Shown one piece after another: positions 1 through 64,000 of a DNA stretch of 64,000 nt. The notes below the pieces were generated by a model that saw only the letters and a list, made by a program, of their open reading frames with translations, made no database searches and had not been told where the DNA came from. The DNA comes from Desulfurococcaceae archaeon AG1 (GTDB taxonomy: Archaea > Thermoproteota > Thermoprotei_A > Sulfolobales > AG1). Within the stretch, counting starts at the first letter, position 1, and each line of letters opens with the position of its first letter. The translations under genes and the position numbers were made by a program. Location: NCBI GenBank assembly GCA_003116855.1, contig BEWT01000016.1, positions 176,183 through 240,182 of the forward strand. Reading direction: 5' to 3'.

Positions 1-194
1 TTGATATTGCTTTTCAAACCTATCAATGGTCTCACGAGCACGTCCCCGATCTCTGTTTCAACATAGACAGTGTCAGGGCTGATCCTTGACTGAATGAGAC
101 GTGGTTTCAAACTTAGCAGAGGCTCCGGCAATTCTATTGTGAGCAGATCCTCAACTCTATATGGGATCTTTATTGAAAGGCTCACTGAGATCAC
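1..194 (-). CDS. Hypothetical protein, last visible gene of pilus operon (partial, N-terminus only)
   Basis: Reading the minus strand from a GTG at 194, the frame stays open to the window edge (64 codons). The GTG overlaps the TGA stop of the upstream pilus platform gene as GTGA, a typical translational-coupling arrangement, so this is probably the fourth gene of the operon. The visible part has no signal sequence or hydrophobic segment and looks soluble, with several prolines and leucines (for example RVEDLLTIELPEPLLSLKP). I do not recognise the family. A second GTG three codons later could also be the start. The rest lies outside the window, so no function can be given. Confidence 0.55.
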   Translation of the reverse strand, partial: MISVSLSIKIPYRVEDLLTIELPEPLLSLKPRLIQSRISPDTVYVETEIGDVLVRPLIGLKSNI

Positions 195-1645
195 CTTAGG
201 AGAAGTATATAGAGTAGCAAGAAACACATGCCCATAATGATCGTGTTCCTCGCGGTTCCGAAGAATATCTTTGATGCTATTAGCGATGATACCGTTACTG
301 ATGACAGAAGCATGACGATCATGCCTAGGCTATGTGCGGCTGAACCCATCATCGGGACTATCTGTGCAAGCATTATTGGCTGTGCTAGGGTTGCTGTAAG
401 TGATAGCAAAGATCCCACGATCCTATTGGTATTCTTTGCCATCACATCCATGATCTCTTCCGAGAATCTGGTGATAACTACAGGCTCGACCCCACCCTTT
501 TCTCTGAAAAAGACTAGAGAGAATATGATATAGTGTAATATCCATGGTGCGTATGAGCCTACTTTTTGTGCCTCCTTATCTAGGTCGAGACCATCTAGTG
601 TTCTATATGCCTTGGCATAACTGCTTATAGAAACCAGAATATCCCTAGCCCTCCCGAAACCGGCGAGATAGTTTGCGAAAATCACTAGCCAAGGGATACC
701 CACAATGATCATAGCGATCGATAATATGATAATGATGCTCTTCATTATATTCATCTGGATGATTGATAAGGCTAGTAGGTATATTGATACATATGCCAAT
801 ACTATAAGGCCTATAGAGAGTACGCTTAGTAAGGAAACACGTAACATCTTGTCCCCACTTATTATGAGTCTGAGTGGAAGGGGTGTTTGAGGCAGTAATA
901 GAACTGCTACTGGTGTGCCTAAACTAACCATGATGCCTGTGCTTAGCGCTATATGATCGCCGAGGATCGATGAGATCCCTAGGACGAGGATCGGTATTGT
1001 TGTGAGCACCATTGTTATCACCAGACCGATCTGGGCTGCCAGGTCTATCGATCTCGATGCCCGTCGGGAAGCCTCTCTGATCATCTCTAGCCCAAGCGTG
1101 TTTAAGGTCTCTATACCTGTTCCTAAGCTTATGCTTGAGAGATATGTTATCAGAGTTTTCTTAACACCTCTAGGGATCCCTGCTAGTCTATCTAAGGCCT
1201 CCTCAAAGCCTATGTATTTGGATGCATTGATAAGCCTTCTTGAGAGACTTTTAAAATATCTAAACACCCCAGCCTCGCTGGTTGAGATAAAATGAATGGC
1301 TTCTATAAGCTCGAGCCCTGTCCTAGTTATTGCTGATGCCATGAAAACCAAATATGGTAGTTCCTCTGATAATCCTTTCGCCTTCTCCAAGGATCTCGAG
1401 ACCCTGGCTAGGATCTTGTGTAGAGATAAAACAGATCCCGAAATTGCGAGTGCTATTGATAATCCTACGCTATATGGTATGGTTCCCAACAAGAGGGTAG
1501 TGATAGTTGCAAGTGATAAGGAGAGTATCACACCTATAATGGCTGTTATCAGCTCTCTCTGTAGAGATAGATAATCCCTGTAACTCGATATCGAGATCGC
1601 CAGTAACTCTGAGTATTTCCTTACAGCTCGTGAGAGGATATCCAT
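191..1645 (-). CDS. Type IV pilus membrane platform protein (TadC/FlaJ/GspF-like)
   Basis: A 484-residue integral membrane protein lying 14 bases after the secretion ATPase gene. It has hydrophobic segments near residues 35-70, two blocks around residues 205-255 and 265-335, and a C-terminal pair around 410-480. Between them are two cytoplasmic helical regions (about 75-200 and 335-405), the alternating pattern of archaeal type II secretion F-domain proteins. In pili and archaella this protein is the polytopic base on which the ATPase works to extract pilins from the membrane. The order pilin, ATPase, platform protein matches archaeal type IV pilus operons such as ups and aap of Sulfolobales. 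The substrate pilus type (adhesion, DNA exchange or other) cannot be told from this gene. Confidence 0.85.
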   Translation of the reverse strand: MDILSRAVRKYSELLAISISSYRDYLSLQRELITAIIGVILSLSLATITTLLLGTIPYSVGLSIALAISGSVLSLHKILARVSRSLEKAKGLSEELPYLVFMASAITRTGLELIEAIHFISTSEAGVFRYFKSLSRRLINASKYIGFEEALDRLAGIPRGVKKTLITYLSSISLGTGIETLNTLGLEMIREASRRASRSIDLAAQIGLVITMVLTTIPILVLGISSILGDHIALSTGIMVSLGTPVAVLLLPQTPLPLRLIISGDKMLRVSLLSVLSIGLIVLAYVSIYLLALSIIQMNIMKSIIIILSIAMIIVGIPWLVIFANYLAGFGRARDILVSISSYAKAYRTLDGLDLDKEAQKVGSYAPWILHYIIFSLVFFREKGGVEPVVITRFSEEIMDVMAKNTNRIVGSLLSLTATLAQPIMLAQIVPMMGSAAHSLGMIVMLLSSVTVSSLIASKIFFGTARNTIIMGMCFLLLYILLLR

Positions 1646-1659
1646 GGCGGTACCGAACC

Positions 1660-3147
1660 CTAATCGGTTTTGACTAAGATGCTCCCAGAATTCCTTGTCC
1701 TGTTAGCTCTCCTCAATCTAATGCTTCTCTCCATGATCCTTGGGCTGTTTTCCTCCACAGAATAGATCGTATGTATATCTATGTCATCCTCCACAAGGAT
1801 CTCATCCACTCTCTCTACACACCTACCTACCCCCTTACCATTCACGCACCCGATACCCATGATAACTATAGTCCATATGCTGCCGATCTGGTGCTTAGAC
1901 ATGTTTATAGGAGGCGACATAAGCCTGGTTATAACCTCCTCTGAAGACCCACCGTGGAATGTTGTGAGAGCCCCCATGCCCATGTTTAGAGCTTGAGCTA
2001 GAACCTGGGCTTCCGCACCCCTGGTTTCTCCGATCACTATAAGCCTATTGGCAGAAGATCTGAGGGCTGCTTTGGCTAGGAAGAACTGGTCTATGTGGAG
2101 CGCTCCCAGCTCGTATGTTGTATATCTAACCCACGAGCTGTTCTCGGGGATCTCGATCTCAGGGGTATCTTCTATTATAACTACTTTCCAGCTGGGGGGT
2201 ACGTAGCTGTTGAGAAGAGCCCTTAGAAGTGTTGTCTTTCCACTAGACGGGGGACCAGCTATAACTATAGACCCTCTACTCAGTATTATCTGCCTTAGAT
2301 ACTCGGCAACCTCCCTCCTAATAGATCCTTTCTCAATGAGCAACTCTATGCTTATCTTCTCTTCCAACCTCTTCCTAATAGTTATCTCCGGCCTGTTACC
2401 AGCTATTGTTGGATCTACTAGATGTACCCTGTGCCCTCCATCCTCCCTTGGGAGCTGTACGTCGACTACAGGGTTTGACCTAGATATATATGTTCTAGAT
2501 CTTGTGGCTATATATTTTTGAAGCGATAACACTTCTTTCGCATTCAAAACGATGTTTGTTCTGATCATATCCACCAAAGGATCCTTCTCGACAACTATCC
2601 TATGCCTAACCCAAACAGCACCTGGGCCGCTAATGCTTATATCCTCTATATATGGGTCGTCGAGAAGAACCTGGATCCTGCCGTATTTAAGCCTCTCCTT
2701 CACTAGATATGTGGCCATATTCACATAATCCTCAGGAATTCTATATACATTCCTCAGAACCTCGGCAATGTAGTAATCATCAAGATCCCTATCCTCAGGG
2801 GCGAATCTGAAAAGGTCTCTTGATAGATTATCTATAATGTCCACAAGATCCTTAGAAGGTCTTGGAACCAGATCTGCTAGGTATAGATACTCCCCATCAG
2901 AGGATACAATCAAGATCCTGTAAGGCCCAACACTATATTCTATAACAACATCCTCCACCTCCTTAACAGCGGTGTTGCTCAGTAATGCATCATAATCGTT
3001 ATCGTTAGAATCTCCATGCAATATATACTCTTTAGGATCAAAATCCCCATAGCTAGGAAAATACATAGAATTCGTATTAATTCTGCTAAATATGGTTTTT
3101 CTAGAAAAAAGCTTATCTAGTTTCAGCAAGTGCACGAAGAACACCAC
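1660..3147 (-). CDS. Type IV pilus assembly ATPase (GspE/VirB11/FlaI-like)
   Basis: A 495-residue cytoplasmic secretion ATPase that powers pilin assembly. The C-terminal half carries the Walker A motif GPPSSGKTTLL near residue 300, an Asp/Glu-box region (IIEDTPEIEIPE), a Walker B region RLIVIGETRGAEA, and the following His-box LTTFHGGSSEEVITRL, all diagnostic of the GspE/FlaI family. The N-terminal 100 residues are variable and charged. The start is one of two adjacent GTG codons (3147 or 3144), one base after the TAG of the pilin-like gene, so translation is likely coupled. It is separate from the archaellins near 60 kb, which have no fla accessory genes beside them, so I assign it to a pilus rather than the archaellum. 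Confidence 0.9.
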   Translation of the reverse strand: MVFFVHLLKLDKLFSRKTIFSRINTNSMYFPSYGDFDPKEYILHGDSNDNDYDALLSNTAVKEVEDVVIEYSVGPYRILIVSSDGEYLYLADLVPRPSKDLVDIIDNLSRDLFRFAPEDRDLDDYYIAEVLRNVYRIPEDYVNMATYLVKERLKYGRIQVLLDDPYIEDISISGPGAVWVRHRIVVEKDPLVDMIRTNIVLNAKEVLSLQKYIATRSRTYISRSNPVVDVQLPREDGGHRVHLVDPTIAGNRPEITIRKRLEEKISIELLIEKGSIRREVAEYLRQIILSRGSIVIAGPPSSGKTTLLRALLNSYVPPSWKVVIIEDTPEIEIPENSSWVRYTTYELGALHIDQFFLAKAALRSSANRLIVIGETRGAEAQVLAQALNMGMGALTTFHGGSSEEVITRLMSPPINMSKHQIGSIWTIVIMGIGCVNGKGVGRCVERVDEILVEDDIDIHTIYSVEENSPRIMERSIRLRRANRTRNSGSILVKTD

Positions 3148-3148
3148 A

Positions 3149-3592
3149 CTAGATCCCTGTCGCTCTTATAGTCCTCACAATGTTAGAGCTCGGTATTGTA
3201 ACTGTGACTATAACCTCGTTAACCTTAGCCGCGTTGTTTATTGTTAGAGGGATCGTTATCGATGATCTGGGATTAATGCTCTGAGGAAGACTTATACCCA
3301 GCAGATTGCCTGAAGTAGTATTTACACCACTTCCGGTGGTAGTGTATACCACCGTAATGTTAGAAATGTTAACAGGCTCGTTCCCATTATTGCTCACGGT
3401 TAGTGTTACTAGGAGTGAGTCTGCGGCAACACTTCTAGAGACATAGGTAGCTGTCACGGGATCTAGCTCCGGCATTCTCCCCATCTGCCCTACCAGCCAT
3501 GATTGTAATATGAACATAACTGGTATGGCTATGGCGACTGCTATCATTATAACTACCAGCTCGCTTAAACCTTTCGATATTCTTTTCCTCAA
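3149..3592 (-). CDS. Archaeal type IV pilin-like protein with class III signal peptide
   Basis: A 147-residue protein from a TTG at 3592. The short basic leader RKRISKG is followed by LSELVVIMIAVAIAIPVMFI, the pattern cleaved by archaeal prepilin peptidase (PibD) after the glycine, leaving an N-terminal hydrophobic helix that both anchors and polymerises the pilin. The remaining part is rich in Thr, Asn and Ser with several N-x-S/T sites (VNISNITV, NTTSG), as expected of a glycosylated surface pilin. The same frame is open to 3700, but the TATA box at 3619-3626 sits about 26 bases before position 3596, so the TTG at 3592 is the better start. It is the first gene of the pilus operon. Confidence 0.75.
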   Translation of the reverse strand: MRKRISKGLSELVVIMIAVAIAIPVMFILQSWLVGQMGRMPELDPVTATYVSRSVAADSLLVTLTVSNNGNEPVNISNITVVYTTTGSGVNTTSGNLLGISLPQSINPRSSITIPLTINNAAKVNEVIVTVTIPSSNIVRTIRATGI

Positions 3593-3618
3593 CCTGTCTC
3601 CCCCGAGATCATGTGGTG

Positions 3619-3626
3619 TATATAAA
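3619..3626 (-). promoter_or_regulatory. TATA box of the pilus operon
   Basis: On the minus strand the sequence reads CTTTTATATACA. Its centre is about 26 bases upstream of position 3596, just ahead of the TTG at 3592, implying a nearly leaderless transcript. Confidence 0.5.
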
Positions 3627-3700
3627 AGCCCACAGGGTTGGGCGAAAATATTCAGAACCATGGATCTAGAGCCGCCCACTTGAAGAGAGAGTTTCCTCAA

Positions 3701-4110
3701 CTGCTCAGTGTGAAAAAGAGGTAGTGAGTGGTGCTAAGAAGGTCGATACCAGGTTAGATCTGCCTGGGTATATGTCTATCTACTCTGCCTATTTAGTCGT
3801 ATGTTATACATGCTATGAAACAATAGATGTGAGATAGAGGCTATCTGTTTGATAGCTCTTGCTAACCCGGTTTCAATGATCTCTGGTAATGGGCTCTCAA
3901 GCGAGTAATAAGGGTATTGTTATAATATATCTATCCTTGCTGGGTTGTCTTGTTTAGGTATTTTCGAGATCTATTTATATTAGAGGCTTTGTCCGGCTTA
4001 TTGAATGCTTTGCCTGGGGGTTATGAGAGTCATAATACATAACCGGTTCCTGCTCTGATAGGGTTTGTTAATGCTGGTTTACCTTTCGATTTTATTGCTT
4101 TTACGCTATG
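3701..4110. other. Intergenic region between divergent genes, no gene seen
   Basis: This stretch separates the pilus operon from a divergent membrane glycosyltransferase gene. I found no tRNA, no guide-RNA boxes and no convincing ORF. It is AT-rich with several TATA-like tracts (for example at 3920 and 3970) whose use cannot be judged. Confidence 0.4.
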
Positions 4111-4118
4111 TTTTATAT
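4111..4118 (+). promoter_or_regulatory. TATA box of the glycosyltransferase gene
   Basis: TTTTATAT is centred about 26 bases before position 4140, so the transcript would begin at or next to the GTG at 4138 or the ATG at 4144, i.e. leaderless. Confidence 0.5.
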
Positions 4119-4137
4119 CTTGTAAGGATTATTCTCT

Positions 4138-5304
4138 GTGACCATGCTGCGTGGATGTATCTTGCGCAGAGTTCGCAGTGAACAATACCAATATGTGATG
4201 ATAGCGATAATAGTTATACTCATTGGTATTGTGATCCACGATCCCTTATTCCTTGGAGAATATACTGATTACCTGGCGCTGTATTACAGATCCCCTAACA
4301 GCGTCTTATCGGGCTACCCCTATGTTGACTATGAGTTTGAATACACGCCAATAATAGCTGTTCTCTGGCTGGTTGCATCTAAGATCGCTCTTTATCTCTC
4401 AACACACGGGTATGATCCTTTCTTATCCATGCTGAGAAGCCTTTTTGCTATAAATATTTTTTTCTATATAACATATGTCTATATCATATATAGGATCTCA
4501 AGAGAGAGGGGGATACCAAGGATTCTTTCTATGCTCTCTATAGCATCGCCCTCTATTGTTTATTACTTATTTTATAACTGGGATATAATCGCGACCTTTC
4601 TAATGATCTTGGGTGTTTTTCTCTACATCAAAAACAGGGTTTATGGATCATCTATTGCGCTGGGTTTGGGAGCGTCTGTTAAGGTTATACCCATATATGC
4701 GTTGTTCTCTATATTCATTACGATCCTAGCCCGCAGGATCGGGAGAGCAATGCTCTTCGCTCTTCTCGGCTTATCAGTGGCAGCACTCCCTTTCTTAGCA
4801 TTGCTACTTATATATCCCTCTGGTTTCTTTTACTTCTTTAGCTATCACTCAAGGTGGTATTGTGAAAACTGCTTCTATAATCTCTTGACAGATGATATAT
4901 ATGATCAGAGTCTCAGAACTCTCTCTGTTATTCTCACTCTCTCTATGCCATTTATATATACAATTGTGTCTCATAACAGGTATATCAAAGAACCTGGAGC
5001 AATGTCTATGCGCGCACCACTAATGTCGGTTGCACTCTCTATAAGTTTCTCATATATCTACTCACCACAGATGAATATATTTCTGGCACCTCTTTATTTA
5101 TTGCTTAACAATAGGTTGAGATATCTGTTGCTTATCCAGGATATACTTAATGTTATGATAATGGTTCTCTGGTTCCATGAAGGAGTTATAGCAAGTATGA
5201 TTGGTATTGAGAGCAGGGGACCATGGTTCAGGGAAAGCCCTATACAGTGGATAGCCTTTGTAAGAATAGCATTGATATGGGTATTAGCTGTAGTTGCTAG
5301 ATAA
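4138..5304 (+). CDS. Polytopic membrane glycosyltransferase (GT87/DUF2029-like)
   Basis: A 388-residue protein with roughly nine to eleven hydrophobic segments. The first external loop has an acidic and aromatic stretch, GYPYVDYEFEYTP, then a conserved-looking FYNWDIIATF, GASVKVIPIYALF and IYSPQMNIFLAPLYLL. This layout matches GT-C type glycosyltransferases of the GT87/DUF2029 group, which move sugars from polyprenyl-phosphate donors on the outer face of the membrane. A likely role is lipid- or protein-linked glycan synthesis, consistent with the many N-x-S/T sites in the surface proteins of this window, but the acceptor is unknown. The GTG at 4138 or the ATG at 4144 is the start. The gene is monocistronic. 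Confidence 0.65.
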   Translation: MTMLRGCILRRVRSEQYQYVMIAIIVILIGIVIHDPLFLGEYTDYLALYYRSPNSVLSGYPYVDYEFEYTPIIAVLWLVASKIALYLSTHGYDPFLSMLRSLFAINIFFYITYVYIIYRISRERGIPRILSMLSIASPSIVYYLFYNWDIIATFLMILGVFLYIKNRVYGSSIALGLGASVKVIPIYALFSIFITILARRIGRAMLFALLGLSVAALPFLALLLIYPSGFFYFFSYHSRWYCENCFYNLLTDDIYDQSLRTLSVILTLSMPFIYTIVSHNRYIKEPGAMSMRAPLMSVALSISFSYIYSPQMNIFLAPLYLLLNNRLRYLLLIQDILNVMIMVLWFHEGVIASMIGIESRGPWFRESPIQWIAFVRIALIWVLAVVAR

Positions 5305-5606
5305 ACCAGGCTTCTAGTTTTCTCCACAGCTACACACTTAACTTAATAGGTTATAGCGTCCATGCAACCCCTAAGCAGTCTACTCCGGCGTAAGACGCTC
5401 CATTCTATAGTATAGGTAGATAAAATTGTGAAACACTTCTATGTGTAGTAGAAAGATATTGTGTGAGGCTCCTAGCTACTTGCTCTAAGACGTGAAAACA
5501 AGCATGAAGTCTTTTCGTATTGAAGACTTTCTAACGACACATAAAAAGAGGATCTAGCGTTGTGAGCCTGCATTGGTGGAATGAAGTTATCATAGTGGTA
5601 TATGCT
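5305..5606. other. Intergenic region between convergent genes
   Basis: Contains one short inverted repeat, AAGTCTT at 5507-5513 and AAGACTT at 5523-5529 with a 9-base spacer. It lies between the 3' ends of two convergent genes and could be a transcript-end hairpin. No guide-RNA boxes or ORF were found. Confidence 0.3.
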
Positions 5607-6356
5607 CTAATGGTTAGCGTTACCATGGCCCGGCGATATGCTATCCGATCCATGAGGCTCTGAACTAGTATCTCTTTCTTTGCTCTTAAACGAACCCTTG
5701 TTATAAGGTGATCTCAGGATCCTTACTATCTCCTGTGCCTTCCACTCAGAGATCCCTTCAACCCTGCTGAGTTCCAGGGCGCTTGCGTTGAAGACAGAGA
5801 GTACGCTTCCAAATCTCTCTAGCAACTTTCTAGCCAGCTTCGGCCCTATATAGGGTAAACTCTGGACTATGTATACTTGCCACTCATCCACGGATCCTAG
5901 CTTCGGCTTCTTATGGATCAATGGGCGTCCACCCCCAATTCCAGGGCTTTGGGATTTCTTGGCTAGGGAGTGGATTAGGTAGGCTGTATCTGCGATATCC
6001 TGTGTATAGACAATACTCACACCATCCTCAAGGATCATTCTAGCTATTGTTCCATAAAAAGAACTCCATTTATCTGTGGTCATTTTCACCTCGCCTGGCG
6101 ATCCTTGGACAAGCAATACTACCTTATCATAGACATCAAGGAGTCTTCCAACCTGGTCAAATATTCTTCCATCAAAAATACTCCTTATAAAATCCGGTAC
6201 TCTTTTCCTCTCGATCGCGATGCTCTCACCAACTATATAGTCGCCCACATCGAGGATCTTGTATACTATATGATCACCTAACCTAGCCAGTAGCTGCGGT
6301 ATCCCTGAGGATCTCTCACGCTCATCAACGATGATTTTTGTCAAGAGGCTCATCAT
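5607..6356 (-). CDS. xpf: XPF/ERCC4-family structure-specific endonuclease (short crenarchaeal type)
   Basis: A nuclease of about 249 residues that cuts branched DNA such as 3' flaps. The N-terminal ERCC4 nuclease domain shows IVDERERS, VGDYIV and the catalytic IERKRVPDFIRSI motif; the C-terminal half has two helix-hairpin-helix units (SLPYIGPKLARKLLERFG and VEGISEWKAQEIV). It lacks the helicase domain of euryarchaeal Hef, as is usual in Crenarchaeota. The start is taken at the ATG at 6356 because the TATA box TATATTTAA at 6378-6386 is centred exactly 26 bases away. The crenarchaeal enzyme normally ends in a PCNA-binding motif; here the tail is hydrophilic (SSEPHGSDSISPGHGNANH) without a Q-x-x-L-x-x-F-F motif. 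Confidence 0.9.
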   Translation of the reverse strand: MMSLLTKIIVDERERSSGIPQLLARLGDHIVYKILDVGDYIVGESIAIERKRVPDFIRSIFDGRIFDQVGRLLDVYDKVVLLVQGSPGEVKMTTDKWSSFYGTIARMILEDGVSIVYTQDIADTAYLIHSLAKKSQSPGIGGGRPLIHKKPKLGSVDEWQVYIVQSLPYIGPKLARKLLERFGSVLSVFNASALELSRVEGISEWKAQEIVRILRSPYNKGSFKSKERDTSSEPHGSDSISPGHGNANH

Positions 6357-6676
6357 TATTGAGATATTGTGGAGAGGTATATTTAACATTACGCTTTATT
6401 TGCCTAGGAACGCAAGTGTAGTTGAAGGGGTTGCTTCTCTTCAGGGATTTCACAGCGATTATACCTTTACTTGCTCTATCTATATGTCTCCGGATATTTA
6501 TTGTATCGTTTTTCTATAGCTAGAACTTCTATCTAGTTTGCAGAGATCTTTATTCCCATGGGTTTATGGATCGTTGTCAGAGCTCAGCAGTGTGGATCTT
6601 TCATCTAATATGGACTCGGCTTAAGTTGTTTTACAAGATCTATGGTCGTGATTCTTAATAGCGGATCCTCTCTTGT
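6357..6676. other. Intergenic region with the xpf promoter
   Basis: Holds the xpf TATA box (6378-6386, minus strand). The remaining part, upstream of xpf and downstream of the KaiC-like gene, shows no gene or RNA signature that I can support. Confidence 0.35.
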
Positions 6677-7402
6677 TTATATAGATGTCACATGTTCTAT
6701 ATCAAGGTCAGCTGGGTTTAGTATCACCAACCCCCTATCCGTTATATCTATTTCATATATTCTCTTATCATGTCTGGTGTTCCTCATTTTCTCTATCATT
6801 AGGTATCTCTTTAACACTCCTCCAGAGATCTTTCTCCTAAACCTGATAACACCATCGGCTATATGCTCTACACCCCATCCAAAAGCAAACATCGTTGTTA
6901 CAGCGTATTGTGATACTAGGTATGCTGTGAAGCCCCATTTACCCAGGACTCTTTTGACCAGATAGCTGTATTTCCTAGCCATTGCTGGTTTTTCGAGCCA
7001 GAAGGCTGAGATAGAGTCTATGACTAGCCTCGACCTTCCATATCCAAGTGCTTTCTTAGCCTCGATCACCTTACTTATTAGCAACTCTATATCCATATCC
7101 TGGATAGACCACGGATCCTCTTGGCCCTTTAGAGCATCAATTATTATTAACCTCTTCCCAATAAAGGGTTCCCAGTTCCAGCCGAATCTTCCCACCTGAT
7201 CTAGAAGGGATTCTCGATCCTCCTCTGTCGTTACATAGATACACTTATCACCATCAACTATGCCTTGGTGGATGAAGTGGAGGCTAAGCACAGTCTTACC
7301 AGTACCAGGTTCCCCAACTATGGCTATGAAGAACCCTTCGGGCACTCCTCCCTCAAGCATTGCGTCCAGGCTATGCACTCCTGTAGATATTCGTGTAACC
7401 AT
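6677..7402 (-). CDS. KaiC/RadA-like RecA-fold ATPase
   Basis: A 241-residue single-domain KaiC-type ATPase. It opens with TRISTGVHSLDAMLEGGVPEG, typical of the family, followed by the Walker A motif GEPGTGKT near residue 31, a Walker B region SRLVIDSIS near residue 125, and a C-terminal beta-strand region ending in a hydrophobic ILNP. Archaea carry several such RadA paralogues (aRadC/KaiC group) with proposed roles in recombination control or signalling. No second KaiC domain or DNA-binding N-terminal domain is present, so it is not the RadA recombinase itself. An AGGGA ribosome-binding site lies just before the ATG. Confidence 0.8.
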   Translation of the reverse strand: MVTRISTGVHSLDAMLEGGVPEGFFIAIVGEPGTGKTVLSLHFIHQGIVDGDKCIYVTTEEDRESLLDQVGRFGWNWEPFIGKRLIIIDALKGQEDPWSIQDMDIELLISKVIEAKKALGYGRSRLVIDSISAFWLEKPAMARKYSYLVKRVLGKWGFTAYLVSQYAVTTMFAFGWGVEHIADGVIRFRRKISGGVLKRYLMIEKMRNTRHDKRIYEIDITDRGLVILNPADLDIEHVTSI

Positions 7403-7448
7403 CTTCCCTCATGATAATATAGCGCATAGTGTTAATTAGAGTAGCATG

Positions 7449-8375
7449 TTAGGTTTTTAAATAGAGTTTCATGATCCTTTTGAAAACTTCCTCCCCTGTG
7501 TCGCCAGCCTCTCTCAGCATTCCGTATAACATATAGCCTGGTACTGTGGCTAGGTAATCTCTATACTGGTTATTTGGAAACTTCATCACAATTGCCACAA
7601 GCTTCTCCAACATGCCGGCGATTTTAGAAGAAACCTTCGAGACTATCTCCTCAACATTCCCTCCCCCAGCCCATTCTATGAACATCTCAAGACCCCTCGA
7701 TCCTCCCTCTATTTTGTTTGTTATAACATCAACAAGATCATCTGCTACCTGGTATAGCACCCCTAGGTTTTCTCCGAAAGTAGCTGCTAGATCCTCGTAA
7801 GGCTTGCCAGCTCTGGCAGCCTTAGCACCGAGAAAAGTAGCTGCTCTAAACACAGCGCCCGTCTTAAGCCTTGCCAGAGTCTCATAGCTAGCAATTCCAG
7901 GGCCAGGGCCGAACACGTCGATAACCTCACCGCTTGTTGCATGTAGCCATGCTTCTATCACCTTTACCAATGCTTCAAAGCCGTATCTCTCTATCATTAA
8001 CTGTGCCTTTGGTATGAGCATGTTTGCTATTAATACGGTTTTAGAAACACCGTATTTGATCCATGATGATAGAGAGCCCCTCCTAATATAGTCGAGATCA
8101 ATTATATCGTCCAGGGCGAGGGATGCTGCATGAACAAGCTCTACAGCGACAGCAGCGTCTATGGCATCTTCAACCCTCCCTCCTAAGCTCTCGCATACAA
8201 GTATGGTTAAAACGCCCCTGAATCTCTTCCCCCCTCTTGACATGTAGTTAACGATCTCGAGAACCTCTCCCTCATAGTTCTTAACAACACTCTCCAAAGC
8301 GCTCTCTATCATTGATTTTCTGCTCTCGACATATTGCCTCAGAACTTCTAGATCGATGCCGAGAGATAGATCCAT
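7449..8375 (-). CDS. Polyprenyl (geranylgeranyl) diphosphate synthase
   Basis: A 308-residue all-helical prenyltransferase that condenses isopentenyl diphosphate with allylic diphosphates, supplying C20/C25 chains for archaeal ether lipids. Both aspartate-rich motifs are visible: DDIID in LALDDIIDLDYIRRG near residue 93 and DDLVD in LYQVADDLVDVI near residue 211. The N-terminal GGKRFRGVL motif is also present. Length and motifs match the short-chain trans-prenyltransferases of archaea. The exact product length (C15, C20 or C25) depends on residues near the first motif and cannot be settled here. The gene is adjacent to and divergent from the SRP RNA. Confidence 0.88.
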   Translation of the reverse strand: MDLSLGIDLEVLRQYVESRKSMIESALESVVKNYEGEVLEIVNYMSRGGKRFRGVLTILVCESLGGRVEDAIDAAVAVELVHAASLALDDIIDLDYIRRGSLSSWIKYGVSKTVLIANMLIPKAQLMIERYGFEALVKVIEAWLHATSGEVIDVFGPGPGIASYETLARLKTGAVFRAATFLGAKAARAGKPYEDLAATFGENLGVLYQVADDLVDVITNKIEGGSRGLEMFIEWAGGGNVEEIVSKVSSKIAGMLEKLVAIVMKFPNNQYRDYLATVPGYMLYGMLREAGDTGEEVFKRIMKLYLKT

Positions 8376-8427
8376 GACACTTCTCTCATGTACCGAATCG
8401 CATATAGGGTAATAAGTAGCCTAATGG

Positions 8428-8434
8428 TTTTTAA
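8428..8434 (+). promoter_or_regulatory. TATA-like box of the SRP RNA gene
   Basis: TTTTTAA is centred at 8431, 26 bases before the inferred 5' end of the SRP RNA at 8457. Confidence 0.45.
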
Positions 8435-8456
8435 CCCTTGATAAACAGTACTAATC

Positions 8457-8763
8457 GGCGGGTAGGGCCGGGGGGTTCGCCCACCCCCATACCCGAGGTG
8501 GGCGTAACGCGGGGGCCAGTAACCGCTCCAGGCCATATATGGGGCTGCGGGATCCTCACTCCAGCAATGAAACCCGCCCCGTGGGGCTTGTGGTGGTGGG
8601 GGCCCTCTCGGAGGAGAGGGTCTAACCACCTTTACGAGGGGAAAGCGGCCAGGCCCGGAAGGGAGCAACCTAACCCTCGGCACAAGCGTTCACGGGTCAC
8701 CGGGGGGAGCGGGGAGGGAGGGTTGATCCCGCAGCTCTATATATGGTTTGGAGCGGGGCCGCC
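8457..8763 (+). ncRNA. ffs: Signal recognition particle 7S RNA
   Basis: A GC-rich island in otherwise AT-rich DNA. The S-domain helix 8 core GGCCAGGCCCGGAAGGGAGC occurs at 8648-8667, and the 5' Alu-type domain has a CGCCCACC...GGTGGGCG hairpin (8478-8504 region). A long helix 5 forms between GCTCCAGGCCATATATGGGG at about 8525 and the nearly complementary stretch 8724-8754. The ends GGCGG (8457) and CCGCC (8763) pair as helix 1, which fixes the length at about 307 bases, normal for archaea. The RNA scaffolds SRP19 and SRP54 for co-translational targeting to the membrane. Confidence 0.93.
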
Positions 8764-8829
8764 TGGACATCGATATAGACCTAATTATTAATATTCTCGA
8801 AGTGTTATCCTAGTGGTGGCTATACAGAT

Positions 8830-9141
8830 ATGGTTGAGGCTCCGCATCCTCACATAAGGATCAAGCTTGAGAGTTTTGAGGATATGGTTCTTTTTATGCT
8901 TAGCCGGGTTTCTCCAGGGTTTCCGTTAGTGACTATCACTTGTAGAGAGAGTGAATGCCTCACACTATCACCACTTTCGGAGAGGGTCTTTGTTATAATA
9001 GAGTCGCCGGTTCCTAAGGGTAAGGAGTGTAGGTATTACTATATAGACGATTCGGGCGCTATATCATGCTCCCAAAGGCCTATTATAGGGAGACCGAATC
9101 TAACCATTATAAAGGTTAAGGAGTATAGTTTTAACCTCTAG
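8830..9141 (+). CDS. Small hypothetical protein
   Basis: A 103-residue ORF following the SRP RNA, starting with ATG at 8830 after an AT-rich TATA-like stretch (TAATTATTAATATT near 8772). The product is soluble, with hydrophobic beta-like segments (FPLVTITC, RVFVIIESPV, LTIIKVKEY) and five cysteines, including two before and two after the midpoint, but no CxxC pair. I do not recognise the family. Codon use resembles its neighbours. It may be a small crenarchaeal conserved protein; it is followed by a separate gene on the same strand after 84 bases. Confidence 0.6.
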   Translation: MVEAPHPHIRIKLESFEDMVLFMLSRVSPGFPLVTITCRESECLTLSPLSERVFVIIESPVPKGKECRYYYIDDSGAISCSQRPIIGRPNLTIIKVKEYSFNL

Positions 9142-9225
9142 CTTATAGCAACACTATAGGATAGGGCGTGGTAGGGTGGTTAAAGGATATTACCGTCCCG
9201 ACCCCTTCTTAATGATGGTGGTCTT

Positions 9226-11151
9226 TTGCCCCGCCAACTGGGACCGGAAGATCTTGCTAATGTGGTGTTAGTATCAAACCCAGCTATGTTTAAAGACTCT
9301 TTGAAAGCCCTCTTTACGGTAACCAGGATCTCTGTCGATAAGGATAGGTATGAGTCTAGCATCTGGCTCTTAGATCTCTCCACGCTTGAGTATGAAGCGA
9401 TAGAAAGTAGCGTTAGTGATAGGTGCCCAACACCAGCTCCGGATGGGAAGCATTATGCGTTTCTCTCTAGAAGGACTCTTAAGGAGGATTCGAGGGGTAT
9501 AGAGATCTGGGTCTCGAGGATCGGTGGCTCTCCAAGGCTGGTTACAGTTTTCGATCTCGGCGTTAATGCTCTCTCATGGTCCCCAGACTCTAAATACCTC
9601 GCAGTAGTAGCGGTAGATGGTAAGATTGAAGAGGATGTTAAGGTTGTGGATAGGATAGATCTGTGGTTTAATAACGAGGGCTATACGTATTCTCTCCAGA
9701 AGACCTTATATATAGTTGATACTGAGAGTGGTTCTAGACAGAGGATCTCACCTGAGGGTCTTAGGATCAACACAGCATCATGGAGCCCTGATGGGAGGTA
9801 TATAGCATATGTATCTAGCAGAGATCCTGCAACCCCATATATACACCAGCTATACCTCTATGATGTGAAGAGAGAAGAACATATAAAGCTTGTGGATGGT
9901 ATAACGATAAATGATATCGCGTGGTCGCCATCATCAAATATGATAGCTATGATCGGTCATAAGAGGGAGAGAGGGTTTGCAACCCACAATAGGCTCATGA
10001 TCTATGATATCTTTGGCAACGAATTGGTAGACACTAGAGGTAAGATCGATAGAAACTTCCTTAATACTATGAACTCTGACGTTAGGGGGCCGTCATGCGC
10101 ACGCAACATAGTCTGGGGTGAGGATAACAATATATACTTCATGATCTCTGATTCAGGCGAAACTTATGTGGGATCTTACAATCCTTCGAAGGAGTTGTTC
10201 GAGACAGCCCTGAGGGTTCCTCAGAGCTCTGTTGATGAGTTCAGCGTTGTGAGGGGGGATCTAATCATAGCAACAATAATGAATCCAACGATGCCTAAAG
10301 AGATATATATAAAGAAGGGGGATGAGATTAAAATGGTAACACGCTTTAACAAGTTCTTCGTAGAGACATACAGTCTTTATAAACCTCAGCACTACAGGAT
10401 AAGGGCAAGCGATGGTGCATCGATCGATTGCTGGATCATGACCCCGGATAAGGTGGAGGGCAAGATCCCAGCGATCCTATATATACATGGCGGTCCAAAG
10501 ACCATGTATGGGTGGAGCTTTATATATGAATTCCAGTACCTAGTCTCCAGAGGCTTTGCACTAATATACTCGAACCCGAGGGGGAGTGATGGCTATTCAG
10601 AGGAGTTTGCAGATATTAGGGAGCATTATGGTGAAAGGGACTATATGGATCTCATGGAGGTTGTTGACGAGACTGTAAAAATATATAGTTTCATAGATAG
10701 TGAGAGACTAGGCGTTACTGGGGGTAGTTACGGGGGGTTCATGACTAACTGGATAATAACCAACACGGATCGTTTTAAAGCTGCTGTAACCCAGAGGTCG
10801 ATTAGCGACTGGATCTCTATGTTCGGTACCACCGATATAGGTCACTACTTTGTCCCAGACCAGATAGGATGCATCCCGTGGGAGAACCCTGAGAAGTGCC
10901 TGGATAAAAGCCCTCTAAGGTTTGCCAACAGGGTTAAAACACCCACATTGATAATACATAGTCTTGAGGATTATAGATGCTGGGTGGACCAGGCTATAGC
11001 TTTCTTCAGAGCGCTCAAGCTAAACGGCGTTAAAACAAGGCTCGTACTATTCCCCAAGGAGAACCACGAGCTTAGCAGGAGTGGTAAGCCTAAGCATAGG
11101 GTGGAGAATCTTAAGCACATATCAGGCTGGTTTGAGGAGCATCTAAAATAA
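9226..11151 (+). CDS. S9-family serine peptidase (acylaminoacyl-peptidase/prolyl oligopeptidase type)
   Basis: A 641-residue cytoplasmic peptidase that trims peptides or N-acylated residues. Residues 1-360 form the seven-bladed propeller with repeated ...LSWSPDSKYLA, ASWSPDGRYIA and IAWSPSSNMIA blades. Residues 380-641 are the alpha/beta hydrolase with the oxyanion region ILYIHGGPKTMYGW. The catalytic triad is Ser501 in GGSYGGF, Asp582 in LEDYRCW and His614 in KENHELS. There is no signal peptide. The start is a TTG at 9226 behind a GGTGG ribosome-binding site. The S9C members with this motif set are annotated as acylaminoacyl-peptidases; substrate preference is inferred only. Confidence 0.88.
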   Translation: MPRQLGPEDLANVVLVSNPAMFKDSLKALFTVTRISVDKDRYESSIWLLDLSTLEYEAIESSVSDRCPTPAPDGKHYAFLSRRTLKEDSRGIEIWVSRIGGSPRLVTVFDLGVNALSWSPDSKYLAVVAVDGKIEEDVKVVDRIDLWFNNEGYTYSLQKTLYIVDTESGSRQRISPEGLRINTASWSPDGRYIAYVSSRDPATPYIHQLYLYDVKREEHIKLVDGITINDIAWSPSSNMIAMIGHKRERGFATHNRLMIYDIFGNELVDTRGKIDRNFLNTMNSDVRGPSCARNIVWGEDNNIYFMISDSGETYVGSYNPSKELFETALRVPQSSVDEFSVVRGDLIIATIMNPTMPKEIYIKKGDEIKMVTRFNKFFVETYSLYKPQHYRIRASDGASIDCWIMTPDKVEGKIPAILYIHGGPKTMYGWSFIYEFQYLVSRGFALIYSNPRGSDGYSEEFADIREHYGERDYMDLMEVVDETVKIYSFIDSERLGVTGGSYGGFMTNWIITNTDRFKAAVTQRSISDWISMFGTTDIGHYFVPDQIGCIPWENPEKCLDKSPLRFANRVKTPTLIIHSLEDYRCWVDQAIAFFRALKLNGVKTRLVLFPKENHELSRSGKPKHRVENLKHISGWFEEHLK

Positions 11152-11165
11152 CTCGGGTAGAATAT

Positions 11166-12329
11166 ATGGACATGCTGAAGGTTCTAATACTAGCAGGCGG
11201 GTCTGGTAAGGAGATAGAGCCCCTAACAAAGGGCGAGCCAAAAGCCTTTCTAAGGATCCTTGGTAAGAGCATAATCTCCCATGTTGTGTCAAGGTTAGTG
11301 GCAGTCGGTTATAAAAACATATACATAGTGAGTGACAAGCCCGAACTTATGGAGAAAGAGGTTAGTGAGTACAAAAGGGTCTCGACGATAAGTGTGGTGG
11401 AGCAGAGAGGAGTAGGTGTAGAAGCAGCCCTCTTATCAGCCCGCAATAAAATGGATCTAGAGGAAGGGGAGAAGTTCCTGTTAGTATATGGGGATATACT
11501 GGTTAATCCCTCAGCATATATCTCAATACAGAGAGCAGCATTCGAGAGTGGTTTTGAAGGGGCAATGCTAGCTGTCCCGGAGACTCCTCTTCAGAGCCAT
11601 GGTGTGATTGAAGTTAACGAGTGGGGCGAGGTTGTGTCCGTTAGACAAGCTAGCGAGGCTTCCTATCGAGGCGATGAGGCTAGATATATATCGGGAGGGA
11701 TCTATGTTTTTAGCTCCACGATCTTCGATCTTGTCGAGAAACTAGGCGATATAGTGAGGGCCTACGACGCTATATGTAGGGAGAAAAGGATCAAGGCTAT
11801 CTTCTGGGGGCATTATTGGGTAAACATAGGAAGTCCATGGGATCTTCTCACAGCCAGCTATTACATGCTTAGCGAGCTGGATAGGAGTTATATAAGTGCT
11901 AGAGCATCTATATCGAAGTCAGCAATCATAGAGGGCCCTGTAATCATAGAAGATGAAGCAGTGATAGATCATAATGTGATTCTTAAGGGGCCTTTATATA
12001 TAGGTAAAGAAGCCTTCATAGGTGTTAACACCTTTATAAGAAACGCAACATCCATTGAGGATAGAGCTGTGGTTGGTTCTTACTCAGAGATCAACAGATC
12101 TGTTATCATGAGGGAGGCAACCATAGGTAGGGGTAGCTATATAGGCTACTCGGTAGTTGGTGAGAGAGCAGTCATAGAACCCAATGTTGCTACATGGAAC
12201 ATAGCATACAGACCTGAAAGAAGATCTCTAGCCAAGGGGAAAGAATATGCAAGGATAGGATGCACAATAGCAAAGGGTTCTAGGGTGAAAGCCGGATCTA
12301 TATTAAATCCAGGAGAAATAATAGTCTAA
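11166..12329 (+). CDS. Sugar-nucleotidyltransferase-fold protein with left-handed beta-helix
   Basis: A 387-residue two-domain protein 14 bases after the peptidase gene. Residues 1-230 match the NTP-transferase Rossmann-like fold (LILAGGSGKEIEPLT at the N-terminus, then VYGDILVNP and YWVNIGSPWDL). Residues 240-387 are a left-handed beta-helix with hexapeptide repeats (AIIEGPVIIEDEAVIDHNVI and on). Archaeal homologues are bifunctional sugar-1-phosphate nucleotidylyltransferases/acetyltransferases making UDP- or dTDP-sugars. The conserved pattern GxGTRLxPLT reads GSGKEIEPLT here, so the arginine that binds the triphosphate is replaced by glutamate; activity may be altered or lost. It could act in glycan supply or as a regulatory homologue. 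Confidence 0.75.
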   Translation: MDMLKVLILAGGSGKEIEPLTKGEPKAFLRILGKSIISHVVSRLVAVGYKNIYIVSDKPELMEKEVSEYKRVSTISVVEQRGVGVEAALLSARNKMDLEEGEKFLLVYGDILVNPSAYISIQRAAFESGFEGAMLAVPETPLQSHGVIEVNEWGEVVSVRQASEASYRGDEARYISGGIYVFSSTIFDLVEKLGDIVRAYDAICREKRIKAIFWGHYWVNIGSPWDLLTASYYMLSELDRSYISARASISKSAIIEGPVIIEDEAVIDHNVILKGPLYIGKEAFIGVNTFIRNATSIEDRAVVGSYSEINRSVIMREATIGRGSYIGYSVVGERAVIEPNVATWNIAYRPERRSLAKGKEYARIGCTIAKGSRVKAGSILNPGEIIV

Positions 12330-12394
12330 AGATCTAAGATCTATACTATGTATATATTCACTCGCTAACATGTTCCTATCTGAGGAGCCTCTGG

Positions 12395-12772
12395 ATGCAG
12401 TGGGATAAGGAGAGATTTAGGAGGATGTTTCCAAACCTCTATAGAGAGATCAGTGAAAGCGATACTAAAATTAGTATTAGTATTAACTATAGAAGAGGCG
12501 AAGACCCCTGGAGAGGTTATGAGCCATCGCCCGAGGATTTTATAGCCAGAGCTAGCACTCCGGAAGAGGCTGAAGAGGTTATAGAGTATCTCGAGAGAAC
12601 AGGCAGAATCTCTAGAGAGAAGGCAGAAGAGTTGAGGAACAAGCTCCGCCAGAAAGGCTTGGAGGGCTTCGGAGAGAGAAGAACACCTGGGTATTATTTC
12701 AGAAAAATAGCTAGCAAGAGTACCAAGGATGGAGAGCTTGGAGAAGCCGAGGAGAAAGATATGCATATTTGA
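12395..12772 (+). CDS. DUF2095-family archaeal protein
   Basis: A 125-residue acidic and basic soluble protein. The order MFPNLYREIS, a variable strand, GYEPSPEDFIARASTPEEAE, VIEYLERTGRISREKAEEL, then GLEGFGERRTPGYYF matches the archaeal DUF2095 family as I remember it. Function is unknown. A TATA-like GTATATATT near 12349 and a GAGGA ribosome-binding site at about 12382 precede the ATG. The 3' end overlaps the following HAD gene by 44 bases in another frame, so the two are translated from one message. Confidence 0.7.
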   Translation: MQWDKERFRRMFPNLYREISESDTKISISINYRRGEDPWRGYEPSPEDFIARASTPEEAEEVIEYLERTGRISREKAEELRNKLRQKGLEGFGERRTPGYYFRKIASKSTKDGELGEAEEKDMHI

Positions 12773-13301
12773 TCTCGACGGAGTGGTTTTTGACGTATCA
12801 CAGAGACTCGCAATAGCTGAGAGCGAGGCTAAGGATGATAAGGAACTGTTCTGGAACATCTTTTTAAGAGAAGATCTCATGGATCTGGATAAGCCTAGAA
12901 AGGCAGGTATAGAGGCTATACAGAGATGTATAGATAAAGGCTACTATGTTTTATTCCTAACCGGCAGACCGGATAGGCTTATAGATAAAACCAAAGAACA
13001 GCTTGGGAGGATAGGGATCACACTGGGGGAGAATATATATTTAATAATGAGACCGTCAAGCGGTTCTAAAAACATGTTCAAGCCTCCCTTTATATATATC
13101 CCAAGAGTGCCGGAGAGGATGGATTCTAAGACCTTTAAGCTAAAGATCCTGAACGAGATCTCCAAGGTCTATGAGATAGTGGAGATCCATGAGGATGATG
13201 TAGAGATCCTGAAGGAGATTTGGAAAAGGTATCATCATGTTAAACTCTATCTCCATATAGGGGAAGAATGCAGGGTATACGAGGGTAAAAGGCTCTTCTA
13301 A
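12729..13301 (+). CDS. HAD-superfamily hydrolase
   Basis: A 190-residue protein with the HAD phosphatase motifs: motif I IFDLDGVVFD near residue 13 (two nucleophile/acid aspartates), motif II LFLTGRPDRL near residue 75, a lysine in the SKTFKLKIL segment as motif III, and an acidic motif IV in EIHEDDVEIL near residue 153. The compact cap and motif II TGRP resemble the polynucleotide-kinase-phosphatase-like and acid phosphatase subgroups. The substrate is unknown. The ATG used lies inside the preceding DUF2095 gene; the later Met45-equivalent would be too short to keep motif I, so the upstream start is right. Confidence 0.8.
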   Translation: MESLEKPRRKICIFDLDGVVFDVSQRLAIAESEAKDDKELFWNIFLREDLMDLDKPRKAGIEAIQRCIDKGYYVLFLTGRPDRLIDKTKEQLGRIGITLGENIYLIMRPSSGSKNMFKPPFIYIPRVPERMDSKTFKLKILNEISKVYEIVEIHEDDVEILKEIWKRYHHVKLYLHIGEECRVYEGKRLF

Positions 13302-13465
13302 TTATCTACAGGGTTTGGGCTTTATAGCGATGACATAGTATTACTTAGCACCAACCATTGTCTCTAAATAAGGATCTAAATCAGGCTAGATAGAAAGGAT
13401 AAAGAGAAGGGATGAAGGATCCTTCTTAGAATAAAGGGATAATCTATGAAGGGTTATTGGCTGGG

Positions 13466-14191
13466 CTATCTCTTCTTAAGCCCTGTTCTCCTAGCAGCTA
13501 TATGTCCTACCTTCCTGCCTGGAGGAGCTCTTCTAGATACAGTGGTTGGGTGGGACTCGCTCTGATGAGATCCTCCTCCAAATTTATGCGACACAGGGTT
13601 CATAGCAACTCCTCTGACTCTTGGCCATTTCCTAGCAGTAGCCTTATACTTATGATAAGATGCGCCAGCCTTTAGGAGAGGCTTTTCCAGTCTTCCCGCC
13701 CCTGCCGGGACACCTATTGTTGCTCTGCAGCTCTCCATAAGCTCTACCATTTTCCCGCTTGGTAGCTGGATCAATGCTTTGCCTGGGGTCTTGCTAACAA
13801 GAACAGCATAGCTACCAGCCCTTCTAGCGATTGTACCCCCATCACCTGGTCTCCTCTCTATATTACAGATCTTGGTTCCCTCAGGGATCGCCTTTAGAGG
13901 CAGTATGTTTCCTGGGAGCGGGGGAGCTTCTAAGCCTATCTGGATCTCCTGCCCAATGCCGAGACCCTCAACTGCTACTGTGTAGAACTCTATACCATTT
14001 GCTGTTATTATCCTTGCCAAGGGCGTCCACCTACCCGGGTCGTGTAATAGTTCCGCAACATAGGCGATCAAGGTTTTTTCGCCTAGCTTCTCTTGAGGCG
14101 GATATCTAGCAGGCGCTACTTTTATGTGGGACGGTGATCTGAATACCGATGTCCCTCTCCCAGCCCTTTGTTGGAGAAGCCTCTTGCCCAT
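13466..14191 (-). CDS. rpl2: 50S ribosomal protein uL2
   Basis: A 241-residue homologue of uL2, the peptidyl-transferase-centre protein needed for subunit joining. It begins MGKRLLQQRAGRGTSVFRSP and carries the conserved RGVAMNPVSHKFGGGSHQSE segment containing the essential histidine region near residue 200 and a basic C-terminus. It is the last gene of a uL3-uL4-uL23-uL2 operon. In most archaea uS19, uL22 and uS3 follow directly; here the next genes are a convergent HAD hydrolase operon, so the cluster is broken at this point. Confidence 0.97.
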   Translation of the reverse strand: MGKRLLQQRAGRGTSVFRSPSHIKVAPARYPPQEKLGEKTLIAYVAELLHDPGRWTPLARIITANGIEFYTVAVEGLGIGQEIQIGLEAPPLPGNILPLKAIPEGTKICNIERRPGDGGTIARRAGSYAVLVSKTPGKALIQLPSGKMVELMESCRATIGVPAGAGRLEKPLLKAGASYHKYKATARKWPRVRGVAMNPVSHKFGGGSHQSESHPTTVSRRAPPGRKVGHIAARRTGLKKR

Positions 14192-14203
14192 AGGATCATC
14201 CCC

Positions 14204-14497
14204 TCACAATAGTCCTAATTTTGTAGCAACATCGGAGGCTTTATATTCATCTGAGAGTCTGACATATGCCTTTTTCTCTCCGGTCCTGGTTATGAGGGTC
14301 CTTACACTGACAACTTTAACGCCATACAGGGTTTCTATGGCTTCTTTGATTTGTTTCTTGTTAGCGCTCCTCGCCACTATGAATGTGAGCGTATTCATCC
14401 TCTCAATGAGGAGGATAGCTTTTTCGCTTGAAACAGGTCTCACTATGATCTTTTGTAGATCTAGGCTCGGACTCTCGGTCTTTACCTCTTCACTCAT
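14204..14497 (-). CDS. rpl23: 50S ribosomal protein uL23
   Basis: A 97-residue protein with the uL23 signature (RPVSSEKAILLIERMNTLTF near residue 20 and AIETLYGVKVVSVRTL near residue 54). It sits at the polypeptide exit tunnel and contacts SRP. Its start overlaps the stop of uL4 by four bases, and uL2 follows after 12 bases, so it is translationally coupled within the ribosomal operon. Confidence 0.96.
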   Translation of the reverse strand: MSEEVKTESPSLDLQKIIVRPVSSEKAILLIERMNTLTFIVARSANKKQIKEAIETLYGVKVVSVRTLITRTGEKKAYVRLSDEYKASDVATKLGLL

Positions 14498-15312
14498 ATA
14501 TAGATCACCCTGAACTTTTCTCCCAGCATTTTTACAGCCTCTTCAGATATTATCATAAGCCTCCCAGGAACGCCTCCAGGGGCTAGGTGTTCGATGCTTA
14601 ACAGGTTTATATGCACAGCATCAACGCCGGGCATGTTTCTAAAGGCTGCTATAGCCTTTGAATCCTGTTTAGATACAACTACCAACACACTCTTTGGCTC
14701 AATATACCTCCTACCCCTCATCTTACCCTTACCAGCTCTTATCCTAATTCTACTCTGAACCCTCTCTATATCGCTCCACAAACCTATGTTTTTAAGAAAC
14801 TCCTTAGCCTTACGAGCACTATCGAGATCCTCGAACTCCTGTGTGACAACTACCGGGAGCGTTAGATCGTTGCTCACTATATGACCCCTCTTTAGAACAT
14901 ACTCTCTCATAGATGTGGCTGATATCGCGCTTGCTATAGCGTATAGTCTCTCCTTATGGTTTATCTCCTCCCTCACCACCTTCGCTGATGTGGGGGCATG
15001 GGCTCTCCTACCACCACGGGTCATTGGCGCGAACACCGCTCTTCCGTTATCAAGCCTTGGGACCCTTGCAACACTATAGCCTACACCCCAGCTCTCTCCA
15101 ACCCTCCTCTTACCAGCTAGGGGGTCTCTTCCCTGTGGTTGTATAGCTGCTGATAATGCTGCGTGGTGAGCCCTCCTTATAAGATCGATCCTAACAGGTA
15201 TCGAGAAAACATCTGGAAGGGTGATTCTAGAGACCGGCTTACCCTCGATACTATATACATTAACCTCGGGAGGCTTCATGATCCTCGGCACGACGAGCTC
15301 TATAGCGCCCAT
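14494..15312 (-). CDS. rpl4: 50S ribosomal protein uL4
   Basis: A 272-residue archaeal uL4 lining the exit tunnel. It shows the archaeal N-terminus KPPEVNVYSIEG, the QGRDPLAGKRRVGESWG tunnel-loop region near residue 58, and VPRLDNGRAVFAP. A ribosome-binding site GGTGATCC precedes the ATG with about 3 bases of spacing; it lies 11 bases after the uL3 stop. The ten residues before MKPPEV are longer than in many homologues, so an internal ATG could also serve. Confidence 0.95.
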   Translation of the reverse strand: MGAIELVVPRIMKPPEVNVYSIEGKPVSRITLPDVFSIPVRIDLIRRAHHAALSAAIQPQGRDPLAGKRRVGESWGVGYSVARVPRLDNGRAVFAPMTRGGRRAHAPTSAKVVREEINHKERLYAIASAISATSMREYVLKRGHIVSNDLTLPVVVTQEFEDLDSARKAKEFLKNIGLWSDIERVQSRIRIRAGKGKMRGRRYIEPKSVLVVVSKQDSKAIAAFRNMPGVDAVHINLLSIEHLAPGGVPGRLMIISEEAVKMLGEKFRVIYI

Positions 15313-15323
15313 CCAGGATCACC

Positions 15324-16340
15324 CTATACCTTTGACTCCAAGGATATATACGTTATTCTCGGAACACCGCTAACCTTATACGGAGGATTCCTTATAGGGT
15401 ATCTTAGCACCAGGGGTCTTTTTGGAGGTCCTTGTAGGCTTCCGTGTATTAATAGATAATCCGATCTGACGAGACCGTAGTGGGGGAACCCGCCGAGGGG
15501 ATTTATCTCTTTAGGATCCTCCCCTATCTTTAGTATCCTCTTATTATACTCAGTCCTCCTGTGAAAGCCCATCTGTCCAGGTTGTGGAACCTCTGAGAAT
15601 GTGCTCCTTGCAGGGCTCCTAGCACCAACCTTCCTACTACCCTTTCTATGTTTATGCCACCTTGGCAGCTCTTTCACACCGAACCTCTTTATAACTCCCT
15701 GGAAACCCTTACCCTTGGTAACCCCGATCACGTCTATAAACATTCCTGGTGAAAACACTTCTGAAACCTTGACTGGGTGTCCGAGAATCTTAGAGACATA
15801 TTCTAGCCTTCCTGCAATGTCAAGGCCTCCTACAGCTATTTCCAGGAGATCTGGTTTCTTCTTCTCAAGACCGCCAGTTAGCTTTGGCTGTGTTGCTACT
15901 ATCACAGACACCCTCTGGATCTTTGATAATGCTTCCATAGCCAGTTTCAATGCCTTATCAATATCGTTGGGCCTGAAAGTAACAATCTTTCTGTGGATTT
16001 CAAGCTCCCTGGGAGGCTCGATCCACCCCTCTGTTAGTGTGTAGAGCCCCTTAACCGGATCGCTTGCGTATACTCTGAGTGCTAGAGGTATAATAGGGGG
16101 TGTCTCCACAACCGTGACAGGTACAAAGATCTCTCTCCCCTGGGTAGGGCTCCCCTCTCTATCATCTATTATTATAGCGTGAGTCATCCCAACCTTATAT
16201 CCTATAAAACCTAGTAGTACTGCTCTGTCGAGGTTTATAGTGGGCCAGCTCCTAACCCTAGGAAGGAGTCTAGAAGCTCTCTTCCTAGGTCTGAAGCCAA
16301 GGCTCCCTCTCCTTGGCGCTGAGAACTTCCTATGCCCCAA
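15324..16340 (-). CDS. rpl3: 50S ribosomal protein uL3
   Basis: A 338-residue archaeal uL3 that nucleates 50S assembly. The N-terminus GHRKFSAPRRGSLGFRPRKR is strongly conserved and is preceded by a TTG at 16340; no ATG is available in frame there, so TTG is the start. The central GVTKGKGFQGVIKRFGVKEL and the histidine-rich PRWHKHRKGSRK segment are typical. It is the first ribosomal protein of the operon and follows the SPOUT methyltransferase gene after 42 bases. Confidence 0.96.
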   Translation of the reverse strand: MGHRKFSAPRRGSLGFRPRKRASRLLPRVRSWPTINLDRAVLLGFIGYKVGMTHAIIIDDREGSPTQGREIFVPVTVVETPPIIPLALRVYASDPVKGLYTLTEGWIEPPRELEIHRKIVTFRPNDIDKALKLAMEALSKIQRVSVIVATQPKLTGGLEKKKPDLLEIAVGGLDIAGRLEYVSKILGHPVKVSEVFSPGMFIDVIGVTKGKGFQGVIKRFGVKELPRWHKHRKGSRKVGARSPARSTFSEVPQPGQMGFHRRTEYNKRILKIGEDPKEINPLGGFPHYGLVRSDYLLIHGSLQGPPKRPLVLRYPIRNPPYKVSGVPRITYISLESKV

Positions 16341-16382
16341 CCATTACCACGCTCTGTCTGAATGATACTCAGTATAGAGAGC

Positions 16383-17270
16383 TTAAAACCGTTTAACCTT
16401 GAAAATAACGCTGTTCAGAATTGCTAGGGTTATGTAGAGAGCCTCATATGTCCTTATACTCCTCACGCCCTGGAGAGGAGCGCTGTTAAGTTTGTAATGG
16501 TTAAGCATATCTATATTCCACCCCTCTTCTTCAGCTATCTCATCAGGATCTTTATCCGGAGATCCAAAGATCACAGATATGCCTTTCCTCACACCCTCTA
16601 TTCTTGCAGCAAGATCTTCCCCGTGGGATCCCTCTTTAGTTGACACTATATATAGGTCCTCGTCCGAAGCTTTAACGGAATCCTTAAGACTATCATAGAT
16701 CTCAACAGAATATCCCCAATATATGCTTTCAACTTCTCCCTGTGTGGCTAGACGGCTAACACTACCGTTGGGAGTAACAACTACATATACCAGGTCGCCT
16801 TTTCTAACCCATTTCGCCTTGTTAGCATCAAGACACACGATTCTTGCTAAGCCGGCTTCTAAACATATATTCCTATTATCAACACTCAGAGCAAGAGCAG
16901 GTCTAATATGCTCCCTAACAAGATCTTCTTCAGTAACGTGGGAGGCGGTAGCCAAGGGTGGTAGGAGACCTACGGCCCTAAGATCGCGGTCTATTTTGAA
17001 AAGCTTCTTCCTAAGATATGGTGGTGATGCCATATACTCCAAGATCTTTCTCATAAAAATGAGATCTCTAGCACTAGACCCAGGATCCCTATATACACGT
17101 ATCTTTCTAACCCTGAATATAGCTGCAGCCCTAGCAACAAGTCCTAGTACCATGGTTCTCTTTGCTATCCCGTGCTCGACGGATATCAGAGATGATGGTA
17201 TATGTATAGATAATCCTAGCCCTCTCTCAGGCGGCGGCCATGCAAAAACCTTATCCAAGTCCTTTGTCAA
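16383..17270 (-). CDS. SPOUT-fold RNA methyltransferase homologue (archaeal C9orf114/SPOUT1 family)
   Basis: A 295-residue protein with an N-terminal SPOUT half (LSIHIPSSLISVEHGIAKRT and RKIRVYRDPGSSARD), a small OB-like insertion (residues 115-180, with WVRKGDLVYVVVTPNG) and a C-terminal knot region ISVIFGSPDKDPDEIAEEEG ... LNHYKLNSAPLQGVRSIRTYEAL. This is the archaeal family related to human SPOUT1/C9orf114, predicted to methylate rRNA. In archaea it lies just upstream of uL3, as here, which supports a ribosome-assembly role. The start is a TTG at 17270; a later TTG or ATG is possible. Confidence 0.82.
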   Translation of the reverse strand: MTKDLDKVFAWPPPERGLGLSIHIPSSLISVEHGIAKRTMVLGLVARAAAIFRVRKIRVYRDPGSSARDLIFMRKILEYMASPPYLRKKLFKIDRDLRAVGLLPPLATASHVTEEDLVREHIRPALALSVDNRNICLEAGLARIVCLDANKAKWVRKGDLVYVVVTPNGSVSRLATQGEVESIYWGYSVEIYDSLKDSVKASDEDLYIVSTKEGSHGEDLAARIEGVRKGISVIFGSPDKDPDEIAEEEGWNIDMLNHYKLNSAPLQGVRSIRTYEALYITLAILNSVIFKVKRF

Positions 17271-17519
17271 GCAGGATCCCTATTGTAGTGTTGTAAAAAA
17301 GAAGAATTATGAGCTATGGTAATAATCAATGATCGATGTTTATCTGTGGGTTGTTTAAAGCATCGAGGGTTCTCTATTGGTTGTTGCGGAACAATAATTA
17401 TCATCGATCCTATGTGGCTCTGGTGATATGCTTGTGGGTGTTGACGTACCTGACTAAAAGATTGCAGGATAGTATGCTGGGATCTAATTGAATCGGATCT
17501 TTTCGGTTTTTATACGTTA

Positions 17520-18059
17520 TTATCTATAAACCATAACATATACCCAGTTAACATGAAGTACAGTTTGGTTTAGCTCCTTGGCGCCTCCATGATCCCTAAG
17601 GGTTTCTAGGAGAACAACTCTTGCCGGGAGCGTGTTTAATCTACGGATCTCACTGTACATCCTTTTCAATGTGGTCTCTAGATCGAATGATTCCATCTCA
17701 AATGCGTCGAGAGCTTTTATCCTCTCTTCATAGGATGCTAGATACGCTCCAGATAGGTTGACCAGCACCTCTCCAGGATCTATTTCACCCATATCACCAA
17801 GTATCTTGGTATCTATAACAACTCCTTCACCAGTCATAACCCTAAATATATATTTCTCGATATTCCCGTCTAACAACATCTGATGGATCCATCGATAATA
17901 TATGGGGGGCGTCTTCTCCTCAGGCACAACGTATTTTAAGACATATTCAAAGACCCAGACCAGGTCTGCAGACACCTCTCTTTGCTCTCCAAGCCATTTT
18001 ATGACGAAATACTTACCGCTATTCTCAAACTCTCTTGCCTCCTCGATATGAGGCTGCAT
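17520..18059 (-). CDS. Hypothetical protein
   Basis: A 179-residue soluble protein, net acidic, with alternating helices (EEAREFENSGKYFVIKWLG, VFEYVLKYVVPEEKTP, RIKALDAFEMESFDLETTL). No signal peptide, membrane segment, metal-binding cluster or nucleotide-binding motif is visible, and I do not recognise the family. A TATA-like TTTTAATAAG near 18105 and a GAGGAG ribosome-binding site shortly before the ATG at 18059 support expression. It stands alone between the ribosomal cluster and a nucleotidyltransferase gene. Confidence 0.65.
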   Translation of the reverse strand: MQPHIEEAREFENSGKYFVIKWLGEQREVSADLVWVFEYVLKYVVPEEKTPPIYYRWIHQMLLDGNIEKYIFRVMTGEGVVIDTKILGDMGEIDPGEVLVNLSGAYLASYEERIKALDAFEMESFDLETTLKRMYSEIRRLNTLPARVVLLETLRDHGGAKELNQTVLHVNWVYVMVYR

Positions 18060-18180
18060 ATGTTTCTGCTCCTCTACCTGCTATCTATAACGGTTCTAAC
18101 TCTTATTAAAATAATCTCTTCCTAGCCACCCAGTTTTTCGCTTGGGTGATAAGCAGGGGCAAACGGATTATTAGGTTAAG

Positions 18181-18224
18181 ATTGCTCTGAACTTAGAAGT
18201 CAGCGAAACTAAGAGCAGAACAAT
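18181..18224. repeat. Imperfect 16-bp inverted repeat
   Basis: TTGCTCTGAACTTAG at 18182-18196 faces CTAAGAGCAGAACAA at 18209-18223, pairing at 12 of 15 positions with a 12-base loop. It lies between two co-oriented minus-strand genes, just after the 3' end of the nucleotidyltransferase gene. It could be a transcript-end structure, a small structured RNA or an operator. A second small hairpin (CACCCAG/CTTGGGTG) is at 18128-18148. Confidence 0.35.
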
Positions 18225-18267
18225 TGATGGCTAGATATGGAGCCCGAGCTGCTGGTTAGTGATCTCC

Positions 18268-19128
18268 TCAGTCCCAGAAAGAACAGAACCCCTGATCTAG
18301 GTTAATGTATTTTTCACCATTGAGACCCTCCTCGATGATCCCTGTGCAGGCTAACCTAGAACCTTCCTCGATCGAAGCGTACCTACTCCTATGGGAGTAT
18401 GCTATTAGTCTTTCTCCTTCGTATATGTCTCCGCTATACGCTCTTGCTATTCTAACTATATATATGTATGGGAACAGCGATCCCTCGGAGGAGTCTTCAA
18501 TCTCCAATATAGCTGCATATCTTCTTGAGGAGAGTTTTTCCGAACATATCCCAAGGATCTCTTTACGATCACACCTAACGATCTTAATAGTGACTCTATA
18601 ATCCTTATAATAAAGGCTTGACATGCCTCTCATAATCTGGAGAACTCTGGTTCTCAGACCCATCCCTTCAAGATCCTCTTGAGCCTCAGCAATAGCCTCT
18701 CGGAGTGTGGGTTTTCTAAAAACCCCCTCGCTAATAAGGCTTTCCAGGCGTTTCAAATGCTCGGGCCTGGCTGAATAGCTAATCACATCTATATCGGATC
18801 TCTCATCAACGGCGCAGTAAAGGAGACTCCCCGTGATCATCCATTCTCCCCCGACGTGTTTCTCAAGGATCTCTATGATCTCGCGGGCAGCCGTGCTTAG
18901 AGCGGTATTATCATAACATCTGGGCATCCTATACGGTGGGATCACTGTCTTAATATCGCTCACCAGCACCATAGGGATCTCCCTAGCTGTAAAGAGAGGT
19001 TTTGAAAGGTAATGCCTATAACTATTTCTAACCACGTTGTATGCAGATCTATAGTCTTTATACTTACGACCGCCAACAAGTCTTGGCATTGCCACTACTC
19101 TGGATTCTTCATGGCAGCATCCCTTCAC
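18268..19128 (-). CDS. Nucleotidyltransferase-fold protein (COG2413-like)
   Basis: At least 286 residues from the GTG at 19128. The middle holds a minimal nucleotidyltransferase motif: TGSLLYCAVDERSDIDVISY near residues 98-118 (GS, then D-x-D), as in Pol-beta-type transferases. A paralogue with the same layout lies at 52949-54004. In that paralogue the segment IIDKGLNVHIVFGSMHPPGR precedes the region matching KGCCHEESR here, and an equivalent segment (LFDKSIWVVKG) is encoded in frame upstream of the GTG. The true N-terminus therefore probably lies further upstream: the frame is open back to 19242, with a CTG at 19227 six bases after GGTGG. Substrate unknown. Confidence 0.7.
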   Translation of the reverse strand: MKGCCHEESRVVAMPRLVGGRKYKDYRSAYNVVRNSYRHYLSKPLFTAREIPMVLVSDIKTVIPPYRMPRCYDNTALSTAAREIIEILEKHVGGEWMITGSLLYCAVDERSDIDVISYSARPEHLKRLESLISEGVFRKPTLREAIAEAQEDLEGMGLRTRVLQIMRGMSSLYYKDYRVTIKIVRCDRKEILGICSEKLSSRRYAAILEIEDSSEGSLFPYIYIVRIARAYSGDIYEGERLIAYSHRSRYASIEEGSRLACTGIIEEGLNGEKYINLDQGFCSFWD

Positions 19129-19207
19129 AACCCATATACTTTTGTCGAAGAGCTCTAGATAGTAACCCTCACAAACCCCTTGCCCCTGAATGTTTGTTAA
19201 CGTTCTT

Positions 19208-19384
19208 CTATGCTCTCTTATGCTCAGGGATCTCCACCCCGCCTATGGGGATCTCTATTCCTGCTGGATCATGTATTATTATTAAATCTAGCCGAATGAG
19301 ATCCGTACCTATGATCAGAAGATCATTCTCTAGATAGCTCAGATCATTGATCCCATTACTATTAAGAATCAATATGGAGACCAT
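19208..19384 (-). CDS. Small ORF (58 aa) overlapping the upstream part of the nucleotidyltransferase frame
   Basis: ATG at 19384 to TAG at 19208 encodes a 58-residue peptide with an N-terminal strand MVSILILNSNG, a hydrophobic DLLIIGTDLIRLDLIIIHDP stretch and GIEIPIGGVEIPEHKRA. A TATA box AAATATTTATAGG (minus strand, about 19412-19426) lies about 36 bases upstream. Its last 35 bases overlap the open frame of the nucleotidyltransferase gene in the +1 frame. It may be a separate small protein, or the real N-terminal part of the nucleotidyltransferase joined by a frameshift. I do not recognise the family. Confidence 0.5.
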   Translation of the reverse strand: MVSILILNSNGINDLSYLENDLLIIGTDLIRLDLIIIHDPAGIEIPIGGVEIPEHKRA

Positions 19385-19545
19385 CCGTCACTAAAACTAA
19401 ATCAGCAGAATCCTATAAATATTTATCCTAGAATATAGTGAGAGGAGGCTATGGTATTTAACTAAATTAAAAGATCCGTGATTCTAGCTAATGTTTTCTA
19501 TTAGAGTATTGCTGGTTATAAAACATAGATCTCAAGGTTATATCG

Positions 19546-21057
19546 CTAAGGCGGGTAGATCTTTGCAAGGACTGCAAGATCATATGCTGGAGAAGCTATA
19601 ACAGCCTCACCAACACCTAGTGCTGGTAGCATACCCTCTATATCGTTGGGAATTACTATCGAGTCTTTTATTACTTTCCTATCTATATCGGATTTTATAG
19701 CATGGATTATCTTGGTATTAGTATTCTTGAGAGAGTTCTCGCCAAGACTGCTTGGTGACTGTGATACTATCACCAACCCTAGGTTCCACTTTCTAGTCTC
19801 TGCCAGCATATCTCCTATAACAGATCCACCCTCGGTTCTTCTGAACACGTGGTGTGCCTCATCAACTATCACAAGCTTCTTGGTAGCCATGAACTCCTTA
19901 TTATTTTTAGACAGGAGCTCTGTTACTTTCAATATGACTAGCGATGATAGTGATTTAAGTGATTCTCGCTCCATCTCAGAAAGATCTATTATCGACAAGC
20001 CTGGCGAGAGTATATGGCTCAACACATCGTTATTAATAGGTGATCTTGCCTCCTCATCTGCTAACAACTGGATCTTCCTCATAAGGGAGAATCTAGTCTC
20101 GGAAACCCATCGAGCATCACCCTTATAGTCCTCCAATAGACTGGCTATTTTTGTGAAAATATTGGTTCCACTAATATTTCCAAGAGATCTCAGGACTGTT
20201 GATAGAAGATAGCTCTGAGCAGGGGTAAGGTCAAGGACGCTCTCCAATATCTCAAGAATATATGTGGGTTTGGATATAAACTCGCTGAGCATTGTTGAGA
20301 CTATGGGCATGTTTATCCTAATATATCTATGCTCAGCTGATCTACCAACAAGATCCCTATACTCCCCATGCCAGTCAAGTATGATCACCTTCACACCCTT
20401 AGCCCTAGATCTTACAGCTATAGCTGCTGCAGTGGTGGATTTTCCAGAGCCTGTGGAGCCGAATATCGCTATGTGTCTTGTAAGCGTATCTAGGGGTAAA
20501 TAGATCTTCTGCTTTATCTTGGATCTTATGGTCTCGCCTATCAAGACCCCCTCACTGGTTTGGGGTATCATGGGGACTGGTAGCTCATCTACATATGGCG
20601 ATGCCTCTTCAGCGAAAAAGGCATTCATATCCAGGAAGCTACCACCATACTTTCTATGGATTACAAGGCTCTCGAGAATCTCTTTCTCAGAGAGCTCTCT
20701 GATCTTTACAGACCTGTCCGAGAGAGCCTCGATCGTTGATGATGCGAGCCTGCACATCTGACCAACATCTACCTTCTTATCAACACAGATCACCACAGTT
20801 CCTCCTAGGTATTTTGTTATCCTTGTCACGACATAGATCTGTGACGATCTAGGCATCCTCTCCCTCAATATATATATCATATTCTCGATAGCAGCCCTCA
20901 CAGAATCTCTAGCAGAGCCCCTATCCCTCTTACCAGTAACCTTTACGAGTACCTCAAACCCAGATGCATAGAGAGATCTGCCGCCAATATCGATCTCGAA
21001 TACATTATCATATCTCGCTCTATCCTGTAACTTGTTCCTTTTCCTAAATAGTAGCAA
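19546..21057 (-). CDS. HerA/VirB4-like (DUF87) hexameric ATPase
   Basis: A 503-residue ATPase of the HerA/FtsK class. Walker A is GSTGSGKSTTAAAIA near residue 200, followed by VIILDWHGEYRDLVG, Walker B KLVIVDEAHHVFRR near residue 395, and an arginine-finger-like LAETRKWNLGLVIVSQSPSS. The N-terminal 170 residues form a separate region that includes FEVLVKVTGKRDRG. No membrane helix is apparent. HerA proteins translocate DNA, working with NurA in end resection, or as CedB in DNA import in Sulfolobales. No nurA is adjacent; the gene instead follows a TFB-like factor after 10 bases. Start is a TTG at 21057 behind GAGGGA. Confidence 0.8.
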   Translation of the reverse strand: MLLFRKRNKLQDRARYDNVFEIDIGGRSLYASGFEVLVKVTGKRDRGSARDSVRAAIENMIYILRERMPRSSQIYVVTRITKYLGGTVVICVDKKVDVGQMCRLASSTIEALSDRSVKIRELSEKEILESLVIHRKYGGSFLDMNAFFAEEASPYVDELPVPMIPQTSEGVLIGETIRSKIKQKIYLPLDTLTRHIAIFGSTGSGKSTTAAAIAVRSRAKGVKVIILDWHGEYRDLVGRSAEHRYIRINMPIVSTMLSEFISKPTYILEILESVLDLTPAQSYLLSTVLRSLGNISGTNIFTKIASLLEDYKGDARWVSETRFSLMRKIQLLADEEARSPINNDVLSHILSPGLSIIDLSEMERESLKSLSSLVILKVTELLSKNNKEFMATKKLVIVDEAHHVFRRTEGGSVIGDMLAETRKWNLGLVIVSQSPSSLGENSLKNTNTKIIHAIKSDIDRKVIKDSIVIPNDIEGMLPALGVGEAVIASPAYDLAVLAKIYPP

Positions 21058-21067
21058 AAAAGATCCC

Positions 21068-21745
21068 TCACGAGCCCAGATGCTTCTTTATAAACATATC
21101 AGCCTCTGCGATCTCCCGCGATAGATCCTCTATATAGCTGATTTTGCTAAGAAGATCTTTTGATGTCTCTAAAGATCTCTTTATCCTCCTTAGATGAACC
21201 ATACTAAGGTTAAAGAATCTAGAAACAGTACTCAGGGATACAGGATCCCTTATAGCCATCTTAGCAGCTATATATGCAGCAGCAGCCTTGCCTCTGGTTG
21301 TTCTCGAATATATGCTGGGATACTCCTTCATTATATCGATCACCTTCTTTAATACGGGGCTTCGTTCGAGGAACTCGGTCACCACCTTATTGTTGATATG
21401 ATCGAAGATTCTAGAGGGCTTACGCCCAGCCATGAGATCTTGTAAGGCTTCATTAGATACAAAAACCCCTTTCTTAAGCCTCTTCTTACTAACCAGGCCT
21501 CTGTATATTTTGTAAGCCTTGCCTATACTATCTAGCCTGATTACTTCTTCCTGGTGCCAATGTTTATTGTTATGGGAACGTCTATATATAGCGCTAAGTT
21601 CTTCTGGATAGCTTATCCTGCTATACAGCTCTGAATCACTATTATATATAATATCGTTAACAGAGCCGCAGTTAGTGCACACAGTATAACCCCTACTGAG
21701 ATCATATACAATGTCTGTGGAACCACAGTAGGAGCATCTATACAT
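21068..21745 (-). CDS. TFIIB-like transcription factor, shortened (TFB3-like)
   Basis: A 225-residue protein. The N-terminus is a zinc ribbon, CSYCGS...CTNCGS (Cys4, Cys7, Cys22, Cys25). The next 60 residues hold a basic linker (KKRLKKGVFVSNEALQDL), then a single cyclin-like helical domain with TRGKAAAAYIAAKMAIRDPV and TVSRFFNLSMVHLRRIKRSL. A standard TFB has about 300 residues and two cyclin repeats, so this is a truncated paralogue resembling Sulfolobus TFB3, which co-activates DNA-damage genes. It heads a two-gene operon with the HerA-like ATPase. Whether it binds promoter DNA or acts by protein contacts cannot be seen. Confidence 0.75.
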   Translation of the reverse strand: MYRCSYCGSTDIVYDLSRGYTVCTNCGSVNDIIYNSDSELYSRISYPEELSAIYRRSHNNKHWHQEEVIRLDSIGKAYKIYRGLVSKKRLKKGVFVSNEALQDLMAGRKPSRIFDHINNKVVTEFLERSPVLKKVIDIMKEYPSIYSRTTRGKAAAAYIAAKMAIRDPVSLSTVSRFFNLSMVHLRRIKRSLETSKDLLSKISYIEDLSREIAEADMFIKKHLGS

Positions 21746-21853
21746 AGCCTCCCTAGCTATTCCTGGTCGGTCTTACCATTAATGGGTTTCCTAAAGATCT
21801 TTACCTCCTCGCTCACTGTGAGGGTGGGGTGAAACTAATTGATTGTCAAACAG

Positions 21854-23416
21854 CTATTTCAAATACAGATCTAGGAGGTTCGGGTTGAGTTCAACGGCGC
21901 ATTGGAACTCATCTGGGACTACGTAGATGAATGGAATCACATCCTTTATAGAGCTAAGTCCTGAGAGAACCATCGATAACCTGTATAACCCTATCCCAAC
22001 ACCTCCTGTAGGTGGTAAGCCGTATTCCAGGCTCCTTACATAGTCTCTATCCATTGGATGGGACTCTACATCAACTCTCCCTGCTTTCTTCCTCAACTCC
22101 TCCTCTTCTTTGAAGAAGTGGTATTGAAGAACAGGGTTGTTCAGCTCTGAGTAGCCGTTACCTATCTCAAGTCCTCTTATATATAGCTCGAATCTCTCGC
22201 TATACTTAGGGTCGTTTCTATAGGGTCTAGCAAGGGGTGATATGTCCCTTGGAAAGAGAGTTATAAAGGTTGGGTCGTTTATCTTGGGCTGTGCTGTTTT
22301 CTCAAAGATCTTCTCGAGGATCTTTCCCCTTCTAGGATCTGTAGCTTCGATCCCCAGGTTTCTCGCTATTTCCATGATCTCAGTCTCATCCTTATTAGCT
22401 ATATTCACACCGCCATACCTTTCTATAGCCTCCTCTAGAGTGATCCTCCTCCAAGGTCTTCTAAAATCTATAGTATAGCTATCATTATCACTCTTAACCT
22501 CAACCTTATAGTCACCATAGACACTTTTAACAGACTCTGAAACAAGCTCCTCAACAAGAGACATTATATCGTTCCAATCGGCAAAAGCCTGGTATATCTC
22601 TAGCTGTACAAACTCGGGGTAGTGTGTAGCATCTATATCCTCGTTCCTAAAGCAGACGGCTATCTCGTAAACCCTGTAGAGTCCGGCGACTACAAGCCTC
22701 TTTAGATATGTCTCTGGAGCTATGCTTAAATAGGCATCCCTCTTGAGAGCCTCAATCCTTGTTATAAAGGGTTTCGCAAGAGCCCCCCCATAGATCGGTT
22801 GGAGCTTGGGTGTGTGGACCTCTACAAACCCCTTGTCATGAAGGATCCTCCTCATGTTATACTCAAGCTTGTAGAGATTCACTATAGCGTTCCTAACCCT
22901 CGAGTTTAGCAGTATATCTAGATACCTTTCCCTATACCTTTGCTCGGGATCCTTGATCCCGAACTCGTGGAAGGGTATGGGTCTCCATGAAAGGGAGAGG
23001 ATCTCGATCCTCTCAGCAAGAACCGATACCTCACCGGCTTTGGTTTTGATCACACGCCCACTAACGCCTATGATATCCCCTTTATCTATGATCTCGAGGA
23101 GCGGACGATCATCCTCTCTAAGGGAGTCGGTTTTAACAACGATCTGTATTTTACCTGTGTTATCATAAAGATCCATGAATGTTATTTTTCCATGCCTCCT
23201 AATATGCCATACTCTGCCAGCTACTGAAACGCTATCACTAGTCTCATCCCCTGGCTTCAGATATGCATATTTAGAGACTATTTCTGATGCTGGGGATGAT
23301 ACATCGAATCTATATGCTACTAGATAAGGATCTCTGCCCATCTCCCGCAGTTTCTTGATCCTCTCTTCGATCTCCTTTGCCCACAAAGAGATACATCCTA
23401 TTATATCCTTAGCCAC
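21854..23416 (-). CDS. lysS: Lysyl-tRNA synthetase, class II
   Basis: A 520-residue class II enzyme attaching lysine to tRNA-Lys. The N-terminal OB-fold anticodon domain covers about residues 60-150 (VSVAGRVWHIRRHGKITFMD). The catalytic domain shows motif 1 around YNMRRILHDKGFVEVHTPKL, motif 2 CFRNEDIDATHYPEFVQLEI and motif 3 PPTGGVGIGLYRLSMVL. The class II form is the usual one in many Crenarchaeota, whereas most Euryarchaeota use class I. The start is a GTG at 23416 next to a TTATTTGATA tract; alternatives are not close. Confidence 0.96.
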   Translation of the reverse strand: MAKDIIGCISLWAKEIEERIKKLREMGRDPYLVAYRFDVSSPASEIVSKYAYLKPGDETSDSVSVAGRVWHIRRHGKITFMDLYDNTGKIQIVVKTDSLREDDRPLLEIIDKGDIIGVSGRVIKTKAGEVSVLAERIEILSLSWRPIPFHEFGIKDPEQRYRERYLDILLNSRVRNAIVNLYKLEYNMRRILHDKGFVEVHTPKLQPIYGGALAKPFITRIEALKRDAYLSIAPETYLKRLVVAGLYRVYEIAVCFRNEDIDATHYPEFVQLEIYQAFADWNDIMSLVEELVSESVKSVYGDYKVEVKSDNDSYTIDFRRPWRRITLEEAIERYGGVNIANKDETEIMEIARNLGIEATDPRRGKILEKIFEKTAQPKINDPTFITLFPRDISPLARPYRNDPKYSERFELYIRGLEIGNGYSELNNPVLQYHFFKEEEELRKKAGRVDVESHPMDRDYVRSLEYGLPPTGGVGIGLYRLSMVLSGLSSIKDVIPFIYVVPDEFQCAVELNPNLLDLYLK

Positions 23417-23531
23417 GTATCAAATAAGCACTGAGCTCGGCGATCATAATGTGGAGGATTATAGGTAGGGTTATCGATCAAGCCGTGATCCCATATACAA
23501 TAAAGATCCTGTAAAAATATAGCTAGATTAG

Positions 23532-24074
23532 ATGAAAATACTGCGTGGGTATGGTGTGGTGAGAAGAATAGCTAGCCTCATAGCAAAGATATTCAAGCTA
23601 GTCCGAGCCAGAGGAACATATGCTGAGAACGGTGTGTATATATGGAAGGAAGGGCGTTATGTCAAACAGAATATAGATAGAGAAAAAGAGCTGTTTAGCA
23701 ATGCGGATTATTATCTGATCTATTTCCATAACAACCTATGTCCATCCTGCAGGAAGTTCTACCCATTATTCGAAAACGCTTTAAAGAGCGTTGGTAATGA
23801 GTTCACTAGAATTCTTCATATAAAAGTCGTGTGTGACTGGTTTACGACCAAATGCACAGATCCTGTAGCAAGGAAGCTCTTCATGCTTTTCAACGTTACA
23901 GCAACACCAAAGCTGCTTCTCGTAAAAATAGGTCTCGATGGGTCTATACATGTGGTTAGAGATATAATAGATGATCTAGGCACATCTATATTCAGCCACG
24001 AGCATATCTCAAGAGCCCTTATAAACCTTACCGGGAAGAATGTTAGTGGTATTGGCGGTGAAGAGCCTAGATAA
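23532..24074 (+). CDS. Cytoplasmic thioredoxin-like protein (CPSC)
   Basis: A 180-residue thioredoxin-fold protein. The active site is CPSC in YFHNNLCPSCRKFYPLF near residue 75, and a second pair of cysteines follows in VVCDWFTTKC near residue 103; the cis-proline region is VTATPKLLLVKI. A paralogue at 33142-33711 has the same arrangement with CPHC and an N-terminal membrane anchor. This copy has a basic, weakly hydrophobic N-terminus without a clear membrane helix, so it probably acts in the cytoplasm. It could be a disulfide or metal-thiol protein. Its 3' end overlaps the start of the endonuclease IV-like gene. Confidence 0.72.
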   Translation: MKILRGYGVVRRIASLIAKIFKLVRARGTYAENGVYIWKEGRYVKQNIDREKELFSNADYYLIYFHNNLCPSCRKFYPLFENALKSVGNEFTRILHIKVVCDWFTTKCTDPVARKLFMLFNVTATPKLLLVKIGLDGSIHVVRDIIDDLGTSIFSHEHISRALINLTGKNVSGIGGEEPR

Positions 24075-24897
24075 ACTTGTATTCGGAACAGCCGGAATAC
24101 CGCTCTCAACCCCTAAAAAGACTTCACTCGATGGTATAAGGAGGGTCAAAGAGCTTGGTCTAGGCGCGATGGAGCTGGAGTTCGTTAGAGGTGTGAAGAT
24201 GAGCAGATCCACGGCTCAAGAAGTGAGGATCTTGGCAAGCAGTCTCGGGGTGATCCTCACGGCCCATGCTCCTTATTATATTAACCTAAACTCACAGGAT
24301 CAGGATAAGCTGAGGGCAAGCATCCAGAGGATCCTTGAGACGGCGAGAGTGGGGAGCGAGAGCGGAGCTTTCTCCATAGTATTCCATCCAGCTTATTACG
24401 GAAACAGCACTCCCCAGGAGGTTTATAAAAGGGTTAGAGACGCGTTGAGATATATAGTAAAGGTATTGAAGGATGAGGGGATCGAGATATGGATCAGACC
24501 AGAAACCATGGGAGGGCTTGCGGAGTTCGGAGATCTTGACGAGGTTATATCGTTAGCTGAGGATGTGGAGATGGTGTTGCCAGCCATTGACTTTGCACAT
24601 ATACATGCCAGATCGCTTGGGAAGTATAACACATATAGCGAGATATCGAGCGTTCTTGCAAAGCTAGAAGAAAGGCTTGGGAGAATAGCTCTAGATAGTA
24701 TGCATATACACATATCAGGCATAGAGTACGGAAGTAGGGGCGAGATAAAACATCTAAACCTAGAGGAGTCAGATCTCAATTATAAGGATATATTGAGGGC
24801 GTTGAAGGATTTCAAAGCAAAAGGGGTCGTGATCTCAGAATCGCCCAATATAGAGGGAGACGCTATCCTGATGAAAAACACATATGAGTCTCTATAA
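24040..24897 (+). CDS. Endonuclease IV-like TIM-barrel protein (AP endonuclease 2 family)
   Basis: A 285-residue xylose-isomerase-like TIM barrel with conserved metal ligands: LTAHAPYYINL (His) near residue 76, FSIVFHPAYYG (His) near 113, IRPETMGGL (Glu) near 152, VLPAIDFAHIHA (Asp, His) near 187, and HIHISGIEYG near 230. These match endonuclease IV, which cuts abasic sites using a three-zinc centre. Archaeal homologues of this length with RPETMG in place of ENTAGQG are grouped with Nfo. The start is an ATG at 24040 or an in-frame GTG at 24058, both overlapping the thioredoxin-like gene, so the two may be translated together. Confidence 0.75.
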   Translation: MLVVLAVKSLDKLVFGTAGIPLSTPKKTSLDGIRRVKELGLGAMELEFVRGVKMSRSTAQEVRILASSLGVILTAHAPYYINLNSQDQDKLRASIQRILETARVGSESGAFSIVFHPAYYGNSTPQEVYKRVRDALRYIVKVLKDEGIEIWIRPETMGGLAEFGDLDEVISLAEDVEMVLPAIDFAHIHARSLGKYNTYSEISSVLAKLEERLGRIALDSMHIHISGIEYGSRGEIKHLNLEESDLNYKDILRALKDFKAKGVVISESPNIEGDAILMKNTYESL

Positions 24898-25069
24898 ATA
24901 AATATGCCAAGGAGATATGAGTGGATCATATTACATTGAAGAAGAGCTGTTTACGCTAAATAAGAGGTTAGCTATTTCCACATCGGTGAGCCTCTGCCTG
25001 TAAAGAAGAGAAGATCCTGTGGAGCGAGGGGTCGTGCTAGATCTTTGAGCTAGATCTAAGGCAGTTTTA

Positions 25070-26224
25070 TCAGTTACCGGTTACAGCCTTCACCGCTTCT
25101 AAGGCAGCGTCGTTATCGTCTGTGAAATACCTTATACCGTTTTCTATCAGTATTTTTCTCCCCTCCTCCTCTCTTGTTCCTACAAGTCTTACAAAGATCT
25201 TCTTATCAGAGCCTGTTTCCTTGATAGCCTCAACAATCCCACTCGCTACTTCATCGCATTTAGTTATACCTCCATAGATGTTTATAAATATGCTTTTAAT
25301 ATCAGGCCTCTTGAGGAGTATCTTTAAAGCTGCTTTAACCCTCTCCTTGTTAGCCCCGCCCCCTATATCGAGGAAGCTGGCTGGTCTGCCGCCATATAGC
25401 TTTACAAGATCCATTGAAGCCATGGTAAGCCCAGCCCCGTTACCCATGATCCCTATGTCTCCTTCGAGCTTTACATAGGTGAAGCCATATTTACGGGCTA
25501 TGATCTCATCTTCATCCATATCCCTCGGATCATGCTCTAGAGCTGAGACTAGATCTTGGTGCCTATATAGAGCATTATCGTCTATCGTTATCTTCGAGTC
25601 CAGCGCGACCAGATCCTGTGTCTCGGTTATGACTAGTGGGTTTATCTCAACAAGATCTGCATCATAGTCAAGCATGATCCTATAGAGGGAGTTTAATATC
25701 GAACCGAGTTTGGATGCAAGCTCTCCACCAAGCCCCATACCCTCTGACAAGGCTCGTGAGTGATAGCTCTTAAGCCCTACTAGGGGGTCGATATAGATCC
25801 TCACAATAGACTCTGGCTTCTTAACAGCTATCTCCTCTATATCAACACCCCCCTCGAGTGAGCCGAGCACAACATATTTCCTTAAGCTTCTATCAATAGT
25901 TATGGATAGATAGAGCTCTCTTACGATCTTAACCGCTTCTTCCACAAGGATCCTTCTTACTCTAACACCCCTTATCTCTCTTGAGAACATCTCCCTCGCT
26001 ATTCTAAGAGCATCTTCCCGACTATTGACGATCCTCACACCCCCAGCCTTTCCCCTACCCCCAACGAGTACTTGTGCCTTAAGCACGGCAGGGATTCCTA
26101 CAATGTCTATCGCTCTTACCACTTCATCAGGGTTTGAGATCAACACACCCTTCGGGACTTTTATGCCGTATCTTGAGAAGATCTCCTTACCCTCGAACTC
26201 GTAGAGCCTCAAGATATACCCCAT
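25070..26224 (-). CDS. sucC: Succinyl-CoA synthetase (succinate-CoA ligase), beta subunit
   Basis: A 384-residue ATP-grasp protein. The N-terminus LYEFEGKEIFSRYGIKVPKG, the GGRGKAGGVR ATP-binding loop near residue 52, VEINPLVITE near 198 and the C-terminal GNGAGLTMASMDLVKLYGG with FINIYGGITKCDEVA match SucC. The enzyme makes ATP from succinyl-CoA in the citric acid cycle. The alpha subunit (sucD) normally lies directly downstream, but the next genes here run the other way, so the two subunit genes are separated. A TATA-like CTTTAACC about 27 bases upstream of the ATG suggests its own leaderless promoter. Confidence 0.94.
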   Translation of the reverse strand: MGYILRLYEFEGKEIFSRYGIKVPKGVLISNPDEVVRAIDIVGIPAVLKAQVLVGGRGKAGGVRIVNSREDALRIAREMFSREIRGVRVRRILVEEAVKIVRELYLSITIDRSLRKYVVLGSLEGGVDIEEIAVKKPESIVRIYIDPLVGLKSYHSRALSEGMGLGGELASKLGSILNSLYRIMLDYDADLVEINPLVITETQDLVALDSKITIDDNALYRHQDLVSALEHDPRDMDEDEIIARKYGFTYVKLEGDIGIMGNGAGLTMASMDLVKLYGGRPASFLDIGGGANKERVKAALKILLKRPDIKSIFINIYGGITKCDEVASGIVEAIKETGSDKKIFVRLVGTREEEGRKILIENGIRYFTDDNDAALEAVKAVTGN

Positions 26225-26285
26225 ATGGTAGTTTGGAATAAGAGGTTAAAGCTTTCGAGGGATCTGATAGCGTTTTGTGGTAGTC

Positions 26286-26753
26286 TTAGCCTTGGCTACA
26301 CTTTATCTCCCTAACCCTTCTAACAAGCTTTACAGCAGCCTCAACAGCTCTTCTAGCATACTCCTCAGCTCTCTCTAAGGCTTGGAGCCTTGTAGCCCCG
26401 GGACCTATTACCCCTAGTGTTACTGGTATGCCGTACTCAACACCCAGATCCAGTATCTTTCTTGCTGCCTGGTGTGCTACAACCTCATCGTGCTCTGTTT
26501 CGCCCTCGATAACGGCTCCTAAAGTTACTATGGCGTCTACGCCTCCTTTCTCCAAGATCTTCTTAACAAGTATTGGTATATCGTAGGTTCCAGGGGCTCG
26601 TGCTATGATCTTTACGCTGGCTCCTAGGAATCTTGCGTGATCCTCAGCTTTTTCAAGCATGATCTTAGTTATGTCATAGTTAAATTCAGAAACAACGATC
26701 GCTATCTCTATCTTTTGCTCCTTGCAATCCTCACTCCCTGATTGGCCCAACAT
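26286..26753 (-). CDS. ribH: 6,7-dimethyl-8-ribityllumazine synthase
   Basis: A 155-residue lumazine synthase making the penultimate intermediate of riboflavin synthesis. It carries [15 protein letters not shown], the PGTYDIP loop near residue 58, and the catalytic histidine in [20 protein letters not shown] near residue 90. Its start overlaps the end of ribC by 23 bases. It forms the third enzyme gene of a ribB-ribC-ribH operon. Confidence 0.96.
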
Positions 26754-27201
26754 CTGGGTATCCCTGCCTAATACCCTTGCCAGCCTTTTTAGTAAGAGCC
26801 TCTCTACCCCTCATGAGTAGCTCAACAAGGTTTTCAGCATGTTTTCTAGATCTATCTATAGCTATTTTGTAGAGCTCCTCCTCACTCTCAGCCTCATCCT
26901 CATGTACAGTGACATCTATTACGTGTTTGTTAGTCATTAATTGGACATTAATTAGTCCGATGCTGAGGGCTAGGTAGCTTAGCTTGTCTGTAAGGGTTTT
27001 ACCCACCCATCCGAGGGTTATCACTATATCACACCCCTCCTCCTCGATCAGTTTTTTAGCGGCAACAGGTATGTCCTTGATCCCTGGTACTGTGTATCTC
27101 ACGATCTTAGCGTCGGATATTCTAGACTTTATCACCTCGATCACGGGAGAGGCCATATCAACTCTAGAGAATGTTGTATCAACAACCCCTATTTTCCTCA
27201 T
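26731..27201 (-). CDS. ribC: Riboflavin synthase, archaeal type
   Basis: A 156-residue archaeal riboflavin synthase, a relative of lumazine synthase unlike the trimeric bacterial enzyme. It dismutates two lumazine molecules to riboflavin. Diagnostic parts are [14 protein letters not shown] at the N-terminus, [20 protein letters not shown] near residue 37, and [21 protein letters not shown]. The start overlaps ribB by four bases and the end overlaps ribH, so the three are translated together. Confidence 0.96.
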
Positions 27202-27869
27202 ACGCCTCCCATCTCCTTGAGGATCTCGTCACCCTTGATCAGTATAAGACCTTTCTCAGCAGCATATTTCTCAGCCTTCTCGAGCGCCATGGAGTCGCCC
27301 TCATCGAGCATCTCAGCTATAATAACGCTCGGAGCGAGTCCTAGCTTCTCTGCAATAGCTATGCTTAGCTCCGTATGCCCCTTCCTTCTACCTATACCCC
27401 TGCTCACCAACACGGGAACATGTCCCGGAGCTACAAATTCGCTATAAAAGATCCTTCTAGCCTCTTCAGGAGCACCAGATACTACTAATTCCACAACGTC
27501 GTGGAACCTTCTTATAGTTAGAGCCCTATCTTTATCAGATATGCCGGTTCTTACTGAGAAGTGGTTTATATAGATCGAATATGGCGGTGCATCACCATAC
27601 CTAAGCCTTCTAGACGTGAGACCCGAGAGCTGGGATATCGATGATAGCAGGTCGCTTAGGTAGGGGAGTCCCAGCTCTTTTGCTACAGCTTCTGAGATTG
27701 CGTGGCATATGAGGCCGCCGGCTTCTCTTCTGAGTGTATATATGCTTCTGTAGTCAATGGATCCTGCGTAAAAGACCATATCAACCTCCTCTTCACGCCC
27801 GGCAAAGTCGTAGAGGAGGATAGGCTTTCCAGCCAGCAGATCTCTCCTGACTCTCTCCCAGTCTACCAT
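27198..27869 (-). CDS. ribB: 3,4-dihydroxy-2-butanone 4-phosphate synthase
   Basis: A 223-residue RibB, converting ribulose 5-phosphate to the four-carbon unit of riboflavin. Seen are PILLYDFAGREEEVDMVF (acidic active-site loop near residue 20), RREAGGLICHAIS and DKDRALTIRRFHDVV, and GRRKGHTELSIAIAEKLGL near residue 160. The ATG at 27869 gives the expected family length, which puts the gene's first 77 bases inside the preceding membrane ORF in another frame. Confidence 0.94.
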   Translation of the reverse strand: MVDWERVRRDLLAGKPILLYDFAGREEEVDMVFYAGSIDYRSIYTLRREAGGLICHAISEAVAKELGLPYLSDLLSSISQLSGLTSRRLRYGDAPPYSIYINHFSVRTGISDKDRALTIRRFHDVVELVVSGAPEEARRIFYSEFVAPGHVPVLVSRGIGRRKGHTELSIAIAEKLGLAPSVIIAEMLDEGDSMALEKAEKYAAEKGLILIKGDEILKEMGGV

Positions 27870-28197
27870 CTCTCTCCACTATAACTTTTTCACCACCAGG
27901 TCTATTATAACCAATACGATAGACTATTCCAGCAATAACCAGTATAATGCCTATTATTATCCCAATAACTGTTGGAAGCAGGTTATAGTCCCTCACCAAA
28001 CCGTGAAAGAGATCATCAGACTGTATGGGGATATTTGCTCCTGTATTGCTGGTTATAGCCCCACTGATGGTGACTGGTTCAGCTAGATATACAAGCGATA
28101 CTCCTCCTAGTGGTCTCATAAAAACAGCTAGTATTATTAATACCAAAATGGCTGAGATCCTTCTCCAAATCACATCTCTATGTAGCATTAGCTTCAC
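27793..28197 (-). CDS. Small membrane protein in riboflavin operon
   Basis: A 134-residue protein with a signal-like or membrane N-terminal segment (ISAILVLIILAVFMRPLGG, residues 13-31) and a second helix (LPTVIGIIIGIILVIAGIVY, residues 75-94), leaving about 40 residues outside and a basic C-terminal tail inside. No family recognised. Its start overlaps the preceding small ORF by four bases, and its final 77 bases are read again in a different frame as the start of ribB. The tail (residues 105-134) is less well-formed, so the natural end might be affected by a frameshift. Possible link to flavin export or a membrane flavoprotein is only suggested by position. Confidence 0.55.
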   Translation of the reverse strand: MKLMLHRDVIWRRISAILVLIILAVFMRPLGGVSLVYLAEPVTISGAITSNTGANIPIQSDDLFHGLVRDYNLLPTVIGIIIGIILVIAGIVYRIGYNRPGGEKVIVERDGRLGESQERSAGWKAYPPLRLCRA

Positions 28198-28505
28198 GCG
28201 AGGTTTCTAGATATAATATGCCTGGTTTTATCGCTTTCAACTACAAGCTCTACAGATACAAGTATATCTGGTGGATAGAACTCAACCTCAAACGAGGATC
28301 CAGGTTCTAGATCTTTCATAGGATTCATCCTCTCAGACCCTGTTTTAGAGAGATATGGAGACTCGCTCTGAGTTTTGGTTGTTGCCGATGTGACAGTATA
28401 TCTATAGATGAGAGTCACTGTCACAACCTTTATCTTTTTATTGCTCTTATTAACTATCCTAACACCTCTATTGGTCTTCTCAACAAAGATCTCTGGTGCT
28501 GACAT
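28194..28505 (-). CDS. Small hypothetical beta-rich protein heading the riboflavin operon
   Basis: A 103-residue protein composed of beta-strand patterns (VRIVNKSNKKIKVVTVTLIY, FEVEFYPPDILVSVELVVES), similar to single immunoglobulin-like or pilin-ectodomain folds. There is no signal peptide at the ATG used. A TATA-like TTTAGCTATAAGG lies about 22-26 bases ahead, so it begins the transcript that continues through the membrane ORF into ribB-ribC-ribH with four-base overlaps. I do not recognise the family. Confidence 0.55.
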   Translation of the reverse strand: MSAPEIFVEKTNRGVRIVNKSNKKIKVVTVTLIYRYTVTSATTKTQSESPYLSKTGSERMNPMKDLEPGSSFEVEFYPPDILVSVELVVESDKTRHIISRNLA

Positions 28506-28580
28506 AAGGGTATCCCTTATAGCTAAATATGTTGTAAGGCAAATATCTAGAAGCTACCATGAAGCTGTAAACATTACTTT

Positions 28581-29510
28581 TTACTTAACACCCATTCTTC
28601 TAAGTATATGGATTGCTCCTGCAATATCTAGTATAGATGTCCCCACAGATTTGTATAGCTTTATATCCCTAAAGACACACCTCTTCCCCCTAAGCGCCTC
28701 ACCGATCTCTACTACTTCTATCCCCTTCACGTCATCGCTCTCCTCCAAAACCCCCTGGCGTGTATCTACTAACGCGCATCCAGCTCTCTGAATGGTTCTC
28801 TCATCAAGCTCCCTCACGGGTTTTGGGGCGCCTACTGAAATCACTATCGAGCCCGGTGATAAAAGATCCCCTATTACTACTGGCTCTGACGAGTTTGTTG
28901 CAGCTATAACTGTTGTGGCAGTCGCATTAAGATCCCTTGCTGATACCTGCTCAGCTCCAAACTCTCTAGCAAGATCTCTAGCTTTTTCAGGGCTTCTCGT
29001 ACTTATCAAGATCCTACCGATCCTAAAGAGTTTGGTGAAGACCCTTAGGTGGTAGAGAGCCTGTGTCCCTGCGCCTATGATCCCGAGGGTCTCTATGCTA
29101 TATCCTCCGAGAATGATCTGGGCAAGAGCTGACGCTCCAGCTGTTCTCCAGCCTGTAAGGCTATACCCATCTATCAGAGCCTTTAGATTACCTGTAACAT
29201 GGTCTATAACCACTACAACGCCCTTAACCCTTGGATACGCTTGAGGGAAAATCCCAACTATTTTGACCAGAAACCCCAGTTCCTCGTGAAAGCCTCTCAT
29301 GATCCCAAACCAGGATCCGCTGATAATGCTCGAGACCCTCTCGAAAGCTATATATTGGGATAGGTAAACGTTTCTAATATCCTCCACAAGACCCTGTGGA
29401 TCTACTACTGAATCTACCTCCTCTCTACCTATTATGAGCAAAGAAGCACACCATGGTATATCTGCTCTATAGCTAATAATATCACCTTGCTCATTGATCA
29501 AAACGAGCAA
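28581..29510 (-). CDS. Ornithine cyclodeaminase/mu-crystallin family NAD(P)-dependent protein
   Basis: A 309-residue Rossmann protein with GYSLTGWRTAGASALAQIIL near residue 115, the dinucleotide-binding GIIGAGTQALYHLRVF near residue 142, and SVGAPKPVRELDERTI near residue 225, which together mark the ornithine cyclodeaminase/mu-crystallin/archaeal alanine dehydrogenase family. It could form alanine or proline-type products or reduce imines; the sequence does not decide. Most relatives begin at LLIIGREEVD, where a TTG lies in frame about 24 codons in; the ATG start adds a 23-residue extension with two cysteine-free strands. Confidence 0.85.
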   Translation of the reverse strand: MLVLINEQGDIISYRADIPWCASLLIIGREEVDSVVDPQGLVEDIRNVYLSQYIAFERVSSIISGSWFGIMRGFHEELGFLVKIVGIFPQAYPRVKGVVVVIDHVTGNLKALIDGYSLTGWRTAGASALAQIILGGYSIETLGIIGAGTQALYHLRVFTKLFRIGRILISTRSPEKARDLAREFGAEQVSARDLNATATTVIAATNSSEPVVIGDLLSPGSIVISVGAPKPVRELDERTIQRAGCALVDTRQGVLEESDDVKGIEVVEIGEALRGKRCVFRDIKLYKSVGTSILDIAGAIHILRRMGVK

Positions 29511-29663
29511 TGGTTAATATCCTAATCATGGTCACAAATATAGAATAGACATAGTGCTTGGAGGATTAGGAAGAACAGGTTTGGTGCAGCAGAGTTTATG
29601 CTAAGTATGGATTACTGGTTAACCGAAGCTCACGTATAAGAAAAATGTTTAATTCGGAGCCGA

Positions 29664-29674
29664 TTTATATATAA
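29664..29674 (+). promoter_or_regulatory. Strong TATA box of the poly-Glu microprotein gene
   Basis: TTTATATATAA is one of the best TATA boxes in the window. Its centre (29668) is 26 bases before an ATG at 29694 and 39 before the ATG at 29707. Confidence 0.6.
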
Positions 29675-29706
29675 GCCGTTCTCCAGATATATCATGGGTC
29701 GCTTAG

Positions 29707-29844
29707 ATGAAGAGGTTCGAGGAGGAAGAGGAAGAAGAGTTCGAGGAAGAATGGGAGGAGGAAGAATTCGAAGAAGAAGAGTTTGAGGAAGAGGAAGAAG
29801 AGTTCGAGGAAGAGGAGGAAGAGGAAGAAGAAGAGGAATGGTAA
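29707..29844 (+). CDS. Ultra-acidic polyglutamate microprotein
   Basis: An ORF of 45 codons from ATG 29707 to TAA 29844. After MKRF the peptide is glutamate broken only by Phe or Trp every few residues (EEEEEEEF, EEEW, EEEEF, EEEEEEF, ending EEEEW), so nearly four-fifths of it is Glu. The DNA is an almost pure purine tract on the plus strand. A strong TATA box lies upstream. The most leaderless-like ATG (29694) reads the same DNA in another frame as an Arg/Gly-rich 30-residue peptide ending at TGA, so which product is made is uncertain. No homologue is known to me; possible roles are a nucleic-acid mimic, a cation buffer or a chaperone-like acidic tail. Confidence 0.6.
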   Translation: MKRFEEEEEEEFEEEWEEEEFEEEEFEEEEEEFEEEEEEEEEEEW

Positions 29845-29900
29845 TAGTTCGTGCAAATCGAAGATTTTTGCAGGTGCGGATCTCTTTAACTTATAACTTA

Positions 29901-31262
29901 CTAACCCTTGTCTGTTCCAGCTAGTTTCAACAACTCTGAAAGCCTCTCTTCATACTCTCTGAGCCTTGCTTCTTTTTCGTCAGCGAACTTCTTTACCTCT
30001 TCAGGGTTTGGCGATCCTCTGAATCTTTTTTTCTCTAAGAAGCTCATCGAGTCTTTAAGCTGCGGATATTCTTCTAACAAGCACTTGGATCCTTTCTCCC
30101 TTATCTTGCTAGCTATAATTCTATGTGCTTCTCTATGGGGTATTCTTTTCTCTATAGATAGGATCTCGGCTAGATCTGCTGTTAGTAACTCGGGATCCCT
30201 TGAGATCTCTTCAGATCTCTTCTCATCGATCTCAATGTTACTGAATAGATCGTGTAGTATGGTTAGACCTTCAACAGTGTTATCAAAGATCCTCCAGGAG
30301 ATTCTGTTGATCTCCTGGAAATCCAGGTTATACCCACTGGGTGTGGCCCTATAGATATCCAAGATAGATGTGAATAGCCCCAAGGACTCGCCAACCCGTG
30401 CCCTCAGTATCTCAAGCGTGACTGGGTTCACTTTGTGGGGCATTATGCTGCTTGTGGCTGTATGCTTGTTGGGGATCTTTATGATACCATATCTACTCAT
30501 CGATAGAATTATCAGATCCTGTGTAATTCTGCTTAGGAAAGCTAACAGGCTTGTAACTATGCCCAATGGGAGTATTAGGAAACCCCTGCTCGAAACCATA
30601 TAGAGCGTGTTTCTACTATGTCTGGCGAAACCCAACTCCCTTGCTATCTTATCCCTATCAAGATTCACGGTGGTTCCTCCAACAGCCCCGGCTCCCAGTG
30701 GCATCACATCAACGATCTCGAAGGTTTTTTCTAACAAGGTCAAGTGATCCTCGAGCTCTTCGTCTATGCTGAGCAAATAGTGTCCAAACGTTATTGGCTG
30801 AGCCTCACGTGTATGGGTATAAGCTGGGAAGAGGGTTGATGCATAGATCTTGGCTTTCTCTATTAGGGTTCTTCTTAGCTTTATGAGAAGGATCATTATC
30901 CGTGCTATGTATTTCTTTGTCTTTAGCCTAAGGGTAGCGGCTATATGGTCGTTCCTACTCCTCCCAAGGGAGAACCAGCTTGCGACGCTGCCTATTCTAT
31001 CTTGTAGATATAACTCTATTGCTTCAAAAACATCCTCAGCCTCGCCATATTCTAAGAGTTTTCTTGGCTCTTTTTTAAGCTCCTCAAGACATGAAAGGAT
31101 CTTCTCTCCATCGCTTTTAGGTATTATATTATCATCTACAAGAGCCTTTACCCTAGCCCTTTCTACCTCTATAACCTCTTCCAGGATCATCTCATCATAT
31201 TTTAGCGATGAGGTGTACCAGTTGAGGTTCTCCTTACCGAGAAGGGGCTCTCTATAGAGCGT
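29901..31262 (-). CDS. argH: Argininosuccinate lyase, probable ACG start
   Basis: Last enzyme of arginine synthesis, splitting argininosuccinate to arginine and fumarate. The signature [16 protein letters not shown] is near residue 275 of the ATG form; [20 protein letters not shown] and [17 protein letters not shown] are typical. From the first ATG (31190) there are 429 residues, but the preceding 24 in-frame codons encode [20 protein letters not shown], which fits the normal N-terminus (archaeal ArgH starts M-L/K-Y-R and has a YTSS motif). No ATG, GTG or TTG exists there; an ACG at 31262 follows GGTGA by six bases and would give MLYREP. I annotate 453 residues from ACG, overlapping argG by 11 bases. 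Confidence 0.9.
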
Positions 31263-32451
31263 TTCTCCTCACCCTAAGGGCTGAGAGGGAGTGCATCCCC
31301 CATATCTCTATAAAGCCTATAGCCTTCTCCTCAGATGGATACCATCCCACGTCATAGCTCGCTATGTTCTGGCTATATATCATATACGGGCTTTTCCTCG
31401 ATATAACAGTTACCGAGCCCTTATAGATCCTCACTCCTACAGAGCCTGTGACCCACCTATTCATCTCGTCTCCCAGAGCCTCAATAGCTCTTCTTGCCGG
31501 TTCGAACCAGAGCCCGTTATATACTAGATCGCTCCATATGGGTTCGACCATCCTCTTTATCCTCAGCTCTCTTGGCGTTAGCACAGCTTTCTCCAGATCC
31601 TCGTGAGCCTTTATAAGTATAGTAGCCGCAGGGGCTTCGTATACCTCTCTCGACTTGAAACCCACAAGCCTGTTCTCGATATGATCTATTCTTCCAACGC
31701 CATGGGATCCTCCGATAATATTTAAAGTATTTATCAGCTTCACGGGATCCATCTTTTCACCATTAATCGCTACCGGGATCCCCTGGCTAAACTCTATCTC
31801 CAGGGTAAGCGGGTTGTCGGGAGCTTTTTCAGGAGATACTGTCCATTTGAATGCCTCCTCAGGCGGAGGGTGTGAGGGGTCATCTAGCTCTCCACCCTCT
31901 ATGCTCCTTCCCCAGAGGTTGTCATCAACGCTGTATTTTTTATTAACGTTGGGAACCTCTATTCCCCGTGCTCTTAGATATTCGATCTCATCTTTTCGGG
32001 TCATACCCCAGGATCTCGCTGGGGTTATTATTTTTATATCAGGATCTAGAGCCCTTATTGTAAGATCGAATCTAACCTGATCATTCCCCTTTGACGTAGA
32101 CCCGTGGGCTATAGCGTCGGCACCAACCTTTTTAGCTACTCTTAACACTTTCTCAGCTATAAGGGGTCTTGCCAGTGCAGTGCTGAGGGGGTAGGAGCCC
32201 TCGTAAAGAGCGTTCATCTTTATGGCAGGGAATATATATCCTCTTGCAAAATCCTCCTTAGCATCTATGGTATAATGCTGTGAAGCTCCTGCCTTAAGTG
32301 CCCTTCTCTCAACATCTTCGAAATCCTCCTCCTGTCCTACATCTACGGTAACTGTTATTACCTCTGCCTGGTATTTTTCTTTTAGCCATACTATACATGT
32401 GGTTGTATCAAGCCCTCCGGAGTATGCGAGAACAACTCTCACGATACACAC
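31252..32451 (-). CDS. argG: Argininosuccinate synthase
   Basis: A 399-residue enzyme joining citrulline and aspartate. It has the ATP-pyrophosphatase loop [20 protein letters not shown] at the N-terminus, [17 protein letters not shown] near residue 115, and [15 protein letters not shown] near residue 190. The GTG at 32451 is exactly 26 bases from the centre of a TATA box, so it is leaderless; a second GTG lies three codons further. It is transcribed with argH; argF lies elsewhere in this window at 43.4 kb. Confidence 0.96.
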
Positions 32452-32472
32452 CAGGATCTCTTGCCGTAGGGG

Positions 32473-32480
32473 TTTTTAAG
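32473..32480 (-). promoter_or_regulatory. TATA box of argG-argH
   Basis: On the minus strand CTTAAAAA, centred about 26 bases from the argG GTG at 32451. Confidence 0.5.
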
Positions 32481-32514
32481 CCATGGTTGAAGTATATTTA
32501 TCATACGACAATAG

Positions 32515-32574
32515 ATTTATAAATTTATAGGTAATACCAAAAAATCTTTTAATAATAACTAATAACCTATAAAT
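32515..32574. repeat. AT-rich inverted repeats upstream of argG
   Basis: ATTTATAGGT at 32523-32532 and its exact reverse complement ACCTATAAAT at 32565-32574 are separated by 32 bases. Just before, ATTTATAAAT at 32515-32524 is itself a perfect palindrome. The block lies 64-123 bases upstream of the argG start, a position suited to a regulator of arginine synthesis, or to promoters reading away from argG. Confidence 0.4.
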
Positions 32575-32690
32575 AATATTTATAACATACAAACTCAGTT
32601 CATAGTGTTAGGCAACAAGCTCAACTGGCCAGTGATGAGAGAACGATCTGTTTATCAAAATATTAGGGTTTGTTAGATATTTATGATAGG

Positions 32691-32756
32691 AGCCCGCCGA
32701 TCCCACACCTTCTGAGGAGACACTCCCTAGGAGGAAGGGCAGCTCGGCGGGCTACA
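32691..32756 (+). ncRNA. Candidate H/ACA box guide RNA
   Basis: AGCCCGCCGA (32691-32700) and TCGGCGGGCT (32744-32753) form a perfect 10-bp lower stem, followed immediately by ACA (32754-32756). Inside, CCTTC (32708-32712) pairs with GAAGG (32734-32738), and GGAG/CTCC closes an apical hairpin separated from it by TGA on one side and GA-containing bases on the other, which resembles a kink-turn for L7Ae. The two unpaired segments between the stems (32701-32707 and 32739-32743) would be the pseudouridylation pocket. A TATA-like AAAATATTA is centred near 32661, 26 bases before 32687. It stands alone between genes as a GC-rich island. Confidence 0.6.
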
Positions 32757-32760
32757 CCAC

Positions 32761-32809
32761 ATGACGAAGATCATCGGCTCTGAATAGTGATGTGCCTAGA
32801 CCAGGCTGA
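32761..32809 (+). ncRNA. Candidate C/D box guide RNA
   Basis: Elements in exact order and spacing: box C-like ATGACGA (32761-32767), 12-base guide (32768-32779), box D' CTGA (32780-32783), 3-base spacer, box C'-like GTGATGT (32787-32793), 12-base guide (32794-32805), box D CTGA (32806-32809). Archaeal C/D RNAs of about 50 bases guide 2'-O-methylation of rRNA or tRNA five bases upstream of D and D'. Boxes C and C' each differ from RTGATGA at one position. It begins four bases after the candidate H/ACA RNA, so the two may come from one precursor. Confidence 0.6.
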
Positions 32810-33141
32810 TCATTAAAAGATAACATAGCATTATCTATATAGTTCGAATTGATTTTATACCAACTGCGGGTTTATCGCTCTATGACCTGGAGAGATACTG
32901 AGGAGCCTTTAGCTTATACAAGCCTACCTATATTGGGAATACGAGCTGGGCTTTTCGAATTAAAAGAGGAGATATCTTTTACCATAAACTTTCCATAGCA
33001 GGATCAGGATAACTGAGATAAGTTCTAAAATATGTGTTTTCTTGGTATCTGTGTTAGTCTTTGTCGATCTTTCAGTCCTTAGTGTATTTCTTTAAACCTA
33101 TATACCAAATACCAAAACCACTAGCAGTAACAGTGTTGAGC
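32810..33141. other. Intergenic remainder downstream of guide RNA candidates
   Basis: No ORF or further guide-RNA box set was found between the C/D candidate and the 3' end of the minus-strand thioredoxin-like gene. Confidence 0.35.
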
Positions 33142-33711
33142 CTATCTCGCTATTTTTGACCTCACTATAACCTCTAGATATTGAGGTAGGAATTCCTGGG
33201 TAGGTATGTTTCCTGATCGTTGTAGTTGTAAATACTCTTCACCGATGTTCCATATACTCTCTACCCACCCACTTGCGTTTACCTTGATTAATAGGAAGAA
33301 TGGTGATGATGTTACTCCGTATAGTTCGAATGTGATCCTTGCAGCATCATTGTTACACTGCTGAGTGAACCAGTCACATACAACTTCGACCACGGTTATA
33401 TTTCTGAACACGCCTCCCTCACTCTTGAGATAGTTTATCCATTTTGGATAGAATACTTGGCAGTGGGGGCATAGATTGTTATGAAAATATAGAAAGTAAT
33501 AACCAGGTTCTCTCGGTATGAAGGGTCCCTGGATATTCAGTGGTACAAAGGAGTTGTTCTTATACACATAGATACCGTTTGGAATTTTTGAAGGGTTCTC
33601 ATCACTAGGTTGGCTTTGAAGCAGTATATAAATAGCTATTAGGGATCCGATAAGTATAAGTAGGATCGCTATTAAACCTAGACTACCTATGCCTCTCACG
33701 AATCCACCCAA
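33142..33711 (-). CDS. Membrane-anchored extracytoplasmic thioredoxin-like protein (CPHC)
   Basis: A 189-residue protein with one N-terminal membrane helix (IGSLGLIAILLILIGSLIAI, residues 8-30) and an outside thioredoxin fold. The active site is CPHC in YFHNNLCPHCQVFYP near residue 85, then VVCDWFTQQC near residue 112 and VTSSPFFLLIKV as the cis-proline region. The two extra cysteines and the WFT motif are shared with the cytoplasmic paralogue at 23532-24074. CPHC is the DsbA/E-type active site, so disulfide exchange outside the membrane is likely. The TTG at 33711 is 26 bases from the TTAAATTAA box at 33732-33740, so leaderless. Confidence 0.75.
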   Translation of the reverse strand: MGGFVRGIGSLGLIAILLILIGSLIAIYILLQSQPSDENPSKIPNGIYVYKNNSFVPLNIQGPFIPREPGYYFLYFHNNLCPHCQVFYPKWINYLKSEGGVFRNITVVEVVCDWFTQQCNNDAARITFELYGVTSSPFFLLIKVNASGWVESIWNIGEEYLQLQRSGNIPTQEFLPQYLEVIVRSKIAR

Positions 33712-34096
33712 TATGATGCTATATGCTGGGTATTAAATTAAATGTTCATCAATATTCATTGCCCAAGATAATTTTGGGTGCCCAGCACGCTTCCTTTACT
33801 GATCATGTGTAGAATCGTTAGGGTTTCATCCACGTTCGCTAGAGAGTGTTTTCATAGATATTTAAGCAGGACTTTATATATGATTTTGCCTCTGGATGTT
33901 ATGTATCCATATCTAGGTCTTCATTTCAGAAGACGATCTAGGGTTATATTGCAAAAGATCTTTAAATTGCAATGATGATAATGTTTATTATTAATAATTT
34001 GTTCTATAGCTATATATATGTGTTAATTGTATAATTTTACCATATAAGGAGTGGGTTTATAATTTTGTTTTGGATAGAATAGTGGTGGGAACGATT
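33712..34096. other. Divergent intergenic region with promoters
   Basis: Holds the TATA box of the thioredoxin-like gene (33732-33740, minus) and a TTTATAATTTT box at about 34056-34066 for the mutase operon. The centre is very AT-rich (33960-34050). The only ORF (33778-33975) has no coding character. Confidence 0.4.
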
Positions 34097-35785
34097 ATGG
34101 GAGATTATTCCAAGGAATTTCTAGAGACGCTGGCCAGAGCTCTTAAGGAATGGCAGGAGGAGATGGCCAAGGCTGGGTATAAGGATAGGCTTGATAGATT
34201 CACTACAGACTCAGGCATAGAGGTGAAGACAGTATATACACCGCTAGATATTGAGGCAACACGGTATATGGATAAGATCGGTCTTCCAGGGCAGTACCCC
34301 TTCACAAGGGGTATACACTATAACATGTATAGAGGCAAAGTATGGACTATGAGGGAATTCTCGGGCTTTGGAACTCCAGAGGATACTAATAAGAGGCTGA
34401 AATACCTAGTAGAGCACGGGGAGACAGGGCTTTCGATAGCCTTCGACGAGGTCACACTCTTAGGCCTAGATCCTGATCACCCCTTAGCCGTGGGTGAGGT
34501 CGGGGTTGAGGGCGTTTCTGTCGCATCTATATGGGATATGGATATTCTTTTCAAAGACATCGATATGGGTAGTATAACTACCAACATGACTATAAACCCA
34601 CCAGCACCCGTTATGCTGAGCTTCTACGTAGCTGTTGCTAGGAGCAGGGGTGTTCCTGATGATAAAATTGGTGGCACTACCCAGAATGATCAGTTGAAAG
34701 AATTCATAGGTCAGAAAACATATGTCTTTCCACCAAGACCTGCCTTGAAGATCGGGGTTGACGTTATTGAGTGGAGCGTTAAGAATCTTCCGAAATGGAA
34801 TCCAATAAGCATCTCCGGCTACCATATATACGAGGCTGGTGCGACACCTGTTCAGGAGCTTGCATTCACACTTGCCGATGGTATAGAGTATGTGAGGGAG
34901 ATGATCAGGAGGGGGTATGATGTTGACAGCTTTGCCCACAGGCTCTCCTTCTTCTTCGTCTCAGGAATAAACGTATTTGAACATGTTGCCAAATTCAGGG
35001 CTGCTAGAAGGATGTGGGCTAAGATCATGAGGGAATGGTTTAACGCTAAAAAACCTAGGAGCATGTGGCTGAGGTTCCATGCACAAACAAGCGGTGTTGA
35101 GCTAAGGGCTCTCGAGCCTTATAACAATATAATAAGAATCACTCTCCAGGCTTTAGCAGCTGTTCTGGGAGGAACCCAGAGCCTTCACACCAACGCGTTT
35201 GACGAGGCCCTTGCACTCCCCACAGAGTTCTCGGCGAAGCTTGCTCTAAGAACCCAGCAGATTATAGCATATGAGAGTGGTGTAGCCGACACAGTTGATC
35301 CTCTGGCTGGTTCTTACTATATAGAGTGGCTGACCGATAAGATCGAGGAGGAGGCATGGAGGATAATAGACAGGATCGAGTCTATGGGAGGCATGCTTGA
35401 GGCTATAGAGAAGGGATATCCACAGAGGGAGATCACGGAGAGCGCTTATAGAAGGCAGAGAGAGATCGAGGAGATGAGAAAAATAATAGTAGGCGTCAAT
35501 GCGTTCAAAGGAGAGATCCTTGAGAACGAGGTTAAAATACCATTGTTAGAGATAGACGAGCCTTCTGTGAGAGCGCACCAGATAGAGAGGCTTAGAAAGC
35601 TAAAAGCATCAAGGGATCAAGCTAAGGTGAATACAGCCCTAACAGAGCTTGAGAGGGCTGCAACGAGGAATGAGAACATAGTCCCATATGTGTATAATGC
35701 AGCAATATCTCTAGCAACGCTTGGCGAGATCATGGGCGTGCTAAGGAATGTCTATGGAGAGTGGAACGAGCCAATAATATTCTAG
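34097..35785 (+). CDS. Coenzyme B12-dependent acyl-CoA mutase, large subunit (isobutyryl-CoA mutase-like)
   Basis: 562 residues from the ATG at 34097, six bases after a GGTGGGA ribosome-binding site; an upstream in-frame TTG (34070) is less likely. The family TIM barrel is clear: TRGIHYNMYRGKVWTM, TTQNDQLKEFIGQK, ISISGYHIYEAGATPVQEL, LRFHAQTSGVEL and GGTQSLHTNAFDEALALPTE. Such enzymes rearrange acyl-CoA carbon skeletons by radicals. Methylmalonyl-CoA mutase needs Tyr89 and Arg207 to hold the substrate carboxylate; the equivalents here are Phe88 (MREFSGF) and Gln206 (EFIGQK), the pair found in isobutyryl-CoA mutase. The separate small B12 subunit and MeaB follow. The call of mutase is firm; the substrate is inferred. 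Confidence 0.9.
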   Translation: MGDYSKEFLETLARALKEWQEEMAKAGYKDRLDRFTTDSGIEVKTVYTPLDIEATRYMDKIGLPGQYPFTRGIHYNMYRGKVWTMREFSGFGTPEDTNKRLKYLVEHGETGLSIAFDEVTLLGLDPDHPLAVGEVGVEGVSVASIWDMDILFKDIDMGSITTNMTINPPAPVMLSFYVAVARSRGVPDDKIGGTTQNDQLKEFIGQKTYVFPPRPALKIGVDVIEWSVKNLPKWNPISISGYHIYEAGATPVQELAFTLADGIEYVREMIRRGYDVDSFAHRLSFFFVSGINVFEHVAKFRAARRMWAKIMREWFNAKKPRSMWLRFHAQTSGVELRALEPYNNIIRITLQALAAVLGGTQSLHTNAFDEALALPTEFSAKLALRTQQIIAYESGVADTVDPLAGSYYIEWLTDKIEEEAWRIIDRIESMGGMLEAIEKGYPQREITESAYRRQREIEEMRKIIVGVNAFKGEILENEVKIPLLEIDEPSVRAHQIERLRKLKASRDQAKVNTALTELERAATRNENIVPYVYNAAISLATLGEIMGVLRNVYGEWNEPIIF

Positions 35786-35813
35786 CCATGAATAAAGAAT
35801 CCAGGTGGGAATA

Positions 35814-36269
35814 ATGATCGCAGAGCTGTTGAGCGAGACTCCTGCCATAGGGTTTAAGAGAAGGTATAGGGTTTTGGTTGCAAAGCTAGGGCTAGATGGT
35901 CATGACAGAGGAGCTAAGGTTGTTGCAAGGGCTCTTAAGGATGCTGGGTTCGAGGTGATCTATACAGGGATTAAACAGACGCCCGAGATGGTTGCTAGAG
36001 CAGCTATACAGGAGGATGTCGATGTTGTGGGGATAAGCATACTCAGCGGTGCCCATATGGCTCTCGTCCCAGAGGTGCTAAGGCTCTTGAAGGAATATGG
36101 GGCTGAAGACGTGCCGGTAGTTGTCGGCGGTGTAATACCATGGGACGATGCAGAAAAGCTCAAAGCAATGGGGGTTTCTGAGGTTTTCTTCCCAGACTCT
36201 CCCCTATCACAGATCATTGAGAAGGTAAGGGAACTGGCTGAGAAGAGGAGGAAGAGACTTGAAGGCTAA
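35814..36269 (+). CDS. Acyl-CoA mutase small subunit, cobalamin-binding
   Basis: A B12-binding Rossmann domain of 151 residues. The DxHxxG motif is in [16 protein letters not shown] near residue 28, with cobalamin-loop partners [12 protein letters not shown] and [17 protein letters not shown]. It docks on the large subunit encoded 28 bases upstream. The ATG at 35814 is preceded by AGGTGGG and is preferred to a GTG nine bases earlier. Its end overlaps the MeaB-like gene by 11 bases. Confidence 0.93.
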
Positions 36270-37236
36270 CGATGCTACAGTATTGATAGAGAAGGCGATC
36301 TCCGGCGACTTGAGATCCATATCCAGGCTCATTTCTATCGTGGAGTTCCCAGCCGAATCGGGTTCCGAGGTTGTTGGAAACATAATGAAGATTCTTATGA
36401 AGAGGGGTGGGAGAGCCCATGTGATAGGTGTCACAGGATCCCCTGGTGTTGGTAAGAGCACGCTCATCTCAAAGCTGATAGCGATGTTTAGGAAAAAGTC
36501 GTATAGGGTTGCTGTGATAGGGATAGATCCCAGCTCTCCATTCTCTCTAGGTAGTTTTATGGGAAACAGGATCAGGATGCAGATACACACACAGGATCCC
36601 GGGGTTTTTATAAGAAGCATGGCTACGAGAGGGGTTAGAGGAGGTCTTAGTGCCTCAACAGTACTGGTTCTAGAAGCCCTAGACGGGCTCGGGTTTGATA
36701 AAATAATAGTAGAGAGTGTTGGTGCCGGACAAACAGATGTGGATATAATCAACATATCCCACACAGTGCTCAATGTAGTCATGCCAGGGGCTGGCGACGA
36801 GATACAGGCTCTCAAGGCTGGGCTGATGGAGATAGGGGATATATATGTTGTTAACAAAGGGGATAAGCCCGAGGCTGATATAACTCTGAAGGAGGTAATA
36901 GATGTTCTTAACTATGAAGGGTTTGTTAGAGAGAGCGGCTGGAAGCCTAGAGCTATAAAGGTCTCTGCAGTTATGGGGACAGGTGTTGAGGAGCTGGTTG
37001 GAATTATAGAGGAGCACCTCGATCACTTAAAGAAGGTAGGTTTCTTCGAGGAGGTTGTTAGGAGGAGAAGGATCTATGGCTCCTCTATAGTTCTGAGACA
37101 CATTTTAGAAAACAGGGTCGACGAGATCTTTAGGAAAGAAGGTGGAGAGATGCTGAGACTCGTCTCCGAGGGAGAGATAGATCCATATACAGCATCAATA
37201 AAGATTATGAACAGAGTCCTGGGGAGGGCTTTTTGA
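36259..37236 (+). CDS. meaB: MeaB/ArgK-family G3E GTPase, mutase chaperone
   Basis: A 325-residue P-loop GTPase protecting and reloading the B12 mutase. Motifs are Walker [18 protein letters not shown] near residue 57, [22 protein letters not shown] with the switch region, [12 protein letters not shown] near 154 and [14 protein letters not shown] (G4 as NKGD) near 197. It starts at a TTG overlapping the small-subunit gene, so it is translated from the same message, the usual arrangement for mutase operons. Confidence 0.92.
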
Positions 37237-38057
37237 AGATATTTAACGAGATCCTCGGAAGATATGTAGAGATAGAAACCCCTGTTAATAGGATAATATC
37301 CATGAGTTCTGGTTTGACCGAAGCCCTCTTCATGATGGGTCTCGGAGATCTTGTTGTCGGGGCTGACGCGTTCTCAAACAAACCGCCAGAGGCTAGAAAC
37401 GTGAAGAAGGTTGGTAGTTACATGCATGTAAATATAAACCTTATAAAGGAGTTAAGACCAAACATAGTCTTCACAATAACCGGTGTCCAGCGGGGGATAA
37501 TAGATACACTTGTTAGAGAGGGATTCCCGGTATATCCTTTACCAATGCCAACAGACGTTGCCGGCATAATATCTAATATCTCTCTACTAGGCTATGCAAC
37601 TAACCATATCACAGAGGCTAGAAAACTCGTAACAAGGCTCCATAGGGCTGTGGGAAGGTATCTATATGAAGAGGTTATTGAAAGACCAAGGATCCTTGTT
37701 ACCCTTGACTTCGGACCAAGAGGAGGCCTCTGGTCTCCTGGGGCTGCTAGCCATATTAGCGATGCAATCCATATTGTAGGCGGCGTTAGTGTCTCTGGAT
37801 ATGAGCCTGTCTCCTATATAGAAACAGCGAAGATCATAGAGAAGACCGAGAGAATAGATCTTGTTATATATGAGAATAGTAGCTACATAACATCCGAGAA
37901 ACCCATAGGATATGAGGCTCTTCAAGAGATGCTAAGCAAAAAAGGTGTCGATTTTAAAAAGCTAGTTGTGTTTAATGAGGAGAGACTCGCACATACAGGA
38001 CCCTCATTTATCCTCGAAAGCATGGATATTCTCAAGAAGCTCGTCAGCGAGCTCTAG
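37233..38057 (+). CDS. Signal-less BtuF-like (type III periplasmic-binding fold) protein in mutase operon
   Basis: A 274-residue protein with the BtuF/FhuD fold pattern: RIISMSSGLTEALFMMGLGD (lobe 1), ELRPNIVFTITGVQRG, a long connecting helix around ITEARKLVTRLHRAVGRYL, and VEGG-like IHIVGGVSVSGYEP in lobe 2. Such proteins normally bind cobalamin or iron chelates outside the cell, but this one starts [21 protein letters not shown] without a signal peptide, lipobox or membrane anchor. Its start overlaps meaB by four bases. A cytoplasmic cobalamin-handling or sensing role with the mutase is a reasonable inference; an unrecognised transporter partner is the alternative. Confidence 0.75.
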   Translation: MKIFNEILGRYVEIETPVNRIISMSSGLTEALFMMGLGDLVVGADAFSNKPPEARNVKKVGSYMHVNINLIKELRPNIVFTITGVQRGIIDTLVREGFPVYPLPMPTDVAGIISNISLLGYATNHITEARKLVTRLHRAVGRYLYEEVIERPRILVTLDFGPRGGLWSPGAASHISDAIHIVGGVSVSGYEPVSYIETAKIIEKTERIDLVIYENSSYITSEKPIGYEALQEMLSKKGVDFKKLVVFNEERLAHTGPSFILESMDILKKLVSEL

Positions 38058-38200
38058 TAGGATCTCTATCAAATAGCCGATTTTATGGTTCATCTTTCAT
38101 TACGAGGATCGCGGGTCACGTTTTCATCCATGCTTGGTGTAAGTCTATCAGTACAACTATCATGTTTATAAAACCAGAGAATGGTTGATAGTATGTGGGG

Positions 38201-39541
38201 CTATGTTTTTGCAAAGATCTTTTTGTATATAGCCTTATACTCAGCTACAACAATATCTGTGTTCTCTGCTATGATCCATAGTTGTGTGATGAAGAGCGCG
38301 GTAAAGAGCGGGGCGAGCTGAACCATATAGAAGCTATACTGTGAGTGGTTACCAGCTATCCAGAGAACTACGTATCCCAGCCATGTTAGAAAGCTAGCGA
38401 TCGTGAGCATCGAGACGCATTGAAAAACCTTTGCAAGGGTTACAAGAAGGATTGCAAGAGCCAAGGAACCCATGTAAACATATATATTACCCCTAGCAAC
38501 GGTGTCTGGCGATACCGTTAGGTAGAAGGGATTTTCGCCGTACAGCCACATCCACGGGGCTGAGACTGGAGGTCCTTCGCCGGGCGGCGTTTTTGTTCTA
38601 AGATGCCAGTTTATAGCGCCAACCACGCTTTGATCATACCAGGTTTGAGGGCTGAAAGATACTATTATGGGAAGGTTTGCCAACATGAAAATAGCTATTG
38701 GAATGATTATGAGATCTCTATATATTTTCGCGATACTGTTGCCTCTCCTTATTATAGCTATAAGTAGCAGAGGGAGTGCAGCGAATGCACCGCTCATTTT
38801 TGTTGATATAGCGAGTCCGAGGAAGACTCCTGATAGTGTTAAGGATCCTTTGAGCATGGCGTATACGGATAAGGCTGTAAAGAGGGCTAGGAAGATATCC
38901 AGCATAGCAACCCCGGCCATGCTTCTTACCAAGGGGTCTGCTGCTGTTAGTATCGATGCAAGCACGGCGTAAACATTACTCCTGGTTATCTCTCTTACTA
39001 TGAGTCCAACGACTATGCATAGTAATCCTCCAGAGATCATGCTCGGAATTCTCCACATATCTGGATAATCCCCCAAGAGGATCATTGGTATCATTATAAG
39101 GTACTTTCCTAGAGGCGGGTGCTCCATGTTATAATAGTTGTTAATATTATCTGCATCCCCATACTCATATCCAGGTTTAACCTCTATAACACCCGGGATA
39201 CTCGAGATCTTCTCTAGAGTATCGCGCGACTGTACCTCAACATATATAGCCCACGCTTTTTCCAACCTTTTGATGATCTTAACTCCCTGTATCGATTGGA
39301 TCTGATTAGCCATAGAGTTTAAGTCTATGGCTCGACTTATAAACACGGTAGCTGTAGGGGTCTGTGTTTTTGGCTCTATACCGAATTTTAAGAGAAGGTT
39401 TCTTGCAGCATCTACGTACCACACCTCGTCAGATATGTATGACTCACGGTAAGGGATAGAGGAGTAATAACTATCAACGGCAAATACAAATCCAAGGAAT
39501 ATTATGATAAAGGCTAGGGCTACATAGAGGGTTCTCCCCGT
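38201..39541 (-). CDS. PMT/ArnT-like membrane glycosyltransferase (GT39), probable ACG start
   Basis: Multi-spanning protein of about 446 residues. The catalytic-loop acidic pair lies in YISDEVWYVDAARNL, and MEHPPLGKYLIMIPMIL with WRIPSMISGGL is the hallmark of protein mannosyltransferase-type GT-C enzymes, which move sugar from a lipid carrier outside the membrane. Only a GTG at 39424 is available inside the SDEVW motif. Upstream codons, in frame with no stop back to the eL37 TAG, encode a first membrane helix (VALAFIIIFLGFVFAVDSYY), so translation must begin earlier. An ACG at 39541 follows AGGTG by eight bases and gives MGRTLYVAL. An external insert (residues 60-120) has a ferredoxin-like HMA-type pattern. 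Confidence 0.75.
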   Translation of the reverse strand, partial: TGRTLYVALAFIIIFLGFVFAVDSYYSSIPYRESYISDEVWYVDAARNLLLKFGIEPKTQTPTATVFISRAIDLNSMANQIQSIQGVKIIKRLEKAWAIYVEVQSRDTLEKISSIPGVIEVKPGYEYGDADNINNYYNMEHPPLGKYLIMIPMILLGDYPDMWRIPSMISGGLLCIVVGLIVREITRSNVYAVLASILTAADPLVRSMAGVAMLDIFLALFTALSVYAMLKGSLTLSGVFLGLAISTKMSGAFAALPLLLIAIIRRGNSIAKIYRDLIIIPIAIFMLANLPIIVSFSPQTWYDQSVVGAINWHLRTKTPPGEGPPVSAPWMWLYGENPFYLTVSPDTVARGNIYVYMGSLALAILLVTLAKVFQCVSMLTIASFLTWLGYVVLWIAGNHSQYSFYMVQLAPLFTALFITQLWIIAENTDIVVAEYKAIYKKIFAKT

Positions 39542-39556
39542 GGCTCTAGCACCTAA

Positions 39557-39751
39557 CTATCTGCTTGGAAGCCTGACTCTGTTCACCTTTCTAGAAGACC
39601 AGCTATATCTCCTCAGCCTACTCGATCTACCGAAACCACATGCTGCACAGTATTTTTTAGAAACATTATAGGCGACTCTCCCACATCTTCTACACTTTAT
39701 ATGGACAACCTTACCGGATCTCTTCCCCATAGACGGTGTTCCTTTAACCAT
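39557..39751 (-). CDS. rpl37e: 50S ribosomal protein eL37
   Basis: A 64-residue zinc-ribbon ribosomal protein: [20 protein letters not shown] has the four cysteine ligands, followed by the basic [20 protein letters not shown] tail. It lies directly after the Sm-like protein gene, the common archaeal pairing. The PMT-like gene follows in the same frame after the stop. Confidence 0.95.
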
Positions 39752-39765
39752 GGCTCACACCAGCC

Positions 39766-39996
39766 CTACTTAACCTCTGAGGGTGATATGAGAACAACAT
39801 TTTCTCCCCTTATAACTATGGTTCCTAGCCTTCTCGTTGTACCGTCGGCTTTTATCTCTTCAGCATTATCGAGCACTATATTTAGATATACATCAAAACT
39901 TCTAAGCCTACCCCTAACATCCCTATCACCCCTAAGCCTTACGAGCACTATCTGACCTATAGAATCACTTAATATCTTGTGAGCCGTCTCAGCCAC
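39766..39996 (-). CDS. Sm-like archaeal protein (LSm/SmAP)
   Basis: A 76-residue Sm protein forming heptameric RNA-binding rings. Sm1 is VLVRLRGDRDVRGRLRSFDVYLNIVL and Sm2 is GTIVIRGENVVLI. It is followed by eL37 after 14 bases, a conserved archaeal neighbour pair. It likely binds U-rich RNA and tRNA precursors. Confidence 0.95.
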   Translation of the reverse strand: MAETAHKILSDSIGQIVLVRLRGDRDVRGRLRSFDVYLNIVLDNAEEIKADGTTRRLGTIVIRGENVVLISPSEVK

Positions 39997-40394
39997 TCAT
40001 CTCACCACTGCTTCACATAGAATTGAGTCTAGGGATATTTAAAGGCTATATCTAGATCTCCCCTTTGCTCTTCGATATTTGCTGATATTCTTTCATTCTT
40101 TAATGATTATTATACCTAGGACTTCCACCCAGCCCGTATGGTTTCTGCTCTTCGCTATTCCAGGAATTATGGGTTACGGTTGAGCCATGTTTCTGTAATT
40201 CTGCCGCGTTGAGGAACCTCGATTACAACAAGGTTCGCATAGCTATGAATCTCATTAGAAACACTGGTTAAGGGAAACGCTGATAAATTCGAGCTGAACC
40301 TCTATATTGATTAACCATATCGGCTGTATAGCTGCTATGCATACCTGGAATCCATGGCTATATCGCCCCTACGCACCTTATACACGGTGCTATA
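39997..40394. other. Divergent intergenic region, no gene seen
   Basis: Lies between the LSm-eL37 operon and hisS. It contains AT-rich promoter-like stretches but no guide-RNA box set, tRNA or convincing ORF. Confidence 0.35.
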
Positions 40395-41711
40395 ATGACT
40401 ATCCAGAGACATCCTGCGGTGCCCAGAGGATTCAGGGATCTGGGGCCTGAGGAAATGATTCTCAGGAAAAGCGTTATAGCTAAAATAGAAAGTATTTTTA
40501 GGAGGTTTGGCTTCGATCCGATAGACACGCCTTCTGTAGAGCTTTTCGAGGTTATGGCTGGCAAGTATGGTGAGGAAGCCGAGAATAAGCTTATGTGGAG
40601 GTTTAAAGATCCTTGGGGCGATAGGGAGTATGCCTTGAGATACGATTTAACAGTCCCACTGGCTAGATATATAGCAATGCATAAAGACACTCCAATGCCG
40701 TTCAAGAGATACCATATAGCTCCTGTCTGGAGGCACGAGGAGCCTCAGAGGGGGAGGTATAGGGAGTTCTATCAATGCGACGCAGATATAGTTGGCTCGC
40801 CATATCCAGAGGCCGATGCCGAGATACTACTGCTAGCCGAGACTATATATAGAGAACTTGGGATAAACGGTGTTAAGATCCTTATAAACGATAGAAGGAT
40901 CCTGAGGGGCGTTTTTGAGAAGGAGCTCGGGATAGAAAACCCGCTAGGGGTTTATAGGGCTATAGATAAGCTCGACAAGATCGGTGTTGAGGGTGTTAGG
41001 AAGGAGCTTAAATCGCTAGGTATGAGTGATAGTGTTATCGAGAAAGTGCTGGAAGTTATATCAATGAGAATGCCTCTCAGCGAAGCCATCAGCGATCTTA
41101 TGAGGAGATATGGTTCTAACGAACATGTTGTTAGCGGGGCTAGGCATTTAGAAGAGATCTCCTCGATAGTTAGGTCTAAAAACATAGTGTTTGATATGTC
41201 ACTAGTAAGAGGGCTGGATTACTACACAGGACCGATATTTGAGGCTATTACTGAAAGCGTGAAGATAGGTTCTATAGGTGGCGGGGGCAGATATGATAGC
41301 TTGATAGAGCTATTCACAGGTGTAAGAACGCCCGCTACAGGCTTCTCTATAGGGCTTGACAGGGTTATCGAGGTTGGACTAGAGCTAGGGGTTTTCAGCT
41401 ATTCGAGAAAGACATATACACAGGTCTATGTAGTGATTATGGAGAGAGATAAAGATATACTAGAATACTCGCTAGAAGTGATCAGGGATCTTAGGGAGAA
41501 TGGTATAAACGTATCATGGGATCTTATGAGAAGATCTCATCAAAAACAGAGAGAACATGCGAGAAAACTATCAATACCTGTATTAATATATATAGGCAAG
41601 GCCGAAGTTACGGGCAATAAGGTCACGGTATACTTAACAGAGAGCGGGGAGAGAGAAGTTATAGAGAGAACAAGCCTGGTAGAGTATATAAAAGGAAAGA
41701 TATCACAGTAA
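40395..41711 (+). CDS. hisS: Histidyl-tRNA synthetase
   Basis: A 438-residue class II synthetase. Motif 1 region AVPRGFRDLGPEE and FGFDPIDTPSVELFE at the N-terminus, motif 2 PVWRHEEPQRGRYREFYQCD near residue 110, the histidine-binding VRGLDYYTGPIFEA near residue 270, and motif 3 TGFSIGLDRVIE near residue 315 are visible. The anticodon-binding domain is at residues 335-430. It is separate from the following operon by about 95 bases. Confidence 0.96.
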   Translation: MTIQRHPAVPRGFRDLGPEEMILRKSVIAKIESIFRRFGFDPIDTPSVELFEVMAGKYGEEAENKLMWRFKDPWGDREYALRYDLTVPLARYIAMHKDTPMPFKRYHIAPVWRHEEPQRGRYREFYQCDADIVGSPYPEADAEILLLAETIYRELGINGVKILINDRRILRGVFEKELGIENPLGVYRAIDKLDKIGVEGVRKELKSLGMSDSVIEKVLEVISMRMPLSEAISDLMRRYGSNEHVVSGARHLEEISSIVRSKNIVFDMSLVRGLDYYTGPIFEAITESVKIGSIGGGGRYDSLIELFTGVRTPATGFSIGLDRVIEVGLELGVFSYSRKTYTQVYVVIMERDKDILEYSLEVIRDLRENGINVSWDLMRRSHQKQREHARKLSIPVLIYIGKAEVTGNKVTVYLTESGEREVIERTSLVEYIKGKISQ

Positions 41712-41806
41712 CAATAAAAATATCCCACTCACGCTGGACAATCAAGGATCTGTAGAAGGCTTGTTATACTGTATTAAGCTTGTAAGGCATTCTAGTACGG
41801 GTTTCT

Positions 41807-42193
41807 ATGTTGTCAGAGTTCAGGGTTAGGAAGATCCCTAAGGATGAGGAGACGATGAAAGAGATAATAGACGAGATATCAAGGAGAGAGTCTGCTCTTA
41901 GCGAGACTGGAGAGGAGAGCGAAGAAGTTCACGTTCATGAGCACGAGGCCCATGGGCATAGCCACGGAGATCCTCTTCATGAGCAGCTGCACATGCTTGA
42001 ATATATACTCTCACAGCTCTCACAGGTAGATGCTAAGCTTGCAGAAATAAACCGCGGGATCGGCGAGATCTCGTCAAGGCTTGAGGAGCTGGTGAAGATC
42101 TCGAGAGCAGCTTTAAAGGTATCGCTTGCAGGGATCGTCGATAACCGTGAGATTAGGAAAAAACTTATTGAGGATGTAATGGAAGAAATATAG
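41807..42193 (+). CDS. Small protein with histidine-rich segment and coiled coil
   Basis: A 128-residue soluble protein starting at a TTG. Residues 40-62 form the metal-ligand-like VHVHEHEAHGHSHGDPLHE segment (about nine histidines). Residues 65-105 are a heptad-like helix (LSQLSQVDAKLAEINRGIGE) typical of a coiled coil. Its end lies nine bases before the adenosine-specific-kinase-like gene. It could bind nickel, zinc or cobalt and dimerise through the helix. The family is unknown to me. Confidence 0.65.
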   Translation: MLSEFRVRKIPKDEETMKEIIDEISRRESALSETGEESEEVHVHEHEAHGHSHGDPLHEQLHMLEYILSQLSQVDAKLAEINRGIGEISSRLEELVKISRAALKVSLAGIVDNREIRKKLIEDVMEEI

Positions 42194-42202
42194 GGTGTCT
42201 GG

Positions 42203-42697
42203 TTGCCGGAGTTCCAAGGGATAGAGGTTGTTCAGATAGCCGTACCCCATGGTGTGAATGTAATAATAGGTCAGTCACACTTTATAAAAACAGTCGAGGA
42301 TCTATACGAAGCTTTAGTTACATCCACGCCAGGCATAAAGTTCGGTATAGCTTTCTGTGAGGCTAGTGGTAAGAGGCTTGTGAGGCATGATGGTAACGAT
42401 GAAGAGCTCAGGAAACTGGCTATAGAGGCTGCTATGAAGATAGGTGCTGGGCATGTCTTCGTGATCTATATGAAAGACGCATGGCCAATAAACGTTCTTA
42501 ATGCTATAAAGAACGTCCATGAGGTGACCAGGATCTATGCGGCTACCGCTAACCCCCTCCAGGTGATTGTTGGGAAAACAGATCAGGGAAGAGCTGTTCT
42601 CGGGGTTGTTGATGGTTTCACACCACTCGGGGTTGAGGGTGAAGAGGATATTAGAGAGAGGAGGGAGTTTCTAAGGAGGATAGGCTATAAGAGGTAA
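42203..42697 (+). CDS. Adenosine-specific kinase-like protein (DUF355/PF04008)
   Basis: A 164-residue protein matching the small archaeal adenosine-specific kinase family: [20 protein letters not shown] at the N-terminus, [19 protein letters not shown] near residue 47, [20 protein letters not shown] near residue 87 and [21 protein letters not shown] near 112. Structural work on the family placed adenosine phosphates near the conserved GQSHF and KDAWP loops, but the cellular role is poorly defined. It sits between a histidine-rich protein and a basic-tailed protein with close spacing (9 and 5 bases), so the three form an operon. Confidence 0.85.
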
Positions 42698-42702
42698 ACG
42701 AT

Positions 42703-43389
42703 TTGAAAGCAAAGGTGAGGATTGTATCGTATGGCGAGGATCAAATCAATATAGACTCGATCAGACTCACAGTATTGAGAATAATTGGCGAGAAATATAT
42801 AGAGGAACCAATAGATCTTGGAGATAACCCTGAGGAAACATTAGAAAAGATCGCTGTAGAGCTTGGCGAGGGATCCTATGTCGAAGCCATAGCTGAGGCT
42901 AAAAACCAGGTCATAAGAGTCGGTAGGTCGAGAACAGATCTAGGATCAAGTCCAGCGAAACAGGCGATCTTTTATAGACCTTCTAAGCTCTTGAGGATCG
43001 GTGTTTTGAGGAGTGTTAGAAATAACGGTCAAAATATAGGCTTGTCCGATAGCTCTGCCATTGTTAACGCTGGTAATGCGAACCAAGTAGACCAGGTAGA
43101 AGGACTGGAAAGTGGGAGCATAGCAGCAACTGATCAAGGTACTCTGTCAATAGGGCTTAGTGAGCTTAGCGATATTGAGTGGTATTATCCACAAGGTGAG
43201 TTCTACGTGTTCGAGGGGGATCTGAGGATCGATGGCGAGTGTGAGGCTGTGGTTATTGTTACAGAAGATGGTGAAAAGATACACTTCGTCAGAGCTTCGG
43301 GCATGGATAGGGCTGTTGTTATGAAGAAAGCGAGGACTACTGCTAAGAGGAGGAAAAAGAAGGGAAAAAAGAAGGCTAGAGGATCATAG
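42703..43389 (+). CDS. Hypothetical protein with lysine/arginine-rich C-terminal tail
   Basis: A 228-residue protein of unknown family. Residues 1-90 are a mixed alpha/beta domain beginning MKAKVRIVSYGEDQINIDS. Residues 105-150 are a low-complexity Asn/Ser/Gly linker (IVNAGNANQVDQVEGLESGS), a second beta-rich domain covers 155-205 (GEFYVFEGDLRIDGECEAVV), and the last 20 residues are almost all Lys/Arg (TTAKRRKKKGKKKARGS), which suggests nucleic acid or ribosome contact. It ends 14 bases inside the convergent argF gene. It is probably co-transcribed with the adenosine-kinase-like gene. Confidence 0.65.
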   Translation: MKAKVRIVSYGEDQINIDSIRLTVLRIIGEKYIEEPIDLGDNPEETLEKIAVELGEGSYVEAIAEAKNQVIRVGRSRTDLGSSPAKQAIFYRPSKLLRIGVLRSVRNNGQNIGLSDSSAIVNAGNANQVDQVEGLESGSIAATDQGTLSIGLSELSDIEWYYPQGEFYVFEGDLRIDGECEAVVIVTEDGEKIHFVRASGMDRAVVMKKARTTAKRRKKKGKKKARGS

Positions 43390-44308
43390 ATAATAGTGCT
43401 TTTTGTAGATGGAGCCTATTCTCAGCTTGATCCCATACAACGCTCTGCGGTCCATCGATCACCTGGTCCTCCACCTCCTCTCCCCTACGTGCTGGTAGGC
43501 AGTGCATGAATATAGCGTCCTTTTTAGCAAGGGACATTAGTTTTCCTGTAACTCTGTAGGGCTCTAGGTCTTTGATCCTCTTATCCCTCTCTCCTTCTTG
43601 TCCCATCGATACCCATACGTCTGTATAGATCACATCGGCATCTTTAGCAGCTCTTACCGGGTCGTCGAGCACCTCTATAGATGCTCCGGTTACTTCGGCT
43701 AATCTATATGCTCTTTCGAGGATCTTTTTTGAAGGATAATAGTCAGGCGGTGTTGCTATATACAGTGTTGCTCCTAGCATTGAGGAGACGGCTATCAAGC
43801 TATTCAGAACATTATCCCTCCCGTCACCGATAAAGACTATCTTTAACCCGGAGATTCTCTTCTTCTTCTCATAGATCGTGTAGAAGTCTGAGTAAGCTTG
43901 TAGGGGGTGCTCCTCATTGCTTAGGGCGTTTATTATAGGGATGCTTGAGGCGCTGGCCATTTCGTATAAAAGCTCGTGGGAATATACTCTGAGGGCAAGG
44001 CCATCGAGGTATCTGCTAAGAACCCTCGCCGTATCGCTCACACTCTCTCCTCTACCTAGCTGGAGTTCGTTCCAGTTCATGTATATAGCATCTCCGCCTA
44101 GCTGCTTCATAGCAAGTTCTAGGCTAACCCTTGTTCTAGTGCTGTGTTTTTGAAATACTAAGCCGAGGGTCTTACCCTTAAGTATGTTTAGCACTCTCTC
44201 TCCGGAGTAGTATTTGCTTTTCATAATCGATGTGATCTCTAGTAATCTCCATATCTCATCGCTTGATAGATCAAAAGCGGATATTATGTGCCTCCCTCTC
44301 AAACCCAC
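43376..44308 (-). CDS. argF: Ornithine carbamoyltransferase
   Basis: A 310-residue transcarbamylase that makes citrulline. The carbamoyl-phosphate site FQKHSTRTRVSLELAMK is near residue 52, the ornithine-loop HCLPARRGEEV near residue 268, and NALSNEEHPLQAYSDFYTI near 130. A trimeric enzyme of the argF/argI type. A GTG at 44308 or TTG at 44302 serves as the start. The 3' end overlaps the convergent hypothetical gene by 14 bases. The other two arginine enzymes, argG and argH, are 11 kb away. Confidence 0.95.
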   Translation of the reverse strand: MGLRGRHIISAFDLSSDEIWRLLEITSIMKSKYYSGERVLNILKGKTLGLVFQKHSTRTRVSLELAMKQLGGDAIYMNWNELQLGRGESVSDTARVLSRYLDGLALRVYSHELLYEMASASSIPIINALSNEEHPLQAYSDFYTIYEKKKRISGLKIVFIGDGRDNVLNSLIAVSSMLGATLYIATPPDYYPSKKILERAYRLAEVTGASIEVLDDPVRAAKDADVIYTDVWVSMGQEGERDKRIKDLEPYRVTGKLMSLAKKDAIFMHCLPARRGEEVEDQVIDGPQSVVWDQAENRLHLQKALLSMIL

Positions 44309-44492
44309 ACTAGAAGCCCGTTAAAACAATGGTTAGAAAGGTATAAGGATTAAGTGAAAGATTTTTATCTTGTTTTAATAATTCTGCATGGCTATAGATG
44401 GTGTTATGAGGGGTATAGCGTAGCTATATGAATCTCTTTTCAGGATCCCTAGTACCTAGGGTATAGTTATATAGTACTAGCCAGATCATTTG

Positions 44493-45527
44493 TTATATTT
44501 CGGACTTCTCTGTTTTCACATTAGCTAGCTCCTTCAATAATAGATCTAAACCATAGCCGGTTAGGGCGCTTATCAAGTAGATCTTCTCGTACCCATTGCT
44601 CTTAAGGATCTCCAAAACCTCCCCGATCTCTTCCTTAGATGCTGCGTCCACTTTGTTTATCAACACAACCACTCTCTCCATCCCTAGAAGCGATGTAACA
44701 CTTCTCAAGACTCTTAACTGCTCAGCTAGGCTATAATAAGCCCCTTTCCTTGGATCTATGAGGAATAATGCTAGGTCAGCGAGATTCTTTATAGCTGCTA
44801 CAGCCTTCATCTCTATCTCGTTCATATCCTCCAGGGGTCTGTCCAGGATTCCCGGGGTGTCTATTATAGCTATCCTTCTTCCCTCTATATCCAGGTGTCC
44901 CATAATAACTCTCTTTGTTGTGAAGGGGAAAGGAGAGGTTTCGGGTTTTGCAGATGAGATCCTGGATACAAGGGTTGATTTCCCCACCTGGGGCATTCCA
45001 CAAACCACTATGTTTATAGCTTCCTCCGATATGCAGGGGCTTCTTGATACCTCCTCTACGGCTTTTCTAAGAAGCTCAATACCTCTCAAACCCCTCCTGA
45101 CTGTTGAGAGAACTCTACCAACGTATTCTCTTGAGAGCGCTTCGATCTCGGCTGGATCCTCTGATTCAGCTATCCTTCTCCTATAATCTCTATAAAGGTT
45201 CGTCACGATATGAACAACTCTTCTACACCTATCTATTAGATTATCATACATCTTCTCGGAGGCTATTAGGGCTATCTCGGCATAGAATGGATGCATCGAT
45301 GAGGATCTCGGTAGTCTTGCACATCTACCAACAAGGTCTGCTAGTAGGGAGAACACCTTATCTATCTTAGCTAGATATATAGACCTAGCTCTAACAATTC
45401 TCGTGCTTCTCGCAATTTTCCCAGATATATCTATTCTCTCTCCATACGCTCTAAGCACCGTGCTCCTTATATACTCTGGGTCATAGATCTTGGTATTCCT
45501 CATCTCATTGCTAAGACATACAGGCAT
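44493..45527 (-). CDS. Nog1-family GTP-binding protein
   Basis: A 344-residue archaeal Nog1-type GTPase linked to large-subunit assembly. The N-terminal half is helical (residues 1-165). G1 is VVCGMPQVGKSTLVSRIS near residue 172, G2-G3 are FPFTTKR and IIDTPGILDRPLEDMNEIE, G4 is VVVLINKVDAASK near 290, and G5 is ISALTGYGL. The ATG at 45527 is only 18 bases from a TTTATAAG box (45541-45548); the ninth codon ATG (45503) gives a more natural short leader, so the start may be there. Confidence 0.86.
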   Translation of the reverse strand: MPVCLSNEMRNTKIYDPEYIRSTVLRAYGERIDISGKIARSTRIVRARSIYLAKIDKVFSLLADLVGRCARLPRSSSMHPFYAEIALIASEKMYDNLIDRCRRVVHIVTNLYRDYRRRIAESEDPAEIEALSREYVGRVLSTVRRGLRGIELLRKAVEEVSRSPCISEEAINIVVCGMPQVGKSTLVSRISSAKPETSPFPFTTKRVIMGHLDIEGRRIAIIDTPGILDRPLEDMNEIEMKAVAAIKNLADLALFLIDPRKGAYYSLAEQLRVLRSVTSLLGMERVVVLINKVDAASKEEIGEVLEILKSNGYEKIYLISALTGYGLDLLLKELANVKTEKSEI

Positions 45528-45666
45528 TTCCAGACCCTCTTTTATAAGCCATGACTGCGGGTCACACGGTTCGTGAATACATCACACATCAGCAACCTGG
45601 CTTCTATCATCCCCATAGATGTATTGGAAAAGCTAGTTTATCTATGTTGCGCAACTCCTGGTCTAT

Positions 45667-45762
45667 CTACTTCTTCCCAGCTCCTTTGGTCTCTTTCTCT
45701 CTGGATTCCTTCTTAACGCTCTCTTTCTCCATAAAGATCGTTGTTCTCTGCCTACCTCCCAT
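45667..45762 (-). CDS. Possible 31-aa basic leaderless microprotein
   Basis: ATG at 45762 to TAG at 45667 encodes MGGRQRTTIFMEKESVKKES and a further eleven residues ending KETKGAGKK. A CACATATAG box is centred about 26 bases upstream, which is what a leaderless start needs. The MGG-basic beginning and Lys-rich composition recall the N-terminal part of crenarchaeal eS25, but no helix-turn-helix domain follows in any frame. It could be a real small protein or the remnant of one. Confidence 0.35.
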   Translation of the reverse strand: MGGRQRTTIFMEKESVKKESREKETKGAGKK

Positions 45763-45824
45763 TCACCATCCCTAACAATCTATATGTGGCTGGCAATATA
45801 TCTTCGATAGGTGTGGCTTGACAG

Positions 45825-46817
45825 CTATCTTCTAACAAGGTTTTTAAGCAGGTGCTCCAGCTTTTCTCTCTCAACAAAAGTTACATTGTCTTCAAGCTTC
45901 TTCTTAGCCTCTCTATCTATACCTCTATTTGATAGTACTGCATAGATCTCGCAACCTAGTTTGGCGCAGATTTTTATAGTATTTACTATCTTCTCAACCA
46001 TCTCGTTATCGTCTCCACGATCCCTCTGGATTACTAGGGCTGTCTTCTGATCCTCTATTCTTCCCACAATATCTGGTGCTGTTCTCTTGAGCTTTACAGC
46101 CTCGATCCCCATTTCATACATTTTTCTCAGCATTGGATCTTCTTGCGCATGGATCTTGAGGATCTTGTTAACATAGCCATACACATATCTCTCTGTAAGC
46201 TCGTGCAGATCTATCCTAGACACTATTTCCTCGCCGAAAAGCTCGATAAGTTTCTGGGCAGTCTCTATGGAGGGATCCATTGCTTCCCGCTCATACTCAT
46301 ACACGGCTTTTCTGCTTGTCCCTATCATCTCTGCAAGCTCTCCTAGGCTAAGCATTCTTTCAATCCTCTTTCTATGAAGGGCGACCCCATTGATCTTTAC
46401 GAAGAAATGTCCTCTCTTATAATATATAGCTACTTTCTCGTTAGAGAGATAGAGATCCAGCGTCTCTGGATCCATAACGCTTATATCGGATCTATCCATC
46501 ACCACGCCCGGCTCTAGATCCTCATTTAGATAGGTCTCAGATATTATTACTGCTGCAGAGTCTAGCATCTTAGATGCTAGCTTGAGATCTTCTATCTCCT
46601 CTCTAGAGATCTCTGAAGCGTCTCTTCCTATCTTTATAATGATCCTCTTGTTTACGACAATATCAACAGATCTCCTCTCTCCACGCGGGTATTCTATTAT
46701 ATCAGCATCCATATTGTGTTTCTTAAGTATATCTAGGGTTTTCCTCAAAATCACAGCTATTCTTTCATCCCTAATGCTAGATGTCCTCCTCATAGTGTGA
46801 TCCTTCATCTCCCCCAT
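45825..46817 (-). CDS. Archaeal HTH-type transcriptional regulator (COG1395)
   Basis: A 330-residue protein with a central XRE-like helix-turn-helix at about residues 155-200 (LSLGELAEMIGTSRKAVYEY). The N-terminal 150 residues are an alpha/beta domain (SVDIVVNKRIIIKIGRD) and the C-terminal 110 have another alpha/beta region. This architecture matches the archaeal conserved COG1395 family. The ninth-codon ATG may be the real start because the first 41 bases overlap the preceding UPF0216-like gene. Target genes cannot be told. Confidence 0.82.
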   Translation of the reverse strand: MGEMKDHTMRRTSSIRDERIAVILRKTLDILKKHNMDADIIEYPRGERRSVDIVVNKRIIIKIGRDASEISREEIEDLKLASKMLDSAAVIISETYLNEDLEPGVVMDRSDISVMDPETLDLYLSNEKVAIYYKRGHFFVKINGVALHRKRIERMLSLGELAEMIGTSRKAVYEYEREAMDPSIETAQKLIELFGEEIVSRIDLHELTERYVYGYVNKILKIHAQEDPMLRKMYEMGIEAVKLKRTAPDIVGRIEDQKTALVIQRDRGDDNEMVEKIVNTIKICAKLGCEIYAVLSNRGIDREAKKKLEDNVTFVEREKLEHLLKNLVRR

Positions 46818-47241
46818 ATATTATAGAAATAATAAAGAGGGTTTTATATTTTTTTATAAGTGATATAGTATCTGCCTGGGTTAATATGCATCTATCGGCA
46901 TAATCGCTTGAAATAACTCCTCTAGATCTTAGCTCTAGAAGCATTCTAGATGTTTTCTCGTTACAGTCAAGAAGTCTATAGAAAGACGTACCAGAGACCT
47001 TAGCTATGATCATGGGGACTCTTATATGATCGGCTAGATCTCTTGGTATGTTAGATGCAAGATCCTTTGCCTCGCTCCCAAGCACAGCATGCCGATCACC
47101 GCCTACAAGATCCACATACGTGATCTCAGCTCTGGCAGCTTCTGAGAGCCTCTTCTTATCCTTCGGCGACATGTTTGCAAGGCTTTTGACAAGCTCTTTA
47201 TAATAACTCCCTATGGGATCCCTAACCCCTCCCAACTCCAT
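46777..47241 (-). CDS. UPF0216-like (DUF61) archaeal protein
   Basis: A 154-residue protein. The pattern MSPKDKKRLSEAARAEITYV, VGGDRHAVLGSEAKDLAS and RVPMIIAKVSGTSFYRLLDC resembles UPF0216/DUF61 (conserved H in the G-x-H loop and P-I-I strand). Function is unknown. It lies two bases after the ABC ATPase gene and overlaps the HTH regulator gene, so the three form an operon. Confidence 0.5.
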   Translation of the reverse strand: MELGGVRDPIGSYYKELVKSLANMSPKDKKRLSEAARAEITYVDLVGGDRHAVLGSEAKDLASNIPRDLADHIRVPMIIAKVSGTSFYRLLDCNEKTSRMLLELRSRGVISSDYADRCILTQADTISLIKKYKTLFIISIIYGGDEGSHYEEDI

Positions 47242-47243
47242 GG

Positions 47244-47945
47244 CTATACCCTCGACTCCTTATAGCTCTTCAGAACACCGCTCACCATTATAACAGCTCT
47301 ATCAGCATAGTCAATAACCCGGGGGTCATGGGATACTATGATCACTGTTGTCTTGAAATCCCTATTAAGGCTCTTAAGCATCTCTAAAGCCCTCATACTA
47401 CTATCCCAGTCTAGATTAGCTGTAGGTTCGTCTGCGAGTATAACGCTTGGTGTGTTAACCATAGCCCTCGCGATCGCAACGCGTTGTTTCTCACCACCGC
47501 TTAGAAATCTTGCTGGTTTGGAGGCCATGTTCTTGAGCCCTATATACTCTAGGATCTCTGAGACTTTCTCCTCTCTGATCTTCTTAGGCACTCCTGCTAT
47601 GAGCAAGGGTATTTCTACGTTCTCATACACATTAAGATCTTCCACAAGCCCGTAGTCCTGAGGTATATAGCCAACAACAGTATTCCTGATCATTGCCAGC
47701 CCCTCCTCATCGAGCATCGATATATTATAGCCGTCAACGATCACATCACCTCTATCAGGCCTCAAGAGCCCCGCAATGAGTTTAAGCAGGGTAGATTTTC
47801 CAGAGCCCGAGGGGCCGTGTATGGCCATGATCTCACCTCTGTTGACAACCAGGTTAACACCTTTTAGAGCGATAGTCTCGCCAACCTTAGGATCCCTGTA
47901 GATCTTCCACACGTCTCTCAAAATAACTACAGGCTCTATAACCAT
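47244..47945 (-). CDS. ABC transporter ATPase, LolD/MacB type
   Basis: A 233-residue ATP-binding subunit: Walker A GPSGSGKSTLLKLIAGL near residue 41, Q-loop YIPQDYGLVEDLNVYENVEI, signature FLSGGEKQRVAIARAM near 143 and Walker B VILADEPTANLDWDSS. It matches the LolD/MacB/FtsE-like class that drives FtsX-type permeases. No permease gene is adjacent: downstream lie UPF0216 and the HTH regulator. The partner must be elsewhere. Promoter-like TATTCTATAAC lies about 26-30 bases ahead. Confidence 0.88.
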   Translation of the reverse strand: MVIEPVVILRDVWKIYRDPKVGETIALKGVNLVVNRGEIMAIHGPSGSGKSTLLKLIAGLLRPDRGDVIVDGYNISMLDEEGLAMIRNTVVGYIPQDYGLVEDLNVYENVEIPLLIAGVPKKIREEKVSEILEYIGLKNMASKPARFLSGGEKQRVAIARAMVNTPSVILADEPTANLDWDSSMRALEMLKSLNRDFKTTVIIVSHDPRVIDYADRAVIMVSGVLKSYKESRV

Positions 47946-48390
47946 TAGACTCTAAGCCCCATGTTATAGAATAAGCTATGAGGGAAATATTTTAGAACAA
48001 TACGACAGGATCCTAAAACACTGTTTCCAAGATCAGGATCCCGAGCACATGAACAATTGGGCAATTGTTTCTATGTTATACGATAGCTTCATCTATGGGT
48101 TTGTTTTAGTTGCAATCTATCATGTTCTTAGCTCTATCAAAATATTTTTCAGCCAGCTTTTCTTTTCCATTCTAGTGCTCTAGAGATCTAGCAAGAGGGT
48201 TTATTCGCACATTTAGGTTTTTACCGATAGATTCCGTTTAGTAGAATTTCATTTAATAGTTTGCCTAGGCATATGATGGCAGATTATAAAAGCTACGCAG
48301 TTATATTTACACAAGATCCTTCAAGGTTGGCACTATTATTTAGATGAAACCATTATTACCATGTATTTGTTAAAAATCATGGTTAGATCT
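47946..48390. other. Divergent intergenic region
   Basis: Contains the palindrome at 48052-48069 and AT-rich tracts. No ORF, tRNA or guide-RNA box set was found. It separates the ABC ATPase operon from the sugar transporter operon. Confidence 0.4.
48052..48069. repeat. 18-bp perfect palindrome, operator candidate
   Basis: AACAATTG GG CAATTGTT, an 8-bp inverted repeat with two-base centre, lies about 107 bases upstream of the minus-strand ABC ATPase start and about 345 bases before the plus-strand transporter promoter. Its dyad geometry suits a dimeric helix-turn-helix regulator. Confidence 0.4.
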
Positions 48391-48395
48391 GGTGG

Positions 48396-48406
48396 ATATT
48401 TATAAG
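48396..48406 (+). promoter_or_regulatory. TATA box of the sugar transporter operon
   Basis: ATATTTATAAG is centred near 48400; transcription would start near 48426, 12 bases before the 68-aa ORF. Confidence 0.5.
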
Positions 48407-48437
48407 AATTCTTACATAACTGTGAAACGGGGGTCTT

Positions 48438-48644
48438 ATGATCTACGGTTTGGAGGTTCTCCACGACCAGCTTACTGCTTCTAAATCCCGGGATACAATG
48501 ATCTATGGCCTAGCTAGGTGGAATCTTTTTGCAGCTAATAAACCCACTACTGGGTCTTTGGTAGTCCTACTAGTCCCTGAGACTATAGCACACCATATCA
48601 TACCATATGGTGATGTAAATATATATCTTGAGCCATATATCTAG
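48438..48644 (+). CDS. Possible 68-aa leader ORF of the sugar transporter operon
   Basis: The first ORF after the operon TATA box, ending 12 bases before the binding-protein gene. The peptide begins MIYGLEVLHDQLTASKSRD and repeats the MIYGL word at residue 21, with a hydrophobic GSLVVLLVPETIAHHII stretch. It has no recognised homologue. It may be a translated leader, a small accessory protein or non-coding leader RNA. Confidence 0.35.
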   Translation: MIYGLEVLHDQLTASKSRDTMIYGLARWNLFAANKPTTGSLVVLLVPETIAHHIIPYGDVNIYLEPYI

Positions 48645-48656
48645 AGGTGAAATTAT

Positions 48657-50180
48657 ATGGTGACGTTATCAAGGGTAAGGGTTTCTCGAGGTATATCTAA
48701 GATCGCGGTAGTTATAGTAGTAGCAGTGATTGTTATTGCTATAGGGGCTTTCCTCTACACATCATATAGCGGTATATATTCAGCAAAACCCCCATCCACA
48801 CTAACAACCACAGCACCGCAGACCACAGTGCCACAGCAACAGCAAGCTCCCCAGATCCAAGCCACGCTCACGATTTTAGCCTCCTCAGGAGATCCAACAC
48901 TAGCCCCCTATCTAAGGCTTGTTGCTAGTGATTTTATGAAAGCGAATCCCAACGTTAAGGTTGAGGTTCAGCTAGTACCCTTTGCACAGCTTGTACAAAC
49001 TGCTCTTACGGCTCTTCAGAACCAAAACCCGTCTCCTGATATAATAATATTCTATCCCTCCCAGGCACCAACCCTTGGACCTTATCTGGTTGATATGAGG
49101 AAATACCTAGACTCTGGTGTTTTCAACAAATCCGATATACCGTTCTCCTCTATGCTGCCAGTGCATCTTCTAGACGAGAAGGGGAATCTTATAAAGATCT
49201 CCGGTATTCCGTTTCAGCAGGTCTTTGGATATGTAATAGTCTATAGAAAGAGCATATTTGAGAACCAACAGCTGGCTCAGGAGTTTAAGGATAAATATGG
49301 CTTTGACCTTAATCCTAATACATGGACATCATGGGATCAAATGATAAAAGCGGCAGAATTTATCCAGTCTAAGAAAGAATCCCTAGGAATAAAGTATGCT
49401 CTTCTATTTCCAAACGGTTTAACCCAATCTATATTTAATGGTTTTGTCGGGATCTTCTATTCATATGCAACACAAGATCCATGTACAGATGTAGCTCCAG
49501 GAAGCGTTGGTGGTTATTGGACATACTTTAAAGAGGTTAATGGAAAGATAGTGCCTACCCTCAACTGCACAGCCGGTATAAAAGCCCTCGAGACATATAA
49601 GAAGCTTGTTCAGTTCCAACCGCCTATAGATGTGCAGGCTATGGAGTATGATCAGCTGAGGGACTTCTTCTTAACAGGTGATTATGCCATGGTGGCAGCC
49701 TGGACAGCGTTTATACCGATCTATAATAATGCATCTGTATCAAAGGTGGCTGGAGATATAGGTGTTGCTCCACTACCCGGAGGGGCATCTGGTCAGGCTC
49801 CTACATTTGCTGGTATAAATCCATATTCAAAATACCCCGACCTAGCTGCAAAGCTTATAGCCATGATGATATCGCCTGAGGAGTATAGAAAGGGCGCGGA
49901 ACAGATAGGCTTCATCCCAGCTACCTATTCTGGATTGAAAGTAGCCTCAGAGGTCCCCGCCACATCTTGGGTCAAGCCTTTAATAAAGATTGTTGAGGAA
50001 CAGAGGACGGTGGATCTAAAGAGGGTCACTATAGTTAATAGTATAACTAACTTCTTCACAGAGCTAAGACCTATCTTCATCAAAAACGTTGCGGACTTTC
50101 TAAGAGGAAAGCAGAGCGCTGAAGAGACTATAAATAATATTGTGAACGACTGGATAAAGATTATGAAGATAGCAACATAG
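48657..50180 (+). CDS. Sugar ABC transporter substrate-binding protein with pilin-type signal
   Basis: A 507-residue MalE-like extracellular binding protein. The N-terminus has a class III signal: the basic SRG is followed by ISKIAVVIVVAVIVIAIGAF, as in the bindosome-type sugar-binding proteins of Sulfolobales, cut by PibD at the glycine. A Ser/Thr/Pro/Gln linker follows (PSTLTTTAPQTTVPQQQQ), then the two-lobe binding fold from about residue 60. An AGGTGA ribosome-binding site precedes the ATG. The specificity (maltose, glucose, other) is unknown. Confidence 0.88.
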   Translation: MVTLSRVRVSRGISKIAVVIVVAVIVIAIGAFLYTSYSGIYSAKPPSTLTTTAPQTTVPQQQQAPQIQATLTILASSGDPTLAPYLRLVASDFMKANPNVKVEVQLVPFAQLVQTALTALQNQNPSPDIIIFYPSQAPTLGPYLVDMRKYLDSGVFNKSDIPFSSMLPVHLLDEKGNLIKISGIPFQQVFGYVIVYRKSIFENQQLAQEFKDKYGFDLNPNTWTSWDQMIKAAEFIQSKKESLGIKYALLFPNGLTQSIFNGFVGIFYSYATQDPCTDVAPGSVGGYWTYFKEVNGKIVPTLNCTAGIKALETYKKLVQFQPPIDVQAMEYDQLRDFFLTGDYAMVAAWTAFIPIYNNASVSKVAGDIGVAPLPGGASGQAPTFAGINPYSKYPDLAAKLIAMMISPEEYRKGAEQIGFIPATYSGLKVASEVPATSWVKPLIKIVEEQRTVDLKRVTIVNSITNFFTELRPIFIKNVADFLRGKQSAEETINNIVNDWIKIMKIAT

Positions 50181-50204
50181 ATCGATCTAAATAGGTGTCC
50201 AGTC

Positions 50205-51938
50205 ATGTTTAAACAACGCTTTTTTTGTATAAGAAGACAGGGATTCTTTTGGGGTAAAGGGATAAGGGATCGATCTATCTATTTATTAGCGCTCCCTGCT
50301 CTCGCCTACCTAGTCTCCTTCACCATCTACCCCATACTATCTAACGCGTTTCTGAGCTTCTTCACATACACCCTTAGAGGAGATGTTGTATGGGTTGGTT
50401 TTAGGAACTATGCATACCTAGCTGAGGATCCATTTATAAGTAGGGTTATATTTAATACACTTATCTACACGGTAGTTGCGCCAATGATCACAGTGATTCT
50501 AGCCATACCTATTGCAGCCTCGCTTAGGAGAGTTGGGGGTGTGTTTCTGGTTCCTCTGTCTATCGCATCATTCATACCGGCAACTACCGCAGCTATAATG
50601 TGGTATCTCATGCTAAACCCGTTTCTTGGTATCTCGTATTATATTTATCAGTATAACTGGGCATCGTCGATATATACTGTGGTTATCATAGAGATCTGGA
50701 GATCCCTTCCAATAGCTGTGCTCGTAATATACTCAGGCCTTAGATCTATACCGAAGCATATTGAGGAGGCAGCATATGCAGATGGCATGGTTGGTGTTAG
50801 GAAGTTCCTCTCTGTAGATCTTCCTCTAGTGTCGCCACAGATCCTCACAGCATTTGTGTTATCAATGATCTCGGGTCTATTTCTATTCGACCCGATCTAT
50901 ATAGGTACCTCACAAGCAGGGCCGAGGGTTCTTGATAACCTTGCGTTCTATGTGTTTGAGAATTTCTACACAGATATCAGGCTCAGGGGTTATACTGCAA
51001 CGCTGATCGTGATAATGACCGTTTTATCCACAATCTTGGCAGCTATCTATATTAGGCTTGTTTCGTCGAGAACGATCTTAAGGATCCCTATGGTTTCTTT
51101 CGCACCATCTAGAGAAATGCCGAAGGCTATCCACTATGTGGTGATACTCCTTGCCTTAATATTCACGCTCCTCCCAATAGCATGGCTACTAATAGTCTCT
51201 CTCAAATCGCCTAAGGAGCTCCTCAGCATACCCCCAACAATTATACCCAACAGCCCCACCCTTGATAATTATCATTATGTCATATCAACGGGACTCCCCT
51301 ATCTGGTGACATCTCTCGGTATTGCATCGATAAATACGTTTATAACGATTCTCCTATCATCAATGCTAGGCTTTGCTATGGCAGCATATAGGTTTGGGGG
51401 TAATAGGCTTTTGATCTATGTGTTATATTTGACAGCAACACCAACTCTGATCTATATAGTGCCTCTCTTCGCAATGATCCGATTCTTCAATGTGATAAAC
51501 ACATGGTGGGCTCTTATAATAACATACCCGATAATGACGGTTCCGATAACAACATGGATTATGTATAACTATTACATAAAATTCCCGAAAAGTATTGATG
51601 AAGCCGCCCAGGCTGATGGGATGAATAGGTTTAGAGTATTTATAAAGATAGCTTTCCCGCTGAGCAAGGGAGGTATGGGTGTTGCAGCTGTATATTCCTT
51701 TCTAATCAGCTGGGGCGCGCTCTTATTCCCCCTAGCGTTTACATACTCACCATATGATCTATCAAACCCTCTCAGCTTCTCTGGCGCACAGACTTTTTCG
51801 GTCTATGTGGCTAATCTGATGAGCCCTGTTACAGCAAATTATGGTGCTGTTGCTGCTGCTGGTGTTATAAGCATGATACCCCCAATAATCCTCCTGATCT
51901 TTATTAGGAGGGATCTGGAGAAGATCTGGGGGAGGTGA
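50205..51938 (+). CDS. Fused sugar ABC transporter permease (MalF-MalG type)
   Basis: 577 residues containing two complete permease halves in one chain. Half 1 (residues about 25-300) has six membrane segments and the ATPase-contact loop EEAAYADGMVGVRKFLSVDL near residue 186. Half 2 (about 310-577) has another six and DEAAQADGMNRFRVFIKIAF near residue 465. Normally these are two genes whose products form a heterodimer; here they are joined. The gene sits between the binding protein and the ATPase. Confidence 0.93.
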   Translation: MFKQRFFCIRRQGFFWGKGIRDRSIYLLALPALAYLVSFTIYPILSNAFLSFFTYTLRGDVVWVGFRNYAYLAEDPFISRVIFNTLIYTVVAPMITVILAIPIAASLRRVGGVFLVPLSIASFIPATTAAIMWYLMLNPFLGISYYIYQYNWASSIYTVVIIEIWRSLPIAVLVIYSGLRSIPKHIEEAAYADGMVGVRKFLSVDLPLVSPQILTAFVLSMISGLFLFDPIYIGTSQAGPRVLDNLAFYVFENFYTDIRLRGYTATLIVIMTVLSTILAAIYIRLVSSRTILRIPMVSFAPSREMPKAIHYVVILLALIFTLLPIAWLLIVSLKSPKELLSIPPTIIPNSPTLDNYHYVISTGLPYLVTSLGIASINTFITILLSSMLGFAMAAYRFGGNRLLIYVLYLTATPTLIYIVPLFAMIRFFNVINTWWALIITYPIMTVPITTWIMYNYYIKFPKSIDEAAQADGMNRFRVFIKIAFPLSKGGMGVAAVYSFLISWGALLFPLAFTYSPYDLSNPLSFSGAQTFSVYVANLMSPVTANYGAVAAAGVISMIPPIILLIFIRRDLEKIWGR

Positions 51939-51942
51939 TTAA

Positions 51943-52932
51943 TTGCTAGAGCTGAAGGGCATAGTGAAGAGATATGGGGCATTCGAGCTAGTTATAGATA
52001 GAGTTGTTTTTGAGGATAATAAATACTACATTGTGCTAGGGCCTTCAGGATCTGGGAAGACAACCATGCTGAGATTGATAGCAGGACTTGAGGTTCCCGA
52101 TATGGGCGATATAATTATGGATGGTAAGAACATAACGTTCGAACCTCCCTGGAGGAGAAATATAGGTATAGTTTTTCAGAACTATGCTCTCTACCCTCAT
52201 ATGACGGCTTTCGAGAATATAGCAGTTCCTCTGAGGATTAAAAAGGTTCCTGGAGGGCTGATAAGGGATAAGGTTATCGAGATCGCTAGACTGCTTGAGA
52301 TAGAGGATCAGCTTTATAAATATCCGCACCAGATGTCGGGAGGACAGCAACAGAGAGTAGCCATAGCTAGAGCATTGGTTAAAGAGCCAAGAATACTCCT
52401 TCTCGACGAACCTTTAAGCAACCTCGATGCAAGGCTTAGGATCGAGGTTAGAGGTTTCTTGAAAAAGCTGCAGAGAAGGATCAGAACCACTATAATACAT
52501 GTTACACATGATCAAGAGGAGGCTCTCGCCATAGCAGACGAGATCATATTGCTAAATAGAGGAAGAATAGTTCAGAAGGGTTCTCCAGAAGATATATATA
52601 GAAGGCCAAGGGATATTTTCACATTTACATTCATAGGGCTGAGTAATCTGGTACCAGCCGAGATCCTTGGCTATGGGAGTAAGGGTTTGGTAGGCTTCAG
52701 ACCAGAGGACGTCTATATAGAGGATGGGGAAAACCACGATCTCGAAGGAATCGTAGAAGCTATAGAATACCTAGGATCTCACTCTATAATTACGGTTAGA
52801 ATCAACAGCACGATAACTATAAAGGCTAGGGCAAATCTTGAGAGAAGCCTATCCATAGGGGAGAGAGTTAGAATAAGGATCAATAGGGATAGGATCCTTA
52901 GATTCGATAAAGACCAGGTCCCGGCTATATAG
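51943..52932 (+). CDS. Sugar ABC transporter ATPase (MalK/UgpC type)
   Basis: A 329-residue ATPase. Walker A is LGPSGSGKTTMLRLIAGLE near residue 34, Q-loop GIVFQNYALYPHMTAFENIA, signature MSGGQQQRVAIARAL near 133, Walker B ILLLDEPLSNLDARL and H-loop VTHDQEEALAIAD. The C-terminal 90 residues form the OB-type regulatory region (VGFRPEDVYIE). It starts at a TTG four bases after the permease stop, so the operon ends here. It energises the fused permease. Confidence 0.94.
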   Translation: MLELKGIVKRYGAFELVIDRVVFEDNKYYIVLGPSGSGKTTMLRLIAGLEVPDMGDIIMDGKNITFEPPWRRNIGIVFQNYALYPHMTAFENIAVPLRIKKVPGGLIRDKVIEIARLLEIEDQLYKYPHQMSGGQQQRVAIARALVKEPRILLLDEPLSNLDARLRIEVRGFLKKLQRRIRTTIIHVTHDQEEALAIADEIILLNRGRIVQKGSPEDIYRRPRDIFTFTFIGLSNLVPAEILGYGSKGLVGFRPEDVYIEDGENHDLEGIVEAIEYLGSHSIITVRINSTITIKARANLERSLSIGERVRIRINRDRILRFDKDQVPAI

Positions 52933-52948
52933 CACGTTCAATGGCGAG

Positions 52949-54004
52949 TTACTCTGGGATTCGGGCTATGTAGCCCCTGCACTCTCTAGTCCCAACAGCT
53001 ATTCTATATATGTTTCTAGGCAATACTCTCTGGATCAACCCATAGATTTTGAGCACACCTCCCCTATATAGTATTGGTGAATAGGTACCCTCGTATGAAA
53101 TAACCTCATCTATCCTAACACCAACCCCAGAGGTTTCAAGAGTTTCAGTCACCTCAACCCTTGATGGGTATTGAAGGGCTCTACACTGTCCGCCATCTAT
53201 TACAAGCTTTGCTTCCACGCATCTACCAAGGTTTATTGATATCTCTTCCCCATATCTAATTGGATCCTCTGGAAATACGAAGGTTGTTTCAACACCTTGA
53301 AAAAGGATCCTTCTATATGGGCTATACATATCTCTGGCAACCTCTAACGGAATATCATGTAGGAGAGCAGCATTCCTAACCCATCTCTCAAGCCTATCCC
53401 CCGATAATGGGATCCCGATTTCGCTTGCTTTCCAGTAAACCTCCTCGGCGTTTCTACAGCCATATACTATAAGATCTATATCGCTTAGACCTATGGAGTG
53501 AAAAGAACCCAGCATGCTTCCCCCAACACCGATCTCTCCGAGCCTGATCCCTGTTAGTCTCATTACATTCTCTATGAGTTCGGACGCCTTTTCTTCGAGA
53601 GGGTCTCTTGGGTTTGTATATACCTCATAACCCCTCTCTTCTGGCAGTAGGTGGTCTATTATATCTAGATAACTTATAGATGGCATTTTAGAACCATAAA
53701 CAGGATCCCATTCCTCCCTATGATACTTGCTAAAGATCTTCTCCGCATGATATACCGAGTATCTCTCCAATACCCTTCTGAGCGGAACACCTCTAAACCT
53801 CCAGATACTGGGTTGTCTTCCAAGCTCATCCTCGGCTGGTATGTATTTGATATAAGTGAATATTCTTCCAGGTGGATGCATAGATCCAAATACAATGTGT
53901 ACATTCAAACCCTTATCAATAATGATATCATGATCTATCGGCGCTCTCCTCACCACTCTGCCCGAGTCGCAGAATATCCCAGACCGACTTATTAACAGAT
54001 TCAA
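52949..54004 (-). CDS. Nucleotidyltransferase-fold protein (COG2413-like), paralogue of the 18-19 kb protein
   Basis: A 351-residue protein. After an N-terminal region (IIDKGLNVHIVFGSMHPPGR, then FTYIKYIPAED) comes the motif GVGGSMLGSFHSIGLSDIDLIVYG near residues 160-180, with the GS and D-x-D of minimal nucleotidyltransferases. A long C-terminal beta-rich region follows. The same N-terminal, catalytic and C-terminal order occurs in the gene at 18268-19128. Archaeal relatives act on unknown substrates. Convergent to the sugar transporter operon. Confidence 0.75.
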   Translation of the reverse strand: MNLLISRSGIFCDSGRVVRRAPIDHDIIIDKGLNVHIVFGSMHPPGRIFTYIKYIPAEDELGRQPSIWRFRGVPLRRVLERYSVYHAEKIFSKYHREEWDPVYGSKMPSISYLDIIDHLLPEERGYEVYTNPRDPLEEKASELIENVMRLTGIRLGEIGVGGSMLGSFHSIGLSDIDLIVYGCRNAEEVYWKASEIGIPLSGDRLERWVRNAALLHDIPLEVARDMYSPYRRILFQGVETTFVFPEDPIRYGEEISINLGRCVEAKLVIDGGQCRALQYPSRVEVTETLETSGVGVRIDEVISYEGTYSPILYRGGVLKIYGLIQRVLPRNIYRIAVGTRECRGYIARIPE

Positions 54005-54393
54005 CGATCATCCTAGCTAGTATTAAAAGCTAATGCTGTTTACCCGCTCAAGCTAGATCTGAGATCTAATATTATAACCCTTAACAAGATCTGCTAGCTG
54101 TTATGATTCGTAAGATATCTTTTGAAAATACGTTACAGACTAGCCAGGATTCAGGCCCCGTGTTATTGCATAGGTGCATAGGTTAGGAATCCTATGTGAC
54201 AACACATACTACCTCTTCAGCGATATAACAATGAAAATCGAGAGAAAGCTCGCCGGCAGTATCTAAATAAGCAGTATGCTTGCTATATGGGCACATGGGT
54301 CTGAAAGATGCAGAGTTGTTTATAAAGAGTTGCTGCACGTGGCTTAGCAACCATATATTTAATAAAATACTTTTTATCACGATGGAGTAGGGG
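54005..54393. other. Divergent intergenic region
   Basis: Contains promoter-like AT tracts (ATATATTTAATAAAATAC near 54353 and CTTTTTATCA near 54369) for the following TasA-like gene. The minus-strand ORF at 54192-54380 lacks coding character. No RNA gene seen. Confidence 0.35.
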
Positions 54394-54990
54394 TTGATCA
54401 GTGCTAACAGGCTTTACAGACTTATCTTGTTGGTGATCTTAATAGCAACGATTCCTACGGCTATAAGTATGTGGAGCGATAAGACTATGATATCCGCTAA
54501 GATAAAAACCGGAGAGGCAAGAATATATATAACAAGCTATAAGATTCTCGCTTTCAAGGAGCAGAAGAAGGAGAGATGTATATCAAGCGATGGTGAGGCT
54601 GCGTTCAGCAATAACAATAGATCTGTGAGTGTAACCTTTACAAGTATATCGCAGGGTTGGTACGGATGGGTAGGGCTCGTGATATCAAACGAGGGCGTGT
54701 TTCCAAGAAACATCGAGAAGCCAGATGTTGTGGCGCCCATAAATATATCCACATCTAGGTTTCTCTATGGCCAGTTCAGGGCCCCCGGTATGTCGGGTGT
54801 ATGGGGTGATGTTGATATATGTATGATGACAAGCAACCTAGTATCTAGCGGAAACCCGTTTCCAGGGAGTGTTGATATGGATTCCATATATCTACAACCA
54901 GGTTATAAGGCGATCGTATGGGTATTTCTTAACTACACCGGTGTAGAGGATCTCTCCTCGGTGTCGATAACGATCAGCATTGCTGGCTAG
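54394..54990 (+). CDS. Exported TasA/SipW-type surface protein candidate
   Basis: 198 residues from a TTG at 54394. A hydrophobic signal (LYRLILLVILIATIPTAISM) is followed directly by WSDKTMISAKIKTGEARIYI, the layout of camelysin/TasA-type precursors cut near A-x-S, whose archaeal relatives (AbpA, thread proteins) polymerise by donor-strand exchange. The body is beta-rich, with a late strand pair (YKAIVWVFLNYTGVEDLS). It has N-glycosylation sites (NNRS, NIST, NYTG). No neighbour supports a pilus machine. The match is by layout only. Confidence 0.6.
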   Translation: MISANRLYRLILLVILIATIPTAISMWSDKTMISAKIKTGEARIYITSYKILAFKEQKKERCISSDGEAAFSNNNRSVSVTFTSISQGWYGWVGLVISNEGVFPRNIEKPDVVAPINISTSRFLYGQFRAPGMSGVWGDVDICMMTSNLVSSGNPFPGSVDMDSIYLQPGYKAIVWVFLNYTGVEDLSSVSITISIAG

Positions 54991-55085
54991 TAGAATGAGT
55001 GTAAAAATATTATAGCAGTATGGGTTTGCTATGTTATACTCATTCATTTGTAAACACCATGCATTGTTTCACGATCTTGGCGTTG

Positions 55086-55511
55086 CTAGAGATCTCTCGG
55101 CATCTCCATCATAGCTTTCTCATGCGTGTTTGGGGCAAGCCAGTCTATGAGTTCCTTAGAATCCCTAGCCTCTATGAATACGTTTATCGGTCCAAGGCTA
55201 CTCTCACGATCGTCTTCAACGAATGAGAGCTTTCCGGCAAATGCTGCCTGTTTGTTGATCTTGAAGGAGACATATCTCTCGGTGCTGTTCTTCGCAATAA
55301 TCCTTCTAGCGGTATCAGCTATCTTTCCTCTAACGATCAATTCTCTGAGTTTTAGAAGGGAGGTTATCGATCCCGATTCTCCTACTAAAACTCTATATTC
55401 GCCTGCATCAACTACCCTGAAGTCTTCTATGTTGAAGATATTCAGAATAGCCTTTCTAACCTTCTCAAGATCTTCTGTTGGTCTTACTTCAGCCTCAACC
55501 CTAAGCCTCAT
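55086..55511 (-). CDS. UPF0201-family protein (COG1325)
   Basis: A 141-residue archaeal protein. MRLRVEAEVRPTEDLEKVRK, then a repeat-like strand set, YVSFKINKQAAFAGKLSFVE near residue 80 and GPINVFIEARDSKELIDWLA match the UPF0201 family, thought to bind RNA. Single gene between two others; no partner. Confidence 0.75.
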   Translation of the reverse strand: MRLRVEAEVRPTEDLEKVRKAILNIFNIEDFRVVDAGEYRVLVGESGSITSLLKLRELIVRGKIADTARRIIAKNSTERYVSFKINKQAAFAGKLSFVEDDRESSLGPINVFIEARDSKELIDWLAPNTHEKAMMEMPRDL

Positions 55512-55633
55512 ATCTATCCAAAAGTACTAGTCCTATTGCTACTTTAAATCCTACCTACACGAAGATCTATAGATCTTCATGTTGTAATTAAGTTAGAGAT
55601 GTAAAGAAACAAAACCCTTCTCAGCTTATACTA

Positions 55634-56752
55634 TTAGATCTTTGCTACCTTTTCACCTTCATTTAACCAGCATGCAGAGAGATGCTTATATCCTACCTCA
55701 AAATACGGTGGATCGTTGATTTTGCATTTCTCCATAGCATAGGGGCATCTTGGGTGGAACCTACAGCCTGGAGGTATTGAGAGAGCGCTTGGGATCTCGC
55801 CTATTATTGGTACTTCTTTGATCCTCCACCTACCCTTGGGATCTGGGGATGGTACAGCAGCTATGAGGGCTTGTGTGTATGGGTGTTTAGGTTTGAGAAG
55901 GATCTCGTCTGTCGGCCCATACTCAACGATCCTTCCAAGATACATGACATTTATATAATCACATATTATGCTAGCAACGGCAAGGTCATGTGTTATGAAT
56001 ACGTAGGTTAGGTTCCTTCTCTCCTTTAGATCTAGCATTAGCTTCAATATCTCTGCCCTTATTGATACATCGAGCATTGATACAGGCTCGTCTGCAACCA
56101 CTAGCCTGGGGCCCAGGATTATTGCTCTAGCTATATTGACTCTCTGTCTCTGACCACCACTCAGCTGGAATGGATATCTATATAGGAATTCCTCGGGGGG
56201 TGTGAGTTTCACGTCTTCAAGGGCTTTTATAACCATTTCAAGCCTCTCCTTCTCATCTTTATAGCCGTGTATTATCAATGGCTCCTCAAGGATATCCTTG
56301 ATCGTCATTCTCGGGTTAAGCGAGCCATATGGATCCTGGAACACTATCTGGATCTCTCTTCTAAGCATTTTAAGCGCCCTACCCCTCGCCTTAGCCATGT
56401 CGAATAACAAGCCTCCTTTGCTCTCAATATAGGGTACTCCAGCGTCTAGAAGCACTTTTGATAGCTCATCCGAGGGCCTATATACTATAGATCCTTCTGT
56501 AGGTCTATATAGACCTACAATAAGCTTCCCCAATGTCGTCTTTCCACAGCCAGACTCGCCTACAAGGCATGTAACCTTCCCCTTCTCGATCAATATATCA
56601 ACACCATCTACAGCCTTAACCACTCTGCTCTTTCTAGCCAGGATCTCGCTTATAGATCTCGCCAGCGAGAAGTACATCTTAACACCGATTCCAGCCAGTA
56701 TAATATCGTCTCTACTACTAAGCTCCTCAATCTTTATACCCATCCCTATCAC
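55634..56752 (-). CDS. Oligopeptide ABC transporter ATPase (OppF/DppF type)
   Basis: A 372-residue peptide-transporter ATPase. Walker A is LVGESGCGKTTLGKLIVGLY near residue 68, signature LSGGQRQRVNIARAIIL near 204, Walker B LVVADEPVSMLDVSIRA and the C-terminal Opp-type iron-sulphur/cysteine region PPGCRFHPRCPYAMEKC near residue 335, with a last HLSAC. An insertion of about 35 residues between Walker A and the Q-loop (LDAGVPYIESKGGLLFDMAK) is unusual. It follows OppD after two bases. No permease or peptide-binding protein gene lies beside it. Confidence 0.9.
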   Translation of the reverse strand: MIGMGIKIEELSSRDDIILAGIGVKMYFSLARSISEILARKSRVVKAVDGVDILIEKGKVTCLVGESGCGKTTLGKLIVGLYRPTEGSIVYRPSDELSKVLLDAGVPYIESKGGLLFDMAKARGRALKMLRREIQIVFQDPYGSLNPRMTIKDILEEPLIIHGYKDEKERLEMVIKALEDVKLTPPEEFLYRYPFQLSGGQRQRVNIARAIILGPRLVVADEPVSMLDVSIRAEILKLMLDLKERRNLTYVFITHDLAVASIICDYINVMYLGRIVEYGPTDEILLKPKHPYTQALIAAVPSPDPKGRWRIKEVPIIGEIPSALSIPPGCRFHPRCPYAMEKCKINDPPYFEVGYKHLSACWLNEGEKVAKI

Positions 56753-56754
56753 CC

Positions 56755-57729
56755 CTAGCTTTTAGATATTCCCTCTTTATGTAGCCAGCATGCCGATATA
56801 TGTCCATCACCCACATCGAAGTATGGCGGCTCCTCTCTCCTACAGATCTCCATAGCAAACGGGCATCTTGGGTGGAACCTACAACCCGGCGGCGGGTTCC
56901 TGAGATCTGGGGGAGATCCTGGTATCCATGCAAGCTCTTTAGAACCCCCTATTCTTGGAATGCTTGCCATAAGGCCTTTGGTGTAGGGATGCGCTGGCTC
57001 TGTATAGATTTTTTCTGAAGGGCCTAGTTCTACTATTTTCCCGGCATACATGATCGCGACCTTATCAGCTATCTCAGCTACTAGGGAGAGATCGTGGGTT
57101 ATGAGGATTATGCTTAAGCCTTTTTCCTTCCTTAGCTTCTTAAACAGGTTCAGGATCTGTGCCTGGACAACCACATCCAGCGCCGTGGTTGGCTCATCAG
57201 CTATAACAACATCTGGCTGGAGGGCTAGCGCCATAGCTATCACAGCCCTCTGCTTCATTCCGCCGCTGAACTCGTGTGGATAGTTGTTAACCCTCCTCGG
57301 ATCTATACCGACTGATTTAAGCAGCTCCGCAGCTCTCTCCAGAGCCTCTTTCTTATCTACATCCTCGTGCGCCATTATAGCGTCTGCTATCTGATCACCT
57401 ATCCTCTTAACCGGGTTGAGGGCGTTGAGGGCGCTTTGGAAAATCATGCTTATTCTCTTCCACCTGATCTCCTTCCTCACTCTCTCCTCAGGTAGCTTGA
57501 GTATATCTTCTCCATCGAGGATTATAGATCCCTCAACAATCCTGCCTGGTGGTGGGACAAGCCTTAGTAGGCTGAAACCCAGTGTTGATTTGCCAGACCC
57601 TGATTCTCCAACAATTCCTAGGGCTTCTCCCTTCTCAAGGGTGAATGAGACCCCATCCACAGCTCTAACAGATCCTCTTAGTGTGAAGAAATATGTCTTG
57701 AGGTTCCTGACCTCTAGCAGGGCTGTCAT
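56755..57729 (-). CDS. Oligopeptide ABC transporter ATPase (OppD/DppD type)
   Basis: A 324-residue ATPase: Walker A IVGESGSGKSTLGFSLLRLV near residue 38, MIFQSALNALNPVKRIGDQI, signature FSGGMKQRAVIAMALAL near 155, Walker B VVIADEPTTALDVVVQA, and the Opp C-terminal motif PPPGCRFHPRCPFAMEIC. It is the first gene of the two-gene ATPase operon. Together with OppF it should energise a peptide or sugar-oligomer importer, but the membrane parts are not in this window. Confidence 0.92.
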   Translation of the reverse strand: MTALLEVRNLKTYFFTLRGSVRAVDGVSFTLEKGEALGIVGESGSGKSTLGFSLLRLVPPPGRIVEGSIILDGEDILKLPEERVRKEIRWKRISMIFQSALNALNPVKRIGDQIADAIMAHEDVDKKEALERAAELLKSVGIDPRRVNNYPHEFSGGMKQRAVIAMALALQPDVVIADEPTTALDVVVQAQILNLFKKLRKEKGLSIILITHDLSLVAEIADKVAIMYAGKIVELGPSEKIYTEPAHPYTKGLMASIPRIGGSKELAWIPGSPPDLRNPPPGCRFHPRCPFAMEICRREEPPYFDVGDGHISACWLHKEGISKS

Positions 57730-57918
57730 AGCTTACCATCCATCCCTGGTTCTCAGTGTTAATTAAACATACACGCTTATAACTATATACATTAGATTTA
57801 AAAATAGATCCTAGAGATACGTGTGTGTTAGTATTAATAGGGAGATAGTAGATCTGTTCCATACCTCTTATAGAGTATCTATAACACTGCTTATCAACCA
57901 CCTAGCGCTCGTAAGAAT

Positions 57919-59316
57919 GTGAATACCATGGTAGGGAAACCACAGATCCCGAGGGCTTTAACGATAGCTGGTGTTGATAGTGGTGGCGGTGCTGGGATAG
58001 CAGCTGATCTAAAGACATTCGCAGCCCTCCAGGTTCACGGGCTTGTTGCTGTGACAAGCGTTACTGCTCAAAATACTCTTGGGGTTTTCGGGATCCATGA
58101 TATACCTCCATCGATGGTTGAGCTCCAGATCGATGTTGTTGCTGAGGATATAGGTGTTGATGCTGCTAAAACCGGTATGCTGAGCAACCCGGGTATTGTT
58201 AGAAGTGTTGCTAGATCTGTTAAGAAGCACGGTTTCCCACTTGTAGTGGATCCTGTGATATTTGCTAAAAGCGGTGATAGACTGCTAGTCGAAGAAGCTG
58301 TTGAGGTGATGGCTAAAGAGCTATTACCCCTAGCAAAGGTAGTTACCCCCAACAAGTTTGAGGCTGAGAGGCTCTCGGGAATAAAGATAGAGGGTCTTGA
58401 GGATGCTGAGAAGGCTGGGAAGATCATTAGGGAGAAATATGGTCCAGAGATCGTGGTTGTTAAGGGAGGACATCTATCAGGTGATAAGAGCATAGATATA
58501 GTGATCCATGGTTCTGGAAACGTCACAATGCTAGAGGGACCCAGGGTTGATGGGTGCACACATGGCACGGGATGCTCCTTCTCAGCAGCTATAGCTGCAT
58601 ATATAGCCAAGGGCGAGGATCTCTTAAACGCTGTTAAGAAGGCTAAGGAGTTTGTAACAATAGCTATAGAGAGAAGCTATAAAGTGGGTAAGGGTCACTG
58701 CCCAGTAAACCCAACGGCATATTTAGAGCTCGATGCAGAGAGATACAGAGCTGAGAGGCTTGTTGAGGAAGCCATAGCTATTATAGAGAAGAGAGCCGAG
58801 GATGTCGCTAAACTCATACCAGAGGTTCAGAGCAACCTCGCATACGCCCTACCCCACTATCTAGCCAAAAGCCCTAGAGACGTTATAGCAATACCAGGGA
58901 GGATCGTGAACTACATGGGGAGGGCAAAAGCCTCAGGACCCCCGAGACCAGGAGCTTCAAGCCATGTAGCCAGAGGAGTTCTAGCAGCTATGGAGATCTA
59001 CCCTGAATATAGAGCAGCAATGAATATAAGATATATTCCAGGGCTAGAGGATATAGCATCAAAAGCAGGCTTCAAGATCTCATGGTATGATAGAAGGGAG
59101 GAGCCCGAGGATGTGAAGAGAAAAGAAGGAGCATCAATACCCTGGGGCGTTAGAACAGCGATAAATAGGATAGGCTCGATGCCAGATATAATAATAGACT
59201 ACGGAGATTTCGGAAAAGAGCCTGGAGCCAAGATCTTCGGCAAGGATCCTATAGACGTGGTTAACAAGCTACTCAGACTAATAGAAGAACTTAAGAGGAA
59301 TAAAACGATAAGCTAG
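57919..59316 (+). CDS. thiDN: Bifunctional HMP-(phosphate) kinase / thiamine-phosphate synthase (ThiD-ThiN)
   Basis: 465 residues with two parts. Residues 1-265 are ThiD, a ribokinase-like HMP and HMP-phosphate kinase: ALTIAGVDSGGGAGIAADLK, TGMLSNPGIV, VVDPVIFAKSG and the anion-hole GCTHGTGCSFSAAIAAYIA. Residues 280-465 are the archaeal ThiN thiamine-phosphate synthase: SNLAYALPHYLAKSPRDVIA, GRIVNYMGRAKASGPPRPGA and IIIDYGDFGKEPGAKIFG. It makes thiamine phosphate from HMP and thiazole phosphate. No TPP riboswitch is seen. A GTG at 57919 or ATG at 57928 is the start. Confidence 0.93.
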   Translation: MNTMVGKPQIPRALTIAGVDSGGGAGIAADLKTFAALQVHGLVAVTSVTAQNTLGVFGIHDIPPSMVELQIDVVAEDIGVDAAKTGMLSNPGIVRSVARSVKKHGFPLVVDPVIFAKSGDRLLVEEAVEVMAKELLPLAKVVTPNKFEAERLSGIKIEGLEDAEKAGKIIREKYGPEIVVVKGGHLSGDKSIDIVIHGSGNVTMLEGPRVDGCTHGTGCSFSAAIAAYIAKGEDLLNAVKKAKEFVTIAIERSYKVGKGHCPVNPTAYLELDAERYRAERLVEEAIAIIEKRAEDVAKLIPEVQSNLAYALPHYLAKSPRDVIAIPGRIVNYMGRAKASGPPRPGASSHVARGVLAAMEIYPEYRAAMNIRYIPGLEDIASKAGFKISWYDRREEPEDVKRKEGASIPWGVRTAINRIGSMPDIIIDYGDFGKEPGAKIFGKDPIDVVNKLLRLIEELKRNKTIS

Positions 59317-59413
59317 ATCATCACCCACATATAAAATAGATTCTTAGCAAAATCCGAGACAAACACAGTTTTATAACCTCAACTTCGTAACCCCTTACAC
59401 CTTCAGGGTATAG

Positions 59414-59514
59414 ATAGGAAATATTTATTGTTTCGTCAGGATATCGCTGGCTAGGTGTGGCTCTACGATCTGTCGAAATATCGACTAGAAAAAGAAACAA
59501 CATAATAACTAAGC
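59414..59514 (+). repeat. Duplicated archaellin promoter and 5' leader, copy A
   Basis: This 101-base segment recurs at 61379-61479 with essentially one mismatch (offset 1965). It contains the AAATATTTAT promoter box (59419-59428), implying a transcription start near 59449 and a 5' leader of about 100 bases before the archaellin ATG. Confidence 0.85.
59472..59485 (+). promoter_or_regulatory. Conserved hairpin in archaellin 5' leader
   Basis: GTCGA-AATA-TCGAC forms a perfect 5-bp stem with a four-base loop within the leader. The same hairpin is at 61437-61450 in the second copy. Confidence 0.45.
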
Positions 59515-59550
59515 TCCCAGCCGGGAAAACCTCTCGAAGGTGCATAAGAT

Positions 59551-60255
59551 ATGGGTAGGAAAACCCACAGGCTCTCTAGGAGAGTAAAGGCTGTGGTTGG
59601 TGTTGAGAGTGCCATAGTCCTCATAGCCTTCGTAGTAGTTGCAGCTGCGCTAGCCTTCGTTGTGCTTAATATGGGGTTCTTCACGACTCAGAGATCCAAG
59701 GAGACAATAGGATCCGGACTAGCCCAAGCAAGCAGCGCGCTAGAGCTTGATGGGTCAGTGATTGCTAGGGTTAATACTACCAATAACTCTGTCGATTGTA
59801 TTGTAATACCGTTAAGACTTTCTGCAGGACAGAAACCGGTGGACTTGACGCCTAACCAGACAAACATAGCCCTGTGGGTAATGGGGAGATATGGTTATTT
59901 AAACATATATACTGACGATTCACAGGCCGTGAGGGATGTGACCGACTTTAAGATAGAATCTCTATGCGATGTAGTTATGCCTAAGGATAATGTCACAGCA
60001 ATAAACGCATCAATCATATGGCAGGCAGGCAATAATAATGATACTGTTCTGGATGCAGGAGAGAAAGCTTTAATAGTTATAACATTCAATGGTAACTACA
60101 CATACAATAACGAAACTGGCACTAGCAGTGTCGATGTAAGGCTCCGTGCATATAATGTGTTCAAGGTGGAGATAAGGGTGCCTATAGGTGCTGCATTGAC
60201 TGTGGAGAGGGCTATTCCAGCTTCTCTCACACAGAAAGTAATAGATCTAGGGTAA
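59551..60255 (+). CDS. flaB: Archaellin (archaeal flagellin), copy A
   Basis: 234 residues. The class III signal is KVKAVVG, cut after the glycine before VESAIVLIAFVVVAAALAFV, the archaellin signature, followed by MGFFTTQRSKETIGSGLAQA, which is typical of crenarchaeal FlaB. The outer part has beta-rich sequence with NTTNNS and INASIIW glycosylation sites. An AAGGTG ribosome-binding site lies ahead of the ATG. No flaGHIJ genes lie next to it; the motor operon must be elsewhere. A second copy is 1.96 kb away. Confidence 0.93.
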   Translation: MGRKTHRLSRRVKAVVGVESAIVLIAFVVVAAALAFVVLNMGFFTTQRSKETIGSGLAQASSALELDGSVIARVNTTNNSVDCIVIPLRLSAGQKPVDLTPNQTNIALWVMGRYGYLNIYTDDSQAVRDVTDFKIESLCDVVMPKDNVTAINASIIWQAGNNNDTVLDAGEKALIVITFNGNYTYNNETGTSSVDVRLRAYNVFKVEIRVPIGAALTVERAIPASLTQKVIDLG

Positions 60256-60582
60256 AGATCTGAAACCAAGAATCTTTTTATTATAGTTCCATTTCAACAC
60301 AAACATTACTTTACCTTACATTACGTTATCCACCGTTTAGAATTAACTACTGGGCTTTAAACTTGATCTTTCTACGAAGCATTCCTTTTTGTTGGATAGG
60401 ATGCCTAAGCTCCGCCCCTGTAACAATCGGTCTTCAGAGACAGGGTAAAGTATTCATGAGATGTCCGCCGATAGGGCTTTCAGTAAATTCAGTTTTAAAG
60501 TGAGTTAAAAGGAAGCTTGGCCAGAAATATCGATAAAACCCTATAAATCCTTGACATATAAGTATTATGGTGAGGCCTGCGC
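60256..60582. other. Archaellin-to-tRNA spacer, copy A
   Basis: Contains a T-run terminator-like stretch (AATCTTTTTATTATAG near 60271-60286) and the tRNA promoter box CTATAAAT (60541-60548). The corresponding spacer in copy B (62196-62588) is recognisably related but has diverged. Confidence 0.5.
60541..60548 (+). promoter_or_regulatory. TATA box of tRNA-Val copy A
   Basis: CTATAAAT, about 26 bases before position 60571, giving a short 5' leader of about 12 bases before the tRNA. Confidence 0.5.
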
Positions 60583-60657
60583 GGGCCCGTCGTCTAGCCC
60601 GGTTAGGACGCCGCCCTTACGAGGCGGAGGTCCTGGGTTCAAATCCCAGCGGGCCCA
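60583..60657 (+). tRNA. tRNA-Val (anticodon UAC), copy A
   Basis: All arms pair: acceptor GGGCCCG/CGGGCCC, D-stem GTC/GAC, anticodon stem CCGCC/GGCGG enclosing loop CTTACGA (anticodon TAC, valine), a five-base variable region, T-arm CTGGG TTCAAAT CCCAG. The discriminator is A and CCA is not encoded. No intron is present. Confidence 0.96.
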
Positions 60658-61378
60658 CTAACTATTCGTTATCTAGTTCATAGAGATCTTGGGATCCACG
60701 CGGGGTTATAGTAGTATTGAACTTGATTAAATGGGCTCTTCCTATTTAGCTGGGAAATAATCCTCTGGATAGCTTGGAGCAATGTTTCTATCACCCTCCA
60801 GGGCTTTGTACAGTTAGCCTTAATCCTGTTTTTGATGCTGATCTCTGGCCTGAGTTAAAGTATCTATGGAGTTTGGGATCAGGTCTATTTTAATCAGCAT
60901 AACTAAGGGCTAGTATGCTGATTCTTAAATCATATTCTCATATTCTTAAGTCATATTGAGTTCTTCTTCGTACAGGACATTCCTTCCCAGACGATTCCTT
61001 TTTCTTTAGCTTTAGAAAGCTCTTATCCCTTGTGTATGTATCGTGTATGTATCCTAATCGCTGTATGAGCATAATGTGATGGTAAATGGGGATAAAGACC
61101 GCGAACCTCCCTATTTTAAAACCTTAAGCTTTGTGAAAGATGCTGTCTCCCTCCAGCAACATGTATTGCTAACTGCTTAACAAGAACACTAAAGAGTTTC
61201 TTGAACTTACAGTAACAATCCTTGCAATCATAGAAACATCATTAATGATCACTAGAGATACTGGAGAGAGAAAAACCGGAAAAACCATATAGACTAAAGC
61301 TGCTTATAACTTATCATCACGAGTATAAGAAATAAAACAGCCCGTGACAAAATCCCTCTACATATGGATCGGCGTGTA
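60658..61378. other. Intergenic spacer between tRNA-Val copy A and archaellin copy B
   Basis: A 721-base stretch without convincing ORF, tRNA or guide-RNA boxes. It contains AT-rich tracts. It is the unit spacer of the archaellin-tRNA tandem duplication. Confidence 0.4.
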
Positions 61379-61479
61379 ATAGGAAATATTTATTGTTTCG
61401 TCAGGATATCGCTGGCTAGGTGTGGCTCTACGATCTGTCGAAATATCGACTAGAAAAAGAAACAACATAAGAACTAAGC
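61379..61479 (+). repeat. Duplicated archaellin promoter and 5' leader, copy B
   Basis: Near-identical copy of 59414-59514, including the AAATATTTAT promoter box and the GTCGA-AATA-TCGAC hairpin. The near identity over a non-coding segment shows a recent duplication or gene conversion. Confidence 0.85.
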
Positions 61480-61514
61480 CCTAGCCAGAGGAAAAGTTGT
61501 CGAAGGTGTGTGGT

Positions 61515-62195
61515 ATGAGAACAAAAGATGCAGGTAGAAAAACCTACAGACTCTCTAAGAAAGTAAAGGCTGTGGTTGGGATTGAGAGTGCCATAGTCCT
61601 CATAGCCTTCGTAGTAGTTGCAGCTGCGCTAGCCTTCGTTGTGCTTAATATGGGGTTCTTCACGACTCAGAGATCCAAGGAGACAATAGGATCCGGACTA
61701 GCCCAAGCAAGCAGCTCTCTGGAACTCGACGGCACAGTTATTTCAAGAGTTAATATTAGCAGTAAAAAAGTTGACTGCCTCATAATACCGATAAGACTCT
61801 CTGCAGGGCAAAAACCCGTGGATCTAACGCCATCTAAGACTAACATAGCTTTCTGGGTTCTAGGTGAGTATGGATATGCAAACATATATGATAAAGAGAC
61901 ACAAGCTGTGAAAACAGAGACAAACTTCAGTGTAGATAATTTATGTACTACTGTAAAGTCAGGGTTATCTGGCGATAGCATAAATGTTTCGATCATATGG
62001 CAGACTGGTAATAACGGAGACAATGTTCTGGATCCAGGTGAGAAAGCCTTAGTTGTGATAGCTTTCAGTGGTAATAATGAACTTGATGCATATAAGGTAT
62101 TCAAGGTGGAGATAAGGGTGCCTATAGGTGCTGCATTGACTGTGGAGAGGGCTATTCCAGCTTCTCTCACACAACCAGTAATAGATTTAGGTTAA
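61515..62195 (+). CDS. flaB: Archaellin (archaeal flagellin), copy B
   Basis: 226 residues from the ATG at 61515, placed after GAAGGTG as in copy A; an upstream TTG at 61497 is unlikely. The N-terminal core (KVKAVVG then IESAIVLIAFVVV, MGFFTTQRSKETIGSGLAQA) and the C-terminus (RVPIGAALTVERAIPASLTQ) are nearly identical to copy A. The outer central part (residues about 70-190) has diverged, with a lysine-rich stretch and a shorter loop. This is the usual pattern of paralogous archaellins in one filament. Confidence 0.94.
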   Translation: MRTKDAGRKTYRLSKKVKAVVGIESAIVLIAFVVVAAALAFVVLNMGFFTTQRSKETIGSGLAQASSSLELDGTVISRVNISSKKVDCLIIPIRLSAGQKPVDLTPSKTNIAFWVLGEYGYANIYDKETQAVKTETNFSVDNLCTTVKSGLSGDSINVSIIWQTGNNGDNVLDPGEKALVVIAFSGNNELDAYKVFKVEIRVPIGAALTVERAIPASLTQPVIDLG

Positions 62196-62214
62196 AGATC
62201 TTAGATCTAAGAGC

Positions 62215-62225
62215 TTTTTTTTTTT
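62215..62225 (+). terminator. T-run terminator after archaellin copy B
   Basis: An uninterrupted run of eleven T follows the stop by about 20 bases; the preceding AGATCTTAGATCT can pair weakly. A U-rich 3' end is the normal archaeal termination signal. Confidence 0.6.
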
Positions 62226-62539
62226 ATCGTGATCCTACTTCAACACAAAATACAACTTTATGTTACTTCACACCGCATTGTTTACAATCGACGTTAAATG
62301 CTAAGCCTAAAACATGATCTTTCTATAAATCGTCTCTATGTTTAGTAGGTAGAATTTCTAAGGCTTCCACCCCATAATAGCGCTAGTCATCGGAAGCGGG
62401 CGGAGTTGCTCTATATTCTATCACAACACCTACAAGGCAGTTGAGCGATGTTTGCCGATAGAGCTCGCAACAAACCCGTTATTTCAAGTAGGTTAAGGTA
62501 GGTTAAGGATAAACACATGCCAGAAATATCGATAAAACC

Positions 62540-62547
62540 CTATAAAT
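62540..62547 (+). promoter_or_regulatory. TATA box of tRNA-Val copy B
   Basis: CTATAAAT, as in copy A, but the distance to the tRNA is longer by an 8-base insertion (leader about 19 bases). Confidence 0.45.
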
Positions 62548-62588
62548 CCTTGACATACTGCGAGTAAGTATTATGGTGAGGCCTGCGC

Positions 62589-62663
62589 GGGCCCGTCGTC
62601 TAGCCCGGTTAGGACGCCGCCCTTACGAGGCGGAGGTCCTGGGTTCAAATCTCAGCGGGCTCA
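62589..62663 (+). tRNA. tRNA-Val (anticodon UAC), copy B
   Basis: Identical to the tRNA at 60583-60657 except for two C-to-T changes, one in the T-stem (CTCAG for CCCAG) and one in the acceptor stem (CGGGCTC for CGGGCCC). Each turns a G-C pair into a G-U wobble, so folding is kept but weakened. It belongs to the tandem duplicated block and may be a functional extra copy or a decaying one. Confidence 0.9.
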
Positions 62664-62828
62664 TTAATTCCACTGATAGTTTTTCTCGGGGATCTTTCCA
62701 AGGTTGTTAATAAGCGATCATCGATAAAGGATGATTGGTTATTCATTAACATCAACACGATATATAGTTTGCTGTTTGCTTATGGGTCTTAATATGGGCT
62801 CAGTATTATTGGCTAGGGAGCAGTAGGC

Positions 62829-63698
62829 TTGGTAGGTTTGGAACTATTAATTTTATCAACGATTCTCTTTTCATTTAGTATGGGTTATCATTATGCTGGT
62901 GCTGTTGTTGGTTCTGCATATGGTGGGAGGGCTGTAGGGCTTAGGCTGGGTCTTGTGGTGTCCTCTGTGCTTGTTCTGATAGGAACTCTAGTTACACCGG
63001 TGTCTAGGACCTATAGTAATCTATACTCTGGGAGTTTTGATGGCTACTCCTCAATCCTATTGGGATCTTTTATAGCGACCTCCATAGCAACCTACTTTAA
63101 AATCCCCACATCGACTATACAAATATTCACCTTCTCAGCCCTAGCACCAGCGCTTGCTGGAGACGGGAGTCTGAGTATTGGGATCTTAGCAGTGCTTATG
63201 GTATCATGGGCTCTGGCGCCGATTCTCTCCTATACTGTAGCTCCATTTATCATGAGGATCACTCCTAGCAAGAAATGGCCCCTGTTATTGGTGATGGTCT
63301 TCTCAGCACTAGCCCTAGGTACTAATGATACAGGCATGGCTGCGTCTTTCCTAGGGGAGAAGGGGGTTTCTAGGCACTATGCAGCGATCATGGCTGGGAT
63401 CTCAGCTTCTCTCGGGCTTGTGGTTTGGGGCTCTAGACTTGCCAGGTTTGTGGGAGACGAGCTAGGGATCCAGGGTGAAAGGAGATTCCTAGCGGCTCAG
63501 TCGACGAAGATAGCGATACTATTGATCCTCAATAGCTTTGGGCTTAATGCTTCGATGAATCAAACCCTCGTAGGGGCTTTAGCAGGTTTAGGGGCTCGGG
63601 GAAGGGCTATTAGAAATATACTTATAGGCTGGGCGTTGAGCCCGGTGCTTGGTTTAGCTTTATCAATGCTGGTATATATGCTACTCAATATATATTAA
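62829..63698 (+). CDS. PiT-family phosphate/sulfate permease-like membrane protein
   Basis: A 289-residue membrane protein with about eight to ten helices. It has the PiT-type repeat architecture, with GTNDTGMAASFLGEKG near residue 158 and IPTSTIQIFTFSALAPALAG near residue 95. The first signature, normally GANDxAN, is degenerate (MGYHYAGAVVGSAYGG). It is shorter than most PiT permeases. A TTG at 62829 is the start. Phosphate import is likely; anion specificity is unproved. Confidence 0.78.
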   Translation: MVGLELLILSTILFSFSMGYHYAGAVVGSAYGGRAVGLRLGLVVSSVLVLIGTLVTPVSRTYSNLYSGSFDGYSSILLGSFIATSIATYFKIPTSTIQIFTFSALAPALAGDGSLSIGILAVLMVSWALAPILSYTVAPFIMRITPSKKWPLLLVMVFSALALGTNDTGMAASFLGEKGVSRHYAAIMAGISASLGLVVWGSRLARFVGDELGIQGERRFLAAQSTKIAILLILNSFGLNASMNQTLVGALAGLGARGRAIRNILIGWALSPVLGLALSMLVYMLLNIY

Positions 63699-63726
63699 CC
63701 AAAGGGCATTTCTATTGGTGCATATC

Positions 63727-64000
63727 ATGTATAGCTATGTTTCGGTTGAGGTTAGGGATAAGCTTGGCTGGATTTTTATGAACAGGCCTGATAAATACAA
63801 CGCGCTCAGCACAGCCATGATCGGTGAGATCATATCCTCAATAGATACGCTGGAGAGGAGTGAAGAGGCAAAGATCCTTGTGCTTAGTGGTCGTGGGAAG
63901 GCTTTCTCAGCAGGCATAGATCTTGGAGAGCTCTCGTCGGCAAGAAGCCCTGACGAGGCCGGAGCCCTATTCCAAGCCCTTGCAAGGCTTTTCAGAAGGC
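63727..64000 (+). CDS. Enoyl-CoA hydratase/isomerase family protein (partial)
   Basis: Only the first 91 codons lie in the window. MYSYVSVEVRDKLGWIFMNR, the RPDKYNALSTAM substrate loop and the oxyanion-hole motif GKAFSAGIDLGEL identify a crotonase-fold enzyme, which hydrates or isomerises enoyl-CoA. It is 28 bases after the permease gene. Its exact reaction cannot be told from the N-terminus. Confidence 0.9.
   Translation, partial: MYSYVSVEVRDKLGWIFMNRPDKYNALSTAMIGEIISSIDTLERSEEAKILVLSGRGKAFSAGIDLGELSSARSPDEAGALFQALARLFRR

Follow-up and report, generated by a model that had tools for sequence, protein, structure and literature searches.

The intergenic region between argG and a thioredoxin-like ORF in the Desulfurococcaceae archaeon AG1 raises the question whether two classes of guide RNA, an H/ACA hairpin and a C/D box frame lying a few bases apart on one strand, belong to a single molecule and, if so, which nucleotides this RNA would modify. 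The guide-RNA island stands out by a GC content of up to 53% (windows of 120) against 24-40% in the flanks; it is single-copy in its own genome, a draft assembly, and no match to it was found by a search of the plasmid collection. Tandem guide RNA candidates were placed here in a preliminary description, every coordinate of which held when the sequence was re-read (Table 1). Several other RNA genes are found in the window, i.e., the whole stretch of 64,000 nucleotides that was analysed, such as an archaeal SRP RNA gene (8456-8764, 174.6 bits) and two near-identical tRNA-Val(UAC) genes (60583-60658 and 62589-62663), about 2 kb apart and identical in the 5' flank, with the second copy altered in the T and acceptor stems, as may be expected of a tandem duplication or the remnant of an attachment site. 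A weak second match to the H/ACA model lies on the minus strand of the window at 11417-11479 (E = 0.068).

The first module shows the hairpin with an internal pocket, the kink-turn and the ACA directly 3' of the lower stem that characterize the archaeal H/ACA guides, and the 10-bp hairpin that had been described here is thus present and well supported, both by its stability and by covariation in 8 of its 18 pairs. The hairpin folds at -38.6 kcal/mol (z = -4.67), with none of 200 shuffled sequences equally stable, the entire H/ACA and C/D region has a fold z of -3.92, and the R2 model, built partly from the same sequence, scores the module at 76.8 bits. The register of the kink-turn given in Table 1 is the one supported by the relatives in the alignment with the locus L002. 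In productive H/ACA folds, 14-15 nt separate the first pair of the upper stem from the ACA (PMC4652768), and the distance from G32738 to the ACA is 15 nt (32739-32753). Against a yardstick of 10 base pairs for the GA stem of productive folds, 8-9 layers are present by our own count, namely six standard pairs, two sheared G.A pairs and A32707 opposite G32739. The second module spans 32761-32809 and has the boxes and the guides of about 10-12 nt by which archaeal C/D RNAs are recognized, all four boxes being found where they had been described, with two guides of 12 nt; the D box of the counterpart in the congener G001 reads CGGA.

Table 1. Features of the guide-RNA island and its neighbours (positions in the window)
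Feature	Position	Strand	Evidence or remark
argG	31252-32451	minus	Pfam argininosuccinate synthase
TATA-like stretch AAAATATTA	32657-32665	+	candidate promoter of the composite RNA; sequence, inferred
H/ACA guide module (hairpin and ACA box)	32691-32756	+	fold z, covariation, R2 model
Lower stem, 10 bp	32691-32700 / 32744-32753	+	sequence, fold, covariation
5' pocket guide UCCCAC	32701-32706	+	predicted pairing with G37 and first intron bases of pre-tRNA-Tyr
Upper stem	32708-32713 / 32733-32738	+	compensatory U-A to C-G change in L002
Kink-turn tandem G.A	32714-32715 with 32731-32732	+	sequence, conserved in L002
Kink-turn bulge UAG	32728-32730	+	sequence, conserved in L002
3' pocket guide CAGCU	32740-32744	+	predicted pairing with GGCUG 5' of U35 in tRNA-Tyr
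ACA box	32754-32756	+	directly 3' of lower stem; invariant in six aligned relatives
Linker, four bases, ACA to C box	32757-32760	+	3-6 nt long in nine genomes from both families
C box ATGACGA	32761-32767	+	one departure from RTGATGA
D' guide AGATCATCGGCT, 12 nt	32768-32779	+	orphan; no target beyond shuffled guides
D' box CTGA	32780-32783	+	perfect consensus
C' box GTGATGT	32787-32793	+	one consensus departure
D guide GCCTAGACCAGG, 12 nt	32794-32805	+	32795-32805 complementary to tRNA-Gly D-loop, predicted N+5 at G19
D box CTGA	32806-32809	+	perfect consensus
Thioredoxin-like ORF	33142-33711	minus	no Pfam match at E 0.001

Both halves are conserved in the congener G001 (L002; 78% identity over 127 nt, E = 2.6e-22). 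With the guides exchanged, the composite, whose proposal the preliminary description had made dependent on the conservation of stem, ACA and box positions in close relatives, is also retained in further genomes of the order. A model made from the pair of the window RNA and L002 retrieved further hairpins of the like kind. In six related hairpins from two families, 92.6% of the cells are paired and 8 of the 18 pairs are changed on both sides, with a covariation score above all slid controls and all shuffles (0 of 500 reach it), these controls being somewhat weakened because the rows are related and the structure was derived from the same rows.

The fused layout itself recurs in the order. A second model was searched over 214 genomes and matched 78 with an E value of 0.5 or less, and a set of 74 H/ACA loci was compiled, consisting of 73 model matches and one locus from a Sulfolobus-like genome (most of it read). 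A C/D frame starts within 12 nt after the ACA in nine of these 74 loci, as compared with 231 of 200000 positions drawn at random from this DNA (0.12%), and in all nine the C box begins 3-6 nt after the ACA and the first guide measures 12 nt. The close fusions of the family f1 (G000, G001 and G002) all carry the D guide of the tRNA-Gly type discussed below; G004 of the same family has the fused layout too, with a longer linker, which brings the total to ten genomes of two families. In the six close fusions of the family f11 (G034, G189, G191, G207, G208 and G209), the C/D partner differs from that of f1. The D guides of G189, G191, G207 and G209 fit a stand-in 23S rRNA, not their own, near position 3223, and the D' guides of G191 and G209 fit it near 3248; the f11 partner probably acts on 23S rRNA, an assignment that rests on the agreement between genomes because shuffled guides mostly reach the same scores. 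H/ACA and C/D guides stand side by side on opposite strands in G003 and G005 of f1, and for the loci L004 and L006 the model assigns the H/ACA hairpin to the minus strand, so that it diverges from the C/D gene; most relatives possess the H/ACA guide without a C/D partner. The association of H/ACA with C/D guides is therefore real and repeated, and it is not obligatory. At the loci L146 and L154, an ORF that resembles the gene directly downstream of L200, a uracil-DNA glycosylase (Pfam UDG), may start at an ATG that overlaps the D box CTGA, and the composite may sit in the leader of that gene.

These data are best read as two classes of guide in a single transcription unit, and we consider it quite probable that the island encodes a bifunctional guide RNA of about 120 nt, the H/ACA half of which is directed to U35 of pre-tRNA-Tyr and the C/D half to G19 of tRNA-Gly. 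Transcription as a single unit would fit the TATA-like stretch some 26-33 nt upstream of the hairpin, a candidate promoter, AT-rich stretches being found at comparable distances in several relatives; it would also fit the linker, as a second promoter could not be accommodated within 3-6 nt. A dicistronic precursor, in which joint transcription would be followed by cleavage into one H/ACA and one C/D RNA, the pairing of the halves reflecting a shared promoter only, is a serious but rather improbable alternative. Archaeal C/D RNAs are often found in polycistronic units, including tRNA-C/D fusions (PMC7994747), and the halves can work apart, because the partners are exchanged between the families and the genes are divergent in G003 and G005. 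A precursor that is cut would not, however, require the ACA and the C box to lie as close together as they do in the nine genomes, which represent two families, and in Pyrococcus the Pab21 and snoR9 parts were reported in one transcript (PMC4652768), a precedent that speaks by analogy for a single piece, at least as far as transcription is concerned.

The targets of both halves were sought in the 23S rRNA and tRNA genes of the same genome and in the 16S rRNA of a congener, which was used because the 16S family search of the window's assembly found none. All three tRNA-Gly genes contain, in the D-loop, the sequence CCUGGUCUAGG, with which the D guide can form 11 Watson-Crick pairs, and none of 60 shuffled guides equalled this match; by the N+5 rule and our own numbering of the D-loop, the predicted site of 2'-O-methylation is G19 of tRNA-Gly. 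In the tRNA core, G19 pairs with C56. The genome collection holds 20 contigs that contain the same D guide with a correctly spaced D box, mostly without an H/ACA neighbour, and 19 of these contigs belong to Thermoproteota. Of the two target sequences that the preliminary description had predicted from the guides, that of the D guide (CCUGGUCUAGG) was thus recovered in three tRNA-Gly genes, and that of the D' guide (AGCCGAUGAUCU) was not found. For the D' guide, the rRNA and tRNA set offered no convincing partner, as 8% of shuffled guides equal its best match, which is to pre-tRNA-Thr(CGU); one orphan guide is described as the usual case among tRNA-directed C/D RNAs (PMC7994747). Ribosomal RNA was considered as the target of the C/D guides as well and set aside, with no convincing complement in the 23S of the same genome or the 16S of the congener.

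Matches to both C/D guides lie at neighbouring sites within or beside the intron of pre-tRNA-Arg(CCU) as well (L060, G000:C16:166453-166552), over 11 nt for the D guide and over 9 nt including a wobble for the D' guide, which may be chance. This pair of matches, together with C/D boxes that are slightly off consensus, might be taken to mean that the C/D half acts elsewhere than on tRNA-Gly, for example on that intron, or is decaying. Such an interpretation appears unlikely, as the match to tRNA-Gly scores 29 against 26.5 for the pre-tRNA-Arg(CCU) intron in the window genome and recurs in three isoacceptors, introns are discarded after splicing, and the D guide is shared with the 19 contigs of Thermoproteota.

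For the H/ACA half, the best of 1524 candidate uridines in the 23S, 16S and tRNAs is U35 of the intron-containing pre-tRNA-Tyr, where the pocket fits GGCUG-U35-A-GUGGGG with 5 + 6 bp; the fit alone is moderately significant, given that 28 of 1500 shuffled guides match as well somewhere. The tRNA-Tyr introns, many of which were collected across the order by one pattern search, provide a further comparison. In f1, the segment after the anticodon begins with GUGGG or GUGAG and is matched by the f1 guides, and in f11, among the genomes that have a matching guide, the segment begins with GAUGG, which those guides match. In base pairs, the f1 guides make 5-7 with the introns of their own family and 1 with those of f11; the f11 guides make 5-11 within f11, apart from the guide of G191, a genome in which the tRNA-Tyr intron was not found, and 1 with the introns of f1. 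Across 30 genomes of the order, the mean fit of a guide to its own intron is 6.60, as compared with a permuted mean of 4.34 and a permuted maximum of 5.25, and none of 5000 permutations reached the observed value, a figure that is no strict probability because related genomes are not independent. At the level of sequence comparison, this co-evolution of guide and intron is the decisive evidence for pre-tRNA-Tyr as the predicted target. The predicted substrate would be the unspliced pre-tRNA-Tyr, because the 3' side of the duplex is mostly intronic. An H/ACA RNA, Sso1, is described as guiding the pseudouridylation of U35 in Sulfolobus solfataricus in passages of two reviews that report the work of Muller et al. 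2009 (PMC4652768, PMC7991803), and the H/ACA half may be placed with the Sso1 pathway for pseudouridine 35 because its guide changes together with the intron of pre-tRNA-Tyr. The absence of an aPus7/TruD gene was considered as the reason for the guide and rejected, a gene of the TruD family being present in the window genome and in 54 of the 59 genomes searched. With this TruD/Pus7 family gene, the H/ACA guide may be redundant and not the sole route to pseudouridine 35.

An assignment of the H/ACA half to 23S rRNA, with the match to tRNA-Tyr secondary, would place the target at U1382 here and at GACCG-U-CGUGAGAC for the relatives with a CGGUC 3' guide. U1382 is the second-best site for the window H/ACA RNA (4 + 6 bp), and the CGGUC guides, e.g., that of G004, fit the 23S segment GACCG-U-C-GUGAGA well; the 5' guides of the 30 genomes nevertheless track their tRNA-Tyr introns and not this invariant segment, to which their mean fit is 4.05, and a mismatch to 23S at the fourth base occurs in several genomes whose guide matches the tRNA-Tyr intron, so that this assignment is very unlikely. 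The CGGUC relatives, considered at one stage as 23S guides, were reinterpreted accordingly, since their 5' guides follow the tRNA-Tyr intron, and a dual use for tRNA-Tyr and 23S is possible for them. The CGGUC loci (e.g., L152, L156, L166 and L188) can pair both with 23S GACCG-U-C-GUGAGAC and with pre-tRNA-Tyr, and in several genomes the tRNA-Tyr intron begins with GUGAGA, as in the 23S segment, so that one H/ACA RNA may serve both. The rRNA genes of this family exceed the family models, with 3658 bases in the 23S of L008 and 2348 and 3001 bases in the 16S of L013 and L014, which points to introns; the insert in the 16S of L013 reads like a homing endonuclease gene, and a 16S piece lies at the contig end in L008. 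Finally, a chance resemblance in a GC-rich, unexpressed intergenic stretch, in keeping with which Rfam gave no match above the gathering score in the guide-RNA region (the matches below it are archaeal C/D families on the C/D part and snoR9, RF00065, which spans both halves at 32690-32823 with E = 0.37), is hardly credible in view of the conservation in the congener, the compensatory pairs and the co-evolution of guide and target.

If one RNA carries both guides, a promoter upstream of the hairpin would drive the two halves, and the transcript may stay in one piece. The pocket of the single H/ACA hairpin would bind the unspliced pre-tRNA-Tyr across the exon-intron junction and present U35 of the anticodon GUA to Cbf5 for conversion to pseudouridine 35. 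The D guide of the C/D half would bind the D-loop of the three tRNA-Gly and direct fibrillarin to the ribose of G19. In the assembled particle, the hairpin and the ACA would carry Cbf5, Nop10 and Gar1, the C/D part would carry Nop5 and fibrillarin, and L7Ae would be bound at all the kink-turns, i.e., that of the H/ACA hairpin, C/D and C'/D'. One RNA would thereby serve two tRNA modifications.

Composite H/ACA-C/D guides are usually regarded as a eukaryotic feature of the Cajal body. In the eukaryotic composite scaRNAs, such as U85, H/ACA and C/D modules are united in one RNA; the H/ACA hairpins of U85 are nested inside the C/D frame, CAB boxes are present, and the targets are snRNAs. The modules of the window RNA stand in series, with the H/ACA first, and are not nested, and its predicted targets are tRNAs, so that the likeness is an analogy of layout and not of membership; archaea are not known to have spliceosomal snRNAs. 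According to a 2021 review, scaRNAs do not exist in archaea (PMC7991803). The likeness to scaRNAs noted in the preliminary description therefore stands for the layout, and a closer published precedent is archaeal, namely Pab21/snoR9 of Pyrococcus, an H/ACA hairpin at the 5' end of a transcript that ends in a C/D guide (PMC4652768). The snoR9 consensus (RF00065) has the ACA, five bases, and then a C box and two guides, which is the same layout as here. The window RNA differs in its guides, and the H/ACA set of Pab21 is directed to rRNA according to the 2015 paper (PMC4652768). Membership in snoR9 was rejected at 15.3 bits (E = 0.37) against a gathering threshold of 90 bits, and there is no evidence of common descent of the two RNAs.

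Each half is of a known kind. The Sso1-type H/ACA sRNA has the same predicted substrate and site, an intron-containing precursor, a single kink-turn hairpin with ACA and membership in the same order; the passages on Sso1 in the two reviews (PMC4652768, PMC7991803) describe no C/D partner, whereas the H/ACA hairpin is followed by a C/D frame in relatives that share the family of Sulfolobus. Among the tRNA-directed archaeal C/D sRNAs, Sac-sR10 for tRNA-Gly/Pro (PMC5539422) and a guide for U34/G18 of tRNA-Gln, with the D-loop methylation at G18 reported as observed (PMC7668247), likewise have one tRNA-matching guide. The relevant sections of these papers present them as C/D RNAs to which no H/ACA module is joined, and the sites named there do not include G19 of tRNA-Gly. 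The layout has its example in Pyrococcus, and what is new are the other guides and the exchanged partners. Pab21/snoR9 is the one published archaeal fused case found, with only a passing mention in PMC4652768, and the literature search, of partial coverage, returned no paper in which composite guides are treated as a class in archaea.

A recurrent class of archaeal bifunctional guides, in which an H/ACA hairpin, a linker of 3-6 nt and an exchangeable C/D module form one RNP that serves tRNAs in f1 and 23S rRNA in the other family, and which has arisen more than once and been selected, is put forward tentatively, as a proposition slightly short of an even prospect. If it is true, the fusion would have been selected, for example, to coordinate tRNA maturation. 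The presence of the layout in two families and ten genomes, with targets that co-evolve and partners that have been exchanged, makes it possible to test in culturable archaea how composite guides arose and what they are used for. The guided formation of pseudouridine 35 would be extended across the order and tied to the unspliced tRNA precursor, and this tie may bear on why these archaea keep the tRNA-Tyr intron.
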